From Planctopirus ephydatiae (GTDB taxonomy: Bacteria > Planctomycetota > Planctomycetia > Planctomycetales > Planctomycetaceae): a stretch of 64,000 nucleotides of DNA. Shown in pieces: positions 1 to 64,000 of the stretch (the stretch's first letter is position 1; each line of letters starts with the position of its first letter). Below the pieces are notes generated by a model. That model did no database searches and had not been told where the DNA came from. It saw only the letters and a list, made by a program, of their open reading frames with translations. The position numbers and the translations under genes are program-made. The DNA is taken from positions 1,178,001 through 1,242,000 of the forward strand of contig NZ_CP036299.1 of the NCBI RefSeq assembly GCF_007752345.1. The letters run 5' to 3'.

Positions 1-622
1 CCGGGATGAGCATGCCCGCCTGCCGCGACTGGCCATCTGCACGACGTATCGGCCTGAACCGGCTTTGGCCATTCTGCGTGCTATCCGCGATGGCAGGTTG
101 AAGGCCGAAGCAGCCATCATGCTGGGAAACCGTGAGGCTTGCCGGGGTGTGGCGGAACAGTTCGAAGTTCCGTTTGTGAACATCGGTAATGCCAAAGGCG
201 AGCCGGACGACAGCCAGTTTGTGCGTGTGCTCGATGATGCGGATGTCGATTATGTGCTCCTGGCCCGTTACATGCGGGTGTTGCCACCGAATGTCTGCTG
301 GCAGTTTGCGGGGCGGATTATCAATCTGCATCATGGACTGCTGCCTCCCTTCCCGGGGTTTCATCCGTATGAAGATGCCTATGCCCGGCGGATGCTGACA
401 TTTGGTGCGACAGTCCACTTTATTGTGCCTGAGCTTGATGCCGGGAATCAGATCATTCACCAGAGTACGTTCACCGTCCCCCCGGGAACACCGCTGGCCG
501 ATATCAAGCGGCAAGGCGAAACCGATCATGAGCCACAATGCCTGCTCGAAGGAGTGCGGCGGGTGGTTGATCGTGAAGTGGAGTTGCATTTCCAGAGAGT
601 CATTCGCCGGAAGGCCGATTGA
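1..622 (+). CDS. purU: formyltetrahydrofolate deformylase-like protein, 5' partial
   Basis: The reading frame is open from the first bases of the window, so the N-terminus lies outside. About 206 residues are visible. They match the formyltransferase-fold catalytic half of PurU: LARYMRVL, then RIINLHHGLLP, which carries the Asn and His of the catalytic triad, then ELDAGNQI with the Asp. PurU hydrolyses 10-formyl-THF to formate and THF, balancing one-carbon pools for purine synthesis. The N-terminal ACT domain usual for PurU is not visible because of the window edge. A phosphoribosylglycinamide formyltransferase is an alternative, but the ARYM segment favours PurU. It converges with the M14 peptidase gene, 43 bases away. 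Confidence 0.8.
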   Translation, partial: RDEHARLPRLAICTTYRPEPALAILRAIRDGRLKAEAAIMLGNREACRGVAEQFEVPFVNIGNAKGEPDDSQFVRVLDDADVDYVLLARYMRVLPPNVCWQFAGRIINLHHGLLPPFPGFHPYEDAYARRMLTFGATVHFIVPELDAGNQIIHQSTFTVPPGTPLADIKRQGETDHEPQCLLEGVRRVVDREVELHFQRVIRRKAD

Positions 623-632
623 TGAATAGCAT

Positions 633-650
633 CCACGAGGCGAGTCGTGG
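633..650. terminator. possible weak terminator hairpin between convergent genes
   Basis: CCACGA and TCGTGG form a 6-bp stem around a 6-base loop in the 43-base gap between two convergent stops. No T-tract follows on either strand, so termination is only a guess. Confidence 0.3.
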
Positions 651-665
651 AAGTTGTATGAGTCC

Positions 666-2561
666 CTAACGCTCGATCCAGATGGGGTATTGTAAATACT
701 TCTGATCGAAGTAAGGGCTCTTTTCGTAGAACCACTGCAGGCGGGCTGTCGCATCTTTGGCAAATGCGGGATCACTGGCAAGGCGCGCCTCGAACTCGGC
801 CTTCAGTGCAGAGTTCTCCTTCAGAAGCTTCTCGGCCAGTGGAGCAATCGCATAACCTTCGATATACTCCGTTCGCTGCAGAATCTCATTGAAGAATCCC
901 CAAGCGGCTAAAGAATCGATGTGTGCAGGCTCGAGCAGTGCGATGGCGAGATTGCCGAGAGGCTGATCAGTACTGATCTTCAAGGTGCCTGCAGGAAGAA
1001 CACGCTTTTGAGACTCAATTTTGACTTGAGTGGTCATTGTCTGGCGACCTTCATTGGGCCTGGGGGCGACGACCGGATTCACCAGACGATAAGATTCCAG
1101 TTCGAGCGTGACTGATTCCTGAAGTGGTTCCATGATAATCCCGTGCGATTTGATGACCTCAATCACTTCTCGGGATGTGATCGGGATGTAATAAGCCGAG
1201 GGAGGACGGATTTGTACTCCTGGCTTGGTGACGCGATGCACTTTGAGTTGCGGAATGGTGATGGGTTTTCCCAGCCAGCGAACTTCGTTTTTCCCTGAAG
1301 CGGGTGAAACGTACTCTTCAGAAGCCATGCCCAGAAACTCCATGGTGAACTGCGTATCGGCAGGTTCACTCCAGTTCATGCCGATCATCTCAGGTCGATA
1401 AGCACGATCCTGCTTCATCGCTGATTGAAGCGAGGTGGCATTCTTTCCGGCCAACTCCAGAGAAGCTTCCAGAAGAATGTAAGTACCAAGCACACGCTGA
1501 CGGAAAGGCTTCAGTGAATGGTTTTCGACAAGGATGGTAGGGAGATGGATCAAGTCACCGTAGCCCGTCGAGAACCGGGGATTGTAAGGGACATCGACAA
1601 TTCCTTTGTTGAGATCGCTTTTATCGAGAGCAAAAACCAGAGGCCCCGGGATATGGCCAGCCGCCTTCAAACTTCGATCGAGGCCCGGGCGATAGATCTG
1701 ATCGAGCCATTTCGCAATCTGCGGCGACCAGGCGAATGATTCGCGATAGCCATGAAATCCGTAGGTGATGTCGTACTGGTAATCCACACCATCCGTGACG
1801 TGTATATCGAGGTAGAGCGCAGGTTTGGAAACGGTGATGAGCCTCAGGAGAGCCTGCATTTCCGGGGCCTGGGCCTTCATGTAATCTCGATTGAGATTCA
1901 GATTTTGCGCGGTGGTGCGCCAGCCTTGGTGAAATGGGCCGCGCTGGTTGGGCCGATTCCAGCGGGAGATTCGTTCGTGACCATCGGCATTAAGTATGGG
2001 GATGAAGAGTAGATTGGCGTGTTCGAGCAAATGAGCTTTATCACGCAAAGCGATATCGCGGAGGAGCATCATGCCCGCATCTTTCCCGTCGATTTCACCA
2101 GCGTGAATGCCGGCCTGCGCCAGGATAGTCGGCTTAGGACTCTGGCCAAGTTGTTCAAGATTGTCGATCCCTTCTCGGGTGGCGATGACCACCCGGAGTT
2201 CGCGTCCTTCTGCCGTTAAACCAAACGGAACCAGCTTGATCATCGGGGAAGCTTTGGCGAGGTTTTCCAGCCATTGCATTGTGACCTGATAGCGGGGTGT
2301 TTCGACAAATCCAGAGGCTTCGGTGGGAGTGATCCATACCTCATCGGCTGCCACAATCAGCTTTTCGCTGGCACCGCTCCAGGGGAGAACTGGTGGCAGG
2401 TCGGCAGTCATTTCATCAGTGCCCAACACAGCGAATGGTGGGAAAATCCAGCATGCCAATAGCCAAAGAAGAAATGAGAATCGACCTGGCTGGCGAGGAA
2501 ATGAAAGACTCAATGTCGATTTCAATGGGGACTCGGCTTTCGCTGGGAACTGGCTGTTCAA
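666..2561 (-). CDS. secreted M14 family zinc carboxypeptidase
   Basis: A 631-residue exported metallopeptidase. A hydrophobic segment at about residues 27-47 looks like a signal peptide or anchor. Zinc ligands are visible: HAGEIDG gives His153 and Glu156, and LDIHVTDG gives His254; VENHSLKPF supplies the probable catalytic Glu346. The order and spacing are those of M14 carboxypeptidases, which remove C-terminal residues from peptides. About 250 residues follow the catalytic domain and have no motif I recognise. The start used is a TTG with AGG about 9 bases upstream; no ATG precedes the signal segment, so the exact start is uncertain. Substrate is unknown; peptide scavenging or peptidoglycan peptide trimming are both possible. 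Confidence 0.85.
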   Translation of the reverse strand: MNSQFPAKAESPLKSTLSLSFPRQPGRFSFLLWLLACWIFPPFAVLGTDEMTADLPPVLPWSGASEKLIVAADEVWITPTEASGFVETPRYQVTMQWLENLAKASPMIKLVPFGLTAEGRELRVVIATREGIDNLEQLGQSPKPTILAQAGIHAGEIDGKDAGMMLLRDIALRDKAHLLEHANLLFIPILNADGHERISRWNRPNQRGPFHQGWRTTAQNLNLNRDYMKAQAPEMQALLRLITVSKPALYLDIHVTDGVDYQYDITYGFHGYRESFAWSPQIAKWLDQIYRPGLDRSLKAAGHIPGPLVFALDKSDLNKGIVDVPYNPRFSTGYGDLIHLPTILVENHSLKPFRQRVLGTYILLEASLELAGKNATSLQSAMKQDRAYRPEMIGMNWSEPADTQFTMEFLGMASEEYVSPASGKNEVRWLGKPITIPQLKVHRVTKPGVQIRPPSAYYIPITSREVIEVIKSHGIIMEPLQESVTLELESYRLVNPVVAPRPNEGRQTMTTQVKIESQKRVLPAGTLKISTDQPLGNLAIALLEPAHIDSLAAWGFFNEILQRTEYIEGYAIAPLAEKLLKENSALKAEFEARLASDPAFAKDATARLQWFYEKSPYFDQKYLQYPIWIER

Positions 2562-2621
2562 TGGACTTTACCTGGTTCGTCGTGATGATGTGGCTCGAAC
2601 ATCTGTTCTCAGGGCTCTGCC

Positions 2622-2927
2622 TCAGTTCATGATCGTGATGTCAAAATTGATAGCCCGCAGAGTTCTGGCGTCGACGGTATAAATTCCTTCGCGGCCGCAT
2701 AGTGCTTCCCAAGTCTCAGGGGGACTGCTGAACATGAGGAAGTAGCGGATGGCGACTCCCGCAGATTCTTCGACCGCATGAATGGGCTTACTTTGCGTCT
2801 GCTGCAGATACTCAATCAGATCATCGAGGGGATAATTGTAAGTGTCCTTGATGGAGTCGTAAGCATTTTGCAGTTGATTCGCCAAATTTCCGACTTCTTC
2901 AGCAGTTAACTCGCGTGTGGCTTCCAT
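2622..2927 (-). CDS. small hypothetical protein
   Basis: A 101-residue soluble protein that I do not recognise. It starts with ATG and has an acidic, helical-looking N-terminal half (ELTAEEVGNLANQLQNAYD) and a mixed C-terminal half ending in FDITIMN. No signal peptide, membrane segment or cysteine motif is seen. It lies 60 bases upstream of the M14 peptidase gene on the same strand and may be co-transcribed with it. Codon use resembles the neighbours and no better frame exists here, so I regard it as real but of unknown function. Confidence 0.6.
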   Translation of the reverse strand: MEATRELTAEEVGNLANQLQNAYDSIKDTYNYPLDDLIEYLQQTQSKPIHAVEESAGVAIRYFLMFSSPPETWEALCGREGIYTVDARTLRAINFDITIMN

Positions 2928-3043
2928 GAAATGCCCTTTGTCTATGGAGTAGTCTATTCGATGGAGGGGGAGCCCCAGCTTCTGGTCAGTCTTTCTGGTG
3001 CGGCTTATGCGCCCGGTCTATTGGGCAGCGAGAAAGCTCGCTT

Positions 3044-3057
3044 GAGATTACAATCTC
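3044..3057. promoter_or_regulatory. palindrome upstream of nadC
   Basis: GAGATT-AC-AATCTC is a perfect inverted repeat ending 47 bases before the nadC start, preceded by a GCGAG/CTCGC hairpin at 3028-3041. The position fits an operator. The regulator is not identifiable from sequence. Confidence 0.35.
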
Positions 3058-3104
3058 GAATCATGGGATTGTACAGGTGACAATGGCTGGTCAAGGGAAA
3101 GAGT

Positions 3105-3995
3105 ATGGCTCACAGCTTTTTTGGCTCTATTGAAAAGGCGGCAGCCGAGCGACTGATTCTGTGGGCCTTTCAGGAAGATCTCGGCGAGCGAGGGGATTTG
3201 ACCTGTCAGGGGATGATCGACCCGGCTTTGATTGCCACAGTGAAAATCGTCTCACGTCAGCCTGGTATTCTGGCAGGCCTGCCAATTGCCCAGATGATCT
3301 ATCAACAGATGGATGCATCGATCCAGTGGGAGGCATTCGCTGTCGATAGTGATGAACTGACGGCTGGCCAGGTGGTGGCTGAAGTGACAGGCCCCGTCTC
3401 GACATTGTTAACCGGTGAGCGAACCGTCCTGAATTTCGTGACCCATTTGAGCGGCATTGCTACATTGACCAGCCAGTATGTGAAACTGGCAGCAGGCACC
3501 AAAGCCAGAATTCTGGACACTCGCAAGACGTTGCCCGGGTATCGCAGTTTAGCGAAGTATGCTGTGCGTTGTGGGGGGGGGCACAACCACCGTATGGGGC
3601 TTTACGATGGGATTTTGATTAAAGATAACCATCTGGCGGCCTGGAAACCGAGCGGCTCTGTTGCAGAAGCGATTGAGCATGTGCGGGCTCAAATGGGAGC
3701 AAACATTGATATCGAGGTCGAAGTCGATACGTTGGAGCAGATGGTGGATGCCATGCGGGCGAAGCCGCAGATCATTCTGCTGGACAACATGACGACTCGT
3801 GAATTGACTGAGGCGGTGGCGTATCGCGACCAGCATGCTAGCGAAATCCTTCTGGAAGCTTCGGGAGGTGTGAACCTGACGACAGTGGCGGCCATAGCAG
3901 CCACAGGTGTGGATCGCATCAGCATTGGCGCACTGACCCACAGTGCACCACAACTCGATCTGGCACTCGACTGGGGTGCGGCACTGAAAAAATAG
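3105..3995 (+). CDS. nadC: nicotinate-nucleotide diphosphorylase (carboxylating)
   Basis: A 296-residue quinolinate phosphoribosyltransferase, of normal family length. It converts quinolinate and PRPP to nicotinate mononucleotide, CO2 and PPi in de novo NAD synthesis. Visible signatures are LTGERTVLNF, DTRKTLPGYR and the conserved CGGGHNHRMGLYDGILIKDN stretch, with the substrate-binding Arg, Lys and His residues, then IDIEVEVDTLEQ and ASGGVNL of the barrel C-terminal strands. The triple glycine is encoded by an uninterrupted run of nine G (3573-3581). The gene is monocistronic as far as seen; nadA and nadB are not in the window. It converges with murJ only 16 bases away, leaving no room for a separate terminator. 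Confidence 0.95.
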   Translation: MAHSFFGSIEKAAAERLILWAFQEDLGERGDLTCQGMIDPALIATVKIVSRQPGILAGLPIAQMIYQQMDASIQWEAFAVDSDELTAGQVVAEVTGPVSTLLTGERTVLNFVTHLSGIATLTSQYVKLAAGTKARILDTRKTLPGYRSLAKYAVRCGGGHNHRMGLYDGILIKDNHLAAWKPSGSVAEAIEHVRAQMGANIDIEVEVDTLEQMVDAMRAKPQIILLDNMTTRELTEAVAYRDQHASEILLEASGGVNLTTVAAIAATGVDRISIGALTHSAPQLDLALDWGAALKK

Positions 3996-4011
3996 CGAGC
4001 CGGCAATCTGT

Positions 4012-5808
4012 TCACGGCTCAACAGAGACTCTTCGCTGGACAACGATCCAGGGATCTTTGTAACCGATCAGCCGACTCGTGAGTGCGAAGACCAGGATCG
4101 ATCCTGTCATCGGGATCATCACCAGCATGAGTCGATCTAACGTTGATCCATGCGAAACAAAATACTGGCCGGCCACCCAGAGTAAACTCTGGCAAACCAG
4201 AGCCATGGCTCCGTTACAGAACGCGATCTGCAGGAACATTACTGACAACGATGAACCGGGTTCTCGGTGGGGAATGTGCTCGCTGGCGGGAATTTTCTGA
4301 TAGAGACGACGGTAGTTCCACAGGACCTGCATGATGGCGGAGACTGTTGTTCCCCAGGCCAGCCCCGATGTTCCCAGCCACCACAACGAGCAGAGACCTG
4401 TCAGCATCCCGGTGGCTGTTCCGATGAAGGCGATATTCAAAGGAGTCCAGCGATCATCCAGTGCATAAAAGGCCCGCTGGGCAATTACCAGTCCGCACAT
4501 GGCCCAGATCCCGACACTGTAAGTCTGAATCACGCGGGCTGTCTGTTCAATGGCCGGCCAATCGAAGGCTCCTCGACCAAAGAGCAGATCTGTCACTGGC
4601 AGAGCCAGAGAAAATAACCCCACACTGGCAGGAACACCAATCGCCAGGACCAGCCGTGCTGCCAGAGAGATCGAACTGCGAAACGCCTGCCAATCGTGTG
4701 CCTGGGCATGACGGGAGAGTAATGGATAGAGCACAGTTCCCAGAGCGATGCCGAAGATTCCCAAAGGAAACTGGTAGAGCCTTTGTCCCAGATAGAGAAA
4801 TGTCGCCGCTCCGGAAGGCAGGGGTGCCTCGATCCCTCCGAGCCAGGCGACACCTTGCGCGCTCGATGTTCCATCGGCAGAGAGGAGCCAGCTGAGGGCG
4901 CTTTCCCAGACGGCACTGAACTGCAGGACGAGCAATGCTCCCAGAATCGGACCCATCCGACTGATCGTGGCCAAGATCTTTGATCGAGCCTGCCACCAGT
5001 CGGACTGATAACGGAACCCGACCTGCCAGAGCGAGGGAACCAAGGCCAGACATTGAATGAACCCCAGCACCACAATCAGCAGAGCTAGGATCTGGATCTG
5101 AATCTGTGGAGATTCGATGAGCCAGGCCACAAGTGCGAGAGCCAGGAGCCAACCCAGGTTGAGGACGACCGGGATCAGTGCTGCTGCCATAAACCGATGA
5201 AAAGCATGCAGCATGGTCGAAAGCTGAGCAGCGGCACAGACAAAAACAACATAAGGCAAGAGATAAACGGTCAGCCAGCAGAGTAACTGATTATCGGGAT
5301 TATTGAGCCAGGGAAGGACACCCAGCAGCAGAATCAACTGAGTGAATAGTACGGCCAGACTCAAACCACCAAACAGTAAGATGCACAGCGCTGTCGCTAA
5401 GCGGAAAGCAGATCGCTGTCCTTCTTCGCGCTCGACCTCTAACAGTTGCGGCAAAAACGCAGTGGCCAGAACACCTTCGCCTAAGAGCACTCGTGCCAGA
5501 TTTGGTAAGCGAAAGGCGATTGTAAAAGCATCGAGAAGTGGCCCGCTGCCAAAGAGTGCCGCCATAGCTGCATCACGAATCAAGCCGAAGATCCGGCTCA
5601 AGAGCGTACAAAGACTGACAAGACGCCAACTCCCCATGGACGCGTGGGCTCCCTGAACCCGATGAGCAGAAATCGTCTGGGTGTCGAGGTTTGTTTCCGC
5701 AGCCAACTCATTCACACGAACGTTCGAGGCTGATGGCGTCTGCGGAGTATTCCGGGCAGATGAACTTTCAGAAGCTGACCCGGATGGAGAAGCAGACATC
5801 AGACTCAT
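4012..5808 (-). CDS. murJ: lipid II flippase MurJ
   Basis: A 598-residue polytopic membrane protein of the MviN/MurJ family, which flips the peptidoglycan precursor lipid II across the inner membrane. After a Ser/Thr-rich cytoplasmic N-terminus of about 60 residues comes the typical start RIFGLIRDAAMAALFGSG, followed by PNLARVLLGEGVLATAFLPQ, then about 14 hydrophobic segments. The N-terminal extension is longer than in E. coli MurJ. The gene follows the DsbD-domain protein on the same strand after 156 bases. Together with murG near 16 kb it supports synthesis of a peptidoglycan wall in this organism. Start could be the ATG at 5808 or one 9 bases later. Confidence 0.93.
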   Translation of the reverse strand: MSLMSASPSGSASESSSARNTPQTPSASNVRVNELAAETNLDTQTISAHRVQGAHASMGSWRLVSLCTLLSRIFGLIRDAAMAALFGSGPLLDAFTIAFRLPNLARVLLGEGVLATAFLPQLLEVEREEGQRSAFRLATALCILLFGGLSLAVLFTQLILLLGVLPWLNNPDNQLLCWLTVYLLPYVVFVCAAAQLSTMLHAFHRFMAAALIPVVLNLGWLLALALVAWLIESPQIQIQILALLIVVLGFIQCLALVPSLWQVGFRYQSDWWQARSKILATISRMGPILGALLVLQFSAVWESALSWLLSADGTSSAQGVAWLGGIEAPLPSGAATFLYLGQRLYQFPLGIFGIALGTVLYPLLSRHAQAHDWQAFRSSISLAARLVLAIGVPASVGLFSLALPVTDLLFGRGAFDWPAIEQTARVIQTYSVGIWAMCGLVIAQRAFYALDDRWTPLNIAFIGTATGMLTGLCSLWWLGTSGLAWGTTVSAIMQVLWNYRRLYQKIPASEHIPHREPGSSLSVMFLQIAFCNGAMALVCQSLLWVAGQYFVSHGSTLDRLMLVMIPMTGSILVFALTSRLIGYKDPWIVVQRRVSVEP

Positions 5809-5964
5809 GACCAGAAAATAGACCTCGCGGCAGGTCAGTGTGGCGTTAGATCCTTGAGAGATTCGAGCGGATTGCTCAATGACTCACAACGCAAGGGATG
5901 TCAGCAGCATTTGATTTTTTACGATTTGACCATGCTCGCGTGCAAAAGAGAATTACAGCAGAAG

Positions 5965-6600
5965 CTATTCGATCTCCTCGTCTTCTCGGGGTGTGAACAA
6001 TTTGGGATTGACGGGACGAACCGCAGCTCCTGCGAGAGCAATCTTGGGTGCGGCTTTCAGTTTGACTGTTTTCGGGGCAATACAGATTTTGTCGTTACAG
6101 GTCTGATAGCGAATTTGAATTTCCAGATCATCGACTTCGCCCCCTGCATCACAGGGAACTTCCAGAACTCCCCGCACGGCAAATCGTCCGGAATGACACA
6201 TCGCTGGCTCTGGAGAAAAATCGACACGTGTCTCTTCTCCTTCCGGGTAATCGATGGGCAACATCCGTAAACCGGCTTTGGATTTAAAGGTCACTTTGAT
6301 GGGAATCAGATTTTCGGGCTGAGGAGGATTGGCATTCACATGCCAGCCTTCCTGGACATCAAAAATGACGGCAAAACGGCACGTTCGGCCAGCAGGCAAC
6401 TGGTCATACTCCAGATACACATCGGCCCGCACAATGTTCTCCAAAGAGCCCTTGCGTGAACCAGAATCGGCTTGTGCATGCACTGTTTGCGATCCTGCGA
6501 AGGCCCAGAAGCTCGTAGCGATAAGGCTGGCAAAAAGGCCGCCCATCAACAGGGGGCCATACTCTACCACACTCGCAGTATTCAAAATCCGTTTGAACAT
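5965..6600 (-). CDS. DsbD N-terminal (DsbC-like) domain protein
   Basis: A 211-residue exported protein consisting of one N-terminal DsbD-type immunoglobulin-fold domain. A hydrophobic segment at about residues 18-42 ending in HAQA is a likely signal peptide. The domain shows FDVQEGWHVNANPP, the typical start, and RYQTCNDKICIAPKTV with the Cys168/Cys173 pair that in DsbD relays electrons from the membrane to periplasmic thiol proteins. The DsbD transmembrane and thioredoxin domains are absent here and not encoded next door. It lies between the sigma-54 activator (77 bases upstream) and murJ on the same strand. It may act as a periplasmic thiol carrier with a partner elsewhere; this is inference. 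Confidence 0.75.
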   Translation of the reverse strand: MFKRILNTASVVEYGPLLMGGLFASLIATSFWAFAGSQTVHAQADSGSRKGSLENIVRADVYLEYDQLPAGRTCRFAVIFDVQEGWHVNANPPQPENLIPIKVTFKSKAGLRMLPIDYPEGEETRVDFSPEPAMCHSGRFAVRGVLEVPCDAGGEVDDLEIQIRYQTCNDKICIAPKTVKLKAAPKIALAGAAVRPVNPKLFTPREDEEIE

Positions 6601-6677
6601 GATTCGTCACTCACTTGGCATTCCTGCGGAACCTGGAAGGCCCGGCAGATCCTGGTGGGGCAGGAGCACATCAATTC

Positions 6678-9600
6678 TTAATTGGCCAGTCGATACTTCT
6701 TCAACTTGCTGAAATATGTACTTCGTGGCAAGCCCAACATTCGAGCCGCCTCGGCCTTATTCCCCTGGCACTGTTCGAGGGCCTTCATCAGTAACTGTCG
6801 TTCTTCCGATTCGGTCATGTCACTGGCAAAACGTCCAGTTTCGTTCGATGCAGCTTCCCAGACGTTTTCGTTCACAGAAAGTGACTTGGGAAGTGGCTTG
6901 CGGCCCCGCCCTTTCGAACGCCTTGCGGAACTCTTCTCATGGCCGGTCGTCGCATGAGGTTTGGAATCTGGACGATCTGTTGTCGTCTTTGTGGAGTTGG
7001 TGAAAGGTTTTCCTGAGGAAGAATCTGGTACAGAAACGGGCGATGAATCCAATGGGGCCACATGGTGTACAGCCACCTGCTTCTCGGACGCAGCGACAAT
7101 TTCTGCACCGCTGACACTTTCGACCACCAGAGGTTGCAGGGCACTTTCCGTGCGGCGAATCGCCGATGTTTCCAGTCGACGCAGTGCAGGAGGTAAATCT
7201 GCCAGAGTGACAGTGTTCGACTCAGACAGGACGACAGCTCGTTCAATCACGTTCTCAAGCTCGCGAATGTTGCCTGGCCATTGGTAGGCCAATAATGCAG
7301 CGAGTGCACTTTCGTCGATGCGAAAGACGCGCTTCCCCGTTTTGTTGGCGGCTTGTTTGAGAAAATGCCGGAAGAGTTCGTACAGATCGTCTTTGCGTTC
7401 GCGCAAGGCAGGCAAGGCAATATGGACGACATTCAATCGATAATACAAGTCCTCCCGGAAGCGACTGTCTCGAATCGCCTGTTCAAGATTTTTGTGGGTT
7501 GCTGCCACCACGCGAACATCGCAGCGTAAGGTCTCACTGCTCCCCACTCGTTCAAAAGTTCGCTGCTGTAAAACGCGAAGCAATTTGACTTGCGTTTCGA
7601 GAGGAATTTCCCCGATTTCATCCAGGAAGAGTGTTCCTCCATTGGCCAGTTCAAATCGACCGGGCTTATCCGCATAAGCGCCAGTAAATGATCCTTTCAC
7701 ATGGCCAAACAATTCGCTCTCTAAAAGTCCTGTAGAAAGTGCAGCGCAGTGGACAATGACCAGAGGACCATCGCGACGCGGACTGTTGGCATGGATCGCC
7801 TGTGCCAGTAGTTCTTTGCCAGTACCACTCTCTCCAGTAATCAGAACTGAAGAATCGCTGGCAGCGGCTTTGCGAACGACTTCGAGCACTTCCATCAGTG
7901 CCTGGCTGGAACCACGAATCATGCCGCGATCGAACTCGGTGGCTGGTTTCGGGCTTTCTGGTTCCTGAGATTCGTTGATTTCGGCCTGCAGCATGAGGAT
8001 CTGCTGCTTCTGCTGTTCGATTCGATCAACTTTCAAACGAAGTTCTTCGTTGAGTCGACTGAGATCTTTATGCACCTTGGCACAATGGAGTGCCACGCCG
8101 GTGATCTGACCCATCGCGGTCAGAAACGTGATGTCCTCTGCGGAGTAAACGCCATTGGTTTGCCGCGGCCCCAGAACAACGAAGCCGGAAAGTTCTCCTT
8201 CAACTTCGAGGGCATGAATCAGTTCGGCCTGGAGATCGCGCAAAAACGACTGCACCGGATTCATACTGTCGCGCGAAGCCGCCGGGACAGCCTGGAGTGT
8301 GGTCGCTGCCGCCAAGGTCATCACAAAATCAGCTGATGTCGAAATCTGCATCGAGACGTTGGGCCACACGCCTTCGGCGGCAATCAAACGGAAGTTTGTG
8401 CTGCGGCCTTCCCGCAGATAGATCGCAGCGCGTTCGGCCTGTATCACATCCTGACAAGAACCTGCCATGCGCTGTGCTAACGATTCGGCATCCGCCAGTT
8501 GTCCGACGGCTCGATTCATCCGTTGCAGTACTTTATCGAGCTGATACTTCTCGCGGAAAAATCTTCGATCAACCAGCCTTTGCCAGACATCCCGTGCCCA
8601 GAGAAACATGCCGACAGTCACGACGAGAATTGCCGCGACGACCACAAGTTGAGGGGACGTTAACTGCTCTCGCCAGGAGACTGCTGCCACAGCCGTCATC
8701 GCAATGGCAATTGAGACCACCAGAGTGGTGCCAAAGCTCAAGACGTAGTAGAGCATCCCACGACTGACCACCTGATCGACCAGCATCAGTTTGAAACGAC
8801 TGATGCCGACAGCATACGCCAGCATGAAAACCAGACTGGCAAAAAACATTGGCCAGCGGCCGCCACCTAAGGCAAAATCAGCCCGCGAGACACCCGCCAG
8901 CAGAAGCGTATAGCCAATGAGAAGTGTCGCAATCAGACCGGCCCAGAGAATCCATTTGACCTGATTTCGTTCAACCGGATTGCGCGTTGTCCAGAAACCG
9001 TGCACCAATGCCGCAATAATCCCGGCGAAGTAAAACGCCGCAATCGAAACGTAGATGTAGACCCCATTTTTCAGGGCCACGAGCCAGCCAAACATCTGTA
9101 AGGCACGGGCTTCCACAGAAATTCCCGTAGTCGCCATCAACCACCAGATCGACCATTCGGCCAGCAGAAATAGCACCAGAGCCGCGATGGGGATGGCATA
9201 AATCCCGACCAGCGTCTCAAACGAATAGCGGTCAATGGGTGGTTTCGGTCGTGGATAGATAAGAAAGAAGTGAAACGTCACGACAGGCACCATGATGGCT
9301 GTGATCGCAAATGGCAGATTGAGCCAGGGGTTTCCTGCAATCACCCACCAGTGAAAACCGCCCACGAATGCAGAGATCGTGACCAGGCACATTGAGAAAA
9401 AGAGTTGAGCAGGGTGGTCGAAAGGCCGCCGCCAGAAGGCGATGGCGCTCACAGAAAAGATCGCAAGCTGAAAGAGAAACCAGACCAGAGTGAGCCCAAT
9501 CTCATCCAGCGGGACACCCTGAACAGCCAATGAGGCAACATAGACCTTGTCATCCTCAGGACGATAAAACTCGATTTCCACCCAGCGAGGCCCGCCTTCT

Positions 9601-9974
9601 TCCTGAACCAGCTTGGGTAATTGCTGCTCTAAAGGATCCCCACCCGCCAGCATTCGCCCACCTGGAGGAGTGGGGGCTGTTCGCAACCAGTCCATATAGC
9701 GGAAGAAATCGAGCGAGGTCCCAAGTCTCTGCTCACCAATCCGGAGAAGTTCATCGCCTGGTTGAGGCCTGGGCCCCTTGAACTCAATTCCAGGGGTCTT
9801 GCGAATAATGATTGATGTCAACTTGCCAGGTTGCAGAGGTTTGTCGACCAGCAGACAACGCAGTCTTACATCAGGTGCCGTGGCCACATAGACGAGAGTG
9901 ATCATGCAGTAGACAAGAGAGCAACCTCCCAAAGCTGCCAGCACCGGCCGCACCCATCGCCTGGCAGCACTCAT
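6678..9974 (-). CDS. membrane-bound sigma-54 activator: PDZ-like, multi-TM, GAF, AAA+, Fis HTH
   Basis: A 1098-residue bacterial enhancer-binding protein with an unusual sensory half. Order: one N-terminal TM helix; an extracytoplasmic PDZ-like domain (about 30-150, with PQPGDELLRIGEQ); eight or so TM helices (about 155-460); GAF domain (about 480-640); coiled coil (about 645-672); AAA+ sigma-54 domain (about 690-930) with Walker A GESGTGKE, loop GSFTGA and Walker B TLFLDEIGEIP; a 120-residue low-complexity linker with basic KGRGRKPLPK; and a Fis-type helix-turn-helix at the end (NKAEAARMLGLPRSTYFSKL). The family remodels sigma-54 holoenzyme using ATP. GSFTGA differs from canonical GAFTGA at one position. 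Most such activators are soluble; this one probably senses an envelope signal. It is divergent from a sigma-54-type promoter. Confidence 0.9.
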   Translation of the reverse strand: MSAARRWVRPVLAALGGCSLVYCMITLVYVATAPDVRLRCLLVDKPLQPGKLTSIIIRKTPGIEFKGPRPQPGDELLRIGEQRLGTSLDFFRYMDWLRTAPTPPGGRMLAGGDPLEQQLPKLVQEEGGPRWVEIEFYRPEDDKVYVASLAVQGVPLDEIGLTLVWFLFQLAIFSVSAIAFWRRPFDHPAQLFFSMCLVTISAFVGGFHWWVIAGNPWLNLPFAITAIMVPVVTFHFFLIYPRPKPPIDRYSFETLVGIYAIPIAALVLFLLAEWSIWWLMATTGISVEARALQMFGWLVALKNGVYIYVSIAAFYFAGIIAALVHGFWTTRNPVERNQVKWILWAGLIATLLIGYTLLLAGVSRADFALGGGRWPMFFASLVFMLAYAVGISRFKLMLVDQVVSRGMLYYVLSFGTTLVVSIAIAMTAVAAVSWREQLTSPQLVVVAAILVVTVGMFLWARDVWQRLVDRRFFREKYQLDKVLQRMNRAVGQLADAESLAQRMAGSCQDVIQAERAAIYLREGRSTNFRLIAAEGVWPNVSMQISTSADFVMTLAAATTLQAVPAASRDSMNPVQSFLRDLQAELIHALEVEGELSGFVVLGPRQTNGVYSAEDITFLTAMGQITGVALHCAKVHKDLSRLNEELRLKVDRIEQQKQQILMLQAEINESQEPESPKPATEFDRGMIRGSSQALMEVLEVVRKAAASDSSVLITGESGTGKELLAQAIHANSPRRDGPLVIVHCAALSTGLLESELFGHVKGSFTGAYADKPGRFELANGGTLFLDEIGEIPLETQVKLLRVLQQRTFERVGSSETLRCDVRVVAATHKNLEQAIRDSRFREDLYYRLNVVHIALPALRERKDDLYELFRHFLKQAANKTGKRVFRIDESALAALLAYQWPGNIRELENVIERAVVLSESNTVTLADLPPALRRLETSAIRRTESALQPLVVESVSGAEIVAASEKQVAVHHVAPLDSSPVSVPDSSSGKPFTNSTKTTTDRPDSKPHATTGHEKSSARRSKGRGRKPLPKSLSVNENVWEAASNETGRFASDMTESEERQLLMKALEQCQGNKAEAARMLGLPRSTYFSKLKKYRLAN

Positions 9975-10021
9975 TTTGCCCTCTCGTGACTATAGTGACA
10001 GATGGCGGAGCCAAGGAACTC

Positions 10022-10148
10022 AGCGCCGAATCGTAGAAACTAATCTATCCTCAGCGGCGCCGATTGCAATTGAAACGAACCCGCCAAGCGCCGAAATCAC
10101 AAATTAGCCAGTGCAATCAATAAGTCGTCAGCATGAATCGGCGCCGAT
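10022..10148 (+). repeat. four GCGCCGA direct repeats, putative activator binding sites
   Basis: GCGCCGA followed by A or T occurs at 10023, 10057, 10088 and 10141, always on the same strand, with spacings of 34, 31 and 53 bases, close to whole helical turns. The last copy sits in a perfect 12-bp palindrome ATCGGCGCCGAT (10137-10148) and the second in CGGCGCCG (10055-10062). The array lies just upstream of the activator gene start (9974) and about 110-235 bases upstream of the sigma-54-type promoter, a classic enhancer distance. Binding by the adjacent Fis-type activator is inferred. Confidence 0.5.
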
Positions 10149-10256
10149 GTTGACTTTTGCAAATTTATCAGATCAGACACAAATCCAATAATGGTAGTAA
10201 TTTGAGTTCTTTGATAGGCCATTTCAGAATGCGTTTCTGCTGAAGTCGAAAGAATG

Positions 10257-10272
10257 CGGTACAGTGGTTGCA
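10257..10272 (+). promoter_or_regulatory. sigma-54-type -24/-12 promoter
   Basis: CGGTACAGTGGTTGCA has the invariant GG (10258-10259) and GC (10270-10271) with exactly ten bases between, and a full TTGCA -12 box. The -24 box matches TGGCACG at four of seven positions. Predicted start of transcription is near 10283, just before the structured RNA. It faces away from the sigma-54 activator gene. Confidence 0.5.
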
Positions 10273-10282
10273 CTGTGTTGTA

Positions 10283-10462
10283 TCATCGACGAAAAGTCGA
10301 CTTCCTTTACCCCAGCCGCCCCTGGAGAATTGTCAGTCTCATCAAGATCCGTGCGTTCCCGATTCACTGAAAAGCGACCCAACCCACAAGTTTTTCAGCT
10401 ATCTTTCTTGAACACACCACGCGGACTTGTGAGAACTGTCTCCAGGGGCTTTTTCGTTTTTT
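10283..10462 (+). ncRNA. predicted structured small RNA, unnamed
   Basis: Starting at the predicted sigma-54 start site, a 5' hairpin TCGAC-GAAAA-GTCGA (10286-10300) is followed by a long bulged stem. Pairings: 10318-10328 with 10439-10449 (11 perfect pairs), 10334-10337 with 10435-10438, 10338-10341 with 10430-10433, 10343-10346 with 10426-10429, 10348-10351 with 10422-10425, plus two more. Inside, CTGAAAA (10367-10373) pairs with TTTTCAG (10392-10398). The stem is followed by T-runs at 10450-10454 and 10457-10462, as in an intrinsic terminator. No open frame here has a credible protein. It does not show the SRP, tmRNA or RNase P signature motifs. Could alternatively be a maf leader, but the T-tract 110 bases before maf argues for a separate transcript. 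Confidence 0.5.
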
Positions 10463-10574
10463 GATTTCTCTGACTCAGCCCTTTTGATGAGGAATGCCAG
10501 ATCAGTTGGCCATTCGTCTCGGGGCCAGACTTCTCAGGGCTAATCGTCTTCGAGCCAATTTTTATAGGGGCTGT

Positions 10575-11201
10575 GTGGTGCGTTGGATTCTTGGTAGCAG
10601 GTCGCCCAGACGTCTCGAACTGTTGAAGTCGTTTGACCCTCAAGGTGACATTCGCAGAGTTCCCCCACGCTCTTCCGATGAGATGGAATTCGAAGGACTT
10701 CATCACTGGGATGAGATTGTTGAGCGTTCACTGTTGATTGCTCAAACCAAATATGAAGATGTCTGGGAACAGGTAGCTCAGGAGAATCTGGAAAACACAC
10801 TGATTCTTTGCGGTGACACGACCGTACTCTGCGAAACAGAGCCTGGTTCCTGGTTGGCGATTGGACAACCCCCGGTGGATGACCCGCAGCATCAGGTCCT
10901 TCGAAACTGGCTGGGTCAATTTCTCGCCAACCGTACTCATCGCGTGCTCAGCTCTTGTGTACTAAGATTGACTTCCGGCGAATTACGGCAAGGTTCCATT
11001 GTGACGAACGTCACTTTCCGCCCCGATGTCGAACAATGGCTCGACTGGTATGTTTCGCTCAACGAATCTTCCGGGAGGGCGGGTGGCTACGCGATTCAAG
11101 GTGTCGGAAGTATCTTTGTGGATAAAATCGAAGGCAGTCTCAGCAACGTCATTGGGCTGCCGCTCGAACTGATTGCCGAATGGACAGCCTGCCGCCGGTA
11201 A
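10575..11201 (+). CDS. maf: Maf family nucleotide pyrophosphatase
   Basis: A Maf/YhdE-type protein of about 208 residues. The family hydrolyses non-canonical or m-type nucleoside triphosphates to monophosphates and has been linked to septum formation. Visible motifs are WILGSRSPRRLELL at the N-terminus, ILCGDTTVLC with the catalytic Asp, SSGRAGGYAIQGVG, and EGSLSNVIGLPLE near the end. The start is chosen at the GTG pair at 10575/10578 because AGGGG lies 5-8 bases upstream and the family motif begins at once; an ATG at 10494 would add a poor 27-residue extension. The last 22 bases overlap the dihydrouridine synthase frame, suggesting an operon. The sequence is more divergent than typical Maf in the middle. 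Confidence 0.85.
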   Translation: MVRWILGSRSPRRLELLKSFDPQGDIRRVPPRSSDEMEFEGLHHWDEIVERSLLIAQTKYEDVWEQVAQENLENTLILCGDTTVLCETEPGSWLAIGQPPVDDPQHQVLRNWLGQFLANRTHRVLSSCVLRLTSGELRQGSIVTNVTFRPDVEQWLDWYVSLNESSGRAGGYAIQGVGSIFVDKIEGSLSNVIGLPLELIAEWTACRR

Positions 11202-12406
11202 ACTTCCCACAAACGTCAATAGTTCAATCCCAGTGTTTCCAGGAATTATCCGACAAAGCGATGTCGTCACTATTGCCAGATGCTGCGGGTTCTGTGGGGA
11301 ACAATTCGGCTAGCCGTTTGCCCGAAACAGAGTCGTCGCACGGGCAGCTAGATCCTCTGCCATCCCAGGATTCTTCGTGGTTGATTGGTCGCCGACAGAT
11401 CCCTTCTCGTTATGGATTGGCGCCTTTGGCGGGTTATACCCAGCGGCCTTTCCGCGTGGCATTAAGGCAACTGGGAGGTATGGGGCTGGCCACGACCGAC
11501 CTGGTTCATGCGGTCAAATTGCTGTCGAACAACGCGTTTTCTCAACAACTCATTGCGACAAGTCCGCTGGATCAACCTCTCAGTGTTCAGCTTTTTGGAG
11601 CCGATCCCACGCATGTCGCCACGGCTGCCCGCTGGCTGGAAGACCTAGGCTACGAAGGGGTTGATCTCAACATGGGTTGCCCGATGGCGAAGGTCAACAG
11701 CCAGGGTGGCGGGGCACGGCTGATGTGTGATCCAACAGGGGCGACCAAGCTGGTTTCTCTGGTCGTGGCCTCTGTTTCAATTCCTGTCACGGTAAAAATG
11801 CGACTTGGCTGGGATGCTCAATCTTTGAGTGCCCCACTCCTGGCCAGGCAATTTGAAGAGGTCGGGGCGGCTGCGATCACAATTCATGGTCGGACGAGAG
11901 CTCAGGGATTTTCTGGCAAGGTCAACCGTGAAGGGATTGCTGCCACAGTCGCTGCCGTGCAGTCGATTCCAGTCATTGGCAATGGGGATGTCCGAACTGT
12001 AGCAGACGCCATTTCCATGCGGCGTGAGACCGGGTGTGCGGCTGTGGCGATTGGCCGGGGAGCCATGCTCGATCCGTGGATCTTTCGCAAACTTCATGAT
12101 TTTGAAATGACGGGTCAATATGCTGAGCCCGGCCCGGAAGAGCAGATCCAGTTTCTCGTCACTCACTTTCGCGAGCTGGTTGATCTCTTTGGAGAGCAGG
12201 CGACGCGACTCTTTCGCAAGTTCGCCGGGTGGTACGGTGCCCGGTTAGGAATTCCTCAAGACCTGGAGGATCGACTTCGCCGGGTGGAGTCTCTTTCAGA
12301 ATTCGAGGAAATTGTGGCTGAAATCCGTGAACGTCATGGCGAGGAACCGCCTCGTATTCCGACAGCCCTGTTGAAAGTCCCAAATGGGCCGAACGAACTC
12401 TGGTAA
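11180..12406 (+). CDS. dus: tRNA-dihydrouridine synthase
   Basis: A DusB-like flavoprotein that reduces uridine to dihydrouridine in the tRNA D-loop using NADPH. After a Ser-rich N-terminal extension of about 70 residues the TIM barrel begins with YGLAPLAGYTQRPFR (FMN binding). LNMGCPMAKVNSQGGGARL holds the catalytic Cys, and TVKMRLGW, ITIHGRTRAQGFSG and VIGNGDVRTVADA complete the FMN and active-site motifs; a helical C-terminal domain follows. The ATG at 11180 overlaps maf by 22 bases; an ATG at 11261 would remove 27 residues of the extension and is equally possible. A tRNA-Lys gene lies 120 bases downstream. Confidence 0.93.
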   Translation: MDSLPPVNFPQTSIVQSQCFQELSDKAMSSLLPDAAGSVGNNSASRLPETESSHGQLDPLPSQDSSWLIGRRQIPSRYGLAPLAGYTQRPFRVALRQLGGMGLATTDLVHAVKLLSNNAFSQQLIATSPLDQPLSVQLFGADPTHVATAARWLEDLGYEGVDLNMGCPMAKVNSQGGGARLMCDPTGATKLVSLVVASVSIPVTVKMRLGWDAQSLSAPLLARQFEEVGAAAITIHGRTRAQGFSGKVNREGIAATVAAVQSIPVIGNGDVRTVADAISMRRETGCAAVAIGRGAMLDPWIFRKLHDFEMTGQYAEPGPEEQIQFLVTHFRELVDLFGEQATRLFRKFAGWYGARLGIPQDLEDRLRRVESLSEFEEIVAEIRERHGEEPPRIPTALLKVPNGPNELW

Positions 12407-12526
12407 TATCAAGGGGCTACAACTGTATATGCTTGAATCGGTTACGACGATCGGCCTGGGAGGGTTGATCGTCTAGGTCTTGCCCGCTTGAAAGCATTCG
12501 CTTGAGTTCCTAAACTTCTGGCACAG

Positions 12527-12599
12527 GCCCCTATAGCTCAATCGGTAGAGCAGCAGACTCTTAATCTGTTTGTTGTAGGTTCGAGTCCTACTGGGGGCA
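12527..12599 (+). tRNA. tRNA-Lys (anticodon CTT)
   Basis: A 73-base cloverleaf. Acceptor GCCCCTA pairs with TGGGGGC (one G-T pair), D arm GCTC/GAGC, anticodon stem GCAGA/TCTGT with loop CTCTTAA giving anticodon CTT, and T arm GTAGG/CCTAC with loop TTCGAGT. Discriminator base A. The CCA end is not encoded. A strong terminator follows 30 bases later. Confidence 0.97.
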
Positions 12600-12628
12600 C
12601 TTTTGTTGTATTGCCAGTTCCATTTGAA

Positions 12629-12653
12629 GACCCTGCAATCCTATTGCAGGGTC
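12629..12653 (+). terminator. intrinsic terminator after tRNA-Lys
   Basis: GACCCTGCAAT and ATTGCAGGGTC form a perfect 11-bp stem with a 3-base loop, followed by a T-rich TTGTTGTTG. Confidence 0.85.
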
Positions 12654-12727
12654 TTGTTGTTGATGGGCACCAGTTTGCCATCGATTGGGGCGAAACAAGG
12701 TTCTCCATAAAACTGCCGAGGATCTCG

Positions 12728-13651
12728 TTATTTCAGCTCGACTCCCATCGTTCCAAAGAACCATTTCATATCCTGCCAGACATCTTTCTTCGCAGGTGGG
12801 TTACGCAGCAGATACGAGGGGTGATAGGTGCAGCAGACTTTCGCCCTGCCATACTCGAAGAGCTTGCCGCGAAGTTTGCCAATGGCTTCTGTGGTGCCCA
12901 GAAGATTCTTCGCCGCCGTTGAACCCCAGCAGATGATGTATTCGGGATTCACAATCGAGATCTGACCGTCGAGCCATTCGCGGCAATTCCCGGCTTCTTC
13001 GGGTGAGGGCAAGCGATTGCCTGGCGGTCGGCATCTCAAAATGTTGCAGATGTAGATATCCTCCCGCTTGAGTTTACAGGCAGCAATAATGCCATCCAGA
13101 AGCTGACCCGCACGACCGACAAAAGGAACGCCCGTCGCGTCCTCGTCGGCTCCTGGTGCTTCACCCAGAAACATGATTTTCGCCTCTGGATTTCCCACGC
13201 CGAAGACCGTCTGTTTGCGAGTACTCGCCAATTCCGGGCAACGGGTGCAGTCCGCCACGCACTTCTTCAGTTTCTCAAGCTCATGGACACGTTCTGCGAG
13301 AGGAAGATTCAACAGCTGGGGTGGCTGTGGAGCTGCTATTCCAGTTCCCATCGTGGCGGGCGGTGCCAATTGCGAGCGCGCACTGCGCTTGGCCATTTCA
13401 AGTTCCTCTGGGGAGTTCAGTCGTGATGTGTCTGTCGAACGGGCTGCGGCTGCTGTGCTCACTTCTGCTGAGCTCGATGCACCACGCACGCGAGACGGTT
13501 CCAGTGGTGCTGTAGCGGGAGTGGTCAGTAGTGGCAGCAGTTGCAGAATCTCGGGGCTCCAATGGCTCACTCCACTGCGGGCCACGATTTCCAGCTCCTG
13601 TCTGAGTGCCCGCCGCAATTGATCTCCCGGGTTGCCACGATCAATCGTCAT
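12728..13651 (-). CDS. type-4 uracil-DNA glycosylase
   Basis: A 307-residue family-4 (UdgA-like) uracil-DNA glycosylase, an iron-sulfur enzyme that removes uracil from DNA in base-excision repair. The first 115 residues are a variable, Ala/Ser-rich region that I cannot assign. The catalytic domain follows: [11 protein letters not shown] with the first cluster cysteines, [20 protein letters not shown] (motif A), [13 protein letters not shown] with another cluster cysteine, and [12 protein letters not shown] (motif B). The N-terminal extension makes it longer than the usual 200-residue thermophile enzymes; similar extensions occur in phage SPO1-type polymerase-related homologues. Its start overlaps the MFS gene stop by 4 bases (ATGA), so both are probably translated together. 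Confidence 0.9.
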
Positions 13652-15027
13652 GCGGTCTCTCCCACAGTGGCAACCTGTGTCGCCGATTCGCCCAGCCGAT
13701 CCGGAAGGGGCAGATCGGGTTCGGGATGCTTTTCGAGATCGCTAAGGTTCACAGTGGGTGGCCTGAAGAAGATCAGCAGTGGCACGAGCAGGCCCGCACC
13801 CACCCAGAACGTAAATTGCTCCGAGAGTCCAAAGCTCCCCAGAATTTTGACGGAGACGATGTAGATGACCCCCGCCAGGGCAATGCCGATCCAGTTGACC
13901 AGATTCATCACACCAATAATGCGGCCCTTCTGCCCATCACTGGCCATGGCCTGTAGGAATGTCTGCAGAGGGACACTGTACATACCGGCGAATAATCCCA
14001 CACCAACCAGAGCGATACTGGCACCAATGGGGCTCAACCACGGTTTGCCTTTAAAGCCTTCAGCACCGGGCATGCCCAGCAGAATAAGACAGCCAGTCAG
14101 CCCCACGAGACCCACAGTGACCAATCGCCCGCGAACTTTATCGCGACACCAGATCCCGGCGAAGACACAGCCCACTGCAATTCCCAGGCCTGTTGTGGCT
14201 GCCATGAGGCCGGTCTGGGTATCCGAAAGACCATGGATGGTTTTCCCGAGAGCGTTGATCGAATTCGGGTAGACCATCCCGGCAACCATCCAGAAGACCG
14301 ACGAAGCGATGAGAACTGGCAGCAAACCTTTTTTGCTGGTAATCAGTTGCCACGTCGAGCGAGAAATGAACATTGATCCCAGTGTAAATTTCAAATGAGG
14401 GTCAGCGACGCCGGGCTCGCGGAGCAGTAGCACGGTGATCGTGCCTGTGATGGCGACAAGCAGGCAGGCGATGCTGGCAATCCAGAGTCGTCCATGAAAC
14501 AGATCGGCCAGAAAGCCGGCGAGTGCCAGGCCGAAAATAATGGCCAGAAAGGTGGTCATCAGGAGCAGGCCGTTGGCTTTGGGCAGCTCGGATTTGTGAA
14601 AGAGTTCGGGCAAAATGCCATACTTGGGGGGGCCGAACATGGCACTGTGAGCACCCATCAATCCGAGAATCAGAATCAAGAGCGGCAGTGAACCCAGATA
14701 GAACCCGACAAGACCTGTCAGCACGAGGCCAATCTCGGCAATCTTGCACCAGAAGGCAATCGTCCGCTTGCTGAAACGATCAGAAAGAAACCCCGCGAAG
14801 CCTGAAAGAAAGATGAAGGGCACCGAGAAAGCCACTGTGGCTAACCCTTGATTCAGCCCTTTGTTATCCGGGGTATTTGGCCCGAAGATCGGCGGGGCTG
14901 CCACACAGATGAGCAACACGAGTTCTTTGAAAAGATTATCGTTAAACGCACCCAGGAACTGCGTGGCGTTGAGTCCCCAGAAGGCTCTGTCTTTCAGCAG
15001 TGGCTGGTTGGAAAGAGCCGTAGTCAT
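13648..15027 (-). CDS. MFS transporter (LplT-like)
   Basis: A 459-residue major facilitator protein with about 12 TM helices. The start [20 protein letters not shown], then [17 protein letters not shown], resembles the lysophospholipid transporter branch (LplT and the N-terminal half of fused acyltransferases), so lysophospholipid or a similar lipid is a reasonable substrate guess, not proven. Start is set at the ATG at 15027, which has AGGA about 9 bases upstream; a TTG at 15057 would add 10 residues. It overlaps the glycosylase gene by 4 bases. The redoxin gene lies 280 bases upstream on the same strand. That gap holds two GTGCCACCC copies (15240, 15255) and a CACCC/GGGTG hairpin. Confidence 0.85.
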
Positions 15028-15307
15028 GAGGCATTTCCTGATGAAGTCGTCGGGCAAGATTTTGGGAGATGGTTGAGAATCATGTGCAGAAATGTGGCTG
15101 CAGTCTAGCTGAAGCGGGGTGGGATGTCTTGCTAGAAGGTTTTTGCATCGACATCAGTTCGTCGCCGCTGGTTCTTAGCGGTGTTTGCCGGACAGGCCAC
15201 GCCCTTTCGCACTGTTTTGATTTCTGGGCCTCCAGCGTCGTGCCACCCTTCAAAGTGCCACCCGTTGAGTGGGTGAAAGGTGCACCCCGCGCTGTCGCCA
15301 TCAAAGA

Positions 15308-15937
15308 TTACTTTGATTCGCGGCGTTCGCGGGCGTAGCGAATGCGGCAACCTCGGGCGATCACTTCGGCTTTGGGGACTGGTTGACCTGACAGGATGGC
15401 ATCCAGAGCTGCCGAGACATATTTGACTTCGACACTTTCGGCTTCGGTCTTATCGTCCATGGCACCCATGTAAGCAATCTTCCGTTCTCCATCGAGCACA
15501 TAAAACTCGGGAGTAAAAATCGCCCCGTAATCCTTGGCGATTTTCTGCGTCTCATCATAGAGGTAAGGGAACGTGTAACCTTTCTTTTGAACGCGCTGAG
15601 TGATCGCTTCCAGACGATCCTGCGGAACCTGATTCACGCAGACAGCGACCACCTCGACCCCTCGGGGCGCGTAATCTTTTCGCAGCTTTTCAATGCGTTC
15701 TTCATAGTCCAAAGCCGTCGGGCACGAGAGGCAAGTGAAGACGAGCACCACGGCTTTACAATCGGCCAGATCTGCGAGCGAATGCTCCTTGCCGTCGGCA
15801 GCGGGAAGTTTACTCCAGGCAGGAGCCTTATCGCCAATGCTCAGGACGGTGTTGAACTCACCAGCCGCCAGAAGAGCCGGCCAGGCCAGACACAGGCCGA
15901 TGAAAATCACGTTCCGGGTGATCGAATGGAAGAGCAT
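15308..15937 (-). CDS. exported thioredoxin-fold redoxin (AhpC/TSA-like)
   Basis: A 209-residue exported redoxin. Residues 8-25 are a signal peptide ending LLAAG. The fold begins with IGDKAPAWSKLPAADGKEHSL and continues to VVLVFTCLSCPTALDYEERI, where Cys69 and Cys72 form a CxxC active site as in TlpA/ResA and thiol peroxidase relatives; GAIFTPEFYVLD carries the cis-proline typical of the thioredoxin fold. This combination is common in planctomycetes. Role is probably reduction of a periplasmic thiol or peroxide; the substrate cannot be read from sequence. It starts a minus-strand run with the MFS and glycosylase genes but is separated from them by 280 bases. Confidence 0.8.
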   Translation of the reverse strand: MLFHSITRNVIFIGLCLAWPALLAAGEFNTVLSIGDKAPAWSKLPAADGKEHSLADLADCKAVVLVFTCLSCPTALDYEERIEKLRKDYAPRGVEVVAVCVNQVPQDRLEAITQRVQKKGYTFPYLYDETQKIAKDYGAIFTPEFYVLDGERKIAYMGAMDDKTEAESVEVKYVSAALDAILSGQPVPKAEVIARGCRIRYARERRESK

Positions 15938-16345
15938 GCATCATTCCTTGCCTTGAGGCGCGGGTTGTCAGACTGGTCACGAAGAGCATGCATTCTACTG
16001 CAGATGGACTCGTTTTCGCCCGAAATCTGGCAATCATCAGGAAGTTCGATTGTCTGTGGGAAAGGAAGTGAACTCTGCCAATCATTCACAGGGTCATCTC
16101 GCCATAACCGGCGGTTTGATTGCCGAATTCCCGCGATAGGTGTACAACGATGACACTCAAGGAGTGGGTTCTGCCATGCACCAGTTTTCGCGAACACGCG
16201 ATTGCGGATGGACGACGATTCGAGAGATCGAATGGGTTTCGTCTCCCAGGAAATCAGCAGCCGAGGAAAGGCTTGGCTCCGCGTGCGCCTGCAGATTCAG
16301 GCAGATATTTTTTCGCCCGGATGCGTTGCGGATTGAGGGCAACCG
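15938..16345. other. divergent intergenic region, redoxin / murG
   Basis: 408 bases between divergent genes. A GTG-started frame at 16140-16349 (69 residues) ends in an ATGA overlap with murG, but its composition looks non-coding. I see no RNA gene or strong palindrome here; promoters for both genes are expected. Confidence 0.4.
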
Positions 16346-17479
16346 ATGAAGTCTTCCCGCCGTACACCCAGGATCCTGTTTGCAGGTGGTGGTACCGGCG
16401 GGCACCTGTTTCCCGGTTTAGCAACCGCTGCTGCCATCGAAGAGATCTGTCCGAAGGCGAAGTTCTTATTTGCCGGGACAGAGCGACCACTTGAGCGTGA
16501 AATTCTGGCGACGAGCCCTTACGAGCAGACCACGTTACCAGCCGAGCCATTACGCAATTTGTGGCAATCGCCACTGCGGTTTCTCAGCCGAAGTTTTACG
16601 GCCTGGCGGGCAGCCCTGAAAATTGTCGATCAATTCAAGCCCACCACGGTCGTGGGGTTGGGTGGTTATGCGAGTGTGCCGCTGCTGCTGGCAGCCCGGC
16701 GGCGCAAGATTCCTTATATTCTGCTGGAACAGAACACGATTCCAGGGCGTGCGACTCGCTGCATGGCGACAAAAGCCGATTGCATCTGTGTGACTTTCGA
16801 TGAAACGAGAGCCTATCTGCCACGTTCGTGCAAAGTTCTTGTGACCGGCAATCCACTGCGCACCGAAATTTGCCAACTCGCCGAGGCCGCCTACACACCC
16901 GAACGGAAGACACTGGTCATTCTCGGTGGCAGCCAGGGGGCTGATCGACTGAATGAAGCAGTCGCACTCATGCTGGAGCAGAATGGCAAGATGCTTGAAG
17001 GCTGGGATGTGATTCATCAATCGGGCCCGCGACAGGAAGTTGCCCTGAAAGCCCGGTACGCTCGCAGGTCGTTGCCTTGTGAAGTGCACGCGTTTATCAA
17101 GGACATGCAGAGTGTTTATCGCCGAGCCGGGATTGCGATTGCCCGCTCAGGAGCCACGACACTTTCAGAGCTGGCCTGTGCAGGGATTCCGTCAATTCTG
17201 GTCCCCTACCCTGAATCGTCGGATGGACATCAACTGCGCAATGCCGAAAGTTTTGCCAAGCGTCAGGCCTCACTGGTTGTCGAGCAGGCGGCTGATGTTC
17301 TGGAAACATCAAAGCAGCTTGAAACAGCTCTGAACGCCCTGGTTACGGACTACCGTCATCGTGAAGCGATGTCGCGAGAAGCGAAGAACTGGGCCCGGCT
17401 GGATGCCGCCCGACGGATCGCTGGTGAAGTGCTGGAACTCGCTCAACTCGACAAAAATCATCTCAAGGAAGCGACGTGA
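16346..17479 (+). CDS. murG: UDP-GlcNAc--lipid I GlcNAc transferase MurG
   Basis: A 377-residue GT28 glycosyltransferase that adds N-acetylglucosamine to lipid I to form lipid II on the cytoplasmic membrane face. The N-terminal glycine loop GGGTGGH (residues 14-20) is followed by VVGLGGYASVPLLLAA, LLEQNTIPGRATR, LVILGGSQGADRLNEAV and the UDP-binding ARSGATTLSELACAGIPSIL. Length is normal. It is outside a dcw cluster: no ftsW, murC or ftsQ is adjacent. The stop overlaps the next gene, an NAD-dependent epimerase, so the two are likely one operon. Confidence 0.95.
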   Translation: MKSSRRTPRILFAGGGTGGHLFPGLATAAAIEEICPKAKFLFAGTERPLEREILATSPYEQTTLPAEPLRNLWQSPLRFLSRSFTAWRAALKIVDQFKPTTVVGLGGYASVPLLLAARRRKIPYILLEQNTIPGRATRCMATKADCICVTFDETRAYLPRSCKVLVTGNPLRTEICQLAEAAYTPERKTLVILGGSQGADRLNEAVALMLEQNGKMLEGWDVIHQSGPRQEVALKARYARRSLPCEVHAFIKDMQSVYRRAGIAIARSGATTLSELACAGIPSILVPYPESSDGHQLRNAESFAKRQASLVVEQAADVLETSKQLETALNALVTDYRHREAMSREAKNWARLDAARRIAGEVLELAQLDKNHLKEAT

Positions 17480-18537
17480 TGGATCAACGGGATTTGCCAG
17501 TCGTGCTGGTGACGGGAACAACGGGACTGGTGGGTCGGCATGTGGTGCTCTGGGCCGCTCAGCATGGCTACCGCGTGCGGGGACTGGTTCGTAAGCCTTC
17601 TTCATGTGCCGGTTTTTTCCCGGAAGAGTTGATGCCGGTTATTGAATTGGTCGAAGGAGATCTGGAGGACGGCGTCAGCCTGGAAATGGCCGTTCAGAAT
17701 GTGAACTTCATTGTGCATTGTGCGGCCAAAGTGGGCGACTGGGGCCCGACAGAAGAGTATCGCCAGGTTAATGTCGAAGGGACGCGCCTGCTGATCGAAG
17801 CGGCACGGAAACAGCCGGCGTTTGAGAAGTTCGTACACATCAGCTCATTGGGTGTCTTCCCGGCCAGAGATCATTACGGAACCGATGAGGATGTCCCGGT
17901 CAGCACTTTCGGGATCGATGGCTACACATTGACCAAGCGGGAGTCTGAACAGCTCGTCAGCGATTACTCGCAGAAAGAAAACTTTCCGGCAGTGATCCTG
18001 CGACCCGGATTTATCTATGGCCCGGGCGATCGCTCAGTTCTGCCAAGGCTCATCGAAAGGCTCAAGACAAAGCAGTTTGCTTTTCTGGGTTCGCCTGAAA
18101 AACTGATGAATAACACTTCGGTTCATAACCTCGTGCAGGCAGTCGCTGCTGTGCTGAAACACCCCACACCGGCGGGAAGAATCTATCATGTGACGGATGG
18201 TCGGCTGGTCACCAAGCGTGAGTTTGTCGAGACCGTGGCCCGATGTGCGAAACTGCCTTTGCCGAAAAAGGTGGTTCCTTTGCCCGTTGCAAAAGTTCTG
18301 GCCAAAGTGCTGGAGCGTATCTGGAAACTGCTCGGTAAGCAGGAAGCTCCGCTGCTCTCGAGTGCGCGAATCAAGTTTCTGGGGTTGAATCTCGACTTCA
18401 GCTCACATCGCATTCAGATGGAACTTGGTTACCAGCCTGTGATTGATTTTCAACAGGCAATGCCAGCAGCCGTGGCTGATCTTTGTGGTGAACCTGCTGA
18501 AACTTTTGTGGAACCACCTCAGCGGAAGATTGCCTGA
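17479..18537 (+). CDS. NAD-dependent epimerase/dehydratase
   Basis: A 352-residue extended short-chain dehydrogenase. The Rossmann start VVLVTGTTGLVGRHVV binds NAD(P); FIVHCAAKVGDWG is the family NAG-equivalent region, VHISSLGVF contains the catalytic Ser, and YTLTKRESEQ the Tyr-x-x-x-Lys pair. RPGFIYGPGDRSVLPRL follows. It looks most like the 3-beta-hydroxysteroid dehydrogenase/epimerase branch; the substrate is unknown, perhaps a sugar nucleotide or a lipid-linked isoprenoid. Start is the ATG at 17479 sharing one base with the murG stop (TGATG); a GTG three bases earlier is equally possible, with AAGGA upstream. It shares another TGATG with the following small membrane gene. Confidence 0.87.
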   Translation: MDQRDLPVVLVTGTTGLVGRHVVLWAAQHGYRVRGLVRKPSSCAGFFPEELMPVIELVEGDLEDGVSLEMAVQNVNFIVHCAAKVGDWGPTEEYRQVNVEGTRLLIEAARKQPAFEKFVHISSLGVFPARDHYGTDEDVPVSTFGIDGYTLTKRESEQLVSDYSQKENFPAVILRPGFIYGPGDRSVLPRLIERLKTKQFAFLGSPEKLMNNTSVHNLVQAVAAVLKHPTPAGRIYHVTDGRLVTKREFVETVARCAKLPLPKKVVPLPVAKVLAKVLERIWKLLGKQEAPLLSSARIKFLGLNLDFSSHRIQMELGYQPVIDFQQAMPAAVADLCGEPAETFVEPPQRKIA

Positions 18538-18794
18538 TGAACCCCGTATTTGTGTCAGACAAGCTGCGTCGAGCAGTGCGGTGGTGCTGTTCGTGGGAAG
18601 GGTTTCTCGTCTGGGGATTTATCCCTTACGCGCTGTCGCTGGGCCCGTTTTTCTGGTCGTGGTATGGAGCGATTTTCGAGTTGCGATCTGCCTGGTGGCT
18701 GGGTGCTTATGTGCCACTGCAGGTGCAGATATGGCTCTGCCCGATTTATGGCGATCTGCTCGACTGGTATCTTCACTGGTGGATCACGAGTTGA
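18537..18794 (+). CDS. small Trp-rich membrane protein
   Basis: An 85-residue protein that I do not recognise. It is rich in aromatic residues (about ten Trp) with two hydrophobic stretches, around residues 22-45 and 50-75, ending LLDWYLHWWITS. The ATG shares one base with the stop of the epimerase gene, so it is the third member of a murG operon. A membrane partner of the epimerase is a reasonable guess. It converges with a lipoprotein gene 21 bases away. Confidence 0.65.
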   Translation: MNPVFVSDKLRRAVRWCCSWEGFLVWGFIPYALSLGPFFWSWYGAIFELRSAWWLGAYVPLQVQIWLCPIYGDLLDWYLHWWITS

Positions 18795-18815
18795 TTGAAC
18801 TTCGGGATGACCAGC

Positions 18816-19124
18816 TTACTTGTAGCCAAGATTGCGTTCGATATCTCGGGCTTCTTTGGACATGAGCAGATTCTTGAGGGGATCACGCTCATCTTCGAGG
18901 GCCTTGCTGCCTCGCCCCTGCTGGCCGACGAAGCCCCATTTGTCAGATTCGACGCCATTCATCGCGTTTTCATCTTTGGCTTCGGGATCGTAGTAGAGTG
19001 CCCGCTTCATCTCGGTCATCGTGCAGCCCACGAGAGTCAACCCAAGCAATGTGCAGCCCAGGAGCAGAGCATGACCGGCTCGCCAGCCTGTGCGACTCTT
19101 CGACGATCCGCGAAGATTGTTCAT
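18816..19124 (-). CDS. small lipoprotein
   Basis: A 102-residue exported protein. The start is set at the ATG at 19124 because the product then begins MNNLRGSSKSRTGWRAGH, a basic N-region, followed by a hydrophobic core and the lipobox LTLVGC; cleavage before that Cys would leave a mature protein of about 70 residues. The longer frame to 19313 adds an unlikely extension. The mature part is charged (EAKDENAMNGVESDKWGFVG) with no known domain. A 14-bp palindrome lies 45 bases upstream. Function unknown. Confidence 0.7.
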   Translation of the reverse strand: MNNLRGSSKSRTGWRAGHALLLGCTLLGLTLVGCTMTEMKRALYYDPEAKDENAMNGVESDKWGFVGQQGRGSKALEDERDPLKNLLMSKEARDIERNLGYK

Positions 19125-19624
19125 GATTCGTACCCGAAGTTTTGAGGACAGGCTGGTTGAGCCGTGCCGTCTATCGATAGACATCACAGACGAAGCACTG
19201 GATCCTGTCTTCTCTATTGATGAAGTGGTGAAGAGGGAAAGTTGGCAGGAATGGTCCAATATCGGGGGCAGGATGCGTGGGCGGGAGTGAGCGGTATCGT
19301 TTCTTACCAGCAAACCGTCAAGAAGTGTTTGTTCGGCTGAATCTGCTTGAAACGGGAATGCATGCAGGCTGGGTGCTCAAGGGGCAAAGTCTGCCGGTCT
19401 GTGGCTGAGAAGTCCGAACAACTGGATGCTTTCGCGTTCAGTGCTGCGGGAAAGATGCAGCACCTCTTTCTGCAGAGACGATGCAATCTGTTGAATTCCA
19501 GAATTGCTGGTGAAAGAGGCCTTAATGTGTTCTGAGGTTGCCCTCGAAACGGATCGAGACATTGATCGACGCCGATCTCGCTGACGTCGATAAATCCGGC
19601 CGCTTGTCCCAAGAAGGATCTTGT
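19125..19624. other. divergent intergenic region
   Basis: 500 bases between two divergent lipoprotein genes. Holds the palindrome at 19169-19182 and a Shine-Dalgarno AAGAAGGA at 19611-19618 for the downstream gene. No convincing small gene or RNA was seen. Confidence 0.4.
19169..19182. promoter_or_regulatory. perfect 14-bp palindrome
   Basis: GTCTATCGATAGAC is its own reverse complement and lies 45 bases upstream of the lipoprotein start at 19124, a typical operator position. The binding protein is not identifiable. Confidence 0.4.
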
Positions 19625-21301
19625 GTGACACTGCAGATTCTCCCACAACGCTCAAATCGGAGCCATGTAGCGACACGGCGCTTACAGACAATCCGTTCAC
19701 AGTTCAGAGGAAAATTCGCATTCGAGCAGATCGTTGCCACGCTGGGCTGTGGTCGTTTAATTTCTGGACGATCGATCGTCTGGGGTTTGATCCTGTGTGT
19801 AGTCTTATCGAGTGGTTGTGCGAAGAACCCGCGCGACAGCATCGCCAAGCTCTGGGATCATGTTCCCAGTGCTCCATGGACTGCCGGCAAATCGGCAGAA
19901 CGGAAGATTGAACAAGAGCAGCCCACAGTTGCTGCCAACTCTGCAGCGGCCCTTTCCGCACGGGATGCTCACGCTGCGGATGCTCCTGTCGAAGACCCTT
20001 TCGAAGTCGCCATCACTCCCGATCAATCAAAGAAGTCGGTCGACAAACTCGGTTCAGGCAGCGGTTTACCGGAAGGCCAGCACTCTGCGATTCATCAGAC
20101 GAGCATGTTGTCCGGTTCTGCCAGTACGGATTCATCAACCGCATCAGATAGAGAAGCTCCCGCCGTGGCCAAAACCACGGGAGCAAAACTCAAGGATGCT
20201 CTTCCTGATCCTCTTTCGGCAACTCCTGGAGATTGGACGAAGGCCTTTGAACTCGCCAACGGGCTCGAAAAAGCCAAAGAGGCCACTTCACAGGAAGTTT
20301 CCCGTATCGGTCAACTCCGCGAGACGCTCGAAGAAGATGCTCAGGCGGTCACCAAACGATCGTTGGCAGAACTGAATGAGTTTCGCCTGCGCATTGAATC
20401 GTTACTCAGTCATGCCCGACGTCAGATTGAAGCCGGTGAGCTGAAAACAGCACAGCGATTTGCCCGCCTGGCGAATGAGCTCAGTGAAGGGGCTGGTCTG
20501 GAATATTCGCCGACAGAAGAGCGACCTCAAGATCTGCTGCATCGGATTGAAGATTTGATCGCACTCTCAAGGCCCGAAGCCGGCGAACTCAAACTCAATG
20601 ATTTGGCTGCCGATCAAAAAACTGTCGAGCCAGCTTCAGATGCGATCACCACTCCAGCAGATGCAACGACGGGTGCATCTGTCGAAGACGAAAACAGTGG
20701 TCACACTCCCGAGGAAGTGGCCGCTGTGCCACCTGCACTGCAGGGAAGTGTGAGTGCCAATCGTGCATTACGTTCAGTACCAAAAGACAGTCCATCCAGT
20801 TTCGTGGCCGAAGCGTCCATACCGAGCGACGCTGTCGTGACGTCTCATGTGGTGCAACATGATGTTCCAGAAGCGACATTACAGCCGCTTTATCTTCCGG
20901 GAGTCGAGCAGCTTGGAACAGAAATTCATACTCGGCGTGAACATGCACAGGCTGTTGCAGCTTCGAAAACAGAAATTCTGCCCGAGGTACGCGGCCACGA
21001 TGAAAAGCAACACTCGCGTTCAAAACTGAATGTCGATGCCATTGGCGAGTTTGAGCAGTTGGTGGTGAAATCCGACATTGCCGAATTGGCATCGGGTCAA
21101 AGTCGAAACAACCAACTGATGACGTGGATTCCCTGGGTATTGGGACTTCTCCTGGCGCTGGGCGCAGGGTGGGGCCTGGCACGCAGCACAGGCCGATCAG
21201 TCGAAGTGGTGGTTTCGAGCCATTCCGCTTCTGCCGGTCATATCTCATCCAGCGAAACTTCGGGATCTGCCTTTCATGAGTCGGCTCCCGTCGAACGGTA
21301 A
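19625..21301 (+). CDS. large lipoprotein with C-terminal membrane helix
   Basis: About 558 residues, not recognised as a known family. The start is set at GTG 19625 because AGAAGGA lies 6 bases upstream; earlier TTG starts add unlikely sequence. A hydrophobic segment followed by VVLSSGCAKNP looks like a lipobox about 70 residues in. The body is low-complexity and Ala/Ser/Glu-rich, with a helical stretch around the middle (SLAELNEFRLRIESLLSHA, then IEAGELKTAQRFARLANEL) that may be TPR-like. A second hydrophobic helix, TWIPWVLGLLLALGAGWGLA, sits 50 residues from the end. Two membrane attachments suggest a periplasmic bridge-like protein. The long N-region before the lipobox is odd, so the start is not certain. 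Confidence 0.65.
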   Translation: MTLQILPQRSNRSHVATRRLQTIRSQFRGKFAFEQIVATLGCGRLISGRSIVWGLILCVVLSSGCAKNPRDSIAKLWDHVPSAPWTAGKSAERKIEQEQPTVAANSAAALSARDAHAADAPVEDPFEVAITPDQSKKSVDKLGSGSGLPEGQHSAIHQTSMLSGSASTDSSTASDREAPAVAKTTGAKLKDALPDPLSATPGDWTKAFELANGLEKAKEATSQEVSRIGQLRETLEEDAQAVTKRSLAELNEFRLRIESLLSHARRQIEAGELKTAQRFARLANELSEGAGLEYSPTEERPQDLLHRIEDLIALSRPEAGELKLNDLAADQKTVEPASDAITTPADATTGASVEDENSGHTPEEVAAVPPALQGSVSANRALRSVPKDSPSSFVAEASIPSDAVVTSHVVQHDVPEATLQPLYLPGVEQLGTEIHTRREHAQAVAASKTEILPEVRGHDEKQHSRSKLNVDAIGEFEQLVVKSDIAELASGQSRNNQLMTWIPWVLGLLLALGAGWGLARSTGRSVEVVVSSHSASAGHISSSETSGSAFHESAPVER

Positions 21302-21513
21302 TCATTACCCCACCATCAGTTCGGTTACAAAACCAATGATCGGCCGGCCATGAATCTGGTGACGCCGACCACCGGCTGTGGCCCGCTGGCAGAATTGTCA
21401 CTCCTTTTTCAGAGACCAGCCACTTTTACGCAACGCATGACCGGGAATTGTGGGCTAGGTTCCTTGTAACGAGACATCCATATGTGGCTCGATGAATACA
21501 GGGAGTGAAAGAG

Positions 21514-21879
21514 ATGGCTACGGATCCGTGGGGTCGACCGACCTTGCACGATTTGAAAACAGTCATTGAGAGTTTCGAAAAACTCGATGGCGCGAACTCT
21601 CGCAACACCGAGCGGATCGAACTGGCGGTGCCAGCCGAGATTACCACCCGGCGTGGAAATCTCATTCCAGCGATGACTCGTGAAATCAGTCGTTATGGTG
21701 TGGGATTATTGCATAAAGGGTCACTCAACCCTGGAGATGTTCGTCTCAAAATGGCCAGTGAAACACGCGAATACACCTATAGCGTGGCCATTGAATGGTG
21801 TACCCCCGTGGAAAACGGCATGTTTATCAGTGGCGGTCGATTTCTCGGTAAGCCCGAAGTGAGCGATGTCGAGAATTGA
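21514..21879 (+). CDS. PilZ domain protein
   Basis: A 121-residue single-domain protein. NTERIELAVPAEI is close to the RxxxR region and TREISRYGVGLLHKG matches the second PilZ motif (D/N-x-S-x-x-G), followed by beta strands ending GMFISGGRFLGK. PilZ domains bind cyclic di-GMP and control motility, exopolysaccharide or transcription. The first motif lacks the clear double arginine, so ligand binding is not assured. Start is ATG 21514 with GGGAG 8 bases upstream. It stands alone, converging with the next gene 40 bases away; no pilus or cellulose genes are adjacent. Confidence 0.7.
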   Translation: MATDPWGRPTLHDLKTVIESFEKLDGANSRNTERIELAVPAEITTRRGNLIPAMTREISRYGVGLLHKGSLNPGDVRLKMASETREYTYSVAIEWCTPVENGMFISGGRFLGKPEVSDVEN

Positions 21880-21919
21880 GATAGATGCCTCGCAGGTTGA
21901 TCAGACACAGGCAGCTTGA

Positions 21920-23692
21920 TCAATTCGGAGAGACGACCAGTCGATCTCGTGGGCCGACTTCAAGTCGGTCATGGCGCATGTTCGCGGGGCGATGCGTCAA
22001 GTACCATTCGAGCCAGGCTTTGGTTGAGAGCTCCTGCCATTCTTCGCGGGGGCTGCGATAGCGCGTCCCGTTCGAACGCTCAGCCCTGCGGAGTGTATGC
22101 CGGGTCGGATCGATGGCCAGTCCTGCAATACCGGCTGGCTCGCTGGCAATCGTGCAAAGTGCTCGACTCGCTTCGAGTGCCACATCCGAGTTCTCATCGG
22201 AGAGCCGCTCGATCAGGAGTGGGACAGGTTCCAGTTCCCCCGTTTTTCCGAGCGCCCAACAGGCTGTCCGGCGAATCTCATCACGAGGGTCCTTGACGAG
22301 TCGCTGCAGCAGGTCAAGTTTGCCGACAAGATCGTCGCGATTGCCCAGTTGAAATTGAGCCACGATCGCAGCCTGAGCCTTGGCCACATCCTGATCAGAA
22401 AGTGATTTGGAAAGGCTCTTCAGGGCTTGATCTGCCAGCTCGGCCGACGTTTTGGGATCTTTGGGTTTATCGACAAGTTGTGCGGCCAAATCGCGTCCAC
22501 CAACTAAAATACCACCTCCGACACCGGGAGCAGCGCCTTCTCGTTTGAAGAGTGATTCGGTCGCCTTGCCCAGAAAGAGGAGCGAGAGGCTCGTGGCTGG
22601 CGAAAGTCCGGACGAATCACGCCACCAGCCATCGGTCGCCTGATTCTGAATCAGCCAGCGGGCACCGGCGTCGTACCAGTCAACACCTGCAATCTCTTCT
22701 TTCCCAGACAGAGCGGCGTACCGCTCAATCGCATACAGGTAGTAACAGGGAAAGTCAGCCGGCATACCACGCTGAGCCAGGCGTTCGAGTGCGCGAAAGT
22801 TTTTATCAATACTGGCATCGAGAACCGACATTTCGAGGCGGGTGGGCCTTACGACCGCAACAGCCGGATTTTCTTCGAGTGGAGCTTCGGGTCTGACAGG
22901 TTCGAGAACTCCAAAACGCTTACCGATCGAGGCATTGAGGCGACGAGTTTTACCAGCGGCTGTCTTTCCAAAAAGAATCAGTCGAACAACCTGCAAGCTG
23001 CCGCCAGCCGCTGCTGTCATGGTGGCCTTGGTTTCCGTCGCACCTGTGGCTGTGGGATGATAACCCGATCCGCCATCGGCATTTTGTGTCTGCTGGTGCC
23101 ATCTGGCTGCTCCTTCCCAGGCGTCTGTAGGAATCGTTACTCCCGCTCGATAGGCAGCCCAAAGTCCCAGAACGCCGTATTGCGAAATACTGGTGTCGCC
23201 ATAAAGGTCGTTTTGCGAAGGGTAATACCATCCTCCGTGGGCTTTCTGCTGAGCAATCAGATAGTCAGCAATCAGGTTTAAGCTCGGTTTATCATTGAGA
23301 TCGCCAGCCGCTTCGAGCAGCATCGCATCGACCGCAGCCGAATAAATATGGTGCGAGGCAGGCAGATAGCGATTACCTCCGCATCGTTTACGAACGTCGG
23401 CCAAGGCCTCGGCGACTTTCTTGTCACTCAGATCCGAACCCGATTTCAACAACGCATAGCCTGTTAAAGCGAGCGAGGCCTGATCATCAGCACCCGTCTG
23501 GAGGAAGGTTCTGGCTCGCTTGATCGCGGCCTGAACTTCGCGAGATTGAATCGTCAGCTTGGCGGACGGTTTGTCATCGGCTGAGTTCGCCTGAGGGCAA
23601 GACGTGATGAGAAAACAGCCAACTGTAAGCCATTGCAGGACAACAGGGCACCACCCACTGGTTTTCAAATGTGGAAAAGTTGGTGCAGCCAT
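21920..23692 (-). CDS. secreted prenyltransferase-repeat and HEAT-repeat protein
   Basis: A 590-residue exported protein. The N-terminal hydrophobic segment ends SCPQANSADD. The first 400 residues show alpha/alpha-toroid repeats of the squalene cyclase/prenyltransferase type (AHGGWYYPSQNDLYGDTSIS, then QYGVLGLWAAYRAG, and TDGWWRDSSGLSPATSLSLL), without the catalytic DxDD of cyclases, so a binding rather than cyclase role is likely. About 120 C-terminal residues form HEAT-like repeats (DEIRRTACWALGKTGELEPV, DENSDVALEASRAL). This family is expanded in planctomycetes. The start is set at ATG 23692, because the earlier ATG at 23764 lies inside a candidate -10 box. Confidence 0.7.
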   Translation of the reverse strand: MAAPTFPHLKTSGWCPVVLQWLTVGCFLITSCPQANSADDKPSAKLTIQSREVQAAIKRARTFLQTGADDQASLALTGYALLKSGSDLSDKKVAEALADVRKRCGGNRYLPASHHIYSAAVDAMLLEAAGDLNDKPSLNLIADYLIAQQKAHGGWYYPSQNDLYGDTSISQYGVLGLWAAYRAGVTIPTDAWEGAARWHQQTQNADGGSGYHPTATGATETKATMTAAAGGSLQVVRLILFGKTAAGKTRRLNASIGKRFGVLEPVRPEAPLEENPAVAVVRPTRLEMSVLDASIDKNFRALERLAQRGMPADFPCYYLYAIERYAALSGKEEIAGVDWYDAGARWLIQNQATDGWWRDSSGLSPATSLSLLFLGKATESLFKREGAAPGVGGGILVGGRDLAAQLVDKPKDPKTSAELADQALKSLSKSLSDQDVAKAQAAIVAQFQLGNRDDLVGKLDLLQRLVKDPRDEIRRTACWALGKTGELEPVPLLIERLSDENSDVALEASRALCTIASEPAGIAGLAIDPTRHTLRRAERSNGTRYRSPREEWQELSTKAWLEWYLTHRPANMRHDRLEVGPRDRLVVSPN

Positions 23693-23741
23693 TGGTCGCC
23701 TCTGGGGAAATCGACTGATAAGACCAGCCTGTCGATCTGTG

Positions 23742-23768
23742 ATGTCATGGCCATGTGATGACATTATA
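23742..23768 (-). promoter_or_regulatory. TATAAT box with overlapping inverted repeat
   Basis: On the minus strand TATAAT (23768-23763) precedes the secreted-protein gene, with only a weak -35 match (GTAACG). ATGTCAT (23742-23748) and ATGACAT (23758-23764) form an inverted repeat overlapping the start region, an operator-like layout. Confidence 0.35.
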
Positions 23769-24971
23769 CAGTCGCGTTATTGCACCGTTACGTCTTCTCT
23801 GAGCTTTGATCATACGGCTCCACGCATAACAGGCAACCAGCGGTTTCAGCAACAAATACGTATTCTCGGGAGTGGATCAGCAAGAGCGGCTTCGTGGTAG
23901 GCCGCCAGCCCGAAGGCATTCTTGAAAACCAGTTGTCCAGTACGGTTGGGGCTTTGACATCCAGAGAGTAGAAGCTCATGGTTCTTCTCTTGGGGACGGG
24001 CATCTTCGCATAATTCGGAGACTGGATGAACGTCGCAAAGCTATATAAAAAAATAACTTATGATCTACATTCCTAGGATTGCGGGGGATTCCCATGGGGA
24101 TGAAAATCATTCCTGACGTCATGGCGACGAAGATTGCCACACGAAGATTCAGTAAAGAACATGTACTTCAGTCTACTTGACGTGTCGGTTTTTCCGACGA
24201 TCATCCCTATATCGGGAATCCAGTCTCGCTCTGAGGAATTAACGATTTGAAGAGAGTTCTGGAAATGGACAGGCTAAACATGAGGTGATGCCGCTCCATA
24301 GTAGTGATTGGGCAGATTCTGAGGAAATTATTTCTTTGCTTGAGCGATTTGATTCCTCTTCAATTCTGAATGAGGTCTTGTGAACTCTAGCGATGGGATC
24401 ATTTGCTGAAATCTGGCCAAAGGTTTTTTGAGAGAGAAATGGAGTTCTCGCGAAGGGTGTGAAAAGACGATGCCCAGACTACCAGCTTCTGAAACTGGAT
24501 TTAGAACTTCAGAAACTGGAATGATGGGCGGTCAGCCATGAAACTAGTCGAGCTTTGCATGAAGCCCGACTCCAGCGGATCATTAACGCATGGCCAACTT
24601 CCGACGGATTCAGAATTGCTGCGCTGATTTCTCCACAGCTTCTCGGCAGCAGCCTCAGATCGAAAAACGTCTCACAGATGGCTTGAGGCACCTGACCTCC
24701 GACTGGCTGTCAGCTCTCTGGCGGAAGTTATTTCCGCAAATGATCCCCATTCCGATTCGCACGAAAGAGAATCCAGTCCCTACCCGCCGCCCGGATGGAG
24801 CTGCGCGTTCTGGTGCAGTGGTTTGGCCACGCCTCAATTCCAACTGACCATGGGAGCTTTCCCACGATGACCTGGAGTCTTTTCGTTTTTGCAGGCTATT
24901 TCAGGCGATCAGCGGCTTGTGTTGAGATTCTTCCGCAGCCAGATTGCATGAAACTAATGGGATGGATTTGA
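23769..24971. other. long intergenic region upstream of dnaG
   Basis: About 1.2 kb without a convincing gene, unusual for this window. Short frames (minus 23788-24003, plus 24590-24847) have no family features. It holds a direct repeat at 24486-24520, AT-rich DNA near 24042-24060, and a small GTCGG/CCGAC hairpin at 24184-24198. No tRNA or known RNA motif was recognised. Confidence 0.4.
24486..24520. repeat. 14-bp direct repeat, 21-base period
   Basis: CTTCTGAAACTGGA (24486-24499) and CTTCAGAAACTGGA (24507-24520) differ at one base and are spaced two helical turns apart, as tandem operator half-sites often are. Their TTCTGAA and TTCAGAA cores are also mutually inverted. Confidence 0.4.
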
Positions 24972-27005
24972 GTGAGTTCTGCGGGCCAGTCAACAGTATC
25001 CTGGGATGAAATCAAAGAGCAGGTGCGTGCTCGGACAGATATTGTCCAGCTCATCGGCGAAACGGTTTCTCTCCAACCTGCCCGAGGTGGTCGCACATTT
25101 CAGTGTCTCTGTCCGTTTCATGAAGACCACAATCCTTCCATGCAGGTTAATCCTGAGCGGCAGACCTATCGCTGCTGGGTGTGCAACGAAGGGGGAGACT
25201 GTTTCTCGTATGTGATGAAGCACGACAATCTCAGTTTTCCGGAAGCGTTGACTTTACTGGCTGAAAAAGCAGGGGTTGAGCTGCCACGCCGCAGTCGAAA
25301 CGAAGCCGGCTTTGGGGAATCCTCAGGCACGAAAAAGAGCGATCTGTTTGAAGTTCTGGCATGGGCATCCAGAGAGTTCCAGCAATGTTTGAAGGGCTCT
25401 GCGATTGGGGCACAGGCCAGAGAATATCTAGCATCAAGGCAGCTCAAACCCGAAATTGTCGAGCAGTTTGCACTTGGCTATCACCCGGATGACTGGCACT
25501 GGCTTCAGGAGCGGGCTCGCGGCCGCTTTTCCGTGGATTCTCTCGCCGTTGTCCGCCTGGTGGGGGCTCGAGATAACGGCCCAGGTCATTATGACTTTTT
25601 TGTCGACAGGTTGTTGTTCCCGATTTGTGATGAACGCAGCCGACCCGTCGCGTTCGGCGGCCGGATTATTCCCGGTCGGCCCGCAAAGGAAGATGCTCCC
25701 AAATATTGGAACAGCCCGGAAAGCCCGCTGTTTTCCAAAAGCCGTCTCTGTTACGGCCTCGATCAGGCACGGGAGGCGATTCGCCGCACGGAGACTGTTG
25801 TGGTGACGGAAGGCTACATGGATTGCATCAAAGCCCATCAACATGGGCTGAAAAATGCCGTGGCGACATTAGGCACAGCACTCACCGAAAACCATGTCCA
25901 GGTATTGAAGCGTTTAGCCAGAAAATTTGTGTTGATTTATGACGGTGATACTGCCGGGTTGAATGCTGCGGAACGTTCGTTGCCGCGATTTCTGGCTCAA
26001 GATGTCGATTTACGAATCTTGACGCTTCCGGAAGGTCTCGACCCTGACGAATATCTCGAAGCGAAGGGGTTGGCGGCTCTCGAACAGGCGATTCAGGAAG
26101 CTCCCGAAGCATTGGAGTTCAAGCTCCGCCGATCAATTGAAAGGTTTGGCACCGGAAGTGTCGACGCCCGGCAGCGTGTGACGGATGAACTGCTGGAAAC
26201 CATGGCTCTTTCGCCAGGACTTGCGGGTTCTGTCCGTGAGAGAAATCTGCTTTCCCGGCTCACTTCCCGGCTGGGATTGAGTGAATCGCTCCTGCAGAAG
26301 CGATTACGCGACCTGCGCGGCGAACAGCGCTTCAAGAATGTTTCTCAGCCTCCCCGAAAAGTTGATCCAGCCGAATCATCGATCATTGACGACGAAAGAC
26401 CGCTTCAGGAGCAGGTTAATTCGCTTCAGAGATCGACCACCGGAGACGATCTGCTGGAAAGCGAGTTCTTCCGCCTGTTGCTCCAATCACCGGATGATTT
26501 TCTATGGGTAAGCCAGCGAGTTGGTTCCGACGACTTCCATCACCCTGCATTCAGGCACCTGTGGTGTGTATGCCTCGATGTGGTCGAACATGGACAGTTG
26601 CCGTCGTTTGAACTTTTGTTGGCACAAACCGAATCACCAGCCCTCAAAGGACTTCTGGCGTGGCTGGGAGAAAGCCACCTGAGTGCGACTGAACTGCTGA
26701 GCCTCCAGGAATCGGCCGGAGCGACAGCGTCCACCAGCGAGCTGGAAAACTGGGCAGGTCAGCTAGATTCAGCGGGTTCTGTGGCCGACCCAGGAGTTCG
26801 ACGGCACTTGCTGAGCCAGTTGACAGACCGATTGGTGCTCCGCAGAGAACTGAACTTGCATAAAGCACGCCGTATGGAACGTGGTGAGGCTGGGGCGAAA
26901 TTGAATCCATCAGCAAAAGATGTTTTGGCACAGGCGATGCTTATTCATCGAAAACGAGCCGGGGGCATGCAGAACAATCCCCACGAATCCCCTTCCGGGG
27001 CGTAG
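24972..27005 (+). CDS. dnaG: DNA primase
   Basis: A 677-residue DnaG-type primase, which synthesises RNA primers for lagging-strand replication. Order: N-terminal CHC2 zinc domain with Cys47, His50, Cys68 and Cys71 (CPFHEDHNPS, YRCWVC); the RNA polymerase core; TOPRIM with VVTEGYMDCIKAH and FVLIYDGDTAGLNA; and a helical C-terminal region of about 230 residues for DnaB binding. Length is slightly over the 580-640 typical. The start is GTG 24972, directly after an in-frame TGA, with a weak GGATGG ribosome site. rpoD follows after 672 bases, the classic dnaG-rpoD order of the macromolecular synthesis operon, here without rpsU. A short CCCC/GGGG hairpin with six T follows the stop and may terminate part of the transcripts. 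Confidence 0.95.
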   Translation: MSSAGQSTVSWDEIKEQVRARTDIVQLIGETVSLQPARGGRTFQCLCPFHEDHNPSMQVNPERQTYRCWVCNEGGDCFSYVMKHDNLSFPEALTLLAEKAGVELPRRSRNEAGFGESSGTKKSDLFEVLAWASREFQQCLKGSAIGAQAREYLASRQLKPEIVEQFALGYHPDDWHWLQERARGRFSVDSLAVVRLVGARDNGPGHYDFFVDRLLFPICDERSRPVAFGGRIIPGRPAKEDAPKYWNSPESPLFSKSRLCYGLDQAREAIRRTETVVVTEGYMDCIKAHQHGLKNAVATLGTALTENHVQVLKRLARKFVLIYDGDTAGLNAAERSLPRFLAQDVDLRILTLPEGLDPDEYLEAKGLAALEQAIQEAPEALEFKLRRSIERFGTGSVDARQRVTDELLETMALSPGLAGSVRERNLLSRLTSRLGLSESLLQKRLRDLRGEQRFKNVSQPPRKVDPAESSIIDDERPLQEQVNSLQRSTTGDDLLESEFFRLLLQSPDDFLWVSQRVGSDDFHHPAFRHLWCVCLDVVEHGQLPSFELLLAQTESPALKGLLAWLGESHLSATELLSLQESAGATASTSELENWAGQLDSAGSVADPGVRRHLLSQLTDRLVLRRELNLHKARRMERGEAGAKLNPSAKDVLAQAMLIHRKRAGGMQNNPHESPSGA

Positions 27006-27677
27006 AATTTTTTGAGACGTGAGATTTTTTAAGAGAAAGCAGAGATCAGGAAGTGCCGCACTTGAACCCGTTTTGCAACAGGAATTACCAATTTGCAGAA
27101 CTTGCAACATCAGAACTGCTTGCAACTTCCGAACAGACGGAAAAGTGAAGATCATAATTCAGAAGTTCAATTCAACTCGATCCGACAGTGCGAAAGGGAG
27201 GATTCATAATTCGCTGACATGAAACGATCGGTCTCTCTCAAGCAATAGTTAGAGAGTACGGGTTGGCCTCACAAGAGATTTTCTGTCAGTCCACTAACGA
27301 CAGGCTTCGATCCTCACGGAACCAACCACAGCGAAAACTGGTGTTTTGTATTGATCGAACCTGTTGCTGCTTCAGGATTTCGTTTGATTTGACCGTGTGA
27401 TGAACGCACGGTGCGATTTTCCAGGGATGGGTCATGTCTGAGGGGGATGTTCGGCAAAACAGACATTGAGCAGCATGCATGTGGCTCTTGTTCCAGAAAT
27501 CGTTGGACAAGTCGCTTTATCGTGTTGGTGACGGGTTTGTCGGGCATCCATGACGCATGATGTGGAATTGAGAACTCTCTGGAGGGAGCCAAAACCTCCA
27601 GAGTTTGTCGTTCAGCATCACAAGTTGGAAATAACATTCGGGTTTGTCCCGAATCATGACCAGTTGAGGAGAATTCT
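27006..27677 (+). promoter_or_regulatory. dnaG-rpoD intergenic region with leader hairpins
   Basis: 672 bases with no convincing gene. Three hairpins precede rpoD: ACCGTG/CACGGT at 27392-27412 followed by TTTT; CTCTGGAGG/CCTCCAGAG (9 bp) at 27577-27603; and ATTCGGG/CCCGAAT (7 bp, loop TTTGT) at 27636-27654, ten bases before the GAGGAG ribosome site. A 13-base palindrome AAGTGCCGCACTT lies at 27051-27063. This suggests a long regulated rpoD leader. Confidence 0.45.
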
Positions 27678-29330
27678 GTGCATCGACTTGATCAAGGCCT
27701 GCATGAGTTAATTGTTCGTGGGAAAAAGCAGGGCTTTCTGACGTATTCACAGATCAATGACTATCTTCCGGATGAAGCGATGAATCCGGAGAAGCTCGAC
27801 GAGTTGCTGGGGTCGATCTGGGAGGAAGGTCTCAAGATCGTCACCGATGACCAGGTGGGGATGATTGTCGAGGAGAAGAAGAAGCCGCGGACTCGTGCCA
27901 AGAACGGCAAAGAAGTTGTTATCGAAGAAAAGTCGAAGAAGATCGACGATCCCGTGAGAATGTATCTCACCCAGATGGGCGAGATTCCCCTGCTGACTCG
28001 CGAGAAGGAAATCTCTCTCGCCAAAACCATCGAAGTGACTCGCAATCAGTTTCGCGAAGAGCTTCTGGAATGCGATTACGCACTGAAGATGGCATTCGAT
28101 ACGCTCTCGAAGGTCAACAGCGGAGAATTACCTTTCGATCGCACCATTAAAGTCAGTGTGACCGAATCCAAAGAGAAGAACCAGATTCTGGGGCGTATGC
28201 CTCATAACCTGAAGACGATTGAAAACCTCCGTAAGCAGGCGATTGGCGACTTCGAGAAATCGATTGATGCCAATGCCTCTTCCGATGAGCGTAAAGAAGC
28301 CGAAAAGCAGCACCTCAAGCGCCGCCGCAAGATGGTCAAGCTGATTGAAGAACTCAGCCTGAGAACTCAGCGTCTACAACCCACAATGAAGCGGTTGGAG
28401 CAGATCTCCCGCCGGATGTGCGACCTGCAGCGTCAGATTGACAGCCTTAAGCACCTTAAAAGTGCCCGTGATGAACGTGCCAATATCCACAAGGAATTGC
28501 ACGATCTGATGATGATGACGCTCGAAACGCCCGAGGGACTTCGTCAGCGGGTCGAGCGAGTTCGCGAACGCTTTGCCAAATACGAACAGGCAATGCGTGA
28601 TCTCTCGGGTGGTAACCTGAGACTCGTCGTTTCGATTGCCAAGAAGTACCGCAATCGTGGTCTCTCCTTCCTGGATCTCATTCAGGAAGGGAATACTGGC
28701 CTGATGCGTGCCGTCGATAAGTACGAGTATCGCCGGGGCTACAAATTCAGTACTTACGCGACATGGTGGATCAGGCAGGCGATTACCCGTGCGATTGCTG
28801 ATCAGGCCCGTACGATTCGTATTCCTGTCCATATGATCGAAACGATGTCCAAGCTCCGTAAAGTGGCCAAAAAGCTGCTCCAGGAGATGGGCCGCGAACC
28901 GACCCTCGAAGAAACCGCCGAAGCCGCTGGTGTTTCTCTCGAAGAGACTCGCCGCGTCATGAAGATTTCGCGTCATCCGATTTCGCTGGATCGTCCTGTG
29001 GGCGAAAGCGAAGACAGCTACTTCGGTGATTTCATCGAAGACGACAACACCGAAAGCCCGGTGATGGCTGCCACACAGGAAATGCTCAAGGACAAAATTG
29101 ATAACGTCCTCAAGACGCTCACTTACCGTGAGCGGGAAATTATCAAGCTGCGATACGGTCTTGGTGACGGCTATACCTACACACTTGAAGAAGTCGGCCG
29201 CATTTTCAAAGTCACTCGTGAACGTGTCCGCCAGATTGAAGCTAAGGCTGTTCGCAAATTGCAGCACCCGGTGCGCAGCAAACAACTGAAAGGTTTCCTC
29301 GATGGCCTGATGATTGCCGTCGCCAAGTAG
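27678..29330 (+). CDS. rpoD: primary sigma factor (sigma-70)
   Basis: A 550-residue housekeeping sigma factor. Region 1.1 is present ([20 protein letters not shown]), then region 1.2 ([20 protein letters not shown]), a shortened non-conserved region rich in coiled-coil residues (about 190-290), region 2 with [20 protein letters not shown], the -10 recognition [19 protein letters not shown], region 3, and region 4.2 [20 protein letters not shown] which binds the -35 box. Start is GTG 27678 with GAGGAG upstream. Preserved region 1.1 and the dnaG neighbour separate it from alternative sigmas. A strong terminator follows. Confidence 0.97.
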
Positions 29331-29369
29331 CGAGTCGATTTCAGCCTGTCGAATGTATTCTCAGATAAT

Positions 29370-29412
29370 GCTCAGGCCGCAGAAGTGATCCCTTCTGTGG
29401 CCTGAGCTTTTT
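29370..29412 (+). terminator. intrinsic terminator after rpoD
   Basis: GCTCAGGCC-G-CAGAAG pairs with CTTCTG-T-GGCCTGAGC across a 6-base loop, followed by five T. Very stable. Confidence 0.93.
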
Positions 29413-29523
29413 GTTGGACGTGATTTTGCATTTTGCAAGTAATCAGTCCCAATCGGAAAATCTCTCAAAACTCGGAAGCCTTGCAGGAAAGTCAATCAGG
29501 CGCCCAGTTGCTACAATTTTCGT

Positions 29524-30351
29524 ATGGCAACCCTATTGGATCTTCCGCAATCCCGCACCATTTTCTGGCCCGCTGTCTTCACTCTGGCACAGCGCGAAGT
29601 CATTCGTTTTTTAAGGCAGCGTTCGCGGCTGATTGGTGCACTGGCCCAGCCCATCCTGTTCTGGATTCTCTTTGGGGCAGGCCTGCGTGGTTCATTTCAG
29701 TCGAATGACGGCGCTTCATTTCAGGCCTATTTCCTGCCGGGTGTGGCTGTCATGATTGTGCTGTTCACAGCCATTTTTTCGACCATCTCGATCATCGAAG
29801 ATCGGCGTGAGGGGTTTCTGCAGGGAGTTCTGGCAGCCCCGGTTTCTCGTCTGGCCATCGTAATTGGTAAACTGCTGGGTGGTTCGCTTTTGGCTGTCTC
29901 TCAGGCTCTGTTGTTTCTTGTGATTGGACCTGCACTCTCTTTCATCGGACTGACAGAATCCGTCCCACTGGGCCTGACCATCTCGAACATTCTGCCCGTG
30001 ATCGGCTTTCTCACGCTTCTCGCTTTTGCCCTGACCGGGCTGGGCTACATGATTGCCTGGCAAATGACATCCACCCATGGGTTTCACGCCATGATGAGTG
30101 TTTTTCTCATGCCCATGTGGTTGTTGAGTGGTGCCTTTTTTCCCGCTCAGGAAGGTTGGCTTAAGTGGGTTCTCGCTGTGAACCCACTTACCTATGGAGT
30201 CGCTGGGTTAAGGCAATTGCTGCGCCCCGAGTCGGCAACAAATTTACCCACTTGGAATACATGCCTGCTCGTGACGGTTTTGTTCGCTGTTTTCTGTGTG
30301 ACTGTGGCCTGCTGGCAAACCAGTCAGAGATCGATCAGAAATGTTCGCTGA
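29524..30351 (+). CDS. ABC-2 type transporter permease
   Basis: A 275-residue membrane subunit of an ABC-2 exporter with six TM helices. The motif EDRREGFLQGVLAAPVSRLA and the late MPMWLLSGAFFPAQ are typical of the DrrB/NodJ/CcmB-like family. No ATP-binding subunit is encoded next to it on either side, so its ATPase must be elsewhere. It precedes a SCO1-DUF420 fusion by 77 bases on the same strand; in many bacteria permeases of this type occur beside cytochrome oxidase assembly genes, so a role in copper or heme handling for oxidase assembly is likely but unproven. No good ribosome site is seen before the ATG. Confidence 0.85.
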   Translation: MATLLDLPQSRTIFWPAVFTLAQREVIRFLRQRSRLIGALAQPILFWILFGAGLRGSFQSNDGASFQAYFLPGVAVMIVLFTAIFSTISIIEDRREGFLQGVLAAPVSRLAIVIGKLLGGSLLAVSQALLFLVIGPALSFIGLTESVPLGLTISNILPVIGFLTLLAFALTGLGYMIAWQMTSTHGFHAMMSVFLMPMWLLSGAFFPAQEGWLKWVLAVNPLTYGVAGLRQLLRPESATNLPTWNTCLLVTVLFAVFCVTVACWQTSQRSIRNVR

Positions 30352-30428
30352 TGATCACTGACCTCAATTGGTCTCGATGTGAACCTGCAATACAGATGAT
30401 TCTGCCGGGAAAATGACAGGTTGAACTA

Positions 30429-31775
30429 ATGCAAACGATGATTTCCTATCGCCGCCGATCTTTGATCAAGCCCATCATCAACCCGGAGTCATGCCTCTCC
30501 AGGAGATGGATGGTCTCTGGATGCCTGCTGGCTCTCATGATTGGCTGGCTGACTCTCCTGCCTGTTGGTGCTTCGTTGGCACTGGCACAGGAATCATCCG
30601 GGACATTGATCAAGGTTCAGCCGGGAAAACCGAACCTCATTGATTCATCTCAACTGACAACTGCACCCAGCCAGGGGCTCGTTGATCAGCACGGGAAGCC
30701 GATTCCGAAAGATCCACTGACGGGTCAAAATGCGATCTGGCCTGAGGAAGGAGTCGAACCTTTTGAGTTCACCAATCAGGACGGTGAGAAAATCAGTAAC
30801 GAGTCACTTAAGGGTAAGCCCTACGCCATCTCGTTCGTGTTCACTCAGTGCCGGGGACCTTGCCCCATGGTGACAGGCGCGATGCGGGAACTTGCCGATC
30901 GCACCCAAAAATACGATGTCAATCTGGTTACCCTGAGTATTGACCCAACCAGAGACACTCCCGAAGTGTTGAAGGAGTACGCCAAAACCTATGGCGCAGA
31001 TACGAGTCGCTGGCAGTTTCTTACCGGGCCGCAAAATGAGGTGCACAAACTCATTGCCACCAACTTTCTGATGCCGGTCGGAGAAGATACTTCGCCGCAG
31101 CGCGAACTGGGCAAAGAATTTGAACATACCACCAACGTCATGCTGGTTGATGCGTTAGGGGTCGTTCGCGGGAAGTTTAACTCCACCAATCCCGCTGAAA
31201 TGGCGGTCTTGCGCCGACACCTCATCACTCTGGCGACGGGTGTCGAACCAGAGCCTTTACTCGAAGAGAAACTCATTGTCCTCGCAGGTAATGTGCGTCC
31301 CATTCCTCCTGAGGATCTACTCCCCCGCTGGGTCAAAACGCTGCCTGCCATCAATGCGGCCCTCAATGGCCTCGCGACGTTGTTATTAATTACAGGTTAC
31401 ATCTGTATCCGGCGAGGTCAGCGTGAAATGCATCGCCAGTTGATGCTCTCCACCTTTATGACATCTGTCGTATTTTTAGCTTGCTATCTGGTCTATCACT
31501 GGGCTTTGCATGCCTACACCGGTTCCAGCGGCAAGAAATTTGAAGGAGAAGGGATCATCCGCCCGGTCTACTTTGCCATTCTCGTGACCCATGTGGCCTT
31601 GGCAGCACTCGTTCCCGTACTGGCGATTATCACTATCAGCCGCGCTTTACGCGGCCAGTGGGAACGCCATCGTCAACTGGCGGTCATTACGTTCCCCATC
31701 TGGCTCTACGTGAGTGTGACTGGCGTGTTGATCTACTTCATGCTCTATCATCTCTTCCCTGGCCCTCAAGCCTGA
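30429..31775 (+). CDS. SCO1/SenC domain fused to DUF420 membrane domain
   Basis: A 448-residue fusion. After an N-terminal TM segment (about 28-52) the SCO thioredoxin-fold domain (about 105-285) carries CxxxC at Cys141/Cys145 (FVFTQCRGPCPM) and His233 (EFEHTTNVML), the three ligands that bind copper for delivery to the CuA site of cytochrome c oxidase. The C-terminal 145 residues hold four TM helices of DUF420, a family usually encoded beside SCO and oxidase genes (INAALNGLATLLLITGYI, YHWALHAYTGSSGKKFEG). Joining both in one chain ties copper delivery to the membrane. The ABC permease upstream may belong to the same assembly path. Start could be this ATG or one at 30438. Confidence 0.9.
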   Translation: MQTMISYRRRSLIKPIINPESCLSRRWMVSGCLLALMIGWLTLLPVGASLALAQESSGTLIKVQPGKPNLIDSSQLTTAPSQGLVDQHGKPIPKDPLTGQNAIWPEEGVEPFEFTNQDGEKISNESLKGKPYAISFVFTQCRGPCPMVTGAMRELADRTQKYDVNLVTLSIDPTRDTPEVLKEYAKTYGADTSRWQFLTGPQNEVHKLIATNFLMPVGEDTSPQRELGKEFEHTTNVMLVDALGVVRGKFNSTNPAEMAVLRRHLITLATGVEPEPLLEEKLIVLAGNVRPIPPEDLLPRWVKTLPAINAALNGLATLLLITGYICIRRGQREMHRQLMLSTFMTSVVFLACYLVYHWALHAYTGSSGKKFEGEGIIRPVYFAILVTHVALAALVPVLAIITISRALRGQWERHRQLAVITFPIWLYVSVTGVLIYFMLYHLFPGPQA

Positions 31776-31808
31776 GTTGAGACCGGTGCAGATATTAAGA
31801 CATGCAGA

Positions 31809-34800
31809 TCATCGAGGTCGCAGGAGTCGATCCAGACCACCAGGGAGTTTGCCGTCAATCAGCGATTCGACGGCTGAACCAGCCACTCGTTTCGCCAGAT
31901 CACCAATCGCTCGGCCATCTACTTGTGGCCTGGAAAGCGTACCACCGACAGGGATGTTGATCGTCTGGCCTTTCAAGGCCTGCAACACGGGTCGATCACC
32001 AATCCAGTCGTCGAGCAATGGAATCTGCACGACCATCTGAAGTGATTCATCAAGGCCCACCGAACCGGTCGTGCGAATCGTGGCCAGACTCGTTTCGAAG
32101 ATCAACTGGCGATGATGCAACCGTCCGTTCACGAGCCGGAATTCCGTCTGCTGCTCGGGCATACGCATTAAAGTACCAACATTCCCAGTACCGGCTCCAC
32201 GGTCAATAACGGTACGAATCTGTTGAATGACACCCGTAATCTGCATGGCTAATGGCCCGGCGGCAACCTCAGCCCCGTGGATTTTGAGGACACCACCCAC
32301 ATCGGCACCATTCATGTTGGAGAGAGGAATTTGCCCCCCCGCCAACTCAACACTGGTTGAACCACTCACTCTGGTGGCGTCTGCCAGAAGTGGGGCAGCA
32401 TACTTCAGCCATGTCTCGCACAATTCCTGCGAGAACTGTATGTTTTGAGCGACTTCACCTTTGGGGAGAATGATGACCGGCACCGGTGCTGCCAGATGCA
32501 CGGCTGGTACGAGCATCACCCGACCCTGGTTTACTGTCGTATTGATCGGCGTCATTCGCAGCCAGCCATCTTCCAATCGGCCACCCAGTTCGACGGCCCC
32601 AATTTCCAGGTTCATGTAGCTGGCATCATCCCAGCCAATCCCGGCTTCACCGGTAAATGATTTGATCCAGGCGAGATCACCGGCTGGAACTCCACTGGTC
32701 GAAACATTGACGGATGGAGTCGTCATGGCCATCCCGCTGGAAGGCAGGTTCCCGATCATTTGAAACTTACGCTGCCCTTTGCCGGTGATCCTTAATGTGC
32801 GAGAGGGAATACCATTGCTGCTGCTGGTCGCAAGTCGAGGGGTTAGTCGATCCCAGTCGTAGGCCAGTTCACCCGTAAGTTCGACGCGAGGTTGTGTCTC
32901 ATCGAGATTCAACCGGCCACGGGAAGTCATACCCAAACCACTCCCCTGCAAAGAAAAACTGGCCAGTTCCCAGTTGTTCTGGCCGAGAGTTCCTTTCACC
33001 AGGATTTGAGAGGTGATGTTGGTCTCAGAAAATAACGGCTGCCAGACTCCAGGCTCTCCCGGCCGACTGGTCAGCGATTGAATTTCGATGCGGTCGGATT
33101 GAAGTTGGGTATCCAACTGTACCGAACTCCCTTGTGCTTCGACCTTGACGGTCCCCGTGACAATCCCCACAGGAACGGTTGTCATGGGGACAGCGGAAGA
33201 ATTCATCCAGCGAGCCAAAGTCGCGAGATCAGCCTTAAGTCCGACATCCCCTGCGAGTGCCTGAATACCATTGGCATTTCCTGCGTACACAATGTTCTTG
33301 CCATCGAGAATAATCGCCGAACTGCGCACGATAAGTTCCGGGAGTTTGACCTGCCCACTCTGGCGATCCATGGAGGAAGAGAGATCCACACGAATCTCAC
33401 GATCGACCAGTTGAATCCCACTTCCCAGCAATTGAGCATCACTCCAGCGGAGTTTGCCCCCTTGCAGATTCAATGTCGATTTGTCCCAGAGCACCGTCGC
33501 AGACTGATCGATCAGGCCGTTAGCTTCGTAAGCACCAACAAGATTCAATGATCGCGCACGCGTCAGCCAGCGTCCAGCCCCACCTTGAAGCGTTAGATCA
33601 AGCCCACCTGCAGAACCATCGAATACTACAGGTTGCAGGATGTTCGCAGTCAGTTTGTCACTGGCGGAAGCAACCACGAAAGTGCCACTCAAAGCCTGTG
33701 AAGGTGCCTTACCAGCGGGAGCATAAAGTATCGCTTCGCCACCAGTTCGCAAGTCGGGTTCGGCCCAGACAAACTCTTTGGCAGGCTGCTCAGCTGTAGG
33801 GAGCTTCAAGACGAACTGGCTGGCCTGAAACTCACCCGTCACCTTCACGCGTTCGGTCGTGGTCCGTTCGAGAGCAATATTCCCGTTCAATTCACCAGCA
33901 AGAGTCAAACCTCCCAGATCAAGAAAGCGACCTATTTCTTCAGCCAGTTTGGCGAGGTTGGCCTGCAGTCGAACTTCTCCGGCATCGATCGTTCCACGGC
34001 CAGTAGCCATAACGAACGGAGATTGCACATTCAGGCTCTCGACTTCGGCTACACCTTGTTCAATCAACATCACCAGTCGTGCACTGAAAGGTTCTGGCCA
34101 GGAAAGTTTTCGACCCTGTTCCCGCGCTTCAAGCCCTTCCAGCTTGCTGGAAACAACCCACTGCTGCTGACCTTGGGCCGGACGTGAAGAAACTGCCATC
34201 GCTTCCAGTCGGCCCGCTTCAATCGAGATCCCTTCGCGAATGCGCAAGGTGGCGGGCAAGAGCTTGGCCAACCGGGCGAGATCAACAGCCGCCGATAACC
34301 GGAAATCGCCCAGTTCGGCCAGTGCCGCGGTCGCGTTGCTTTCGCCAGTCATGGCTGAAAGAAGGGCTGCTGTCGGCACTGGCCCATCGAGATCAATTCC
34401 GCCCACATCAGTTGAGAGCCGCAGTTTGCGAAACGTGGCCACTGGGCCAGACTGGCTGGCTTCACCGGCGAGCACAATGGCTTTGAATTGCGGAAGGTCG
34501 TTGCCCATTTGAGGAAAGCCCGCAATGGCCAGATCTGTCAGGCCGATCTGTCCATTCCATGTCCACTCGGCCTTTTCCATCTCGGATGGAAACTTCCAGT
34601 TGGCTTTCCCGGCAGCAGAGAGTATGCCGGCCAATCGTGCTTCGGGATACGACCGTTTTGCCAGGACTTCGCCGATCTCCAGAGGCAGGGCATCGCACTG
34701 AAGATCAAGTTTGCCTTGAGAATTCGGGGTATCGCCCCCGGTGCTGAGTGAATCAAAATCGATCGACAGTGGTGTCTGGAAACGATCACCTTTGATTTCG

Positions 34801-35471
34801 CTTTTGACTTGAGCAGCCAGACGGTTCGAGTGAGCATCCCCCTGTGTGGTGAAACTCACGTTGAACCCATCCATCACGAACGCGCGGGGCGATGTGGTTT
34901 CTTTCCAGTTGATCTGCCCTTGATCGATTTTGAAGGTATACGAGTAAGGGCCGCCACTGGATTCACCAGCCAGCAATTCACTCAGCAGGCGTTCGACATT
35001 TGAACTGGCTTCATCCAGCTTGAGTTCAATCATCGGTTGATGCAGGGTCATTGTGCCGGGTGCTGCCGGCTGTCGAATGATCGAAATTAACGTAGCATCC
35101 GAAGTCAGCCTGGGAATTGTGGCGATGATTTCGCCCTGAGCATCTTTGACGAGCACATTGCGAAATTCGATGGCATTCAACCAGCCGAGACTGGCTTCGC
35201 CAATCGTCATGGTGCCTGTGAAGTGCGGGAAGAGCAGGCCCGGAATTTTCTGACGCAGTGATGTCTGGCCAACAATGGTAGGTGCCAGCCAACCGGCCGT
35301 CAGCAGGAGGACGACCAGCACGCCCAGATATCTTCCATTCCTTTTTGGAGAAGTTTCAGAATTCGAAGCAGCAGAAATGTCATTGGCAGGAGGCTCCTGA
35401 CCAGGTAATGGTTCAGATGGAGCAACTGGCAGATTCAAAGTAGATCTCTCCTTATCGAACGACAAAGCCAT
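31809..35471 (-). CDS. AsmA-like giant membrane-anchored protein
   Basis: A 1220-residue protein with one N-terminal TM helix (about 48-68, GVLVVLLLTAGWLAPTIVG) and a long extracytoplasmic part rich in beta strands. FTGTMTIGEASLGWLNAIEF near the N-terminus and GRLHHRQLIFETSLATIRTT near the C-terminus are typical of the AsmA/TamB/DUF748 superfamily, whose members form lipid-transfer bridges between inner and outer membrane. No catalytic motif is seen. The length fits a bridge across the wide planctomycete periplasm, an inference. It is a single gene, convergent with the SCO fusion and divergent from the PQQ gene. Confidence 0.75.
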   Translation of the reverse strand: MALSFDKERSTLNLPVAPSEPLPGQEPPANDISAASNSETSPKRNGRYLGVLVVLLLTAGWLAPTIVGQTSLRQKIPGLLFPHFTGTMTIGEASLGWLNAIEFRNVLVKDAQGEIIATIPRLTSDATLISIIRQPAAPGTMTLHQPMIELKLDEASSNVERLLSELLAGESSGGPYSYTFKIDQGQINWKETTSPRAFVMDGFNVSFTTQGDAHSNRLAAQVKSEIKGDRFQTPLSIDFDSLSTGGDTPNSQGKLDLQCDALPLEIGEVLAKRSYPEARLAGILSAAGKANWKFPSEMEKAEWTWNGQIGLTDLAIAGFPQMGNDLPQFKAIVLAGEASQSGPVATFRKLRLSTDVGGIDLDGPVPTAALLSAMTGESNATAALAELGDFRLSAAVDLARLAKLLPATLRIREGISIEAGRLEAMAVSSRPAQGQQQWVVSSKLEGLEAREQGRKLSWPEPFSARLVMLIEQGVAEVESLNVQSPFVMATGRGTIDAGEVRLQANLAKLAEEIGRFLDLGGLTLAGELNGNIALERTTTERVKVTGEFQASQFVLKLPTAEQPAKEFVWAEPDLRTGGEAILYAPAGKAPSQALSGTFVVASASDKLTANILQPVVFDGSAGGLDLTLQGGAGRWLTRARSLNLVGAYEANGLIDQSATVLWDKSTLNLQGGKLRWSDAQLLGSGIQLVDREIRVDLSSSMDRQSGQVKLPELIVRSSAIILDGKNIVYAGNANGIQALAGDVGLKADLATLARWMNSSAVPMTTVPVGIVTGTVKVEAQGSSVQLDTQLQSDRIEIQSLTSRPGEPGVWQPLFSETNITSQILVKGTLGQNNWELASFSLQGSGLGMTSRGRLNLDETQPRVELTGELAYDWDRLTPRLATSSSNGIPSRTLRITGKGQRKFQMIGNLPSSGMAMTTPSVNVSTSGVPAGDLAWIKSFTGEAGIGWDDASYMNLEIGAVELGGRLEDGWLRMTPINTTVNQGRVMLVPAVHLAAPVPVIILPKGEVAQNIQFSQELCETWLKYAAPLLADATRVSGSTSVELAGGQIPLSNMNGADVGGVLKIHGAEVAAGPLAMQITGVIQQIRTVIDRGAGTGNVGTLMRMPEQQTEFRLVNGRLHHRQLIFETSLATIRTTGSVGLDESLQMVVQIPLLDDWIGDRPVLQALKGQTINIPVGGTLSRPQVDGRAIGDLAKRVAGSAVESLIDGKLPGGLDRLLRPR

Positions 35472-35939
35472 TGATCAATATGACCCGTCGAATCAGCACA
35501 TATCATTGGCTGTTGATGAGTGAGCCATGGCCTGCGGGTTCCGTCAGAACCCCATGAGTTTGTGGATAACCGGCTGATTCCTCAAGATCGGTTCTGAACG
35601 CCCTCCTTCGCACACTTCCTGAACTCTCTCAAAGGTGCAAAAAGTCGAACCGTTTCGTCTTTTGTATTTTCGGTGGTGATCCAGTGGTCTGACAAAAACT
35701 GCGGGAGAATGATCTTTGCTACAAGAGAACCTTTTCACGAAGCTGATTGACCCCTGGCTGGAAAACTTTTGTTTTGTACAGGTGTCGAATAGGGAGATCT
35801 CCCTGCGATCAATTCATCAGATTCGGCTCGTTCTGTAAGAAAATCCTTTGCAAGATGTAATGGTTGATGCCCGTCGAGTTTTGAGTACTCTCACTTGGGT
35901 TGCTCGGACGCTGGCTCTCTCGTTTTGCAAGGATTGATC
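35472..35939. other. divergent intergenic region
   Basis: 468 bases between the AsmA-like and PQQ genes. Holds a GGGTTC/GAACCC hairpin (35536-35552) and the palindrome at 35791-35804. No gene is supported. Confidence 0.4.
35791..35804. promoter_or_regulatory. perfect 14-bp palindrome
   Basis: AGGGAGATCTCCCT is its own reverse complement, 136 bases upstream of the PQQ-protein start. Could be an operator; the regulator is unknown. Confidence 0.35.
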
Positions 35940-37283
35940 GTGAAGCAGCAAATCTTTTCTCGCTGGCTCTTCGTTTGCGCGAGTGTGTTGATATCTGCAA
36001 TTTCTGCGGGAGCATTCGCTGAAGACTGGCCGCAATGGATGGGGCTCAATCGGGATGGACGCTGGCACGAAACAGGGCTCCTCCGCGAGTTTCCGGCTGA
36101 TGGCGCCAAGTTCGCCTGGCGGGTTCCTGTGGGTATGGGCTACAGCGGTCCGGCTGTCGCTGGCGGTAAAGTCTTTCTGACAGACTATGTGAAAAAAACC
36201 GGCGAAGTCAAAAATGACCCGGGTACCCGCAATATCCTCGATGGGCAGGAGCGTATTCGCTGCTTCAATGAGGCCAACGGAAAGCTGCTCTGGGAGCATG
36301 CCTACGATGCGCCGTATTCGATTTCTTATCCTTCCGGCCCGCGTTGTACCCCCACAGTGGATCGCGATCTGGTGTACGCCCTGGGTGCAGAAGGAGTACT
36401 GACCTGTTTGCAGGTTCAAGACGGCAAAGTTGTCTGGAGCAAGAACTTCAAGAAAGATTTCGGCGTTGAAACCCCCATCTGGGGATTCTCAGGACACCCA
36501 CTCGTCGATGGCGATCAACTGATCTGTGTGGTTGGTGCGAAAGACGGACTCTTGATCTCGTTCGATAAAAAGACAGGAACAGAAAAGTGGAGATCACTCA
36601 GTGCTTCTGAGCCAGGTTACGGTTCGCCCGTCATCATTGAAGCAGGCGGTGTCCGGCAGCTCCTCATCTGGACACCCGTAGAGATTGCTGCCGTCAATCC
36701 TTCCAATGGGAATGTCTACTGGAAGGAACCACTGCAGCCCGACTACGCCATGTCGATCATGGCTCCGCAGAAATCGGGTGATCTTTTGTTTGCCAGTGGG
36801 ATTGGCAATGTGGGTGCTGTCTATGAACTCGACCGTACCAGACCAGGTGCCAAACTTTTGTGGCGAGGCACCAACAAGACAGCCCTCTATGCCGCCAATG
36901 CGACTCCACTCATTGTCGATGGCGTAATTTACGGCTGCGATTGTAATACCAGCCAGTTTCGAGCCGTGGAACTCTCGACTGGGAAAAGGCTGTGGGAGAC
37001 ATTCGCTCCCACCACGAATGAACGCCGCGCTCGGCATGGCACAGCGTTCCTTGTACAGAATGGAGACCATTATTTTCTGATGAGCGAGACGGGTGAACTG
37101 ATCATTGCCCGGCTCTCAGCCCATAAATACGATGAGATCAGCAGAACCCGGATTCTCGAACCCACGGGTGAAGCCTTCGGACGACCTGTCGTCTGGTCGC
37201 ATCCTGCGTTCGCTAATGGCCATATCTACGCCAGGAACGACAAAGAGCTGGTGGCTGTCGATCTGCGTGATCACGCCAAGTAA
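35940..37283 (+). CDS. secreted PQQ-like beta-propeller protein
   Basis: A 447-residue exported eight-blade-type propeller. The start is GTG 35940 with AAGGA 6 bases upstream, giving a clean signal peptide (VKQQIFSRWLFVCASVLISA, cleaved near AFAED). The mature protein begins DWPQWMGLNRDGRWHETG, the hallmark of planctomycete outer-membrane-assembly-like PQQ proteins, and shows repeats such as DGKVVWSKNFKKDFG, TGTEKWRS and TGKRLWE. PQQ-binding residues of quinoprotein dehydrogenases are not evident, so it is probably a binding scaffold rather than an enzyme. Monocistronic as far as visible. Confidence 0.8.
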   Translation: MKQQIFSRWLFVCASVLISAISAGAFAEDWPQWMGLNRDGRWHETGLLREFPADGAKFAWRVPVGMGYSGPAVAGGKVFLTDYVKKTGEVKNDPGTRNILDGQERIRCFNEANGKLLWEHAYDAPYSISYPSGPRCTPTVDRDLVYALGAEGVLTCLQVQDGKVVWSKNFKKDFGVETPIWGFSGHPLVDGDQLICVVGAKDGLLISFDKKTGTEKWRSLSASEPGYGSPVIIEAGGVRQLLIWTPVEIAAVNPSNGNVYWKEPLQPDYAMSIMAPQKSGDLLFASGIGNVGAVYELDRTRPGAKLLWRGTNKTALYAANATPLIVDGVIYGCDCNTSQFRAVELSTGKRLWETFAPTTNERRARHGTAFLVQNGDHYFLMSETGELIIARLSAHKYDEISRTRILEPTGEAFGRPVVWSHPAFANGHIYARNDKELVAVDLRDHAK

Positions 37284-37302
37284 TTCTGCTTCCGGGATTC
37301 AA

Positions 37303-37340
37303 CAGCGCTCAGAGTGCCATGCTTGCGGCTCCGAGCTGGC
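37303..37340 (+). repeat. dispersed repeat, copy A
   Basis: CAGCGCTCAGAGTGCCATGC and the following TTGCGGCT match copy B at 39633 at most positions. In copy B GCTTGC/GCAAGC forms a stem, as in REP-like elements; here the right arm is degenerate. Lies 20 bases after the PQQ gene. A CTGGGGC/GCCCCCAG hairpin at 37397-37426 follows in the same gap. Confidence 0.4.
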
Positions 37341-37488
37341 GTTGACATACAGCTTTAACGGTGTATTGATTTGATGCAGAGCTGGAAACTGTGTGGCTGG
37401 GGCCCAACGTCCTCGTTTGCCCCCAGTTCGATCGCAAAATCAACTTACGACTAAAGATCTGCCAGATATCTTCGACGTGCAAAGGGCA

Positions 37489-37920
37489 CTACAGGCGGCC
37501 TATGCGTGCGTTCTCATGATCGAGTGTCATCACCGACTCAATCGTGTAGCTGGGTGAAAAGTACTGAAAGAACAGACCAACATCACTCAGTGGCAATGTG
37601 ACACGCACAGTGACTTGCTCAGTTTCTTCGGTGATCGGGTCAGGCGAGATGGTCACGCTGGCCTGTGTGGAATTGGTGCTGGCGAGAATGACATTTGCGC
37701 GAGCACGAGCATCTGCAACGGTTTTGCCAGGCACAATCGCCACACGGGCTGCTTCGAACGCTGCCTGATCGACCGTCTGCTGGCACTGCACCACACGCCA
37801 GGCTTCGAAGAAGAAAAGCATGACGAGCATGAAGACAGGAAAAACCAGCGAGAACTCGACCATCAAGGCACCGCGTCGGGCGTGGTGACGGATGGGTTGT
37901 CTATTTCGGTTCGCGTTCAT
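37489..37920 (-). CDS. TadE-like pilin-type protein
   Basis: A 143-residue TadE family protein. RRGALMVEFSLVFPVFMLVM is the typical start: positively charged residues, then the conserved Glu of the pilin-like helix at the TadE motif. VDQAAFEAARVAIVPG continues the helix and a beta-rich C-terminal part follows. TadE proteins are minor pilins or pseudopilins of tight-adherence systems. The start overlaps the stop of the VWA-TadG gene by ATGA, so they are translationally coupled. The Tad ATPase, secretin and platform proteins are not in the window. Confidence 0.85.
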   Translation of the reverse strand: MNANRNRQPIRHHARRGALMVEFSLVFPVFMLVMLFFFEAWRVVQCQQTVDQAAFEAARVAIVPGKTVADARARANVILASTNSTQASVTISPDPITEETEQVTVRVTLPLSDVGLFFQYFSPSYTIESVMTLDHENARIGRL

Positions 37921-39113
37921 TCAGTCACCACAATAGGAATCGCATTGGCGATCGATCGGAAGCTTTCTGCCAGTTCGGCAGCAGTATTAGCATGCAGGCT
38001 TAAGCCTTTGCCAGCAGTGGCCGTCACAGAGTTCATCGTGGCGCGACCTTGAGCTGTTGCTCCGAAGGTGACGCTATGAATGATTGTCGAAGATTGCCCA
38101 TAGGCACTGGCTGCCAGGCTGACAGGTTCTGTCCCCTGATTAAACATCCCATCGCTGAAGACAATGATGATCGGCTGGCCCGTCTTGAGGCGAGCCTGGC
38201 TGGATGTCGTCAGCATCGTTTGAGCGGCTGTAATCCCGGCACCAATATCTGTCCCTCCAATGAGTGGTACCTGACCAATCGCTGTCAATTTCGAAGTGAT
38301 TGTCGAGAAGGTCGAAGTGAGATCACTTTCTACAGTGAGTTTGACTGAACTGTATTTCCCGAATGTGTAGTCCCCGGCGTAAGTCACCAGCCCCACACGA
38401 GCCGCCACCTGACGCTGATTAAGAATCGTCAGAAAGTCATTCACACTGGCCGAAAGGATTGCCCAGCGACTCCCTGTGGGATCAGGCGGGCTGAAGTAGT
38501 TTTCAACCAGTGGTCTCTGTCGGACGGCTTCGGGATATTCAAATTCAACACCGGAAAGATCCCAGCCCATCGAGCCTGATCGATCGAGCACGATGACAAT
38601 GTCATAGTCCAGCCGCATGGCAACAGCATTCAGTTCTGTCGAATACTCAGGAGCTCCGACAAAACCCCCAAAGGGAAGTTCCACCGGCCCCGCTGCCGAT
38701 GTTTTCGTCTTGCGACCAAAAACTCGCGCTGCATTTGTCGGTGTCCCATTGATCGCAAAGGAATAGCTGCCATTTGACTGCCGAGTCGATCTGCCAAATT
38801 GAATATCGCTATCGTTTAACGAAAGAGCCTTACCTCCCACTTCAAAACGAGAGGCAATATCGCGGGCGGCAGCACGGCCCGAATTTGTCGATTGTGTTTC
38901 TACCAGCCGGATCACTGCCGAACGAGCAGCGGCATCAGTCCCGGCCCGGAGTTCAGCACGCGTCAGTTCGACATAGGAGAGTGAAAGAAAAAACCCAGCC
39001 AAAGCCAGGAGCGCGACCATCACAAATGCAGCCAGGATCGCAATCGCACCCCGCCTGGGGTGTGGCTTGTGAATGACTCGTCGATGACCTGAGAAATTTT
39101 TTCGCATCATCAA
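37917..39113 (-). CDS. TadG-like protein with von Willebrand A domain
   Basis: A 398-residue protein. The N-terminus RRGAIAILAAFVMVALLALA is the TadG/pilus-assembly helix, followed by the putative flexible region and, from about residue 170, a VWA domain: VLDRSGSMG gives MIDAS residues Asp177, Ser179 and Ser181, with GGTDIGAGI and VFSDGMFNQG contributing the Thr and Asp. VWA domains bind protein ligands through a metal ion, pointing to adhesion or pilus assembly. It sits between two TadE genes, overlapping the downstream one by 4 bases, and is 35 bases from the upstream one. Confidence 0.88.
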   Translation of the reverse strand: MMMRKNFSGHRRVIHKPHPRRGAIAILAAFVMVALLALAGFFLSLSYVELTRAELRAGTDAAARSAVIRLVETQSTNSGRAAARDIASRFEVGGKALSLNDSDIQFGRSTRQSNGSYSFAINGTPTNAARVFGRKTKTSAAGPVELPFGGFVGAPEYSTELNAVAMRLDYDIVIVLDRSGSMGWDLSGVEFEYPEAVRQRPLVENYFSPPDPTGSRWAILSASVNDFLTILNQRQVAARVGLVTYAGDYTFGKYSSVKLTVESDLTSTFSTITSKLTAIGQVPLIGGTDIGAGITAAQTMLTTSSQARLKTGQPIIIVFSDGMFNQGTEPVSLAASAYGQSSTIIHSVTFGATAQGRATMNSVTATAGKGLSLHANTAAELAESFRSIANAIPIVVTE

Positions 39114-39148
39114 TCTCCCTTTCGGGGAAACTTCACGCAGAAAATCGC

Positions 39149-39568
39149 TTATTCCCGCAGTACAGCACCGCGATAAATAATCTCAGTGGGAACAGTCCAG
39201 CCCAGGGGTTCAACTCCCAGGGCTGTGTAATTGGCCCGAACCTGAATTTCGATCAATTCGCCAGGGCGCAGATTCGAAATTTCCGTCGGGGTAATCGTAA
39301 TTGTCGCCTGACTGATCCTGCGGCCAGTCAGAATCTGGCGAACCAGAGTTGTCACTTCCGTACTACTGACATCCCTGCGCGAGGCAATGCGGATTCCTTC
39401 AGCGGTGGCGGCAACGACACCCTTGCGAAAGTGAATAATCTGCGAAACGGCAATTGTGCCGAACACCACCAGAATCAGCACTGGCAGTACCAGTGCCATT
39501 TCCACAGCCGCAGCTCCAAGGCGAGCTGGTTGAGGAATCTGGCGGGATCGGGGACGAGACAATCGCAT
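39149..39568 (-). CDS. TadE-like pilin-type protein
   Basis: A 139-residue TadE family protein, paralogous to the one at 37489. PARLGAAAVEMALVLPVLIL carries the conserved Glu of the pilin-like helix, followed by FGTIAVSQIIHFRKG and a beta-rich C-terminus. First gene of the three-gene pilin-like operon. Start at ATG 39568, or TTG 39574 just after GGAAATGCA; a longer frame to 39628 gives an unlikely leader. The DUF4114 gene lies 236 bases upstream on the same strand. Confidence 0.85.
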   Translation of the reverse strand: MRLSRPRSRQIPQPARLGAAAVEMALVLPVLILVVFGTIAVSQIIHFRKGVVAATAEGIRIASRRDVSSTEVTTLVRQILTGRRISQATITITPTEISNLRPGELIEIQVRANYTALGVEPLGWTVPTEIIYRGAVLRE

Positions 39569-39632
39569 GATCAATGCATTTCCAAAAGAAGCGAATTCGT
39601 ATTCCAACCGGAGACAGCGCTCTGGCAAGAAG

Positions 39633-39672
39633 CAGCGCTCTGTGTGCCACGCTTGCAGCTTTGGGCAAGCAT
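39633..39672 (+). repeat. dispersed REP-like repeat, copy B
   Basis: CAGCGCTCTGTGTGCCACGC then TTGCAGCTTTGGGCAAGCAT. GCTTGC and GCAAGC form a 6-bp stem. Matches copy A at 37303 over about 30 bases. A partial CAGCGCTCTG lies 18 bases earlier (39615-39624). Confidence 0.45.
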
Positions 39673-39735
39673 GCTTTCGTGACTTCTAATTTTTCATTTC
39701 ACGTGACTATTTCTGCTCAATGTCCCAGCTTCTGA

Positions 39736-39768
39736 ATCAACATCGGTTCGCGCAGAACCGGCGTTGAT
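39736..39768 (-). terminator. possible terminator hairpin after DUF4114 gene
   Basis: ATCAAC and GTTGAT close the stem, CGGTTC and GAACCG form its upper part, with a small internal loop and a 5-base loop. No T-tract follows, so termination is uncertain. Confidence 0.4.
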
Positions 39769-39804
39769 GCGGCTAGAATCGAAGTGACATCATCACACCG
39801 GGGC

Positions 39805-40587
39805 TTAGTGAGGCAGATCGCCTTTTTCAATCGAGATGTCGTAACCAAAGTCGACCACGAAGAGAGTATCGTTGTAGTCGAGGTCACCACCGCCCACGAT
39901 ATCTTCAAAGCCAATCATGACGTAGCCTGGGTGAGTATCTTTGAAGTAGACCGCGATCACATGCTGGAGCTTGTCCGAGTTGAGTTCAGGAAAGTTTCGC
40001 AGCAGGTTTTTGGTCCCATTCGCACCATTTGAGCAGAGGAAGAAATCCACCTGCTTCCCAGCCTGAATCGTACCGATTTCCACAAAATCACCGGCTTTAA
40101 GTCCACCCGACTGACTTGTGACGTTCCCTTTTTTGTCTTTGATTTGGGTGACTTCAAAAGAAGCATCTTCAAAAATCAGTTTGCCCTGTGTAAGTGGATC
40201 AATCAGTGCTGAAGAGCCACTGCGTCCATGGCCGGCATCCACAATCGACACACCCAACTGGTTGCGATAACCAGCGCCCTCATGGACGAAGTAGATGCGG
40301 ACAGGTTGAAGTGTGGTCAGGGGCAGATAAAGTCTCGTGGGGTCGAGAACGTAGTCGGGTGCCACCTTGAATTGCGATGCTTCCTTGAGGCTTTTGTTGA
40401 TGAATTGCTGAAAGGTGGGCAGGACATTATTCGCGAACTGAGTCGAACGTGTATCCGACTTGGCGTTTTGTACGGCCGTGTATTTTGGCAGATTGAATGG
40501 ATTCTTGGCTGCCTGTGCACAGGCCTCATGCATCGTTGACCAGGTGGCCGCCACCAGCATCAGTAACAACCCGAGATACTTCTTCAT
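39805..40587 (-). CDS. exported DUF4114 domain protein
   Basis: A 260-residue secreted protein. Residues 1-25 are a signal peptide ending EACAQA. The C-terminal 130 residues are DUF4114, recognised by GFEDIVGGGDLDYNDTLFVV, whose acidic loop resembles a calcium site, with VRIYFVHEGAGYRNQLGV earlier. DUF4114 is found in planctomycete and cyanobacterial extracellular proteins, usually as a surface or matrix module; no enzyme activity is known. It lies upstream of the TadE/VWA operon on the same strand, so a shared role at the cell surface is plausible but the 236-base gap suggests its own promoter. Confidence 0.8.
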   Translation of the reverse strand: MKKYLGLLLMLVAATWSTMHEACAQAAKNPFNLPKYTAVQNAKSDTRSTQFANNVLPTFQQFINKSLKEASQFKVAPDYVLDPTRLYLPLTTLQPVRIYFVHEGAGYRNQLGVSIVDAGHGRSGSSALIDPLTQGKLIFEDASFEVTQIKDKKGNVTSQSGGLKAGDFVEIGTIQAGKQVDFFLCSNGANGTKNLLRNFPELNSDKLQHVIAVYFKDTHPGYVMIGFEDIVGGGDLDYNDTLFVVDFGYDISIEKGDLPH

Positions 40588-40982
40588 GACAAGTTCCTTT
40601 AAGGATTTTCCCGCAACTGAAAGGAACCTAGGTCATGTCGGAACGAAGTCAAAAAACGAGGTGAAAATTCCGGAGTTCACCAACAACAATTCCGAATAAT
40701 CCGGATTGTCGCGATTGTCTGTTCACAAAGAGCAGCGCGTTGCAAAGTGCCATCGACCGGACTGCGATCCATTTGACTTTCAATGCTGTTTGATTCCTGC
40801 GTGAGAAAATCTCACAAGAATCAAAAATTGCGCCAAGAAACTGAAACATCGAGCGAATTACCCCTCAGAGAGTCGCGACCAGCCCGAGAAACCACTTGAC
40901 GTGAAAAGGTGTTCACATGGCTGGGTGCTGCGACTCACAAACTGTTCAATGCGAAGTTTGATCCAGGACGACGGGGGGAATC
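40588..40982. other. divergent intergenic region with stable hairpin
   Basis: 395 bases. TTTGATTC (40789-40796) pairs with GAATCAAA (40818-40825), enclosing GTGAGA-AAA-TCTCAC (40801-40815), a two-storey stem-loop. No T-tract follows on the proper side, so it is more likely a regulatory structure than a terminator. No gene is supported. Confidence 0.4.
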
Positions 40983-41795
40983 ATGCTCAAGAAATTGCTG
41001 TTTGCCGGTGTGGGAGTACTAAGTCTGGGGGCACTCGTATTCGGTGCAGAACTGCCGAGTTACCTCTTTACGAGTGCGAAAAGTCTGCGGAGCGCCGTCA
41101 AGGCTGAAGTCCCCGTGGAATTTGAGATTGCCAGGGCTCGTGAACTGGTCGAAAAACTGGTACCTGACATTCGGAAGTGCATGCAGGTGATTGCCGAGCA
41201 GCAGGTCGATACGCAGCAGTTGCGAAATCAGATCGCCAGCCGGAGTGGCAATCTGGATCACCAGAAGCAGTTGATTTTGTCCCAGAAGGCGAACCTGTCG
41301 AATGGCCAGGGGACTTTCCGTTATGCAGGCCATACTTATTCGGCCAGCGATGTGCAGCGCGATCTTTCGATCCGCTTTGAACGTTTCAAGGCCGCTGAGC
41401 AGACTCTCGCTGCTGATCAGAAAGTGTTGCTTGCTCGGGAGCAGACGTTGACTGCCAATCAGGAAAAACTGGCGACGATGCTCAAATCCAAGCAGGATCT
41501 CGAAGTCCAACTCGAACAGTTGACGGCTCGACTGGAAACTGTGCGTGCTGCTGAAGCCGCGACCAGCGTGACGATCGACGATTCCAATTTGAGCCGGGCA
41601 CGTGAATTGATCACCAATCTGAATCGCCAGCTCGACATCAAGGAGAAACTGATCGATCAATCAGGACAGATCTCCGGGTTGATACCCATCGAAGAATCCG
41701 CCATTCCCCAAACCACAGAAGATCTGGCCCGTCAGATCGACAACTACTTCCAGCCTGAAGCCAAGCCTCAGGCCGGTGTGGCACAGGCTCACTAG
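40983..41795 (+). CDS. membrane-anchored coiled-coil protein
   Basis: A 270-residue protein of unknown function. One N-terminal hydrophobic segment (about 5-22, a signal peptide or anchor) is followed by long coiled coils at about 45-100 and 125-200, rich in Gln, Leu, Lys and Glu (FERFKAAEQTLAADQKVLLA), and a proline-containing tail. It resembles planctomycete proteins distantly like PspA/IM30, but without their signature. Precedes a membrane Ser/Thr kinase on the same strand by 246 bases. No catalytic motif is seen. Confidence 0.65.
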   Translation: MLKKLLFAGVGVLSLGALVFGAELPSYLFTSAKSLRSAVKAEVPVEFEIARARELVEKLVPDIRKCMQVIAEQQVDTQQLRNQIASRSGNLDHQKQLILSQKANLSNGQGTFRYAGHTYSASDVQRDLSIRFERFKAAEQTLAADQKVLLAREQTLTANQEKLATMLKSKQDLEVQLEQLTARLETVRAAEAATSVTIDDSNLSRARELITNLNRQLDIKEKLIDQSGQISGLIPIEESAIPQTTEDLARQIDNYFQPEAKPQAGVAQAH

Positions 41796-41950
41796 CACCC
41801 AGTCGATGAGCATGGGGTGAGGTTGTGGCACAATGCTCACTCCAGGAAGTCAGGCAGGCTGTGCAGCAATTCGATCAGGCGCTGGTACATTCCGTAAGAA
41901 CTTGATGTACCCTACCTGAAAAGAAATGCACGGCGTAGGCTCAGTCAAAG

Positions 41951-41978
41951 CTGCGTCTCCCCCGCAAGGGGGAGGCAG
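41951..41978 (+). promoter_or_regulatory. GCAA-tetraloop hairpin upstream of kinase
   Basis: CTCCCCC-GCAA-GGGGGAG is a perfect 7-bp GC stem capped by a GNRA tetraloop, extended by CTGC/GCAG across a 2-base bulge. Lies 63 bases before the kinase start. No T-tract follows, so a leader regulatory role is as likely as termination of the upstream gene. Confidence 0.5.
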
Positions 41979-42041
41979 TATGTATCGCTGGAACCGATGA
42001 TTCATTTTCATGTGGCAGGAACTAAGAAAGGAGGAGTGTGC

Positions 42042-43739
42042 ATGCGATTTCAGTACGCTCCTCAAAGTCGTCCGCTCGCTGGTTATGTGATTACGCGAGG
42101 AATCCAGCGGGGCGGATTCGGTGAAGTCTACGAAGGTCTGTCGGCTGGCGGGAAGCGCGTCGCACTCAAGCTGCTACAACGCGGAACAGAGATTGAACTT
42201 CGTGGTGTGCGCCAGTGCCTGAATCTCAATCACCCCAATCTCGTTTCGATCTATGACATTCTTTATGACAACGAGGCCTGTGCCTGGATTGTCATGGAGT
42301 ACATCGACGGCGTGACTCTGGATGATGTCATTGCCAATCATCCCCAGGGGTTGCCTCACGACGAGGTGGCTGAGTGGTTTTCCGGGATCGTGCAGGGTCT
42401 GGAATATCTGCATTCGCGGGGAATCGTGCATCGCGATCTGAAGCCCGCGAACATCTACCGCACGCATGGTGTGGTCAAAATTGGCGATGTTGGTCTTTCG
42501 AAACTGATGGATCAGGTGGATGCCCTGCATACACAGACCATCGGAACGGTGCATTACATGGCACCGGAAGTTTCGCATGGACGATATGGTCCGAGCATCG
42601 ACTACTACAGTCTTGCGGTCATTCTGTATGAGTTATTGACAGGCAAAGTCCCCTTTTCAGGTGAGACCACGGGCGAAGTCCTGATGCGACATCTGACACA
42701 CCTGCCCGAAACGACGCATTTGCCGCTCGCCTTGCGACCCGTGTTACAAAAGGCACTCGCGAAGAACGCAGCCGAGCGATATCCCTCGCTTCAGGAATTT
42801 CATGCAGCAGTCATGTCGGCGCTGGTACCTGCAGGTTTCGAGCCGGTAGCGACAGTCGCCAGAGAACCGGTGGCGAGATCGATTCCAACAAAAACTCAAC
42901 AACCAGTCTCTTTTTATGAAGTCAAGAAAGACCTGCCTCCAATGCCTGCGCTGCAGCCACCTGTCCCACTCACTGAGTTTTTGCCATCCGGCCAGAAATC
43001 GGGTCATCAGAGGCTGGCTCGCAGAAAGCGTGCAGAGACAAACCGGTCGCGTCAGTGGTCCCCTGCGAACGTTTCCAAAGGGGAAGTGGCTCGTCTGATT
43101 CCCGGTGGTTGGCTGGGGGGCTGGTCTCAGGCGGTGTTTCTGACCATGGTGCTTTCAATGGGCCTGGCTGCTGCTTTGGCCATCGCCTTGCCGCCATTTG
43201 TCCCTTCACCACCCTGGCAGAATCTGACGGGGATGGGATTACTTTCTGCACAATCGGCAGTGGTCGTATTGGCTTTACAAACAATCTTCTGGTGGTCGAG
43301 ACGCAACAGCGATCCGCCCGAATTGACATGGATGTCGAGTCTGCTGCTGGGTGGGGTGATGGGGGCGTCTGGTTATCTGCTGATGAATTACCTGATGGCC
43401 GAAAATCTGCTGGCAGCACCAGAACATGCCGCCATGGTGCGTCAACTGGGTGCTCAAAAATTGCGACTGGATGGCGGAGTCCCCTCCTGGCTTTCATGGG
43501 TTCTGTACTTTGCCAGCCTCGTGGCTCTCGGGAATTGGTCACAGCAGGCGAGCCTTCAGCGAGATGAACGGTTCTCAGCCATGACAATTCTCTTCTCAAC
43601 GATGGCGGGTTGGATGTTGTCGTTTGTGATCTGGTTTCCACCGGTTTGGGGCTGCTTGTTTGCCGCTTGGATTTCCTGCGTGCTGCAACTTTCGACACCA
43701 GTCATCCAAGTCACGATGACCTATCGAGAGTCTGAGTAG
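42042..43739 (+). CDS. membrane serine/threonine protein kinase
   Basis: A 565-residue Hanks-type kinase with a C-terminal membrane part. Glycine loop RGGFGEVYEG (residues 23-32), ATP-anchoring Lys43 (VALK), catalytic loop HRDLKPAN with Asp132, DVG at 149-151 in place of DFG, and APE at 174-176. All catalytic residues are kept, so it should be active. About five TM helices follow after residue 360. Start ATG 42042 has AAGGAGGAG 6 bases upstream, the best ribosome site in the window; the earlier frame to 41997 is unlikely. A membrane protein and an ECF sigma gene follow, a layout known in planctomycetes where kinases control ECF factors. Confidence 0.9.
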   Translation: MRFQYAPQSRPLAGYVITRGIQRGGFGEVYEGLSAGGKRVALKLLQRGTEIELRGVRQCLNLNHPNLVSIYDILYDNEACAWIVMEYIDGVTLDDVIANHPQGLPHDEVAEWFSGIVQGLEYLHSRGIVHRDLKPANIYRTHGVVKIGDVGLSKLMDQVDALHTQTIGTVHYMAPEVSHGRYGPSIDYYSLAVILYELLTGKVPFSGETTGEVLMRHLTHLPETTHLPLALRPVLQKALAKNAAERYPSLQEFHAAVMSALVPAGFEPVATVAREPVARSIPTKTQQPVSFYEVKKDLPPMPALQPPVPLTEFLPSGQKSGHQRLARRKRAETNRSRQWSPANVSKGEVARLIPGGWLGGWSQAVFLTMVLSMGLAAALAIALPPFVPSPPWQNLTGMGLLSAQSAVVVLALQTIFWWSRRNSDPPELTWMSSLLLGGVMGASGYLLMNYLMAENLLAAPEHAAMVRQLGAQKLRLDGGVPSWLSWVLYFASLVALGNWSQQASLQRDERFSAMTILFSTMAGWMLSFVIWFPPVWGCLFAAWISCVLQLSTPVIQVTMTYRESE

Positions 43740-43843
43740 CAGTGAACGGTGTGGGGGCAGATTCGTCCGAGGGTGATCGAGTGACCGGCCATCCATGAGA
43801 CGGCTCGTAGACTGGTTCGCATTAAGATAAAGGGCTTGGAAAC

Positions 43844-45019
43844 ATGAGCTTAACCATTTGGTTTCTTATAATCATCATCCTCGCGGTGGTGGTGTTTGGT
43901 GCTTTGACTGTGGGAGTCATACTGGCACTGCTGTTCTTTGGGATTGGTCAGGCTGTGAGCCCTTCCCGCGAAAAGAATCCGGGTTCATCTCAGCCCCGAA
44001 AAACGACTCCCCAAGCTCTTCCTGCGGATCGTGCGCAGGATTTCGGACGTGATGTCTCTGCCAGCAGGAAGCCACAAAAGTCGCAGGCCGGAGTGATTGC
44101 ACTGGTGAGTGCCGTCTTGATTGGTGCCGGTCTGTTGTCGCTGGTTGGATTTGGGACTGTCGCAACCAGCGTCCGCATCTCGCATCGTCAGACGGCTGAG
44201 AATGTTTCCGGCATGCCTGTATTAGAACCTCTGAGCGGGCAGTTCTCCGAGCATGTCGTCATTCAACCAGAACATGGGCCATGGGCAGGGCCTCAACCGG
44301 TTGAGTCGATCCTGACAAAACAATTGCGCAACGTTCCCACATGGAAAGCCAGTCTCCCGGCAACATCGCCATCACTGGTTCCACAAACGACTAAAGCCTC
44401 AAACAGTGCCAAAGCCATTGATGCTCCTCAACCTCAATCGACAAGTGGCCTCGAAGCACATCCCGCAGATGCCACACATCCGGAAAACGTCCCGGCTGTG
44501 ATTGTCGCTTCACTTCCAGAACAAGCCCCACTGGCATCGACAGATTTCGAACGACTTTCGCCTTTGCCCGATTGGGCCGTTGAAATCAGCAAAGTACCAC
44601 CACACCACATCCATCTGGTTTCGGGCCGGTTTCCCACTTTGGCCGAAGCTGAAGCCGATGCCAGCCAGAAGCTCTCTGCCTGGAGTATTAGCGAGATTCA
44701 GCGGCGGCATCCAGATTTGCCCCCACTCAACAGAACATCGATTGATCCTTCAGCAGAGGTGATGGCGGCCGTTATGCAAAAGGCTGTCGAAGAAACCGAA
44801 CATCAGTTTGGAAATGCCACTGCCAGGATGTATGCCGTGCATTTACTGGTTTCCTCCAGTCAGTTCGTGCCCACGGTGACGCTCCATCGATTGCATCAAT
44901 TGCATGAAGAACAGGTTTCTTCCCAGAGATTGACGATTCTTGGTGTTGCCGGTGCAGGTCTGGCTTTGCTGGCCTGGGGCATGATGCAGTACAGTCGCCG
45001 GAAGCACAGCATGGCTTAA
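43844..45019 (+). CDS. membrane protein between kinase and ECF sigma factor
   Basis: A 391-residue protein of unknown family. TM helices at about 5-32, 85-108 and 365-385; between them lies a Pro/Ser/Ala-rich extracytoplasmic-looking stretch (about 110-250), then a folded segment (about 250-350, DWAVEISKVPPHHIHLVSGR). Its place between a membrane kinase and an ECF sigma factor, with short gaps of 104 and 35 bases, suggests it is part of the same signalling chain, perhaps as sensor or anti-sigma. No zinc-binding anti-sigma motif is seen, so this is inference. Confidence 0.65.
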   Translation: MSLTIWFLIIIILAVVVFGALTVGVILALLFFGIGQAVSPSREKNPGSSQPRKTTPQALPADRAQDFGRDVSASRKPQKSQAGVIALVSAVLIGAGLLSLVGFGTVATSVRISHRQTAENVSGMPVLEPLSGQFSEHVVIQPEHGPWAGPQPVESILTKQLRNVPTWKASLPATSPSLVPQTTKASNSAKAIDAPQPQSTSGLEAHPADATHPENVPAVIVASLPEQAPLASTDFERLSPLPDWAVEISKVPPHHIHLVSGRFPTLAEAEADASQKLSAWSISEIQRRHPDLPPLNRTSIDPSAEVMAAVMQKAVEETEHQFGNATARMYAVHLLVSSSQFVPTVTLHRLHQLHEEQVSSQRLTILGVAGAGLALLAWGMMQYSRRKHSMA

Positions 45020-45054
45020 GTTCGGATGTTTCTTCATCCAGGGTGATTTGAGTG

Positions 45055-45744
45055 ATGTCACAGGAACCGTCTCCGACTGCGGATGAGAACACTCGAGAAC
45101 AGTGGTTGATTGCCCGCATTCGTGCCCAGGAGCCCGGTGCCTGGCGCGAACTTGTCGATCAGCATGAACCCCGACTTTTTGCCTGGATGAAATCCCGCAC
45201 AGGGAACCGCTCGACAGCCGAAGATCTCGTACAGGAAGTCTTCCTCTCCTTTCTGAGGGCGTTGCCAAACTTTGATGATTCGAGGCCCATCGAGCCTTTT
45301 ATCAATCAGATAGCCGCACATCTGCTGATTGATCACTTACGCAAAGAGGGGAGACGGCAGGTTGTCAGTACAGGAACCGTAGTTGACGATTCCTCATCGG
45401 GGCACATGCCCTTCGAAAAACTTGTGCCGCAGGATTCTCGACAACTGAAGGCATCGAGCATTTTTCGCGGTCGAGAAACGACCGCTGCGATTGAAGCCTG
45501 CCTGGCTCAAAGCCTGAAGGAACTTGTTCTCCGCTGGCAAAGTCGGGGAGAATTCGAGCGTCTCAAATGCTGCGAACTCATCATTGCTAAAGGCTATCCC
45601 AATCAACGGGTCGCGCAACTCCTGTCGATCAGCGAACAGACTGTCGCCAACCATAAGTCGTATCTGCTGCAGCAACTTCGTCAGCGATTGGCAAAAGCCG
45701 GTCTTGCGGAGACAGTCTTATCGCTGTTGATTGACCGTCACTGA
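45055..45744 (+). CDS. ECF-type RNA polymerase sigma factor
   Basis: A 229-residue sigma-70 family factor. Region 2 is clear: AWRELVDQHEPRLFAWMKSR, then TAEDLVQEVFLSFLRALPNF and FINQIAAHLLIDHLRKEGRR for -10 binding. Region 4 near the end has the helix-turn-helix PNQRVAQLLSISEQTVANHK. The spacer between them is longer than usual (about 75 residues), as in planctomycete kinase-linked ECF groups. Start ATG 45055; a GTG lies one codon earlier. Converges with ygfZ 24 bases away. The kinase upstream is the likely activator through phosphorylation, which is known for related groups but not shown here. Confidence 0.88.
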   Translation: MSQEPSPTADENTREQWLIARIRAQEPGAWRELVDQHEPRLFAWMKSRTGNRSTAEDLVQEVFLSFLRALPNFDDSRPIEPFINQIAAHLLIDHLRKEGRRQVVSTGTVVDDSSSGHMPFEKLVPQDSRQLKASSIFRGRETTAAIEACLAQSLKELVLRWQSRGEFERLKCCELIIAKGYPNQRVAQLLSISEQTVANHKSYLLQQLRQRLAKAGLAETVLSLLIDRH

Positions 45745-45768
45745 TAAGGGGAACAGCGGAAGGATTCA

Positions 45769-46755
45769 TCAAACCGGTTCATTCGCAGGAATGAGCGGCA
45801 CATGCACAGTGATTGTGGGCCCCTCGGGTGTGCCGACATGCAGCATCTGGTTTTCGACCTGCCACTTCGTGCGAACATACCCCAGGCCGATTCCTCCTGG
45901 CTGGTCATCATGCGGACAGAACGTGGTGATGACTCCGATACTTTTCGGTTCAGCATCCGCAAAGAGTTCGGCACCTGCCCACGAGTTTTTCTGGCGATCG
46001 ATCAGCGAAACCTCTGTCGAAAGCCTGACGAGTTCTTTGTTGGTGTGACCCATGGCATCGAGCCTGGCAATGGGCTCCTGCCCGAGATAACAGCCTTTGT
46101 GAAATGAGATCGCGACGGCTGTCCGCCCCGATTCCTGGGCAAGTTGAGCATCGCTGTAATCAACCCCCATCCAGCCCATACCAACAGTCGCTCGGAAGCG
46201 ATCGAAATTGAGATGGGTTCCCTTTCTGATGGCTGCCAGCGACGCCAAAGTTGACAGTTCCTCATGGGCTGCATGTTCATCCATAAAGACAGCCACGACA
46301 GGCAGGCTCCAACCCGTCATCAAGGCTGCCCGCCAGCCTGCGCCAGCAATCATCTGATGCACAGGCTCTGCGGCAAGTTCACGCTGTTGTTGTTGACTGA
46401 GCTCGGCCCAGAGTTGGTTGGCTGTTTCTCCCCCAACCAGCCAGGTATCCTTCAGAGCCGCTTTCGTGAATGTGACATCTTCCGTAATGATGTAGCGTTC
46501 TAAATGCGGGAGCAGCGATGTGCCCGTCCCGGCACCTATGGTCATCACGAGCGAGTCTTCCAGAGCATGAATCCAGCCGTGCCCGATAATCCGGCCTTTG
46601 ACATTCGGAAAGAAGGCTTCAATTCCTGTATTTGGAGTCAGTCGAGCAACATCATTGGTGCAAAAGTTCTGTAAAAAACGGACTCGATGCTGACCTGTAA
46701 CGAAGTATTGTTCGACAGGAAGAGGGATCTGCATGGCCGGGAAATGCGAGTTCAT
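45769..46755 (-). CDS. ygfZ: YgfZ folate-binding protein
   Basis: A 328-residue GcvT-like folate-binding protein. The signature KGCYLGQEPIARLDAMGH matches the K-G-C-Y-x-G-Q-E motif of YgfZ, with its conserved Cys, and the N-terminal YFVTGQHRVRFLQNFCTNDV is typical. YgfZ uses tetrahydrofolate to help repair or assemble certain iron-sulfur enzymes. It is the second gene after rnc on this strand (79 bases apart). A sufE-like gene 3 kb away fits the iron-sulfur theme but is on the other strand. Confidence 0.9.
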   Translation of the reverse strand: MNSHFPAMQIPLPVEQYFVTGQHRVRFLQNFCTNDVARLTPNTGIEAFFPNVKGRIIGHGWIHALEDSLVMTIGAGTGTSLLPHLERYIITEDVTFTKAALKDTWLVGGETANQLWAELSQQQQRELAAEPVHQMIAGAGWRAALMTGWSLPVVAVFMDEHAAHEELSTLASLAAIRKGTHLNFDRFRATVGMGWMGVDYSDAQLAQESGRTAVAISFHKGCYLGQEPIARLDAMGHTNKELVRLSTEVSLIDRQKNSWAGAELFADAEPKSIGVITTFCPHDDQPGGIGLGYVRTKWQVENQMLHVGTPEGPTITVHVPLIPANEPV

Positions 46756-46834
46756 GATGGCACCTGTTTCCTGTCGTCATGTTCGTTGAGCAGACAGTTC
46801 TTGAGCGGACAGGGGTATGGATCAGAAATGATGA

Positions 46835-47656
46835 TCAGCACGATGAGGCAGGGTCGCGATCGTGTTGACTGAAAATGATATCTTCCTGAGTAAGATTCAT
46901 CCCGGTTGAAGCCTGGAGTCGGGCGATTTCAGGGGGAAGTTCGTCGGCAGTGTGAGGCGCTGGCTTCCCTTCCAGTTCAGATAAGGCATTGGCCGCGGCC
47001 TTCTGCTCGGCTTCTTTTTTGTTGATCCCCCAGGCGGCAGCGTAAACCACTTCACCCAGTGCAGCCGAGACTTTGAAATACTTCAAATGGTCTGGCCCAT
47101 ATTCCTTGAGCAGGTCGTAGCGGGGAGTTTCGCCCAAAGTCTTCTGGGCGTATTGCTGCAGAACACTTTTATAGTTGCGACCATACTCGGCACCGACCAT
47201 CTGTTCGACATGAGGCTCGATCAGTCGAATGATGAATTCTTTAGCCGCATCAAAGCCTCCATCGAGAAAGACGGCAGCAATCACGGATTCGAACGTTGCC
47301 GATAAGATAGAGACCGGAACATTGGGAGTTCCGCACAATCCCTTCCCAATGATGACAAATTGATCGAGGTGAAGTTCTTTCGCCAACAAACCACAAACAT
47401 GCCGGCTAACGACAAACGATTTGATTCGCGTCAGTTCGCCTTCTGTCGATTTGGGATATTTACCAAACAGCAGATCGCAGACAGCGGCACCGAGAATAGC
47501 ATCGCCAAGAAATTCGAGTCTCTCATTCGACTCGAGCCGGGTTTTTGCAGCGGAGGCATGAGAAAGGGCCTGCATCAGCAATTCGGGCGAGCGAAAATGA
47601 TAGCCCAGCCGGGCTTCGCATTCCGTCAGGGGCACTTGCCCGGCGGCCTCATCCAT
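46835..47656 (-). CDS. rnc: ribonuclease III
   Basis: A 273-residue RNase III, cutting double-stranded RNA in rRNA and mRNA processing. The signature NERLEFLGDAIL (residues 44-55) contains the catalytic acidic residues; a second acidic cluster is in VIAAVFLDGGFDAAKEF. The double-stranded RNA-binding domain covers about 170-240 (YAQKTLGETPRYDLL, NKKEAEQKAAANAL). Start ATG 47656 has AGGAG 5 bases upstream; the open frame continues to 47896 without family similarity. The last 35 residues are a charged tail. Followed by ygfZ. Confidence 0.95.
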   Translation of the reverse strand: MDEAAGQVPLTECEARLGYHFRSPELLMQALSHASAAKTRLESNERLEFLGDAILGAAVCDLLFGKYPKSTEGELTRIKSFVVSRHVCGLLAKELHLDQFVIIGKGLCGTPNVPVSILSATFESVIAAVFLDGGFDAAKEFIIRLIEPHVEQMVGAEYGRNYKSVLQQYAQKTLGETPRYDLLKEYGPDHLKYFKVSAALGEVVYAAAWGINKKEAEQKAAANALSELEGKPAPHTADELPPEIARLQASTGMNLTQEDIIFSQHDRDPASSC

Positions 47657-48090
47657 ACAAACTCCTGTCATGCGGACATGACTGGTCACTTGGGGTGGCT
47701 TTCCCAGTGACTCATCTGCCGCGAATCTGTTTTGCCGATCGACAAATCTTTGGTGGCTCCGGGACTTATGCTCATTTCTGGCTGTTGACCAGACATGCCT
47801 GAGCAAAAGCAACCGTGACCTTCGATGAGAGCCTGGCAAAGCAGTCGACAAGAGTGGCGAGGGTCGGGTTCTCTGGATTTCAGAAGTACCGGCCACCGCC
47901 AGCCGTGTCCAAGCAGCTTGGCATCAGCTCATCATTTTCAGGCCAGACATTTCCATAGCTGACCTCGCCTATACTCTACCATGAGTGGGCGGGGCTGTCA
48001 CAAGAGGGAAATCTCGATAGGTCGCAGGACTCACGTTTACCTGCACTAAGTGACCAGCCGATATCGATGCATGCATGATTGGACCGATGA
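47657..48090. other. divergent intergenic region rnc / unknown gene
   Basis: 434 bases. The rnc frame stays open to 47896 but looks non-coding there. I see no RNA gene, hairpin or repeat of note. Confidence 0.4.
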
Positions 48091-49182
48091 TTGAACAATC
48101 GACATAACGTCAAGAACTCTCTCCAGAAATCGATTCGATCACCTGTAGCTGCACCTGGTTTTGATGCCTGGATGTTTATCGACTGGAGTGCGGCCAGTGT
48201 GCCCTCGCCCTTGCGTCCGACTGCTAATGCCATCTGGATTGCGACACAGCTTTCCTCACGAAGAAAGCCGGTTTCCAATTATTGTCGCACCCGTCACGAG
48301 GCTTGCTGCCTGATGCGAGAGATCTTTCGGCAATGCCTGAAGGACGAGAAGCGTTTACTTGTGGGGATCGATATTGCGCTGGGTGCGCCCAAAGGTTTGC
48401 CTCAAGCGTTAACCCGGCGGACGGATGCTGACTGGCGCGACGTCTGGAAAGAGATCGCGACCCAGATTTGCGACGATGAACAGAATGCAAATAACCGCTT
48501 TGAAGTGGCGGCCAACTTCAACAGCCGAATTTCACCCCATCAACCGGGGCTGAACGTCAGGAAAACCACTCGCTCATCAACTTCACTGCTCTCAACAGAG
48601 GTCAACACAATCTCCGGAGAAGTGACTCACGGCATTCAAGGACCCTATTGGGGTGCTCCCCATGCTCGCGCTGGTCGTCTGACTCCACCCTACTCACCCG
48701 AGTTTCCATTTCGCACGGCCAACGGAATTCTGCTCGCGAGGCAAAGGTTTGTCGAAATGCTCGCCCCTGGAACTCAGGATACTTGGAAGCTGTGCGGGAT
48801 TGGCAGCGTCGGAAGTCAATCACTGACAGGGATTGCCCGGTTGGAAGCGTTCCGCCAGGATCCGGAATTTCAGCCGCATTTATGTATTTGGCCTTTTGAA
48901 ACTGGTTGGACTGTGCCGGACCAACAACCTTTGATTCTTTTCGCAGAGATCTGGCCGGGCTTACTCAAACAGGAAGTCGCGAGGCAGCAGGCTCTCGAAT
49001 CCGGACGGATTCGCGATGAACTTCAAGTGCTCGCATGGTGCCGCTGGGCACAGGCGATGTCTCGAAATCAAAGGCTTTCCAGTTACTTTCAGTCGCCTCA
49101 AGTTTTGACAGAATCTCTTCAATCATGTGCCGTCACGTCAGAAGGATGGATTCTGGGAGTGACGAATACGAAGCTCGCATAA
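48091..49182 (+). CDS. conserved protein of unknown function, DUF429/RNase H-like fold suspected
   Basis: A 363-residue soluble protein. The early AWMFIDWSAASVPSP followed by NAIWIATQ and the later LVGIDIALGAPKGLPQ resemble the strand-acid pattern of DUF429/RNase H-like proteins. TWKLCGIGSVGSQSLTGIAR and CIWPFETGW are further conserved-looking blocks also seen in proteins often annotated vaguely as molybdopterin- or cobalamin-linked. The function is unknown and I would not trust those names. Start is uncertain: a TTG at 48091 or an ATG at 48172 (MFIDWSAAS). Single gene, divergent from rnc and 86 bases before sufE. Confidence 0.6.
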   Translation: MNNRHNVKNSLQKSIRSPVAAPGFDAWMFIDWSAASVPSPLRPTANAIWIATQLSSRRKPVSNYCRTRHEACCLMREIFRQCLKDEKRLLVGIDIALGAPKGLPQALTRRTDADWRDVWKEIATQICDDEQNANNRFEVAANFNSRISPHQPGLNVRKTTRSSTSLLSTEVNTISGEVTHGIQGPYWGAPHARAGRLTPPYSPEFPFRTANGILLARQRFVEMLAPGTQDTWKLCGIGSVGSQSLTGIARLEAFRQDPEFQPHLCIWPFETGWTVPDQQPLILFAEIWPGLLKQEVARQQALESGRIRDELQVLAWCRWAQAMSRNQRLSSYFQSPQVLTESLQSCAVTSEGWILGVTNTKLA

Positions 49183-49268
49183 GGTATGATCCAAGAGTCA
49201 ATCATCTGTCGGATGGTTCGGATATTGAGCGTAATTAGTGGATTTGATGCAGGAGGAAAGCGACCACA

Positions 49269-49682
49269 ATGACTTTGAACGACTGGGCTTTGGAACTGGC
49301 AGATCTCGATGATCGCGACCGCATGGAAACCATTGTGGAACTCGCGGAGACATTGCCACCCCTTTCCGCCGATAAGCAGGCAGCCCCACTTCCCGAGAGC
49401 TGCCGGGTGCAGGAATGTCAGACACCTGTGTATCTCTTTGCTGAAGTTCGTGATGGCCTGTTGATTCTGGAAGCTGATGCTCCTCGCAAATCGCCGATTG
49501 TGCGCGGTCTGGTGGCTCTCGTCGTGACCAGCCTGAATCAGCAACCCATTGATCAACTTCGGGATCTACCACTCGATCTGCTGGAAAAGCTTCATCTGAC
49601 CACGGCCCTCGGGATGACACGTCAGCAGGGCGTTCGCGGATTGATGCAACGAATTCGACACGCGATCGAATCCTCCCGTTGA
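49269..49682 (+). CDS. sufE: SufE-like iron-sulfur assembly protein
   Basis: A 137-residue SufE family protein, which accepts persulfide sulfur from the desulfurase SufS and hands it to the SufBCD scaffold. The key region is PESCRVQECQTPVYLFAEV, where Cys50 matches the active Cys51 of E. coli SufE, followed by DGLLILEADAPRKSPIVRGL, the typical substrate-groove strand. LTTALGMTRQQGVRGL closes the fold. No sufBCDS genes are adjacent. Ribosome site AGGAGGA is a few bases upstream. Converges with the 1475-residue protein gene 27 bases away. Confidence 0.9.
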   Translation: MTLNDWALELADLDDRDRMETIVELAETLPPLSADKQAAPLPESCRVQECQTPVYLFAEVRDGLLILEADAPRKSPIVRGLVALVVTSLNQQPIDQLRDLPLDLLEKLHLTTALGMTRQQGVRGLMQRIRHAIESSR

Positions 49683-49709
49683 CGAATCCAGCCGATCCAC
49701 TTGGAGTTC

Positions 49710-52700
49710 TTAATCCGAGGCTTTGGTGGAATCAGTGGGATTATTCTGGGGAGTGATTTCGATCAATTCCCGCTGGCGTTTATTCGACATTCCCGCCCAT
49801 CCCAGAATCCTTTGATCGAGTAAAAAGAGCTGACCCAGCTGATATTCATCCTGCTGAGGAATCTCCATGGTTCCCTGGCCGCGAATGGTTCCATTGCGAG
49901 GGTCGAGCCAGACGACCTCCAGGTTTTTTTTGCCTTTACTTGTTCGAGACCTTTGGGCCACGAGGAGTTGCTCTTCATCGAGGGCAAAAGCATCGACCAG
50001 CTCATTCATGGATGTCTGCCACACGATTTTTCCCGTCGCCGAGTCAATGGCGATCAGCCCGTCGGTGGATCGCCCAATCCATAAAGAATTCACGATGCCC
50101 ATGCGGCCAATCAAACCATCGATCGGTAACGTCCACTGGACAGCCCCGCTCTCGGCATGCATGGCGATGACACCAGAAACACCCGGTGGTTCGACAAGCA
50201 CCAGTTCTCCCACTCGCGCAGCTGGATTTAAGATTTTGTTGAACTCGCGGGTATCGATGCTTCGAGGCACCCAGACATGCCGCCTGAGCCAGAGGATTTC
50301 GCCACGATGAGTGAGGCAGGCACTCAATCCCGGGGCCGTGATCCAGAGTTTCTGATCAGAAATAGTCGAGGTGATGCTGAATTGCCCCGGGAGTACATCA
50401 CGAATCCGGATTAAAGGCACACTTTCGAGTAGCTTGCCACTTCTGGCATCAAGCACATGCCATTCAATAGCTACGGCATCGCTTTCCACTGGTCGTTCGA
50501 CGATCACCCCCAGCCTCGAAAAGAGGTACCAGCCATCGGAAAGCACACTGACCTTACGCTCCTCACTCCCTTCGTTACCGCCGCGATATGTCCAGCGGAC
50601 TTCACCACTTTCAAGATCGAGTGCTGCCAGTTCCACACCCTCTTTGACGAGACGTCGTACATACAAATGCGAGCCCGCCTGCACCGGCGTAAAGGGAAGA
50701 TGCGAGTAAGCAATCGCTGAGCCTGGTTCCTCATTGGCATCGCTTTGCCACTTCCGATTCAACGAGGCTCGATCCAAGGCCACCGTTCGCGAGCGATGAT
50801 GGAGAATGAGCTGGTGGTCCATCTCAAGGCAGGCTAAATGACGTGTCCACAGATCGCCCTGTCGATATTCCGAACGATCCGCATCTTTTCCAGCGGGTGG
50901 ATCAAAGGGGAAAACGCCCCGGCTTTCCCAACTGTTGGCCTCTGCCGGTACAGGCTTAAGGGCCACGTTTCGAGCGGTAATTCCTGCTTCACCCCAGACA
51001 TTCTCCCTGAGGAATTCGCGGGTCTGTACCAAGCCCGCCCATGAAGTTCCCTGAAGTGCATCATCACGCAAGCGGAGCAGCGTTTTTTCCGGGTCAAAGC
51101 GATCCGGGAGTTTTGCTCCCAGGAGCCATTGTCGCAGTTGGATGGCATCCTCCAGTGTGGAATCCGGAATAGCGCTCGCCTTGGCAAAGTGTTCAATAGC
51201 GTCCTGCCACTGCCCAGCCGAAAGTGCGCGGTCACCCAGCCATAAATGGGCCTGAGCAGCAGCCATGGTTTGTGGAAACTGCAGCGTAATATTGCGAATG
51301 GCGGTGATGTTGCCGTCGGCCATCGCCTGACGAATACGTACATCGCCTGTGGTTCCCATCTGGTCACGCATTGCTGCCAGGAGTGACGGATATTGCTTCA
51401 TGACTCGATCAATCGCCGAGGGTAATGAGACAAACAGATCGGGATCTGTCGCCACGGGCAGGAGTTCTCCCTGATCGGTCGAAACCAGACTGGCAATGAC
51501 CCGGCAACCATCCAGAAACGCTTCACCATCCAGTGCCGCCTGAAGTTCGGCACTGGCGTTGTACCCTTCTTTACTCAACTGCAGCAAAAGCGGATGCCGC
51601 CAGCTGCGTGACAGAACGGGCGCATCTCCAGATGTCGACGAGAGGGCCTGCAACCATCTCATCCGCTTGACCAGCATTTCATATTGATAGGGAGGATTCT
51701 GATCCGGATGTGTCAGATCCCAGCGAGCCAGAAGTTCGTGCGAGGTTTTCTGTTGCTCGCGGGCTGAGCCAAGAAGTGCGGCCGTATTCAGAGCTTTTGA
51801 GTCGCGCCGCACGAGACCATTCCATAGGGTGGTATGTGTCCAGAGTGGTGTGTTGGCCCAGAGAATCAGCGATTCATCGAGGTCGGGCCAGGCGGGTTGA
51901 TCCACCGTATCGGCAGCAATCTGTCCAAATTGACCAGCCAGTTCTCGGGCACGCCATTCATCCCAGGCATGCTGTAATGGCAATAACCAGGCCATTGCTT
52001 TCAGGCGTTCGACTGCTGGTCTTCGCCCCATGACTAATTGATGGATCAGCCGGCTCTGGAGCTTTCGCGACAGTTCTCGAGAGATGGGCTGAGTTAATGT
52101 CCAATACGCGTTGGCGAACCACCACTCGTCGGGATTGGTGCCGACAGGGCAATTCGTTTCCACCTGCTCTGACCACTTCGCTTCAGAGAGTGAGGGAGTC
52201 AACTCAGGTCGCGGCCCCTCGTTGGTAAGTTTTGCCAGCAGGCTCTGATCAACAATCGACTCGATATGAATCGCTGGCCGGATAATGAGCTGACCAATTT
52301 CAATAGCACGTGCTGCTTCTCCTCGCAGGCATTGCAGACCAATTGTGGCGACAGGCTCAAGGGGCAGATCCTGAGTATAGCCATCCGGCACAGGCGACCA
52401 TGTTCGTCCATCGGCACTGGTGAAGAGCATCACCCCGGCGGAATGACCAATCAGACGCCACCACTGTTTTTCGCCCAGGTGCAGTAGAGGTTGATGCTGC
52501 GGATCGTAATCAACTTCGTCGTGACCGTGATGAGGATGCCCCAGTTGCACCACATTTCGACCAGTGCGCCGGTTGTGATGCACCTGAATTGTGACGACGG
52601 GTTTTCCCGCACTGTTACCCAGATAAACGCCTGTGCCGCGGGTAGCCGAGTTGAGCTGCACGCAAACATCAAAAAAACCATGATGTGGGAGTTTTGCGAA

Positions 52701-54137
52701 ATGCTCGGCGGGTTGTTCGCGCGAGTTGCCTTTCAGCACGACAGCACCACTTGCGAGCTGTTGCAACTCGCCGCGAGAATCTTTGGTGGGTTCCCACGCC
52801 AAAGTTTTGGGCTGCAAAGCCTCCATATCCGGGAGAGTGGCCAGCACACCGAGTGGATCACGCCGGGGGACATCCGTCACTCGGAGATAATCCAGTCCAC
52901 GCAATCGATATTGACCATCGAGTTCGATCTGTTCGGGACAATTCTCGAAGGGAACTTCCAGAAGAACTGCACGTTGTTTAATCAGAAGAAGTTTTCCCTC
53001 GTGCCAGGTCAGGTCGATTGTTCCCTGTCCTAATCGAGACCAGGCGGAACCGTCAGTCCCCAGGAATTGTTCTCCAGCCGCCTTGCGGTCAATCGCCTCA
53101 TCCGGCCCGGAACGTTTGACGTCCGTTGCGACCCACATCGCAGGCTGCCGATGAGGGAAGTATCGCAACTGGATCCCTTTTTTCCCCGACCAGACATTGA
53201 TCGAAAGTTCGTTGACATCGAACATTGCGAGCCTGAGACAGCTATTCGTGAACCAGGGGGCCTTGAGCCTGGCCAGACCATTGACCTGCACAGTCCGGGT
53301 TTTCTGATGATTATGTTCGTGCAGATCGGCCCGGCGACCAGCCACAGGCCCCAACCAGTCACTAAATCGGTTCTGCTGCAGGCTATCGAGTTGCATCGTC
53401 GCCAGATCGGCAGCGAAAATTGATTCGCGGTAGCTCACTGGCTGTCGCTCGATGGCTGCTGGATGTTCCGGATCGGGCAGAGAACTGTTCGGAAGCCATT
53501 CGCTCCAGGGAGGCGGGGCAGCCACGACGACTTCCGCTGCAGGTACTACTGGAACTGTCTGAGCTGTTGTCATCGCCCCTTCAACCGGTTGATTCGGGGT
53601 GGTCATCGCAGGATCTGACTTGCCCGTTGCGGCCTTCGAATCAACTCCTTGAGGCGAGGTGGTATCGAACTTTTCACCTCGGTTTTGTGCGAGAAGTTGC
53701 GCATCGGAGGCCTTCGCAGCATCATTGGTGGCCTGTGTCTGGGCAGCAGGTTCTGCTGGACGATCGCCTGGTTGACCTTCTTCGACCAAAGGGGCGTTGT
53801 TCGCCAGTGGATTCCTGACTTTGGGCCAGAAGAGAGCACCGGCACCGACCAGCATGGCAATTGCCAGAAAACCCACGAGCAGCTTCAGTTGACGGACGTT
53901 CTGGCTGGCAGCATTCTGCCTTTTGTCGGCAGCCCGCAACAGGATCTTTTCGACGGAAAGATCAATCGATGCGTAATGTGTGCTCAAGGCTTCCTGCAAC
54001 GAAAGATTTGCACTCAAAGCCTGCTGCAATTCGGGTGAGAAAGGCAGACGCTGCCTGAGCAATGCAATCTCAGCCGCAGTGAATTCTTCAGCGGTTTTTT
54101 CCTGGACGAGCTGCAGAAGTTCTTGATCACCCGCCAT
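49710..54137 (-). CDS. giant one-TM protein with C-terminal PQQ propeller, ECF-linked
   Basis: A 1475-residue protein. The first 80 residues (FTAAEIALLRQRLPFSPEL and ASIDLSVEKILLRAADKRQN) look like a cytoplasmic anti-sigma-type module, then one TM helix at 85-104. The rest is outside: a Pro/Ala-rich linker (about 110-220), a beta-sandwich region (about 480-600, GFFDVCVQLNSATRGTGVYL), helical TPR-like segments (about 960-1010), and a C-terminal PQQ-type propeller (about 1100-1450). An ECF sigma gene lies 81 bases upstream on the same strand, so it is probably the sensor and anti-sigma partner of that factor (inference from order and topology; no ZAS zinc motif seen). Confidence 0.75.
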   Translation of the reverse strand: MAGDQELLQLVQEKTAEEFTAAEIALLRQRLPFSPELQQALSANLSLQEALSTHYASIDLSVEKILLRAADKRQNAASQNVRQLKLLVGFLAIAMLVGAGALFWPKVRNPLANNAPLVEEGQPGDRPAEPAAQTQATNDAAKASDAQLLAQNRGEKFDTTSPQGVDSKAATGKSDPAMTTPNQPVEGAMTTAQTVPVVPAAEVVVAAPPPWSEWLPNSSLPDPEHPAAIERQPVSYRESIFAADLATMQLDSLQQNRFSDWLGPVAGRRADLHEHNHQKTRTVQVNGLARLKAPWFTNSCLRLAMFDVNELSINVWSGKKGIQLRYFPHRQPAMWVATDVKRSGPDEAIDRKAAGEQFLGTDGSAWSRLGQGTIDLTWHEGKLLLIKQRAVLLEVPFENCPEQIELDGQYRLRGLDYLRVTDVPRRDPLGVLATLPDMEALQPKTLAWEPTKDSRGELQQLASGAVVLKGNSREQPAEHFAKLPHHGFFDVCVQLNSATRGTGVYLGNSAGKPVVTIQVHHNRRTGRNVVQLGHPHHGHDEVDYDPQHQPLLHLGEKQWWRLIGHSAGVMLFTSADGRTWSPVPDGYTQDLPLEPVATIGLQCLRGEAARAIEIGQLIIRPAIHIESIVDQSLLAKLTNEGPRPELTPSLSEAKWSEQVETNCPVGTNPDEWWFANAYWTLTQPISRELSRKLQSRLIHQLVMGRRPAVERLKAMAWLLPLQHAWDEWRARELAGQFGQIAADTVDQPAWPDLDESLILWANTPLWTHTTLWNGLVRRDSKALNTAALLGSAREQQKTSHELLARWDLTHPDQNPPYQYEMLVKRMRWLQALSSTSGDAPVLSRSWRHPLLLQLSKEGYNASAELQAALDGEAFLDGCRVIASLVSTDQGELLPVATDPDLFVSLPSAIDRVMKQYPSLLAAMRDQMGTTGDVRIRQAMADGNITAIRNITLQFPQTMAAAQAHLWLGDRALSAGQWQDAIEHFAKASAIPDSTLEDAIQLRQWLLGAKLPDRFDPEKTLLRLRDDALQGTSWAGLVQTREFLRENVWGEAGITARNVALKPVPAEANSWESRGVFPFDPPAGKDADRSEYRQGDLWTRHLACLEMDHQLILHHRSRTVALDRASLNRKWQSDANEEPGSAIAYSHLPFTPVQAGSHLYVRRLVKEGVELAALDLESGEVRWTYRGGNEGSEERKVSVLSDGWYLFSRLGVIVERPVESDAVAIEWHVLDARSGKLLESVPLIRIRDVLPGQFSITSTISDQKLWITAPGLSACLTHRGEILWLRRHVWVPRSIDTREFNKILNPAARVGELVLVEPPGVSGVIAMHAESGAVQWTLPIDGLIGRMGIVNSLWIGRSTDGLIAIDSATGKIVWQTSMNELVDAFALDEEQLLVAQRSRTSKGKKNLEVVWLDPRNGTIRGQGTMEIPQQDEYQLGQLFLLDQRILGWAGMSNKRQRELIEITPQNNPTDSTKASD

Positions 54138-54218
54138 GGCTTACCTACCCACTTCAACATCAATCGGGAGCAACGTTGATTGTTTCAATCCATAAAGCAT
54201 CATTTTGCCTGCTGAGGA

Positions 54219-54773
54219 TCACAGTTTTTTCAATTTTCGTTCAAGACAACTTTTCAGCGCCAGTCTGGCTCGATGTACCAGCAGTTTGATGGCTCCTTCG
54301 CTGCGGCGAAGCACGTGACCGATATCACACAGTTTTTGTTCCGAGCGATACTTGAGTTCAATGGCCTGGCGGGCACTGGGGCCTAAAGCTTCGAGGCATT
54401 GAGGCAGGTTTTCGAGCACATCGGCATCCAAGGTCCCGGCAGCTCCCCCGGTTAACGATTCCAGGTCGAAGCAAAGTTCTGTCCAACCCACCTCTCGGCG
54501 GCGGCGGACACTTCGTGTCCACTCCCGCAGGACATTGCGGGCAATGCCCAACAGCCATGGCCTGATCAAAGACGTCGAATCGAACCGCGTACGTGCTTCG
54601 TAGAACCGCAGAAACACTTCCTGAACGAGATCATCTGCATCTGCTGCCTGTGCCAGTCGTGCCCGCAGAAAGCCATAGATGGCACGCTGATGCAGTTCAA
54701 TTACCTGTGAAAAGGCTGCTCGATCTCCTTCGAGAACTCGCTGCATCAATTCCTGGTCAACTGCTGACACCAT
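54219..54773 (-). CDS. ECF-type RNA polymerase sigma factor
   Basis: A 184-residue ECF sigma factor of normal length. Region 2: AAFSQVIELHQRAIYGFLRA and ADDLVQEVFLRFYEARTRFD, then RPWLLGIARNVLREWTRSV for -10 recognition. Region 4: ARQAIELKYRSEQKLCDIGH with the helix-turn-helix RRSEGAIKLLVHRARLALK for -35 binding. It is first in an operon with the 1475-residue membrane protein, which probably holds it inactive until an envelope signal arrives. No recognised autoregulatory promoter was identified. Confidence 0.92.
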   Translation of the reverse strand: MVSAVDQELMQRVLEGDRAAFSQVIELHQRAIYGFLRARLAQAADADDLVQEVFLRFYEARTRFDSTSLIRPWLLGIARNVLREWTRSVRRRREVGWTELCFDLESLTGGAAGTLDADVLENLPQCLEALGPSARQAIELKYRSEQKLCDIGHVLRRSEGAIKLLVHRARLALKSCLERKLKKL

Positions 54774-54822
54774 CCGCCAATGTTCATTCTTTGAGAAAAG
54801 CTGCTGAGAAGACCACTGCCCA

Positions 54823-55560
54823 TCATTGATCGAGCGACTCGAATCGTTTCGCCAATTTCTCGATCACACCGCCGGGTATTTCATGTTGCCCGCCAAAGGC
54901 CCAGAAGTCCAAAGGAATTCCGCTGGATTCGAGTAACTGTCCCAGCATTTGAGCCCCTGCAAAAGGCAACACAGGATCATATTTTCCGTGCGACTGAAAG
55001 ACACTGAGCTTCTGGCCCAGATCCGGATGACTGGCAAGATATTCTGTCCAGGCGGGTCGGCAAATGAGTGCCCCGGAAAACAAAACCAGCCATCGCGGCT
55101 GGAGTGCTCCCGTGAGAGTCAGATGGGTAGAGACCATGGCTCCTTGAGAAAAGCCCCCCAGAATCAAACGATCTCCCGGAAGATCGAGGGCCTTCAGACG
55201 AGCCTTGATTCCGCTCTGCAATTGCTGGGCAGCCTCTTCAATGCCCGGGGGAACTTCATCAACCAGTTCGAGCAGGCTCCCAGCCTGGGTGAGTGAAAGA
55301 AGCCTCTGCATATTGATCGGCCACCACGCTCGACCACCGGGAATGCCCCACTGGGCCATATCGATTGGTGCTTCCGGGAAGAGAAATTCCATACGGCCAG
55401 CCACTTCGGGCGCAACCTCTTCGATGGCTTCGGCCAGGCCCACGAGATCTGTCCCTGAGGCTCCGTAACCATGGCAGAACACCACCAGCCATTGGGGCTT
55501 TTCCGGCGAAAAAGCGACGGCATTCAGCGGGCCAAACGAAACAGCTTGTGGATCATTCAT
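54823..55560 (-). CDS. phospholipase/carboxylesterase family hydrolase
   Basis: A 245-residue alpha/beta hydrolase of the carboxylesterase (PF02230-type) family. VVFCHGYGASGTDLVGLAEA provides the oxyanion region, ILGGFSQGAMVSTHLTLTGA the nucleophile elbow with its Ser, SHGKYDPVLPF the catalytic Asp and GGQHEIPGGV the catalytic His. It cleaves carboxylic esters or lysophospholipids; the natural substrate is unknown. No signal peptide, so cytoplasmic. Lies 50 bases upstream of the ECF gene on the same strand, but no functional link is evident. Confidence 0.9.
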   Translation of the reverse strand: MNDPQAVSFGPLNAVAFSPEKPQWLVVFCHGYGASGTDLVGLAEAIEEVAPEVAGRMEFLFPEAPIDMAQWGIPGGRAWWPINMQRLLSLTQAGSLLELVDEVPPGIEEAAQQLQSGIKARLKALDLPGDRLILGGFSQGAMVSTHLTLTGALQPRWLVLFSGALICRPAWTEYLASHPDLGQKLSVFQSHGKYDPVLPFAGAQMLGQLLESSGIPLDFWAFGGQHEIPGGVIEKLAKRFESLDQ

Positions 55561-55660
55561 GCAAGAAACTCATCAGAAAAAATTGGTATGGGAACACAAA
55601 GGCAATTGACGAATTTTCAAAGAGGACAGTTTGGGGATGTTCGACGGGAACTACGTCGCG

Positions 55661-57436
55661 TCAGCCATCGACCAGAGTGCGCATGCCGGGCATTTGCGTT
55701 TCATCTTCGAGTCGCGGCCACGTGAGGACGAACCGGGATCCTTTGCCGATCTGCGATTCGACCGTGATGTCGCCACCATGTTCGCGAATGATTTTCTGGC
55801 TCACAGCCAGGCCGAGCCCAGTACCACGGGCTCCTTTGGTCGATTCGAACATCAGAAACATTTTGGACAGGTTTTCCGGCGCGATTCCTGTGCCGTTGTC
55901 TTCGACCGAGACCCATAACAGATCCCGGGGCTCATCGAAACCGGTCTGCACGACCACGCGCGGATCATCAGCATGTTCGACGGCATCCATGGCGTTACTG
56001 ACGACGTTCAAAATCGCCCGGTGAATCCCCTCGGGATCAAACGTGCTGGTCGGTAATTGAGAAGCAGGATGAAACAGCAGTTTTGTTTCGACTTCACCCG
56101 CCTGGGGCTGCATCAACTCGACGACGTCCTGCGCCACATCGTTGAGTTGCGATAACTTCATCTCGGGCTGACGTTCTTTGGAGAAGGTCAGCATATCCAT
56201 GACGAGGTTATAGATTTTGCTCTGGTTCTTATCGACGATCCCCCAGCCTTTGCGAATCAGTTCGGTGTCTGTCTTCCCCAACCCAAGGTCAATCAGATAA
56301 CTCCCTCCACGCACGCCCTGCAAGATGTTCTTGATGTGATGACTCAGCGTGGCGATTGTCTGGCCCATGGCCGCTAATCGTTCCGATTTGACAAAAGCCT
56401 CCTGGAAACGCTGGTTTTCCACAGCCAGTGCCGCCTGCCGACCAATGGCAGCCAGCACACGCAGTTGCTCTTCGCTGAATCGCGGCTGATCTCCTAACAG
56501 AATCATTTCTTCGGCTGACGAAGTAATGTCGAGATAGACCACCCCCATCAGTTCGTGGCGGGCCTGAAGTGGCACACACATCGCTTCGCGGATACCAGCC
56601 CGCACAATGCTTTGACCGGTTTCGAAGCGGCTGTCATGTCGGGCATCGGATGTTCTTACGGCCTGCATATTTTTGACGACGTAATCGACGATGGATCGAG
56701 AGACAGGGATTCTGCCCGTCGCTTTTTCTCCGGAATCTTTGGCCGGTCTGCCCAGAGTTGGGACGTCTTCGGGAGACGAGTTTTCCTGGCCACGAAATCC
56801 GACAGCGATTGGATGCAGGGTCTCAGTTTCTGCATCACGTAAGAGGACACAGCCTCGGTCGGCACCTAAAGTTTCAATGGCGAGGTCGAGCATGCGCTGC
56901 AGAATCTGTGTCATCGAAGATGATGGGCGAACGGCTTCCTCTGAAATGCGGTAGAGCATTTGCAGATTCATGGTCGCCTGCATCCGGGCGTTTTCATTGC
57001 TGGAAATGGCAGCGGGGACATCCTTAAGTGGTAACCCGCCCGTGAGTGCCATCTGTCCCACAATACTGGATCGATCAGTCCCATCAGCCTGATGCAATAA
57101 CTCGACACGATCAGCCGCACGCCGGGAGTTCGCTGGATCCCCCTGGAGGAACTGCAGGATTGTGCGGCCTATCTGAATCTGATCACCCGGTTTGAGAATT
57201 CGCGACTTGATCGGCGATCCGTTGACAAACGTGCCATTGGAACTGTTGCGATCCTTGAGCACGAACTTTTCCCCATCGCGTTCGATGGCGGCATGGGTCC
57301 GCGAGACCTCTGTGTCGAGCAGTCGCACGGGATTGTGCAGACTGCGACCAATCGTGATCGGGACATCCCCGAGTTCAAAACGGGTTCCCTGATCCGCCCC
57401 CTGAACGATCAGAAGTGAGGCTCTCGCGATGGGAAT
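55661..57436 (-). CDS. FHA-GAF sensor histidine kinase with non-standard start
   Basis: About 591 residues. Order: FHA domain (about 8-95; EVSRTHAAIERDG and RNSSNGTFVNG bind phosphothreonine), GAF domain (about 150-330), phosphoacceptor region MGQTIATLSHHIKNILQG, and HATPase with NVVSNAMDAV, EDNGTGI and GTGLGLAVSQKI. It is probably soluble. A GTG at 57328 is the first usual start but cuts the FHA domain in half. The frame is open upstream to a TAG at 57452-57454, and the missing FHA strands are encoded there (LLIVQGADQGTRFEL, VPITIGRSLHNP), yet no ATG, GTG or TTG occurs. ATT at 57436, with GGAG 9 bases upstream, is the best candidate. No response regulator is adjacent. Confidence 0.8.
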   Translation of the reverse strand: MPIARASLLIVQGADQGTRFELGDVPITIGRSLHNPVRLLDTEVSRTHAAIERDGEKFVLKDRNSSNGTFVNGSPIKSRILKPGDQIQIGRTILQFLQGDPANSRRAADRVELLHQADGTDRSSIVGQMALTGGLPLKDVPAAISSNENARMQATMNLQMLYRISEEAVRPSSSMTQILQRMLDLAIETLGADRGCVLLRDAETETLHPIAVGFRGQENSSPEDVPTLGRPAKDSGEKATGRIPVSRSIVDYVVKNMQAVRTSDARHDSRFETGQSIVRAGIREAMCVPLQARHELMGVVYLDITSSAEEMILLGDQPRFSEEQLRVLAAIGRQAALAVENQRFQEAFVKSERLAAMGQTIATLSHHIKNILQGVRGGSYLIDLGLGKTDTELIRKGWGIVDKNQSKIYNLVMDMLTFSKERQPEMKLSQLNDVAQDVVELMQPQAGEVETKLLFHPASQLPTSTFDPEGIHRAILNVVSNAMDAVEHADDPRVVVQTGFDEPRDLLWVSVEDNGTGIAPENLSKMFLMFESTKGARGTGLGLAVSQKIIREHGGDITVESQIGKGSRFVLTWPRLEDETQMPGMRTLVDG

Positions 57437-57705
57437 TTTGGTCGTCTCCAGCTACTCAGAGGGCAGATTCATGGGGTCTTTATCAGAGATTGAAGTGCGA
57501 ATGGGCCAAAGTCAAACTGGCACAATCTCTCGAAACGAAACGTAACCTGTTACACAGAAAGAATTTGCAATCTGTTCGTGCGAAGTTGCATTTTCTCTCT
57601 CTGGCGACGAAACTATGTGTTCGATTTGCAGATTTCAACAACAACCTGCAGTTCGGGGCAAATTGGCCCTGAGTCTGCATCTCGCACGAATGAGGATGAA
57701 TTGTC

Positions 57706-57969
57706 ATGGCACATAAGAAAGGCCAAGGATCCAGCCGTAACGGTCGCGATTCGAATGCCAAGCGACTGGGTGTGAAGAAGTTCGGCGGCCAGCTGGTTCT
57801 GGCTGGAAATATTCTGATCCGTCAGCGGGGCACCCGCTGGCATGCCGGCAAGAACGTCGGCATGGGCCGTGATCACACCCTGTTCTCCCTTGTTGAAGGC
57901 ACAGTGTTCTTCGACCAGGAAGGACGACGTGTGAACATCAAGCCTGTGGAAGTGGCTGTCGCCAGCTAG
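57706..57969 (+). CDS. rpmA: 50S ribosomal protein L27
   Basis: An 87-residue bL27. [20 protein letters not shown] is the N-terminal arm that reaches the peptidyl-transferase centre; [19 protein letters not shown] and [14 protein letters not shown] follow. No N-terminal cleavage extension as in Firmicutes. rplU (L21) and obg, its usual partners, are not adjacent; the gene stands alone with its own terminator. A weak GTAAC-CT-GTTAC inverted repeat lies at 57542-57553 upstream. Confidence 0.97.
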
Positions 57970-58027
57970 CCGTTTGCCAATTCTGCCTGCCAGAAATTTC
58001 GGCAGTTGGGAATTGGCTGCACATTGA

Positions 58028-58071
58028 GGCCCAGTCAGCATGGAGAGAACTCTCTCGTTGCTGACTGGGCC
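58028..58071 (+). terminator. intrinsic terminator after rpmA
   Basis: GGCCCAGTCAGCA pairs perfectly with TGCTGACTGGGCC (13 bp); the loop contains a further GAGAG/CTCTC pairing. A short T-rich run follows. Very stable. Confidence 0.88.
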
Positions 58072-58218
58072 TTGCCATTTCTGCCGACGATGGTTTGTTG
58101 AACCGGTCGATTGTGCAATCACACTGCAAAGAGTCGTTATGGGCTGGTGACTCTGCTACACTACTGACAACGTTTCTTCTGCAACGACCTGCACTCACAG
58201 ACCATTTCGGAGATTCTC

Positions 58219-58542
58219 ATGGCTGCCGTTGATGATGCTTATGATGCTGCCATTCGGCTCAAGAACCAGGGAGATCTGGATGGAGCGGCCAAGAGCCTGG
58301 AAGCGATTCTCGTGGGGTATCCCGAACATGTGCTGACTTACTCGGCACTGGCTGTCATTTTGCAGAAGCTGGGCCGCCACGATGAAGCGATTGCTCACGC
58401 CCGCAAGGTGACTGAGTTGGAGCCTCATGACAGTTTCTCGTACACACAGATGTCAGTGATCTGTCAACGCTGCGGCCGGATCGCTGAGGCCGAAGAAGCT
58501 CTGGCCCGCATGCGGATGATGCAGGCGAGTGGAATGCATTAG
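58219..58542 (+). CDS. small TPR protein
   Basis: A 107-residue protein made of about three tetratricopeptide repeats: DDAYDAAIRLKNQGDLDGAA, then PEHVLTYSALAVILQKLGRH, then FSYTQMSVICQRCGRIAEAE. TPR domains bind other proteins; no partner is evident. No signal peptide. ATG 58219 has GGAG 7 bases upstream. It follows the rpmA terminator and therefore has its own promoter. Converges with the M16 peptidase gene. Confidence 0.85.
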   Translation: MAAVDDAYDAAIRLKNQGDLDGAAKSLEAILVGYPEHVLTYSALAVILQKLGRHDEAIAHARKVTELEPHDSFSYTQMSVICQRCGRIAEAEEALARMRMMQASGMH

Positions 58543-58697
58543 GCAGTCAAACGTTGACCAGTCTGCATTCACGCAGATTGATTGGCACGCAGCATACAAC
58601 GCGCTCTACGTCGCATGATCTCATCTCAATCGCAATTTCCATCAATACGCTGACACCCTTGCTCGAAAACTGGTGAGCGTGCTAAAGGGTGAGGCCA

Positions 58698-58737
58698 AAA
58701 ACGATCCGGGCATGGATGACCATACCCGGATCGTTTT
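58698..58737. terminator. bidirectional terminator between TPR and M16 genes
   Basis: AAAACGATCCGGG pairs with CCCGGATCGTTTT (13 bp) across a 14-base loop. The A-run and T-run flank the stem on both strands, so it can serve both convergent genes. Confidence 0.9.
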
Positions 58738-58763
58738 GACTAAAGCCAATACGAGAAGCAAAA

Positions 58764-61625
58764 TCATTCCTTCGCCAGATCTCCCGCGATGACAGTGAGA
58801 ATCTGGTTGGGATGGATATGCCTGCGGACAGCTTCCAGGACCTTTTCGGTCGTCAGGTCGGCAATCGCTGTTTCGAGCTTGGCGACATATTGCATGGTGC
58901 GGCCGGCGTAGAGGTTTTCTTCCAGCAGCCGGGCGATCTTCGGATCTTCTGTTCGACCGACCTGCTGGGCTTGAAGATAGCCTTGCTTGGCGGCATCCAG
59001 TTCCTGCTGCGTGACCCCTTCCTTCAGCAGGCGGGCGAGTTCTTCGTTGACGGCAGCATTCACCTTTTCCATGTTCGCAGGATTAGCAATGGCATAGAGC
59101 GAGAGCGTGGCCCGCTGGTCGAGCATTCCAGCCCGAAATGCGGAGCCGACTCCATACGAGAGGCCTTCCTTCTGGCGAATACGGTCACCCAGCCGCGAGG
59201 AAAGTGCGCCAGCTCCGAGCACATAGTTCCCCACAATCATCGCCGGGTAATCGGGGTGATCGTCACTCATCGGCATGACGGCACCACCAAAGTAGAAGGC
59301 ATTGGCTTTATCGGGAATCTGAATCCGCTTCACTTCGGCTGTGATCGGAACTGAGCCGGTGCGGCTGATCCGTTCGTATGTCTGATCGGACTTCCAATCA
59401 GCCAGTACTCCCTTGAAGGCTGACTCGACTTCAGCTGGATCGAAGTCGCCAACAACTGCGATCTGGCCGACTTGAGCACTGAGAAAATCATTGTAGAGCC
59501 GCTTGAGGCCTTCGACTTCAATTGCTTCGACGAGTTTGAGTTCTTCTTCCACTGTGGGGACTGAGCGAACATCGCCAGCGGGGTAAGGAGAAAGGGCCTT
59601 TGAGACCGTCTTGACAGCCAGAGTCTGAGGATCTGTCAGCCCCTGTTCGAGATTGGCTCTGACCTGCTGCTTGATGACAGCCAGTTCACTTTCCGGGAAA
59701 GCGGGCTCTCGCAGAACCTGCTTCAATAGCCCCAGGACGGCCACGAGATTCTGGCGTTTGGTTTCAATAACAAACGTCGCTTCGCCGGCATTACCACCGG
59801 CACTGAGTGAAGCGAAGTTCTTGTCGAGAGCATCCTGCAATTGCTGCCGGGTGAGCGACTTGGTGCCACGCAACATCATTGGCGGCAAAAACTCACAGGC
59901 CTTGGCGAGGCCAAAGAGTGATTTTTCGTTGCCATAGCGGAGGGTTAATCGCAAAACGACGGTTGAAGAACGGGTCTTCTTGGGGAGCATAGCGACCTGG
60001 ACGCCATCAATCCTGGTGCGAAGGGTACGCTCTTCGATCGCCAGCGGGCTGACGTCGAACGCTTCGCCCACGGAGGTTTCTTCGCGGCCCTTGTAATCCC
60101 CAATCATCTTGGCGAGTTCGGGAGTCGCGGGAACCGAAGTGCGTTCGGGCTTTTCGGTGGGAATATAAAGGCCCACGGTACGATTGGATGGCTGGAGGTA
60201 AGCTTTAGCCACGCGGTTGACGTCGTCGACAGTGACGGCTTCGAGGCGATCACGATAGAGGAAGTACAATCGCCAATCCCCCTGGGCGGCCCACTCACTC
60301 AGTTCAATCGCAATTTCGGCGGAGTCCGAAGCTCCCATTTCCCGCTGCTTGAGCAGACGAAGTCGAGCCCGTTCGAGTTCTTCCTGAGTGACACCTTTTG
60401 ATGCTGTTTCATTGAGGATATCGAGCATGGAATCGAGGACGACCTGTGGATCGTTACCAGCGGCGACTTCAGCCATAAATCGAAGCACACCGGGATCATG
60501 CAGGGCGTACGCGGCACCGGAAACACTGGCGGCTTTCTTGCCTTGAACCAGAGCTTTGTACAATCGACCCGAGGGCTGCATGGTGAGGATCGATTCGAGA
60601 ACGTCGATGGCCACGAAATCCGGGTGAGCCCCGGAAGGAATGTGATAGACCGCACCGACGACAGCGACATCTCCCACCCGGCGGAGAACGACCTGACGTT
60701 CACCATCTTGAGCAGGTTCTTCGGTGTAAGTGTTATCGAGCACGCGCGTGGGCCGAGGAATCTTGCCGAACGTTTCGCCAATGATCCGCAAGGCTTCTTT
60801 GGGTTCAAACCGGCCAGCGACGACGAGCATGGCGTTATCAGGCTGATAGTACTTGCGATAGAACGATTTCAAACGTTCGACCGGGACTCGTTCGATATCG
60901 GCCCGGTTGCCAATAGTCGATTTACCGTAGTTGTGCCATTCGAAGGCCGCAGCCATCATGCGCTGACCAAGGATGGAAGCGGGACTGTTTTCTCCACGTT
61001 CGAATTCGTTACGCACGACAGTCATTTCGGAAGTGAGGTCTTCCCCTTTGACATGGCTGTTCATCATGCGATCGGCTTCGAGGCGGATGGCAAACTCGAG
61101 GTTGTCGCCTTGTGCCGGGAGCGTTTCAAAGTAGTTGGTGCGGTCGAGCCAGGTTGTGCCGTTAAAGTCGGCACCACGTTCCTGCAGGGCTTTGGGAACA
61201 CTGGGAACATCTGGTGTTCCCTTGAAAAGCATGTGTTCGAGGAGGTGAGCCATGCCGGCTTCGCCATAACCTTCATGACGTGACCCGACGAAGACCGTCA
61301 GGTTGACTGTCACAGTGGGTTTGGAAGGATCTGGAAACAGAAGCACGCGCAGGCCGTTTTCGAGTTTGTATTCGCTGATCCCTTCGATCTCAGTAACTTT
61401 CATGGGCATTTCGGCTTTTGAGCTGGAGGAACAGAAGATGATCTGGCTGCCAATGACCATCGCCAGCAGGGACAGGCGGGCAGCACCAGATAGAACAGAT
61501 TGTCGAGAGGTCAGACCCTTCCGGGTTAAAAACATCCGGGTCGATAATGCCGGGGCCAGAACAGCCTGTGCTGTCACTTGATTCAAGAGACGCATCGTCC
61601 TGCGGATCATCCGGTTCCACTCCAT
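58764..61625 (-). CDS. M16 family zinc peptidase, two tandem halves
   Basis: A 953-residue insulinase-type peptidase with both M16 halves in one chain. A hydrophobic segment at about 48-66 is a signal peptide or anchor, so the protein is exported. The N-terminal half has the inverted zinc motif HLLEH (His127, Glu130, His131) in GMAHLLEHMLFKGTP and the third ligand Glu in VVRNEFERGENS. The second half (from about 500) lacks the motif and supplies the substrate clamp, with RIRQKEGLSYGVGSAFRAGM typical of it. Such enzymes degrade oligopeptides in the periplasm. Start could be this ATG or an internal Met a few codons later. Confidence 0.92.
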   Translation of the reverse strand: MEWNRMIRRTMRLLNQVTAQAVLAPALSTRMFLTRKGLTSRQSVLSGAARLSLLAMVIGSQIIFCSSSSKAEMPMKVTEIEGISEYKLENGLRVLLFPDPSKPTVTVNLTVFVGSRHEGYGEAGMAHLLEHMLFKGTPDVPSVPKALQERGADFNGTTWLDRTNYFETLPAQGDNLEFAIRLEADRMMNSHVKGEDLTSEMTVVRNEFERGENSPASILGQRMMAAAFEWHNYGKSTIGNRADIERVPVERLKSFYRKYYQPDNAMLVVAGRFEPKEALRIIGETFGKIPRPTRVLDNTYTEEPAQDGERQVVLRRVGDVAVVGAVYHIPSGAHPDFVAIDVLESILTMQPSGRLYKALVQGKKAASVSGAAYALHDPGVLRFMAEVAAGNDPQVVLDSMLDILNETASKGVTQEELERARLRLLKQREMGASDSAEIAIELSEWAAQGDWRLYFLYRDRLEAVTVDDVNRVAKAYLQPSNRTVGLYIPTEKPERTSVPATPELAKMIGDYKGREETSVGEAFDVSPLAIEERTLRTRIDGVQVAMLPKKTRSSTVVLRLTLRYGNEKSLFGLAKACEFLPPMMLRGTKSLTRQQLQDALDKNFASLSAGGNAGEATFVIETKRQNLVAVLGLLKQVLREPAFPESELAVIKQQVRANLEQGLTDPQTLAVKTVSKALSPYPAGDVRSVPTVEEELKLVEAIEVEGLKRLYNDFLSAQVGQIAVVGDFDPAEVESAFKGVLADWKSDQTYERISRTGSVPITAEVKRIQIPDKANAFYFGGAVMPMSDDHPDYPAMIVGNYVLGAGALSSRLGDRIRQKEGLSYGVGSAFRAGMLDQRATLSLYAIANPANMEKVNAAVNEELARLLKEGVTQQELDAAKQGYLQAQQVGRTEDPKIARLLEENLYAGRTMQYVAKLETAIADLTTEKVLEAVRRHIHPNQILTVIAGDLAKE

Positions 61626-61836
61626 TTGTTAGAATTGTGTTTATCGCAGGGAGGCCAGCCTGAGCAGTTCAACTCATGAGTGATTGGCCGGGCAACTTCA
61701 GAAGATTGCTCATCCAGTGAACATCCCTCAGCACTTTATGATCCTAACACTCCATCCGAGCTTCGCCAACGAATCCTGATAAATGTGACAATGTCAATAT
61801 GACGATTCCTGTGGTCATCCCGAGTGACGCTCAACT

Positions 61837-63771
61837 TTATCTTCCATTATGAGCAGGATTCTTTTCCCGCTGGCGAAGTTGCTGGAGCAAACGTTCTTTG
61901 GGGTCGGCCAGCCAGAAGCTGCGGCCCGGAAACGTGGCGGCCAGTTCATCCAGGGCGCCTGGATCTTGTGGATCGAGGATTTCTGGCAGATAACGAGCCC
62001 GAATCACTTTCGCCTGCCAGCCAGGTTCGTTGGTGACATGATCAATGGCAATCTCTCCCGCATCCTGCCTGATCAGTACCAGAACTGGTTCATCGGGTAA
62101 TGCGCGAGTGAGCCAGTCATCGAATTGCTGATAGACTCGCACTCTGGGATATTCAATGGAACCATAGGCCAAGGCCCGTCGGCTGTCCCAAAGACCGGGA
62201 ATGGAAGCGTTTGCGCCCAGTCCGGCCACAATGCACATGACCAGCAGCCAGTGGATGGCGACGGGACGTTGTTCTTTCGCCCAGCGATCTGCCAGCGAGA
62301 TGACCATCTGTGCCATCGCGAGTGCGATAAGTGGTGCCGATTCGAAAACATAATGCCACCCCATGATGCCAGGGTACCAGTAGGGAAAATGCACGAGGTG
62401 AGTCGTGAGGATGCCCGCCATCAGCCAGCGCCAGCGGAAATCCGGGGGACACCAGAACCAGTAGAGCAGACCAGCGGCCAACGCGAAGAGTGGGTCGAAG
62501 GTCCAGAGAAAACTGCCACAGAGTCTCGTCGCCATGTTTTGCAACGCCAATGGCCACGTGAGGTTATCGGCCCATTGATCGTAAGCCTTCCAGATCTTGG
62601 GGCTCATCGATTGATCGCCGCGAATTCCGTTGTTGAAACCATAGACATGACGAGGGGTGTAGGTCGCTGTGTAGAGCTGATAAGGGGATTGCCAGAAAGA
62701 GCCCGTCGTGGCGTGATTGTAGGACAGCATGATGCCCCAGCCTGCCACAATGGGAATGAGCATGACGACGAGCGAACTGGCTTTGCGAGTCAATGTTGAT
62801 GAGTTTGAATCGTCGATTGGGCCTCGGATGAGCCAGGCCAGTACGGGGATGGCGAATGGCAAGCCCATGGCGAAAGCGGTGGCGGGACGGCAAAGCATGG
62901 CAAAGGCGAGTCCCGTCATCGCGAGCAAGGCATCGAGAGGCTGGTGAGTGCGGAGCCAGCGCAACATCATCAGCCAGAACAGAGCCAGACCTGCCAGCGT
63001 GGGATGATGGGAGAGCAGGAGATTGCCAAAAGTGGCCAGTCCCGGCGACAGTGCCAGCATCATCGCGGCGAGAAAACCTGTCCGGGGTGCCCCGAGTTCT
63101 CGTCCGATCAGGTTGGTCGCCAGCACGAGCCAGACTTGAGCCAGCCAATGTCCCAGTATGGGAATACCGACCATCACCCACGGCCATATCCATAAACTTG
63201 TGCCCGGATAATACCGGCTCGCCATCTGGCCATCGGGAGGTGTCCCTTCATTGAGGACATGGACCTGGTCAAAAAGAGCCGCGAATGCAGGTGGCCCTGA
63301 TGCTGTCCATTGCCCGGAGGCAATGGTTTGGGAGCCGAAGAGATAACTGTATTCGTCATGATAACACGGTGGTGTTCCCAGGAGTTGAGTGCCGAAACTG
63401 CCAATCATGGCCAGAGCGATGAGAGCGAGAATGGTCTGGCTGAGCCACAGGGGGTAGACCCTTTCGAGAGGAGTCCATTTCGCGAACATCCGCTGATCGG
63501 AAGCCGGCGATTGTGGGCTGTTGGTCTGGGGCCCTTTGACATTCAGGACGAAAGGCAAAATGAGCAACAGGCCCGCCTGAAGCAATGCCAGATTGGGTTG
63601 CCAGGTATCGACGAGAAAATCGAGTCCAGCAGCAATTGAAGCCATCAGGCACAATAGCCACGCCATCATGAGGCCGACGCGCTCCCGAAAATCGACCTCT
63701 GGCAGATTTTGCCCACTCTGGGCTTTGACCGTCGATTTCTGGCGTCGCTGCGAATGAGATTCGATCGTCAT
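61837..63771 (-). CDS. GT39-like membrane glycosyltransferase
   Basis: A 644-residue protein with about 11-12 TM helices, of the ArnT/dolichyl-phosphate mannosyltransferase-like family (PMT_2 type). The first extracytoplasmic loop has PPCYHDEYSYLFGSQTIASG, whose Asp-Glu is the catalytic acid pair of this fold. Members transfer a sugar from a lipid-phosphate carrier to protein, lipid A or wall polymers; the acceptor here is unknown. A soluble C-terminal part of about 120 residues follows. N-terminal 35 residues are cytoplasmic. Single gene; no polyprenyl-phosphate sugar synthase is adjacent. Confidence 0.85.
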   Translation of the reverse strand: MTIESHSQRRQKSTVKAQSGQNLPEVDFRERVGLMMAWLLCLMASIAAGLDFLVDTWQPNLALLQAGLLLILPFVLNVKGPQTNSPQSPASDQRMFAKWTPLERVYPLWLSQTILALIALAMIGSFGTQLLGTPPCYHDEYSYLFGSQTIASGQWTASGPPAFAALFDQVHVLNEGTPPDGQMASRYYPGTSLWIWPWVMVGIPILGHWLAQVWLVLATNLIGRELGAPRTGFLAAMMLALSPGLATFGNLLLSHHPTLAGLALFWLMMLRWLRTHQPLDALLAMTGLAFAMLCRPATAFAMGLPFAIPVLAWLIRGPIDDSNSSTLTRKASSLVVMLIPIVAGWGIMLSYNHATTGSFWQSPYQLYTATYTPRHVYGFNNGIRGDQSMSPKIWKAYDQWADNLTWPLALQNMATRLCGSFLWTFDPLFALAAGLLYWFWCPPDFRWRWLMAGILTTHLVHFPYWYPGIMGWHYVFESAPLIALAMAQMVISLADRWAKEQRPVAIHWLLVMCIVAGLGANASIPGLWDSRRALAYGSIEYPRVRVYQQFDDWLTRALPDEPVLVLIRQDAGEIAIDHVTNEPGWQAKVIRARYLPEILDPQDPGALDELAATFPGRSFWLADPKERLLQQLRQREKNPAHNGR

Positions 63772-63909
63772 GCGTAAGGTTGCTTCGCAAGTAGGGTATT
63801 TCTGATGAGAGCCCTGCTCAATCGGACGCGTTGAGTATCTGTGATTTGGGAGCTGTGACTCGAATAATCATAACAGGATGGGCGGAGTGATCGGATCATC
63901 CGCTCTGGA

Positions 63910-63936
63910 AAATTGCATCGGAAGAAATTGCATCGG
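63910..63936. repeat. short tandem repeat
   Basis: AAATTGCATCGG occurs at 63910-63921 and 63925-63936, a 15-base period, in the 229-base non-coding end of the window upstream of the glycosyltransferase gene. Confidence 0.5.
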
Positions 63937-64000
63937 GAATTCGCAGGATGGAACCGATCGGTGGCTGGGCAGAAACGATTTGGCGCTAGTGGCTCGTGTT

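Follow-up and report, generated by a model that had tools for sequence, protein, structure and literature searches.

The 64,000-nucleotide stretch of the Planctopirus ephydatiae genome analysed here (the window) contains, with good confidence, a free-standing gene for a non-coding regulatory RNA of ~170–180 bases, driven by a bacterial enhancer-binding protein (bEBP) and sigma-54 and bearing ACCCA motifs as its working surface. The case is built on sequence comparison; transcription, contact between the bEBP and its palindromes, the signal, the direction of regulation, and the targets are inferred. Within these bounds, the gene is a conserved one carried by most sequenced members of the order and encodes a small RNA previously unnamed there; in other orders of the class, the bEBP usually faces an enzyme gene. 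The comparison supports conservation of structure, promoter, palindromes, and bEBP linkage, in hosts for which no Hfq was found. An earlier note, made from the letters of the window alone, had inferred an undescribed, probably sigma-54-dependent planctomycete sRNA of ~170 bases, a reading now supported, though transcription remains unproven, by compensatory changes, a conserved sigma-54 promoter, a conserved terminator, and the lack of an Rfam match. Since a likely activator, operator sites, a promoter, and a terminator have been located along with this order-wide sRNA, experiments in a culturable genus can begin immediately. The features of the locus are as follows.

6678–9974, minus strand: transmembrane one-component bEBP, the likely activator, with sigma-54 AAA+, Fis-type HTH, and GAF-like fold
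10019–10032, no strand assigned: palindrome-type site 1, core CAGCGCCG, likely bEBP site (no binding data)
10052–10065, no strand assigned: palindrome-type site 2, core CGGCGCCG
10086–10099, no strand assigned: degenerate or half site AAGCGCCGAAATCA (repeat D3)
10136–10149, no strand assigned: palindrome-type site 3, AATCGGCGCCGATG, 134–147 nt before the predicted start
10257–10272, plus strand: sigma-54 promoter CGGTACAGTGGTTGCA, with GG at 10258–10259, N10, and GC at 10270–10271
10283–10462, plus strand: small RNA gene, start inferred from the -12 element and end from the terminator
10286–10300, plus strand: 5' hairpin, not a family-wide part
10309–10317, plus strand: unpaired leader ACCCCAGCC (family consensus ACCCAGCC)
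10318–10328, plus strand: closing stem P1, 5' arm GCCCCTGGAGA
10367–10398, plus strand: apical hairpin, arms CTGAAAAGC (10367–10375) and GTTTTTCAG (10390–10398)
10376–10389, plus strand: apical loop GACCCAACCCACAA, with two ACCCA motifs
10439–10449, plus strand: closing stem P1, 3' arm TCTCCAGGGGC
10450–10462, plus strand: T-run of the intrinsic terminator, a T-rich tail

The architecture described in the earlier note is borne out. The 5' hairpin, the perfect 11-bp long-range stem (P1), the bulged helices that continue inside it, the internal CTGAAAA/TTTTCAG hairpin, and the T-runs directly after the stem are all present where the earlier note had placed them; its figure of about 29 pairs over 132 bases is exact for the end-to-end span but omits part of the pairing, as the MFE fold contains 49 pairs, of which the rod accounts for 44. 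The plus strand folds at -60.9 kcal/mol, compared with -37.3 ± 3.9 kcal/mol for 200 dinucleotide shuffles, none of which reaches as low (z = -6.0). The minus strand of the locus also beats its own shuffles (z = -4.5), and the plus strand is favoured by its T-run, sigma-54 promoter, and unpaired motifs. P1 doubles as the terminator of the rod. The four closest genomes all allow a 5' hairpin to be drawn; it is not considered family-wide, because the distance between promoter and leader varies greatly among genera.

At the sequence level, the RNA is recovered in only four of 59 genomes, its own included. Two of these (G001 and G002) are 95–97% identical over a 211-base query and ~85% identical, with gaps, over the surrounding 421 bases, and the RNA is thus better kept than its flanks. 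The third relative, G003, is 80% identical, with both partners altered but pairing retained at four of its 53 pairs, and with four other pairs of the Planctopirus-type structure lost. The four closest genomes are identical throughout the leader and the apical loop and in parts of the internal loop. A covariance model built from four sequences of the source genus alone (R1) gives 12 matches outside the genus at E ≤ 1 in 170 family genomes, of which only G026 (E = 3.4e-4) and G030 (E = 0.23) are full length. Both adjoin an orthologue of the bEBP, although position was not used in the search, and the bEBP-upstream region was therefore read in 50 family genomes. The other ten R1 matches span 44–58 bases and were set aside; the two that were aligned (L029 and L030) match little beyond the closing stem. 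Most of the 50 regions display a common order of bEBP gene, palindromes, sigma-54 promoter, leader of type ACCCAGCC, rod, and T-run, the rod comprising a stem of type GACCCTCGG / CCGAGGGT and an apical hairpin of type CTGATTGCAG-CCTGACCCACT-CTGCAATCAG, with the T-run following the 3' arm.

Models built on this broader base reach most of the order. R2, from 20 genera, matches 127 of 170 family genomes at E ≤ 0.1, and R3, from 99 RNAs, matches 141 of 170 genomes of the order and 53 of 58 genera at E ≤ 0.01, including genomes outside its training set (for example, G006, G032, and G071–G074, with E from 5.5e-8 to 8.2e-5). The order search covers the same number of genomes as the family search, and all of its listed rows belong to family f1. 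R3 finds no match in 29 of the 170 genomes, most of which were not viewed singly; in genus g8 (G010 and G066), the bEBP is present and no RNA is recognised by R3, as is also seen in G022 and G008. A sigma-54-like site and another strong rod are present in G010. Outside the family, R2 yields weak matches in nine genomes of a 297-genome sample of the class (best E = 6e-4; six of the nine shorter than 100 bases), and the match in G330 is unconvincing on inspection. The RNA usually occurs as a single copy per genome. An apparent second copy in G003 (L005) proves by eye to share only a similar terminator, situated behind a tRNA-like gene. Separately, G035 (C58:3580-3869, L055) harbours two tandem RNA copies behind one sigma-54 promoter.

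Compensatory change in the stem among relatives, which the earlier note had named as one test of its proposal, is found. Alignment A7 holds 99 RNAs from 98 of 100 loci (98 distinct rows). Its cells are paired in 84.5% of cases versus 70.3 ± 0.6% after shuffling, and 388 cells have both sides changed versus 131 shuffled, with double changes in 20 of 21 pairs. The covariation score is 0.478, compared with 0.234 for shuffles and 0.08–0.17 for controls with slid partners. These counts lean towards the structure, because A7 was fitted to the structure of R2, itself named by hand, and because its rows are related; the R2 structure was set by hand from single-sequence folds since RNAalifold, applied to a MAFFT alignment (A6), recovered only five pairs. 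Unconstrained single folds of the 99 RNAs have a mean z of -5.6, with z < -2 in 96, and at least seven pairs join the two end regions in every one. A rod with a single hairpin loop appears in 54 of these folds, and the remainder have side hairpins. The 10 nt 3' of P1 contain a median of six T residues across the 99 RNAs, and open reading frames inside them (median 14 amino acids) do not exceed those of mononucleotide shuffles (median 18) in length. As a separate observation, the motif TGCGC directly follows the terminator T-run in 49 of the 99 RNAs (for example, L071, L061, and L053, though not in the stretch analysed here), compared with 3 of 59 in a control region further on and none of 12 other terminator-like hairpins within these loci; its sequence is like one half of the palindrome assigned to the activator.

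The sigma-54 promoter and the CRGCGCYG palindromes between the bEBP and RNA genes had gone unreported in the earlier note. The -12 element ends 12 nt before position 10283, the start point chosen there, and the promoter thus places the predicted start at ~10283. Promoters were scored over 200 nt of upstream sequence against TGGCAC-N5-TTGCW (maximum 11), with GG and GC required in data and shuffles alike. A score of at least 9 is reached upstream of 90 of the 99 RNAs, against 1.15 expected from shuffles, meeting the expectation of a -24/-12 promoter at fitting distance that attaches to sigma-54-dependent sRNAs. Of the 98 rows with at least 350 nt of upstream sequence, 96 contain CRGCGCYG there, versus 4.5% of shuffles, and 75 contain at least two copies. 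Close relatives inflate both the promoter and the palindrome counts. The palindromes are likely sites of the activator, an assignment for which no binding data exist. A two-palindrome pattern search for other bEBP targets was uninformative, returning chance matches in GC-rich genomes and none in the source genome itself.

The gene divergent from the RNA encodes the likely activator. Pfam assigns PF00158, PF25601, and PF02954 to the bEBP, along with a weak GAF_3 match below cut-off, and its hydropathy profile displays ~10 hydrophobic segments, residues ~30–160 being likely periplasmic. By sequence, the sensor region has one marginal PDB match, to a cGMP phosphodiesterase. The GAF part gains support from modelling: an AlphaFold2 model of residues 1–650 has a mean pLDDT of 81, and the 50 Foldseek matches listed, from a total of 684, are mainly GAF-containing proteins. 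Orthologues are present in 58 of 61 family genomes, and 45 of these 58 have the RNA in divergent orientation to the bEBP gene, at a distance of 184–704 nt, in keeping with the sigma-54 activator that the earlier note had seen beside the RNA. Five more linked loci (G006, G029, G032, G073, and G074) were recognised by eye from the coordinates of R3 matches. The remaining eight comprise three in which both parts lie at contig ends (G034, G109, and G191), one with the parts on different contigs (G098), three in which no RNA was found (G008, G010, and G022), and G023, the single observed case in which RNA and bEBP look genuinely unlinked. There the RNA sits on a different contig (C267, L108) with palindromes and promoter beside it, and neither was found upstream of the bEBP, suggesting that these sites belong to the RNA promoter. 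From such arrangements, the RNA gene appears to be turned on by the divergent bEBP; this control has not been shown experimentally.

Outside the order, the regulator is retained with a different partner. The bEBP is detected at E ≤ 1e-90 in 76 of 118 genomes of the class, family members included, and at 17 of 20 loci outside the family a gene for an alpha/beta hydrolase lies divergent from it, in the place of the RNA. Pfam annotation covers three of these 17, one is the search query itself, and another, in G222, is a weak match at 29% identity. No hydrolase gene is found at 50 family loci, within flanks of up to ~1.8 kb. The stretch between the bEBP and hydrolase genes contains CRGCGCYG at 12 of the 17 loci; G039, G044, G222, G250, and G218 have none there. 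In the seven loci inspected, a sigma-54-like site scoring 7–9 precedes the hydrolase gene, weaker than that of the RNA. At L184, L186, L189, L190, L193, L194, and L197, palindromes often fall into two groups ~190–330 nt apart, as if at these hydrolase-type loci one group served the bEBP gene and the other the hydrolase gene. At two of the three remaining loci, in G252 (family f14) and G205 (f9), the bEBP adjoins a terminator-bearing rod RNA led by ACCCA, which R3 matches in a local search at E = 1.6e-4 and 0.017, respectively; the third, in G254, has neither hydrolase nor RNA. A whole-genome hydrolase search of 16 genomes gives strong matches in all five of hydrolase type and none at E 1e-15 in nine of the 11 of RNA type, the other two (G004 and G059) having weaker relatives.

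A quick-method tree of 36 bEBPs places the 18 RNA loci on one side of a branch with SH-aLRT support of 97; with G254 left out, a single change separates RNA from hydrolase. The direction of this change cannot be told because the tree has no root. We lean towards the view that one ancient module, consisting of the membrane bEBP, CGGCGCCG-type palindromes, and a divergent sigma-54 promoter, switched its output once between an alpha/beta hydrolase and a structured RNA, the RNA having replaced the enzyme, or the reverse, in the order and two outside families, and that this RNA founds an Hfq-free, order-wide sRNA class that works via unpaired ACCCA. Such a swap of enzyme gene and RNA gene under one regulator would be unusual, the promoter keeping its control as the product changes between protein and RNA.

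The proposed mechanism begins at the membrane, where the bEBP would sense a signal via its periplasmic, membrane, and GAF parts, bind the CRGCGCYG palindromes, and open the sigma-54 promoter at 10257–10272. Transcription is inferred to run from ~10283 to the T-run after the long-range stem, and with a stop at this point the finished RNA would be a rod whose closing stem is also the terminator. Its working surface would be the unpaired ACCCA of the 5' leader, the apical loop, and, in some species, the 3' internal loop. ACCCA is the most enriched 5-mer of the 99 RNAs (197 occurrences versus 30.0 expected, related rows counted singly), and on average 4.3 of its five bases are unpaired; two copies are present in 50 of the 99, one in 24, three or four in 23, and none in two. 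An Hfq profile matches none of 41 family genomes, compared with five of 14 controls. The pattern suggests a trans-acting RNA with C-rich pairing sites, and pairing of ACCCA with short G-rich stretches of mRNA around ribosome-binding sites, without Hfq, is narrowly preferred as its most likely action because of the enriched unpaired motif, the absence of a detected Hfq, and the analogy with IsrR of Staphylococcus; the targets themselves are inferred. Exact 12-nt complements of the consensus apical loop number 49 across 61 genomes, including 13 that are simply the RNA genes, compared with 135 for the reversed pattern, a control read backwards in which dinucleotides are unmatched. This search identified no target, and the absence of an excess disfavours one long conserved antisense target; shorter seeds are outside its scope.

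Ranked next after mRNA pairing, and doubtful at present, is the possibility that the RNA acts as a decoy, its repeated unpaired ACCCA titrating an RNA-binding protein by a logic like that of CsrB with another motif. The strong enrichment of one short unpaired motif, present in two to four copies in 73 of the 99 RNAs, would fit such a sponge, as would the lack of enriched loop complements in the genomes and of a detected Hfq. The copy number is low for this purpose, however, with a single ACCCA in 24 of the 99 and none in two, and no candidate protein is known. GGA is the word recognised by CsrA, and the repeated GGA in loops that marks CsrB and RsmZ is not met: ACCCA leads the 25 most enriched 5-mers and GGA is absent from them. 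Pairing with mRNA remains the preferred reading.

A much less probable reading treats the RNA as a 5' leader of maf that acts as a riboswitch or attenuator and is terminated at the closing stem. The gap between RNA and maf in the window is 31 nt if maf starts at ATG and 115 nt if it starts at the GTG considered likely, and maf is also downstream in G003. The maf open reading frame occupies 10494–11201; its start is probably the in-frame GTG at 10578, just before a conserved WILGSRSPRRLELL stretch that is alike in G003, and the ATG at 10494 lies 84 nt upstream. A leader calls for a constant, co-oriented downstream gene, and this is not met: at ten other loci, the downstream genes belong to ten different Pfam families, with four in the opposite orientation. 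These ten were added because a rougher proxy, the longest open frame downstream at 58 loci (30 with the RNA and 28 against), had picked the strand opposite to maf in G003. The constant neighbour is instead the divergent bEBP gene upstream, so the maf-upstream regions that the earlier note had suggested for comparison are not the lasting context of the RNA, and the maf-leader reading is rejected on the diversity of downstream genes. An element lacking its own promoter (a terminator or a repeat), or a hairpin formed by chance, would look alike in stem and T-run and could also account for a minus strand that folds better than its shuffles, but family-wide conservation, covariation, the sigma-54 promoter, and a mostly single copy per genome contradict it so fully that it merits next to no credence.

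Identity with 6S RNA, raised as an alternative in the earlier note on account of the long bulged rod and comparable also in size, is ruled out for practical purposes, since the source genome has its own 6S RNA elsewhere (G000:C1:1596531-1596729; RF00013, 53.8 bits, over cut-off), as do 25 of 41 family genomes over cut-off, and no Rfam family matches at the RNA locus. The earlier expectation of no known RNA family held in the Rfam scan that it had advised: none of 4227 families reaches its gathering score for the RNA of the window or the loci of 18 relatives, and the only match in the whole window is a tRNA. A relaxed scan of 10150–10560 produced two chance matches (E = 5 and 7), neither overlapping the RNA. 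A literature search for planctomycete sRNAs, restricted to open-access sources and partly to titles, found no such RNA named, and we know of no order-wide regulatory sRNA of Planctomycetales of the kind described.

Among known systems with similar features, the Qrr sRNAs of Vibrio are sigma-54-dependent, consist of several stem-loops, and are controlled by the NtrC-type activator LuxO. The likeness lies in the sigma-54 promoter and the linkage to a bEBP, seen for the planctomycete RNA by sequence only, with control by the bEBP inferred. The planctomycete RNA differs in forming one rod, in matching none of the Rfam families, Qrr included to the extent that Rfam covers it, in having a membrane activator with its own sensor part, and in the lack of Hfq matches in its host family, so that Hfq-dependent pairing of the Qrr kind is not met. 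GlmY and GlmZ of Enterobacteria share the feature of an sRNA with a sigma-54 promoter, as recorded for glmY in the portion of the source available (PMC3162934); their Rfam families are likewise not matched, and no resemblance in sequence or neighbourhood was noted. The Rhodopirellula-1 candidate motif is reported, in the accessible part of its description, from Planctomycetes and Proteobacteria (Weinberg 2010; PMC2864571), whereas the present RNA gave only weak matches outside its order; the alignments were not compared. No common ancestry is seen with IsrR of Staphylococcus, an established parallel in logic together with other C-rich sRNAs of Firmicutes. As far as the available text of the source describes it, IsrR has three C-rich regions predicted to be unpaired, two of them in loops and the third next to a stem at the 5' end, and acts on mRNAs independently of Hfq (PMC9410917). 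Both RNAs thus have C-rich sites in loops and where a 5' stem begins, but IsrR is Fur-regulated and has three stem-loops and a separate terminator, whereas the planctomycete RNA has a sigma-54 promoter and a closing stem that is itself the terminator.
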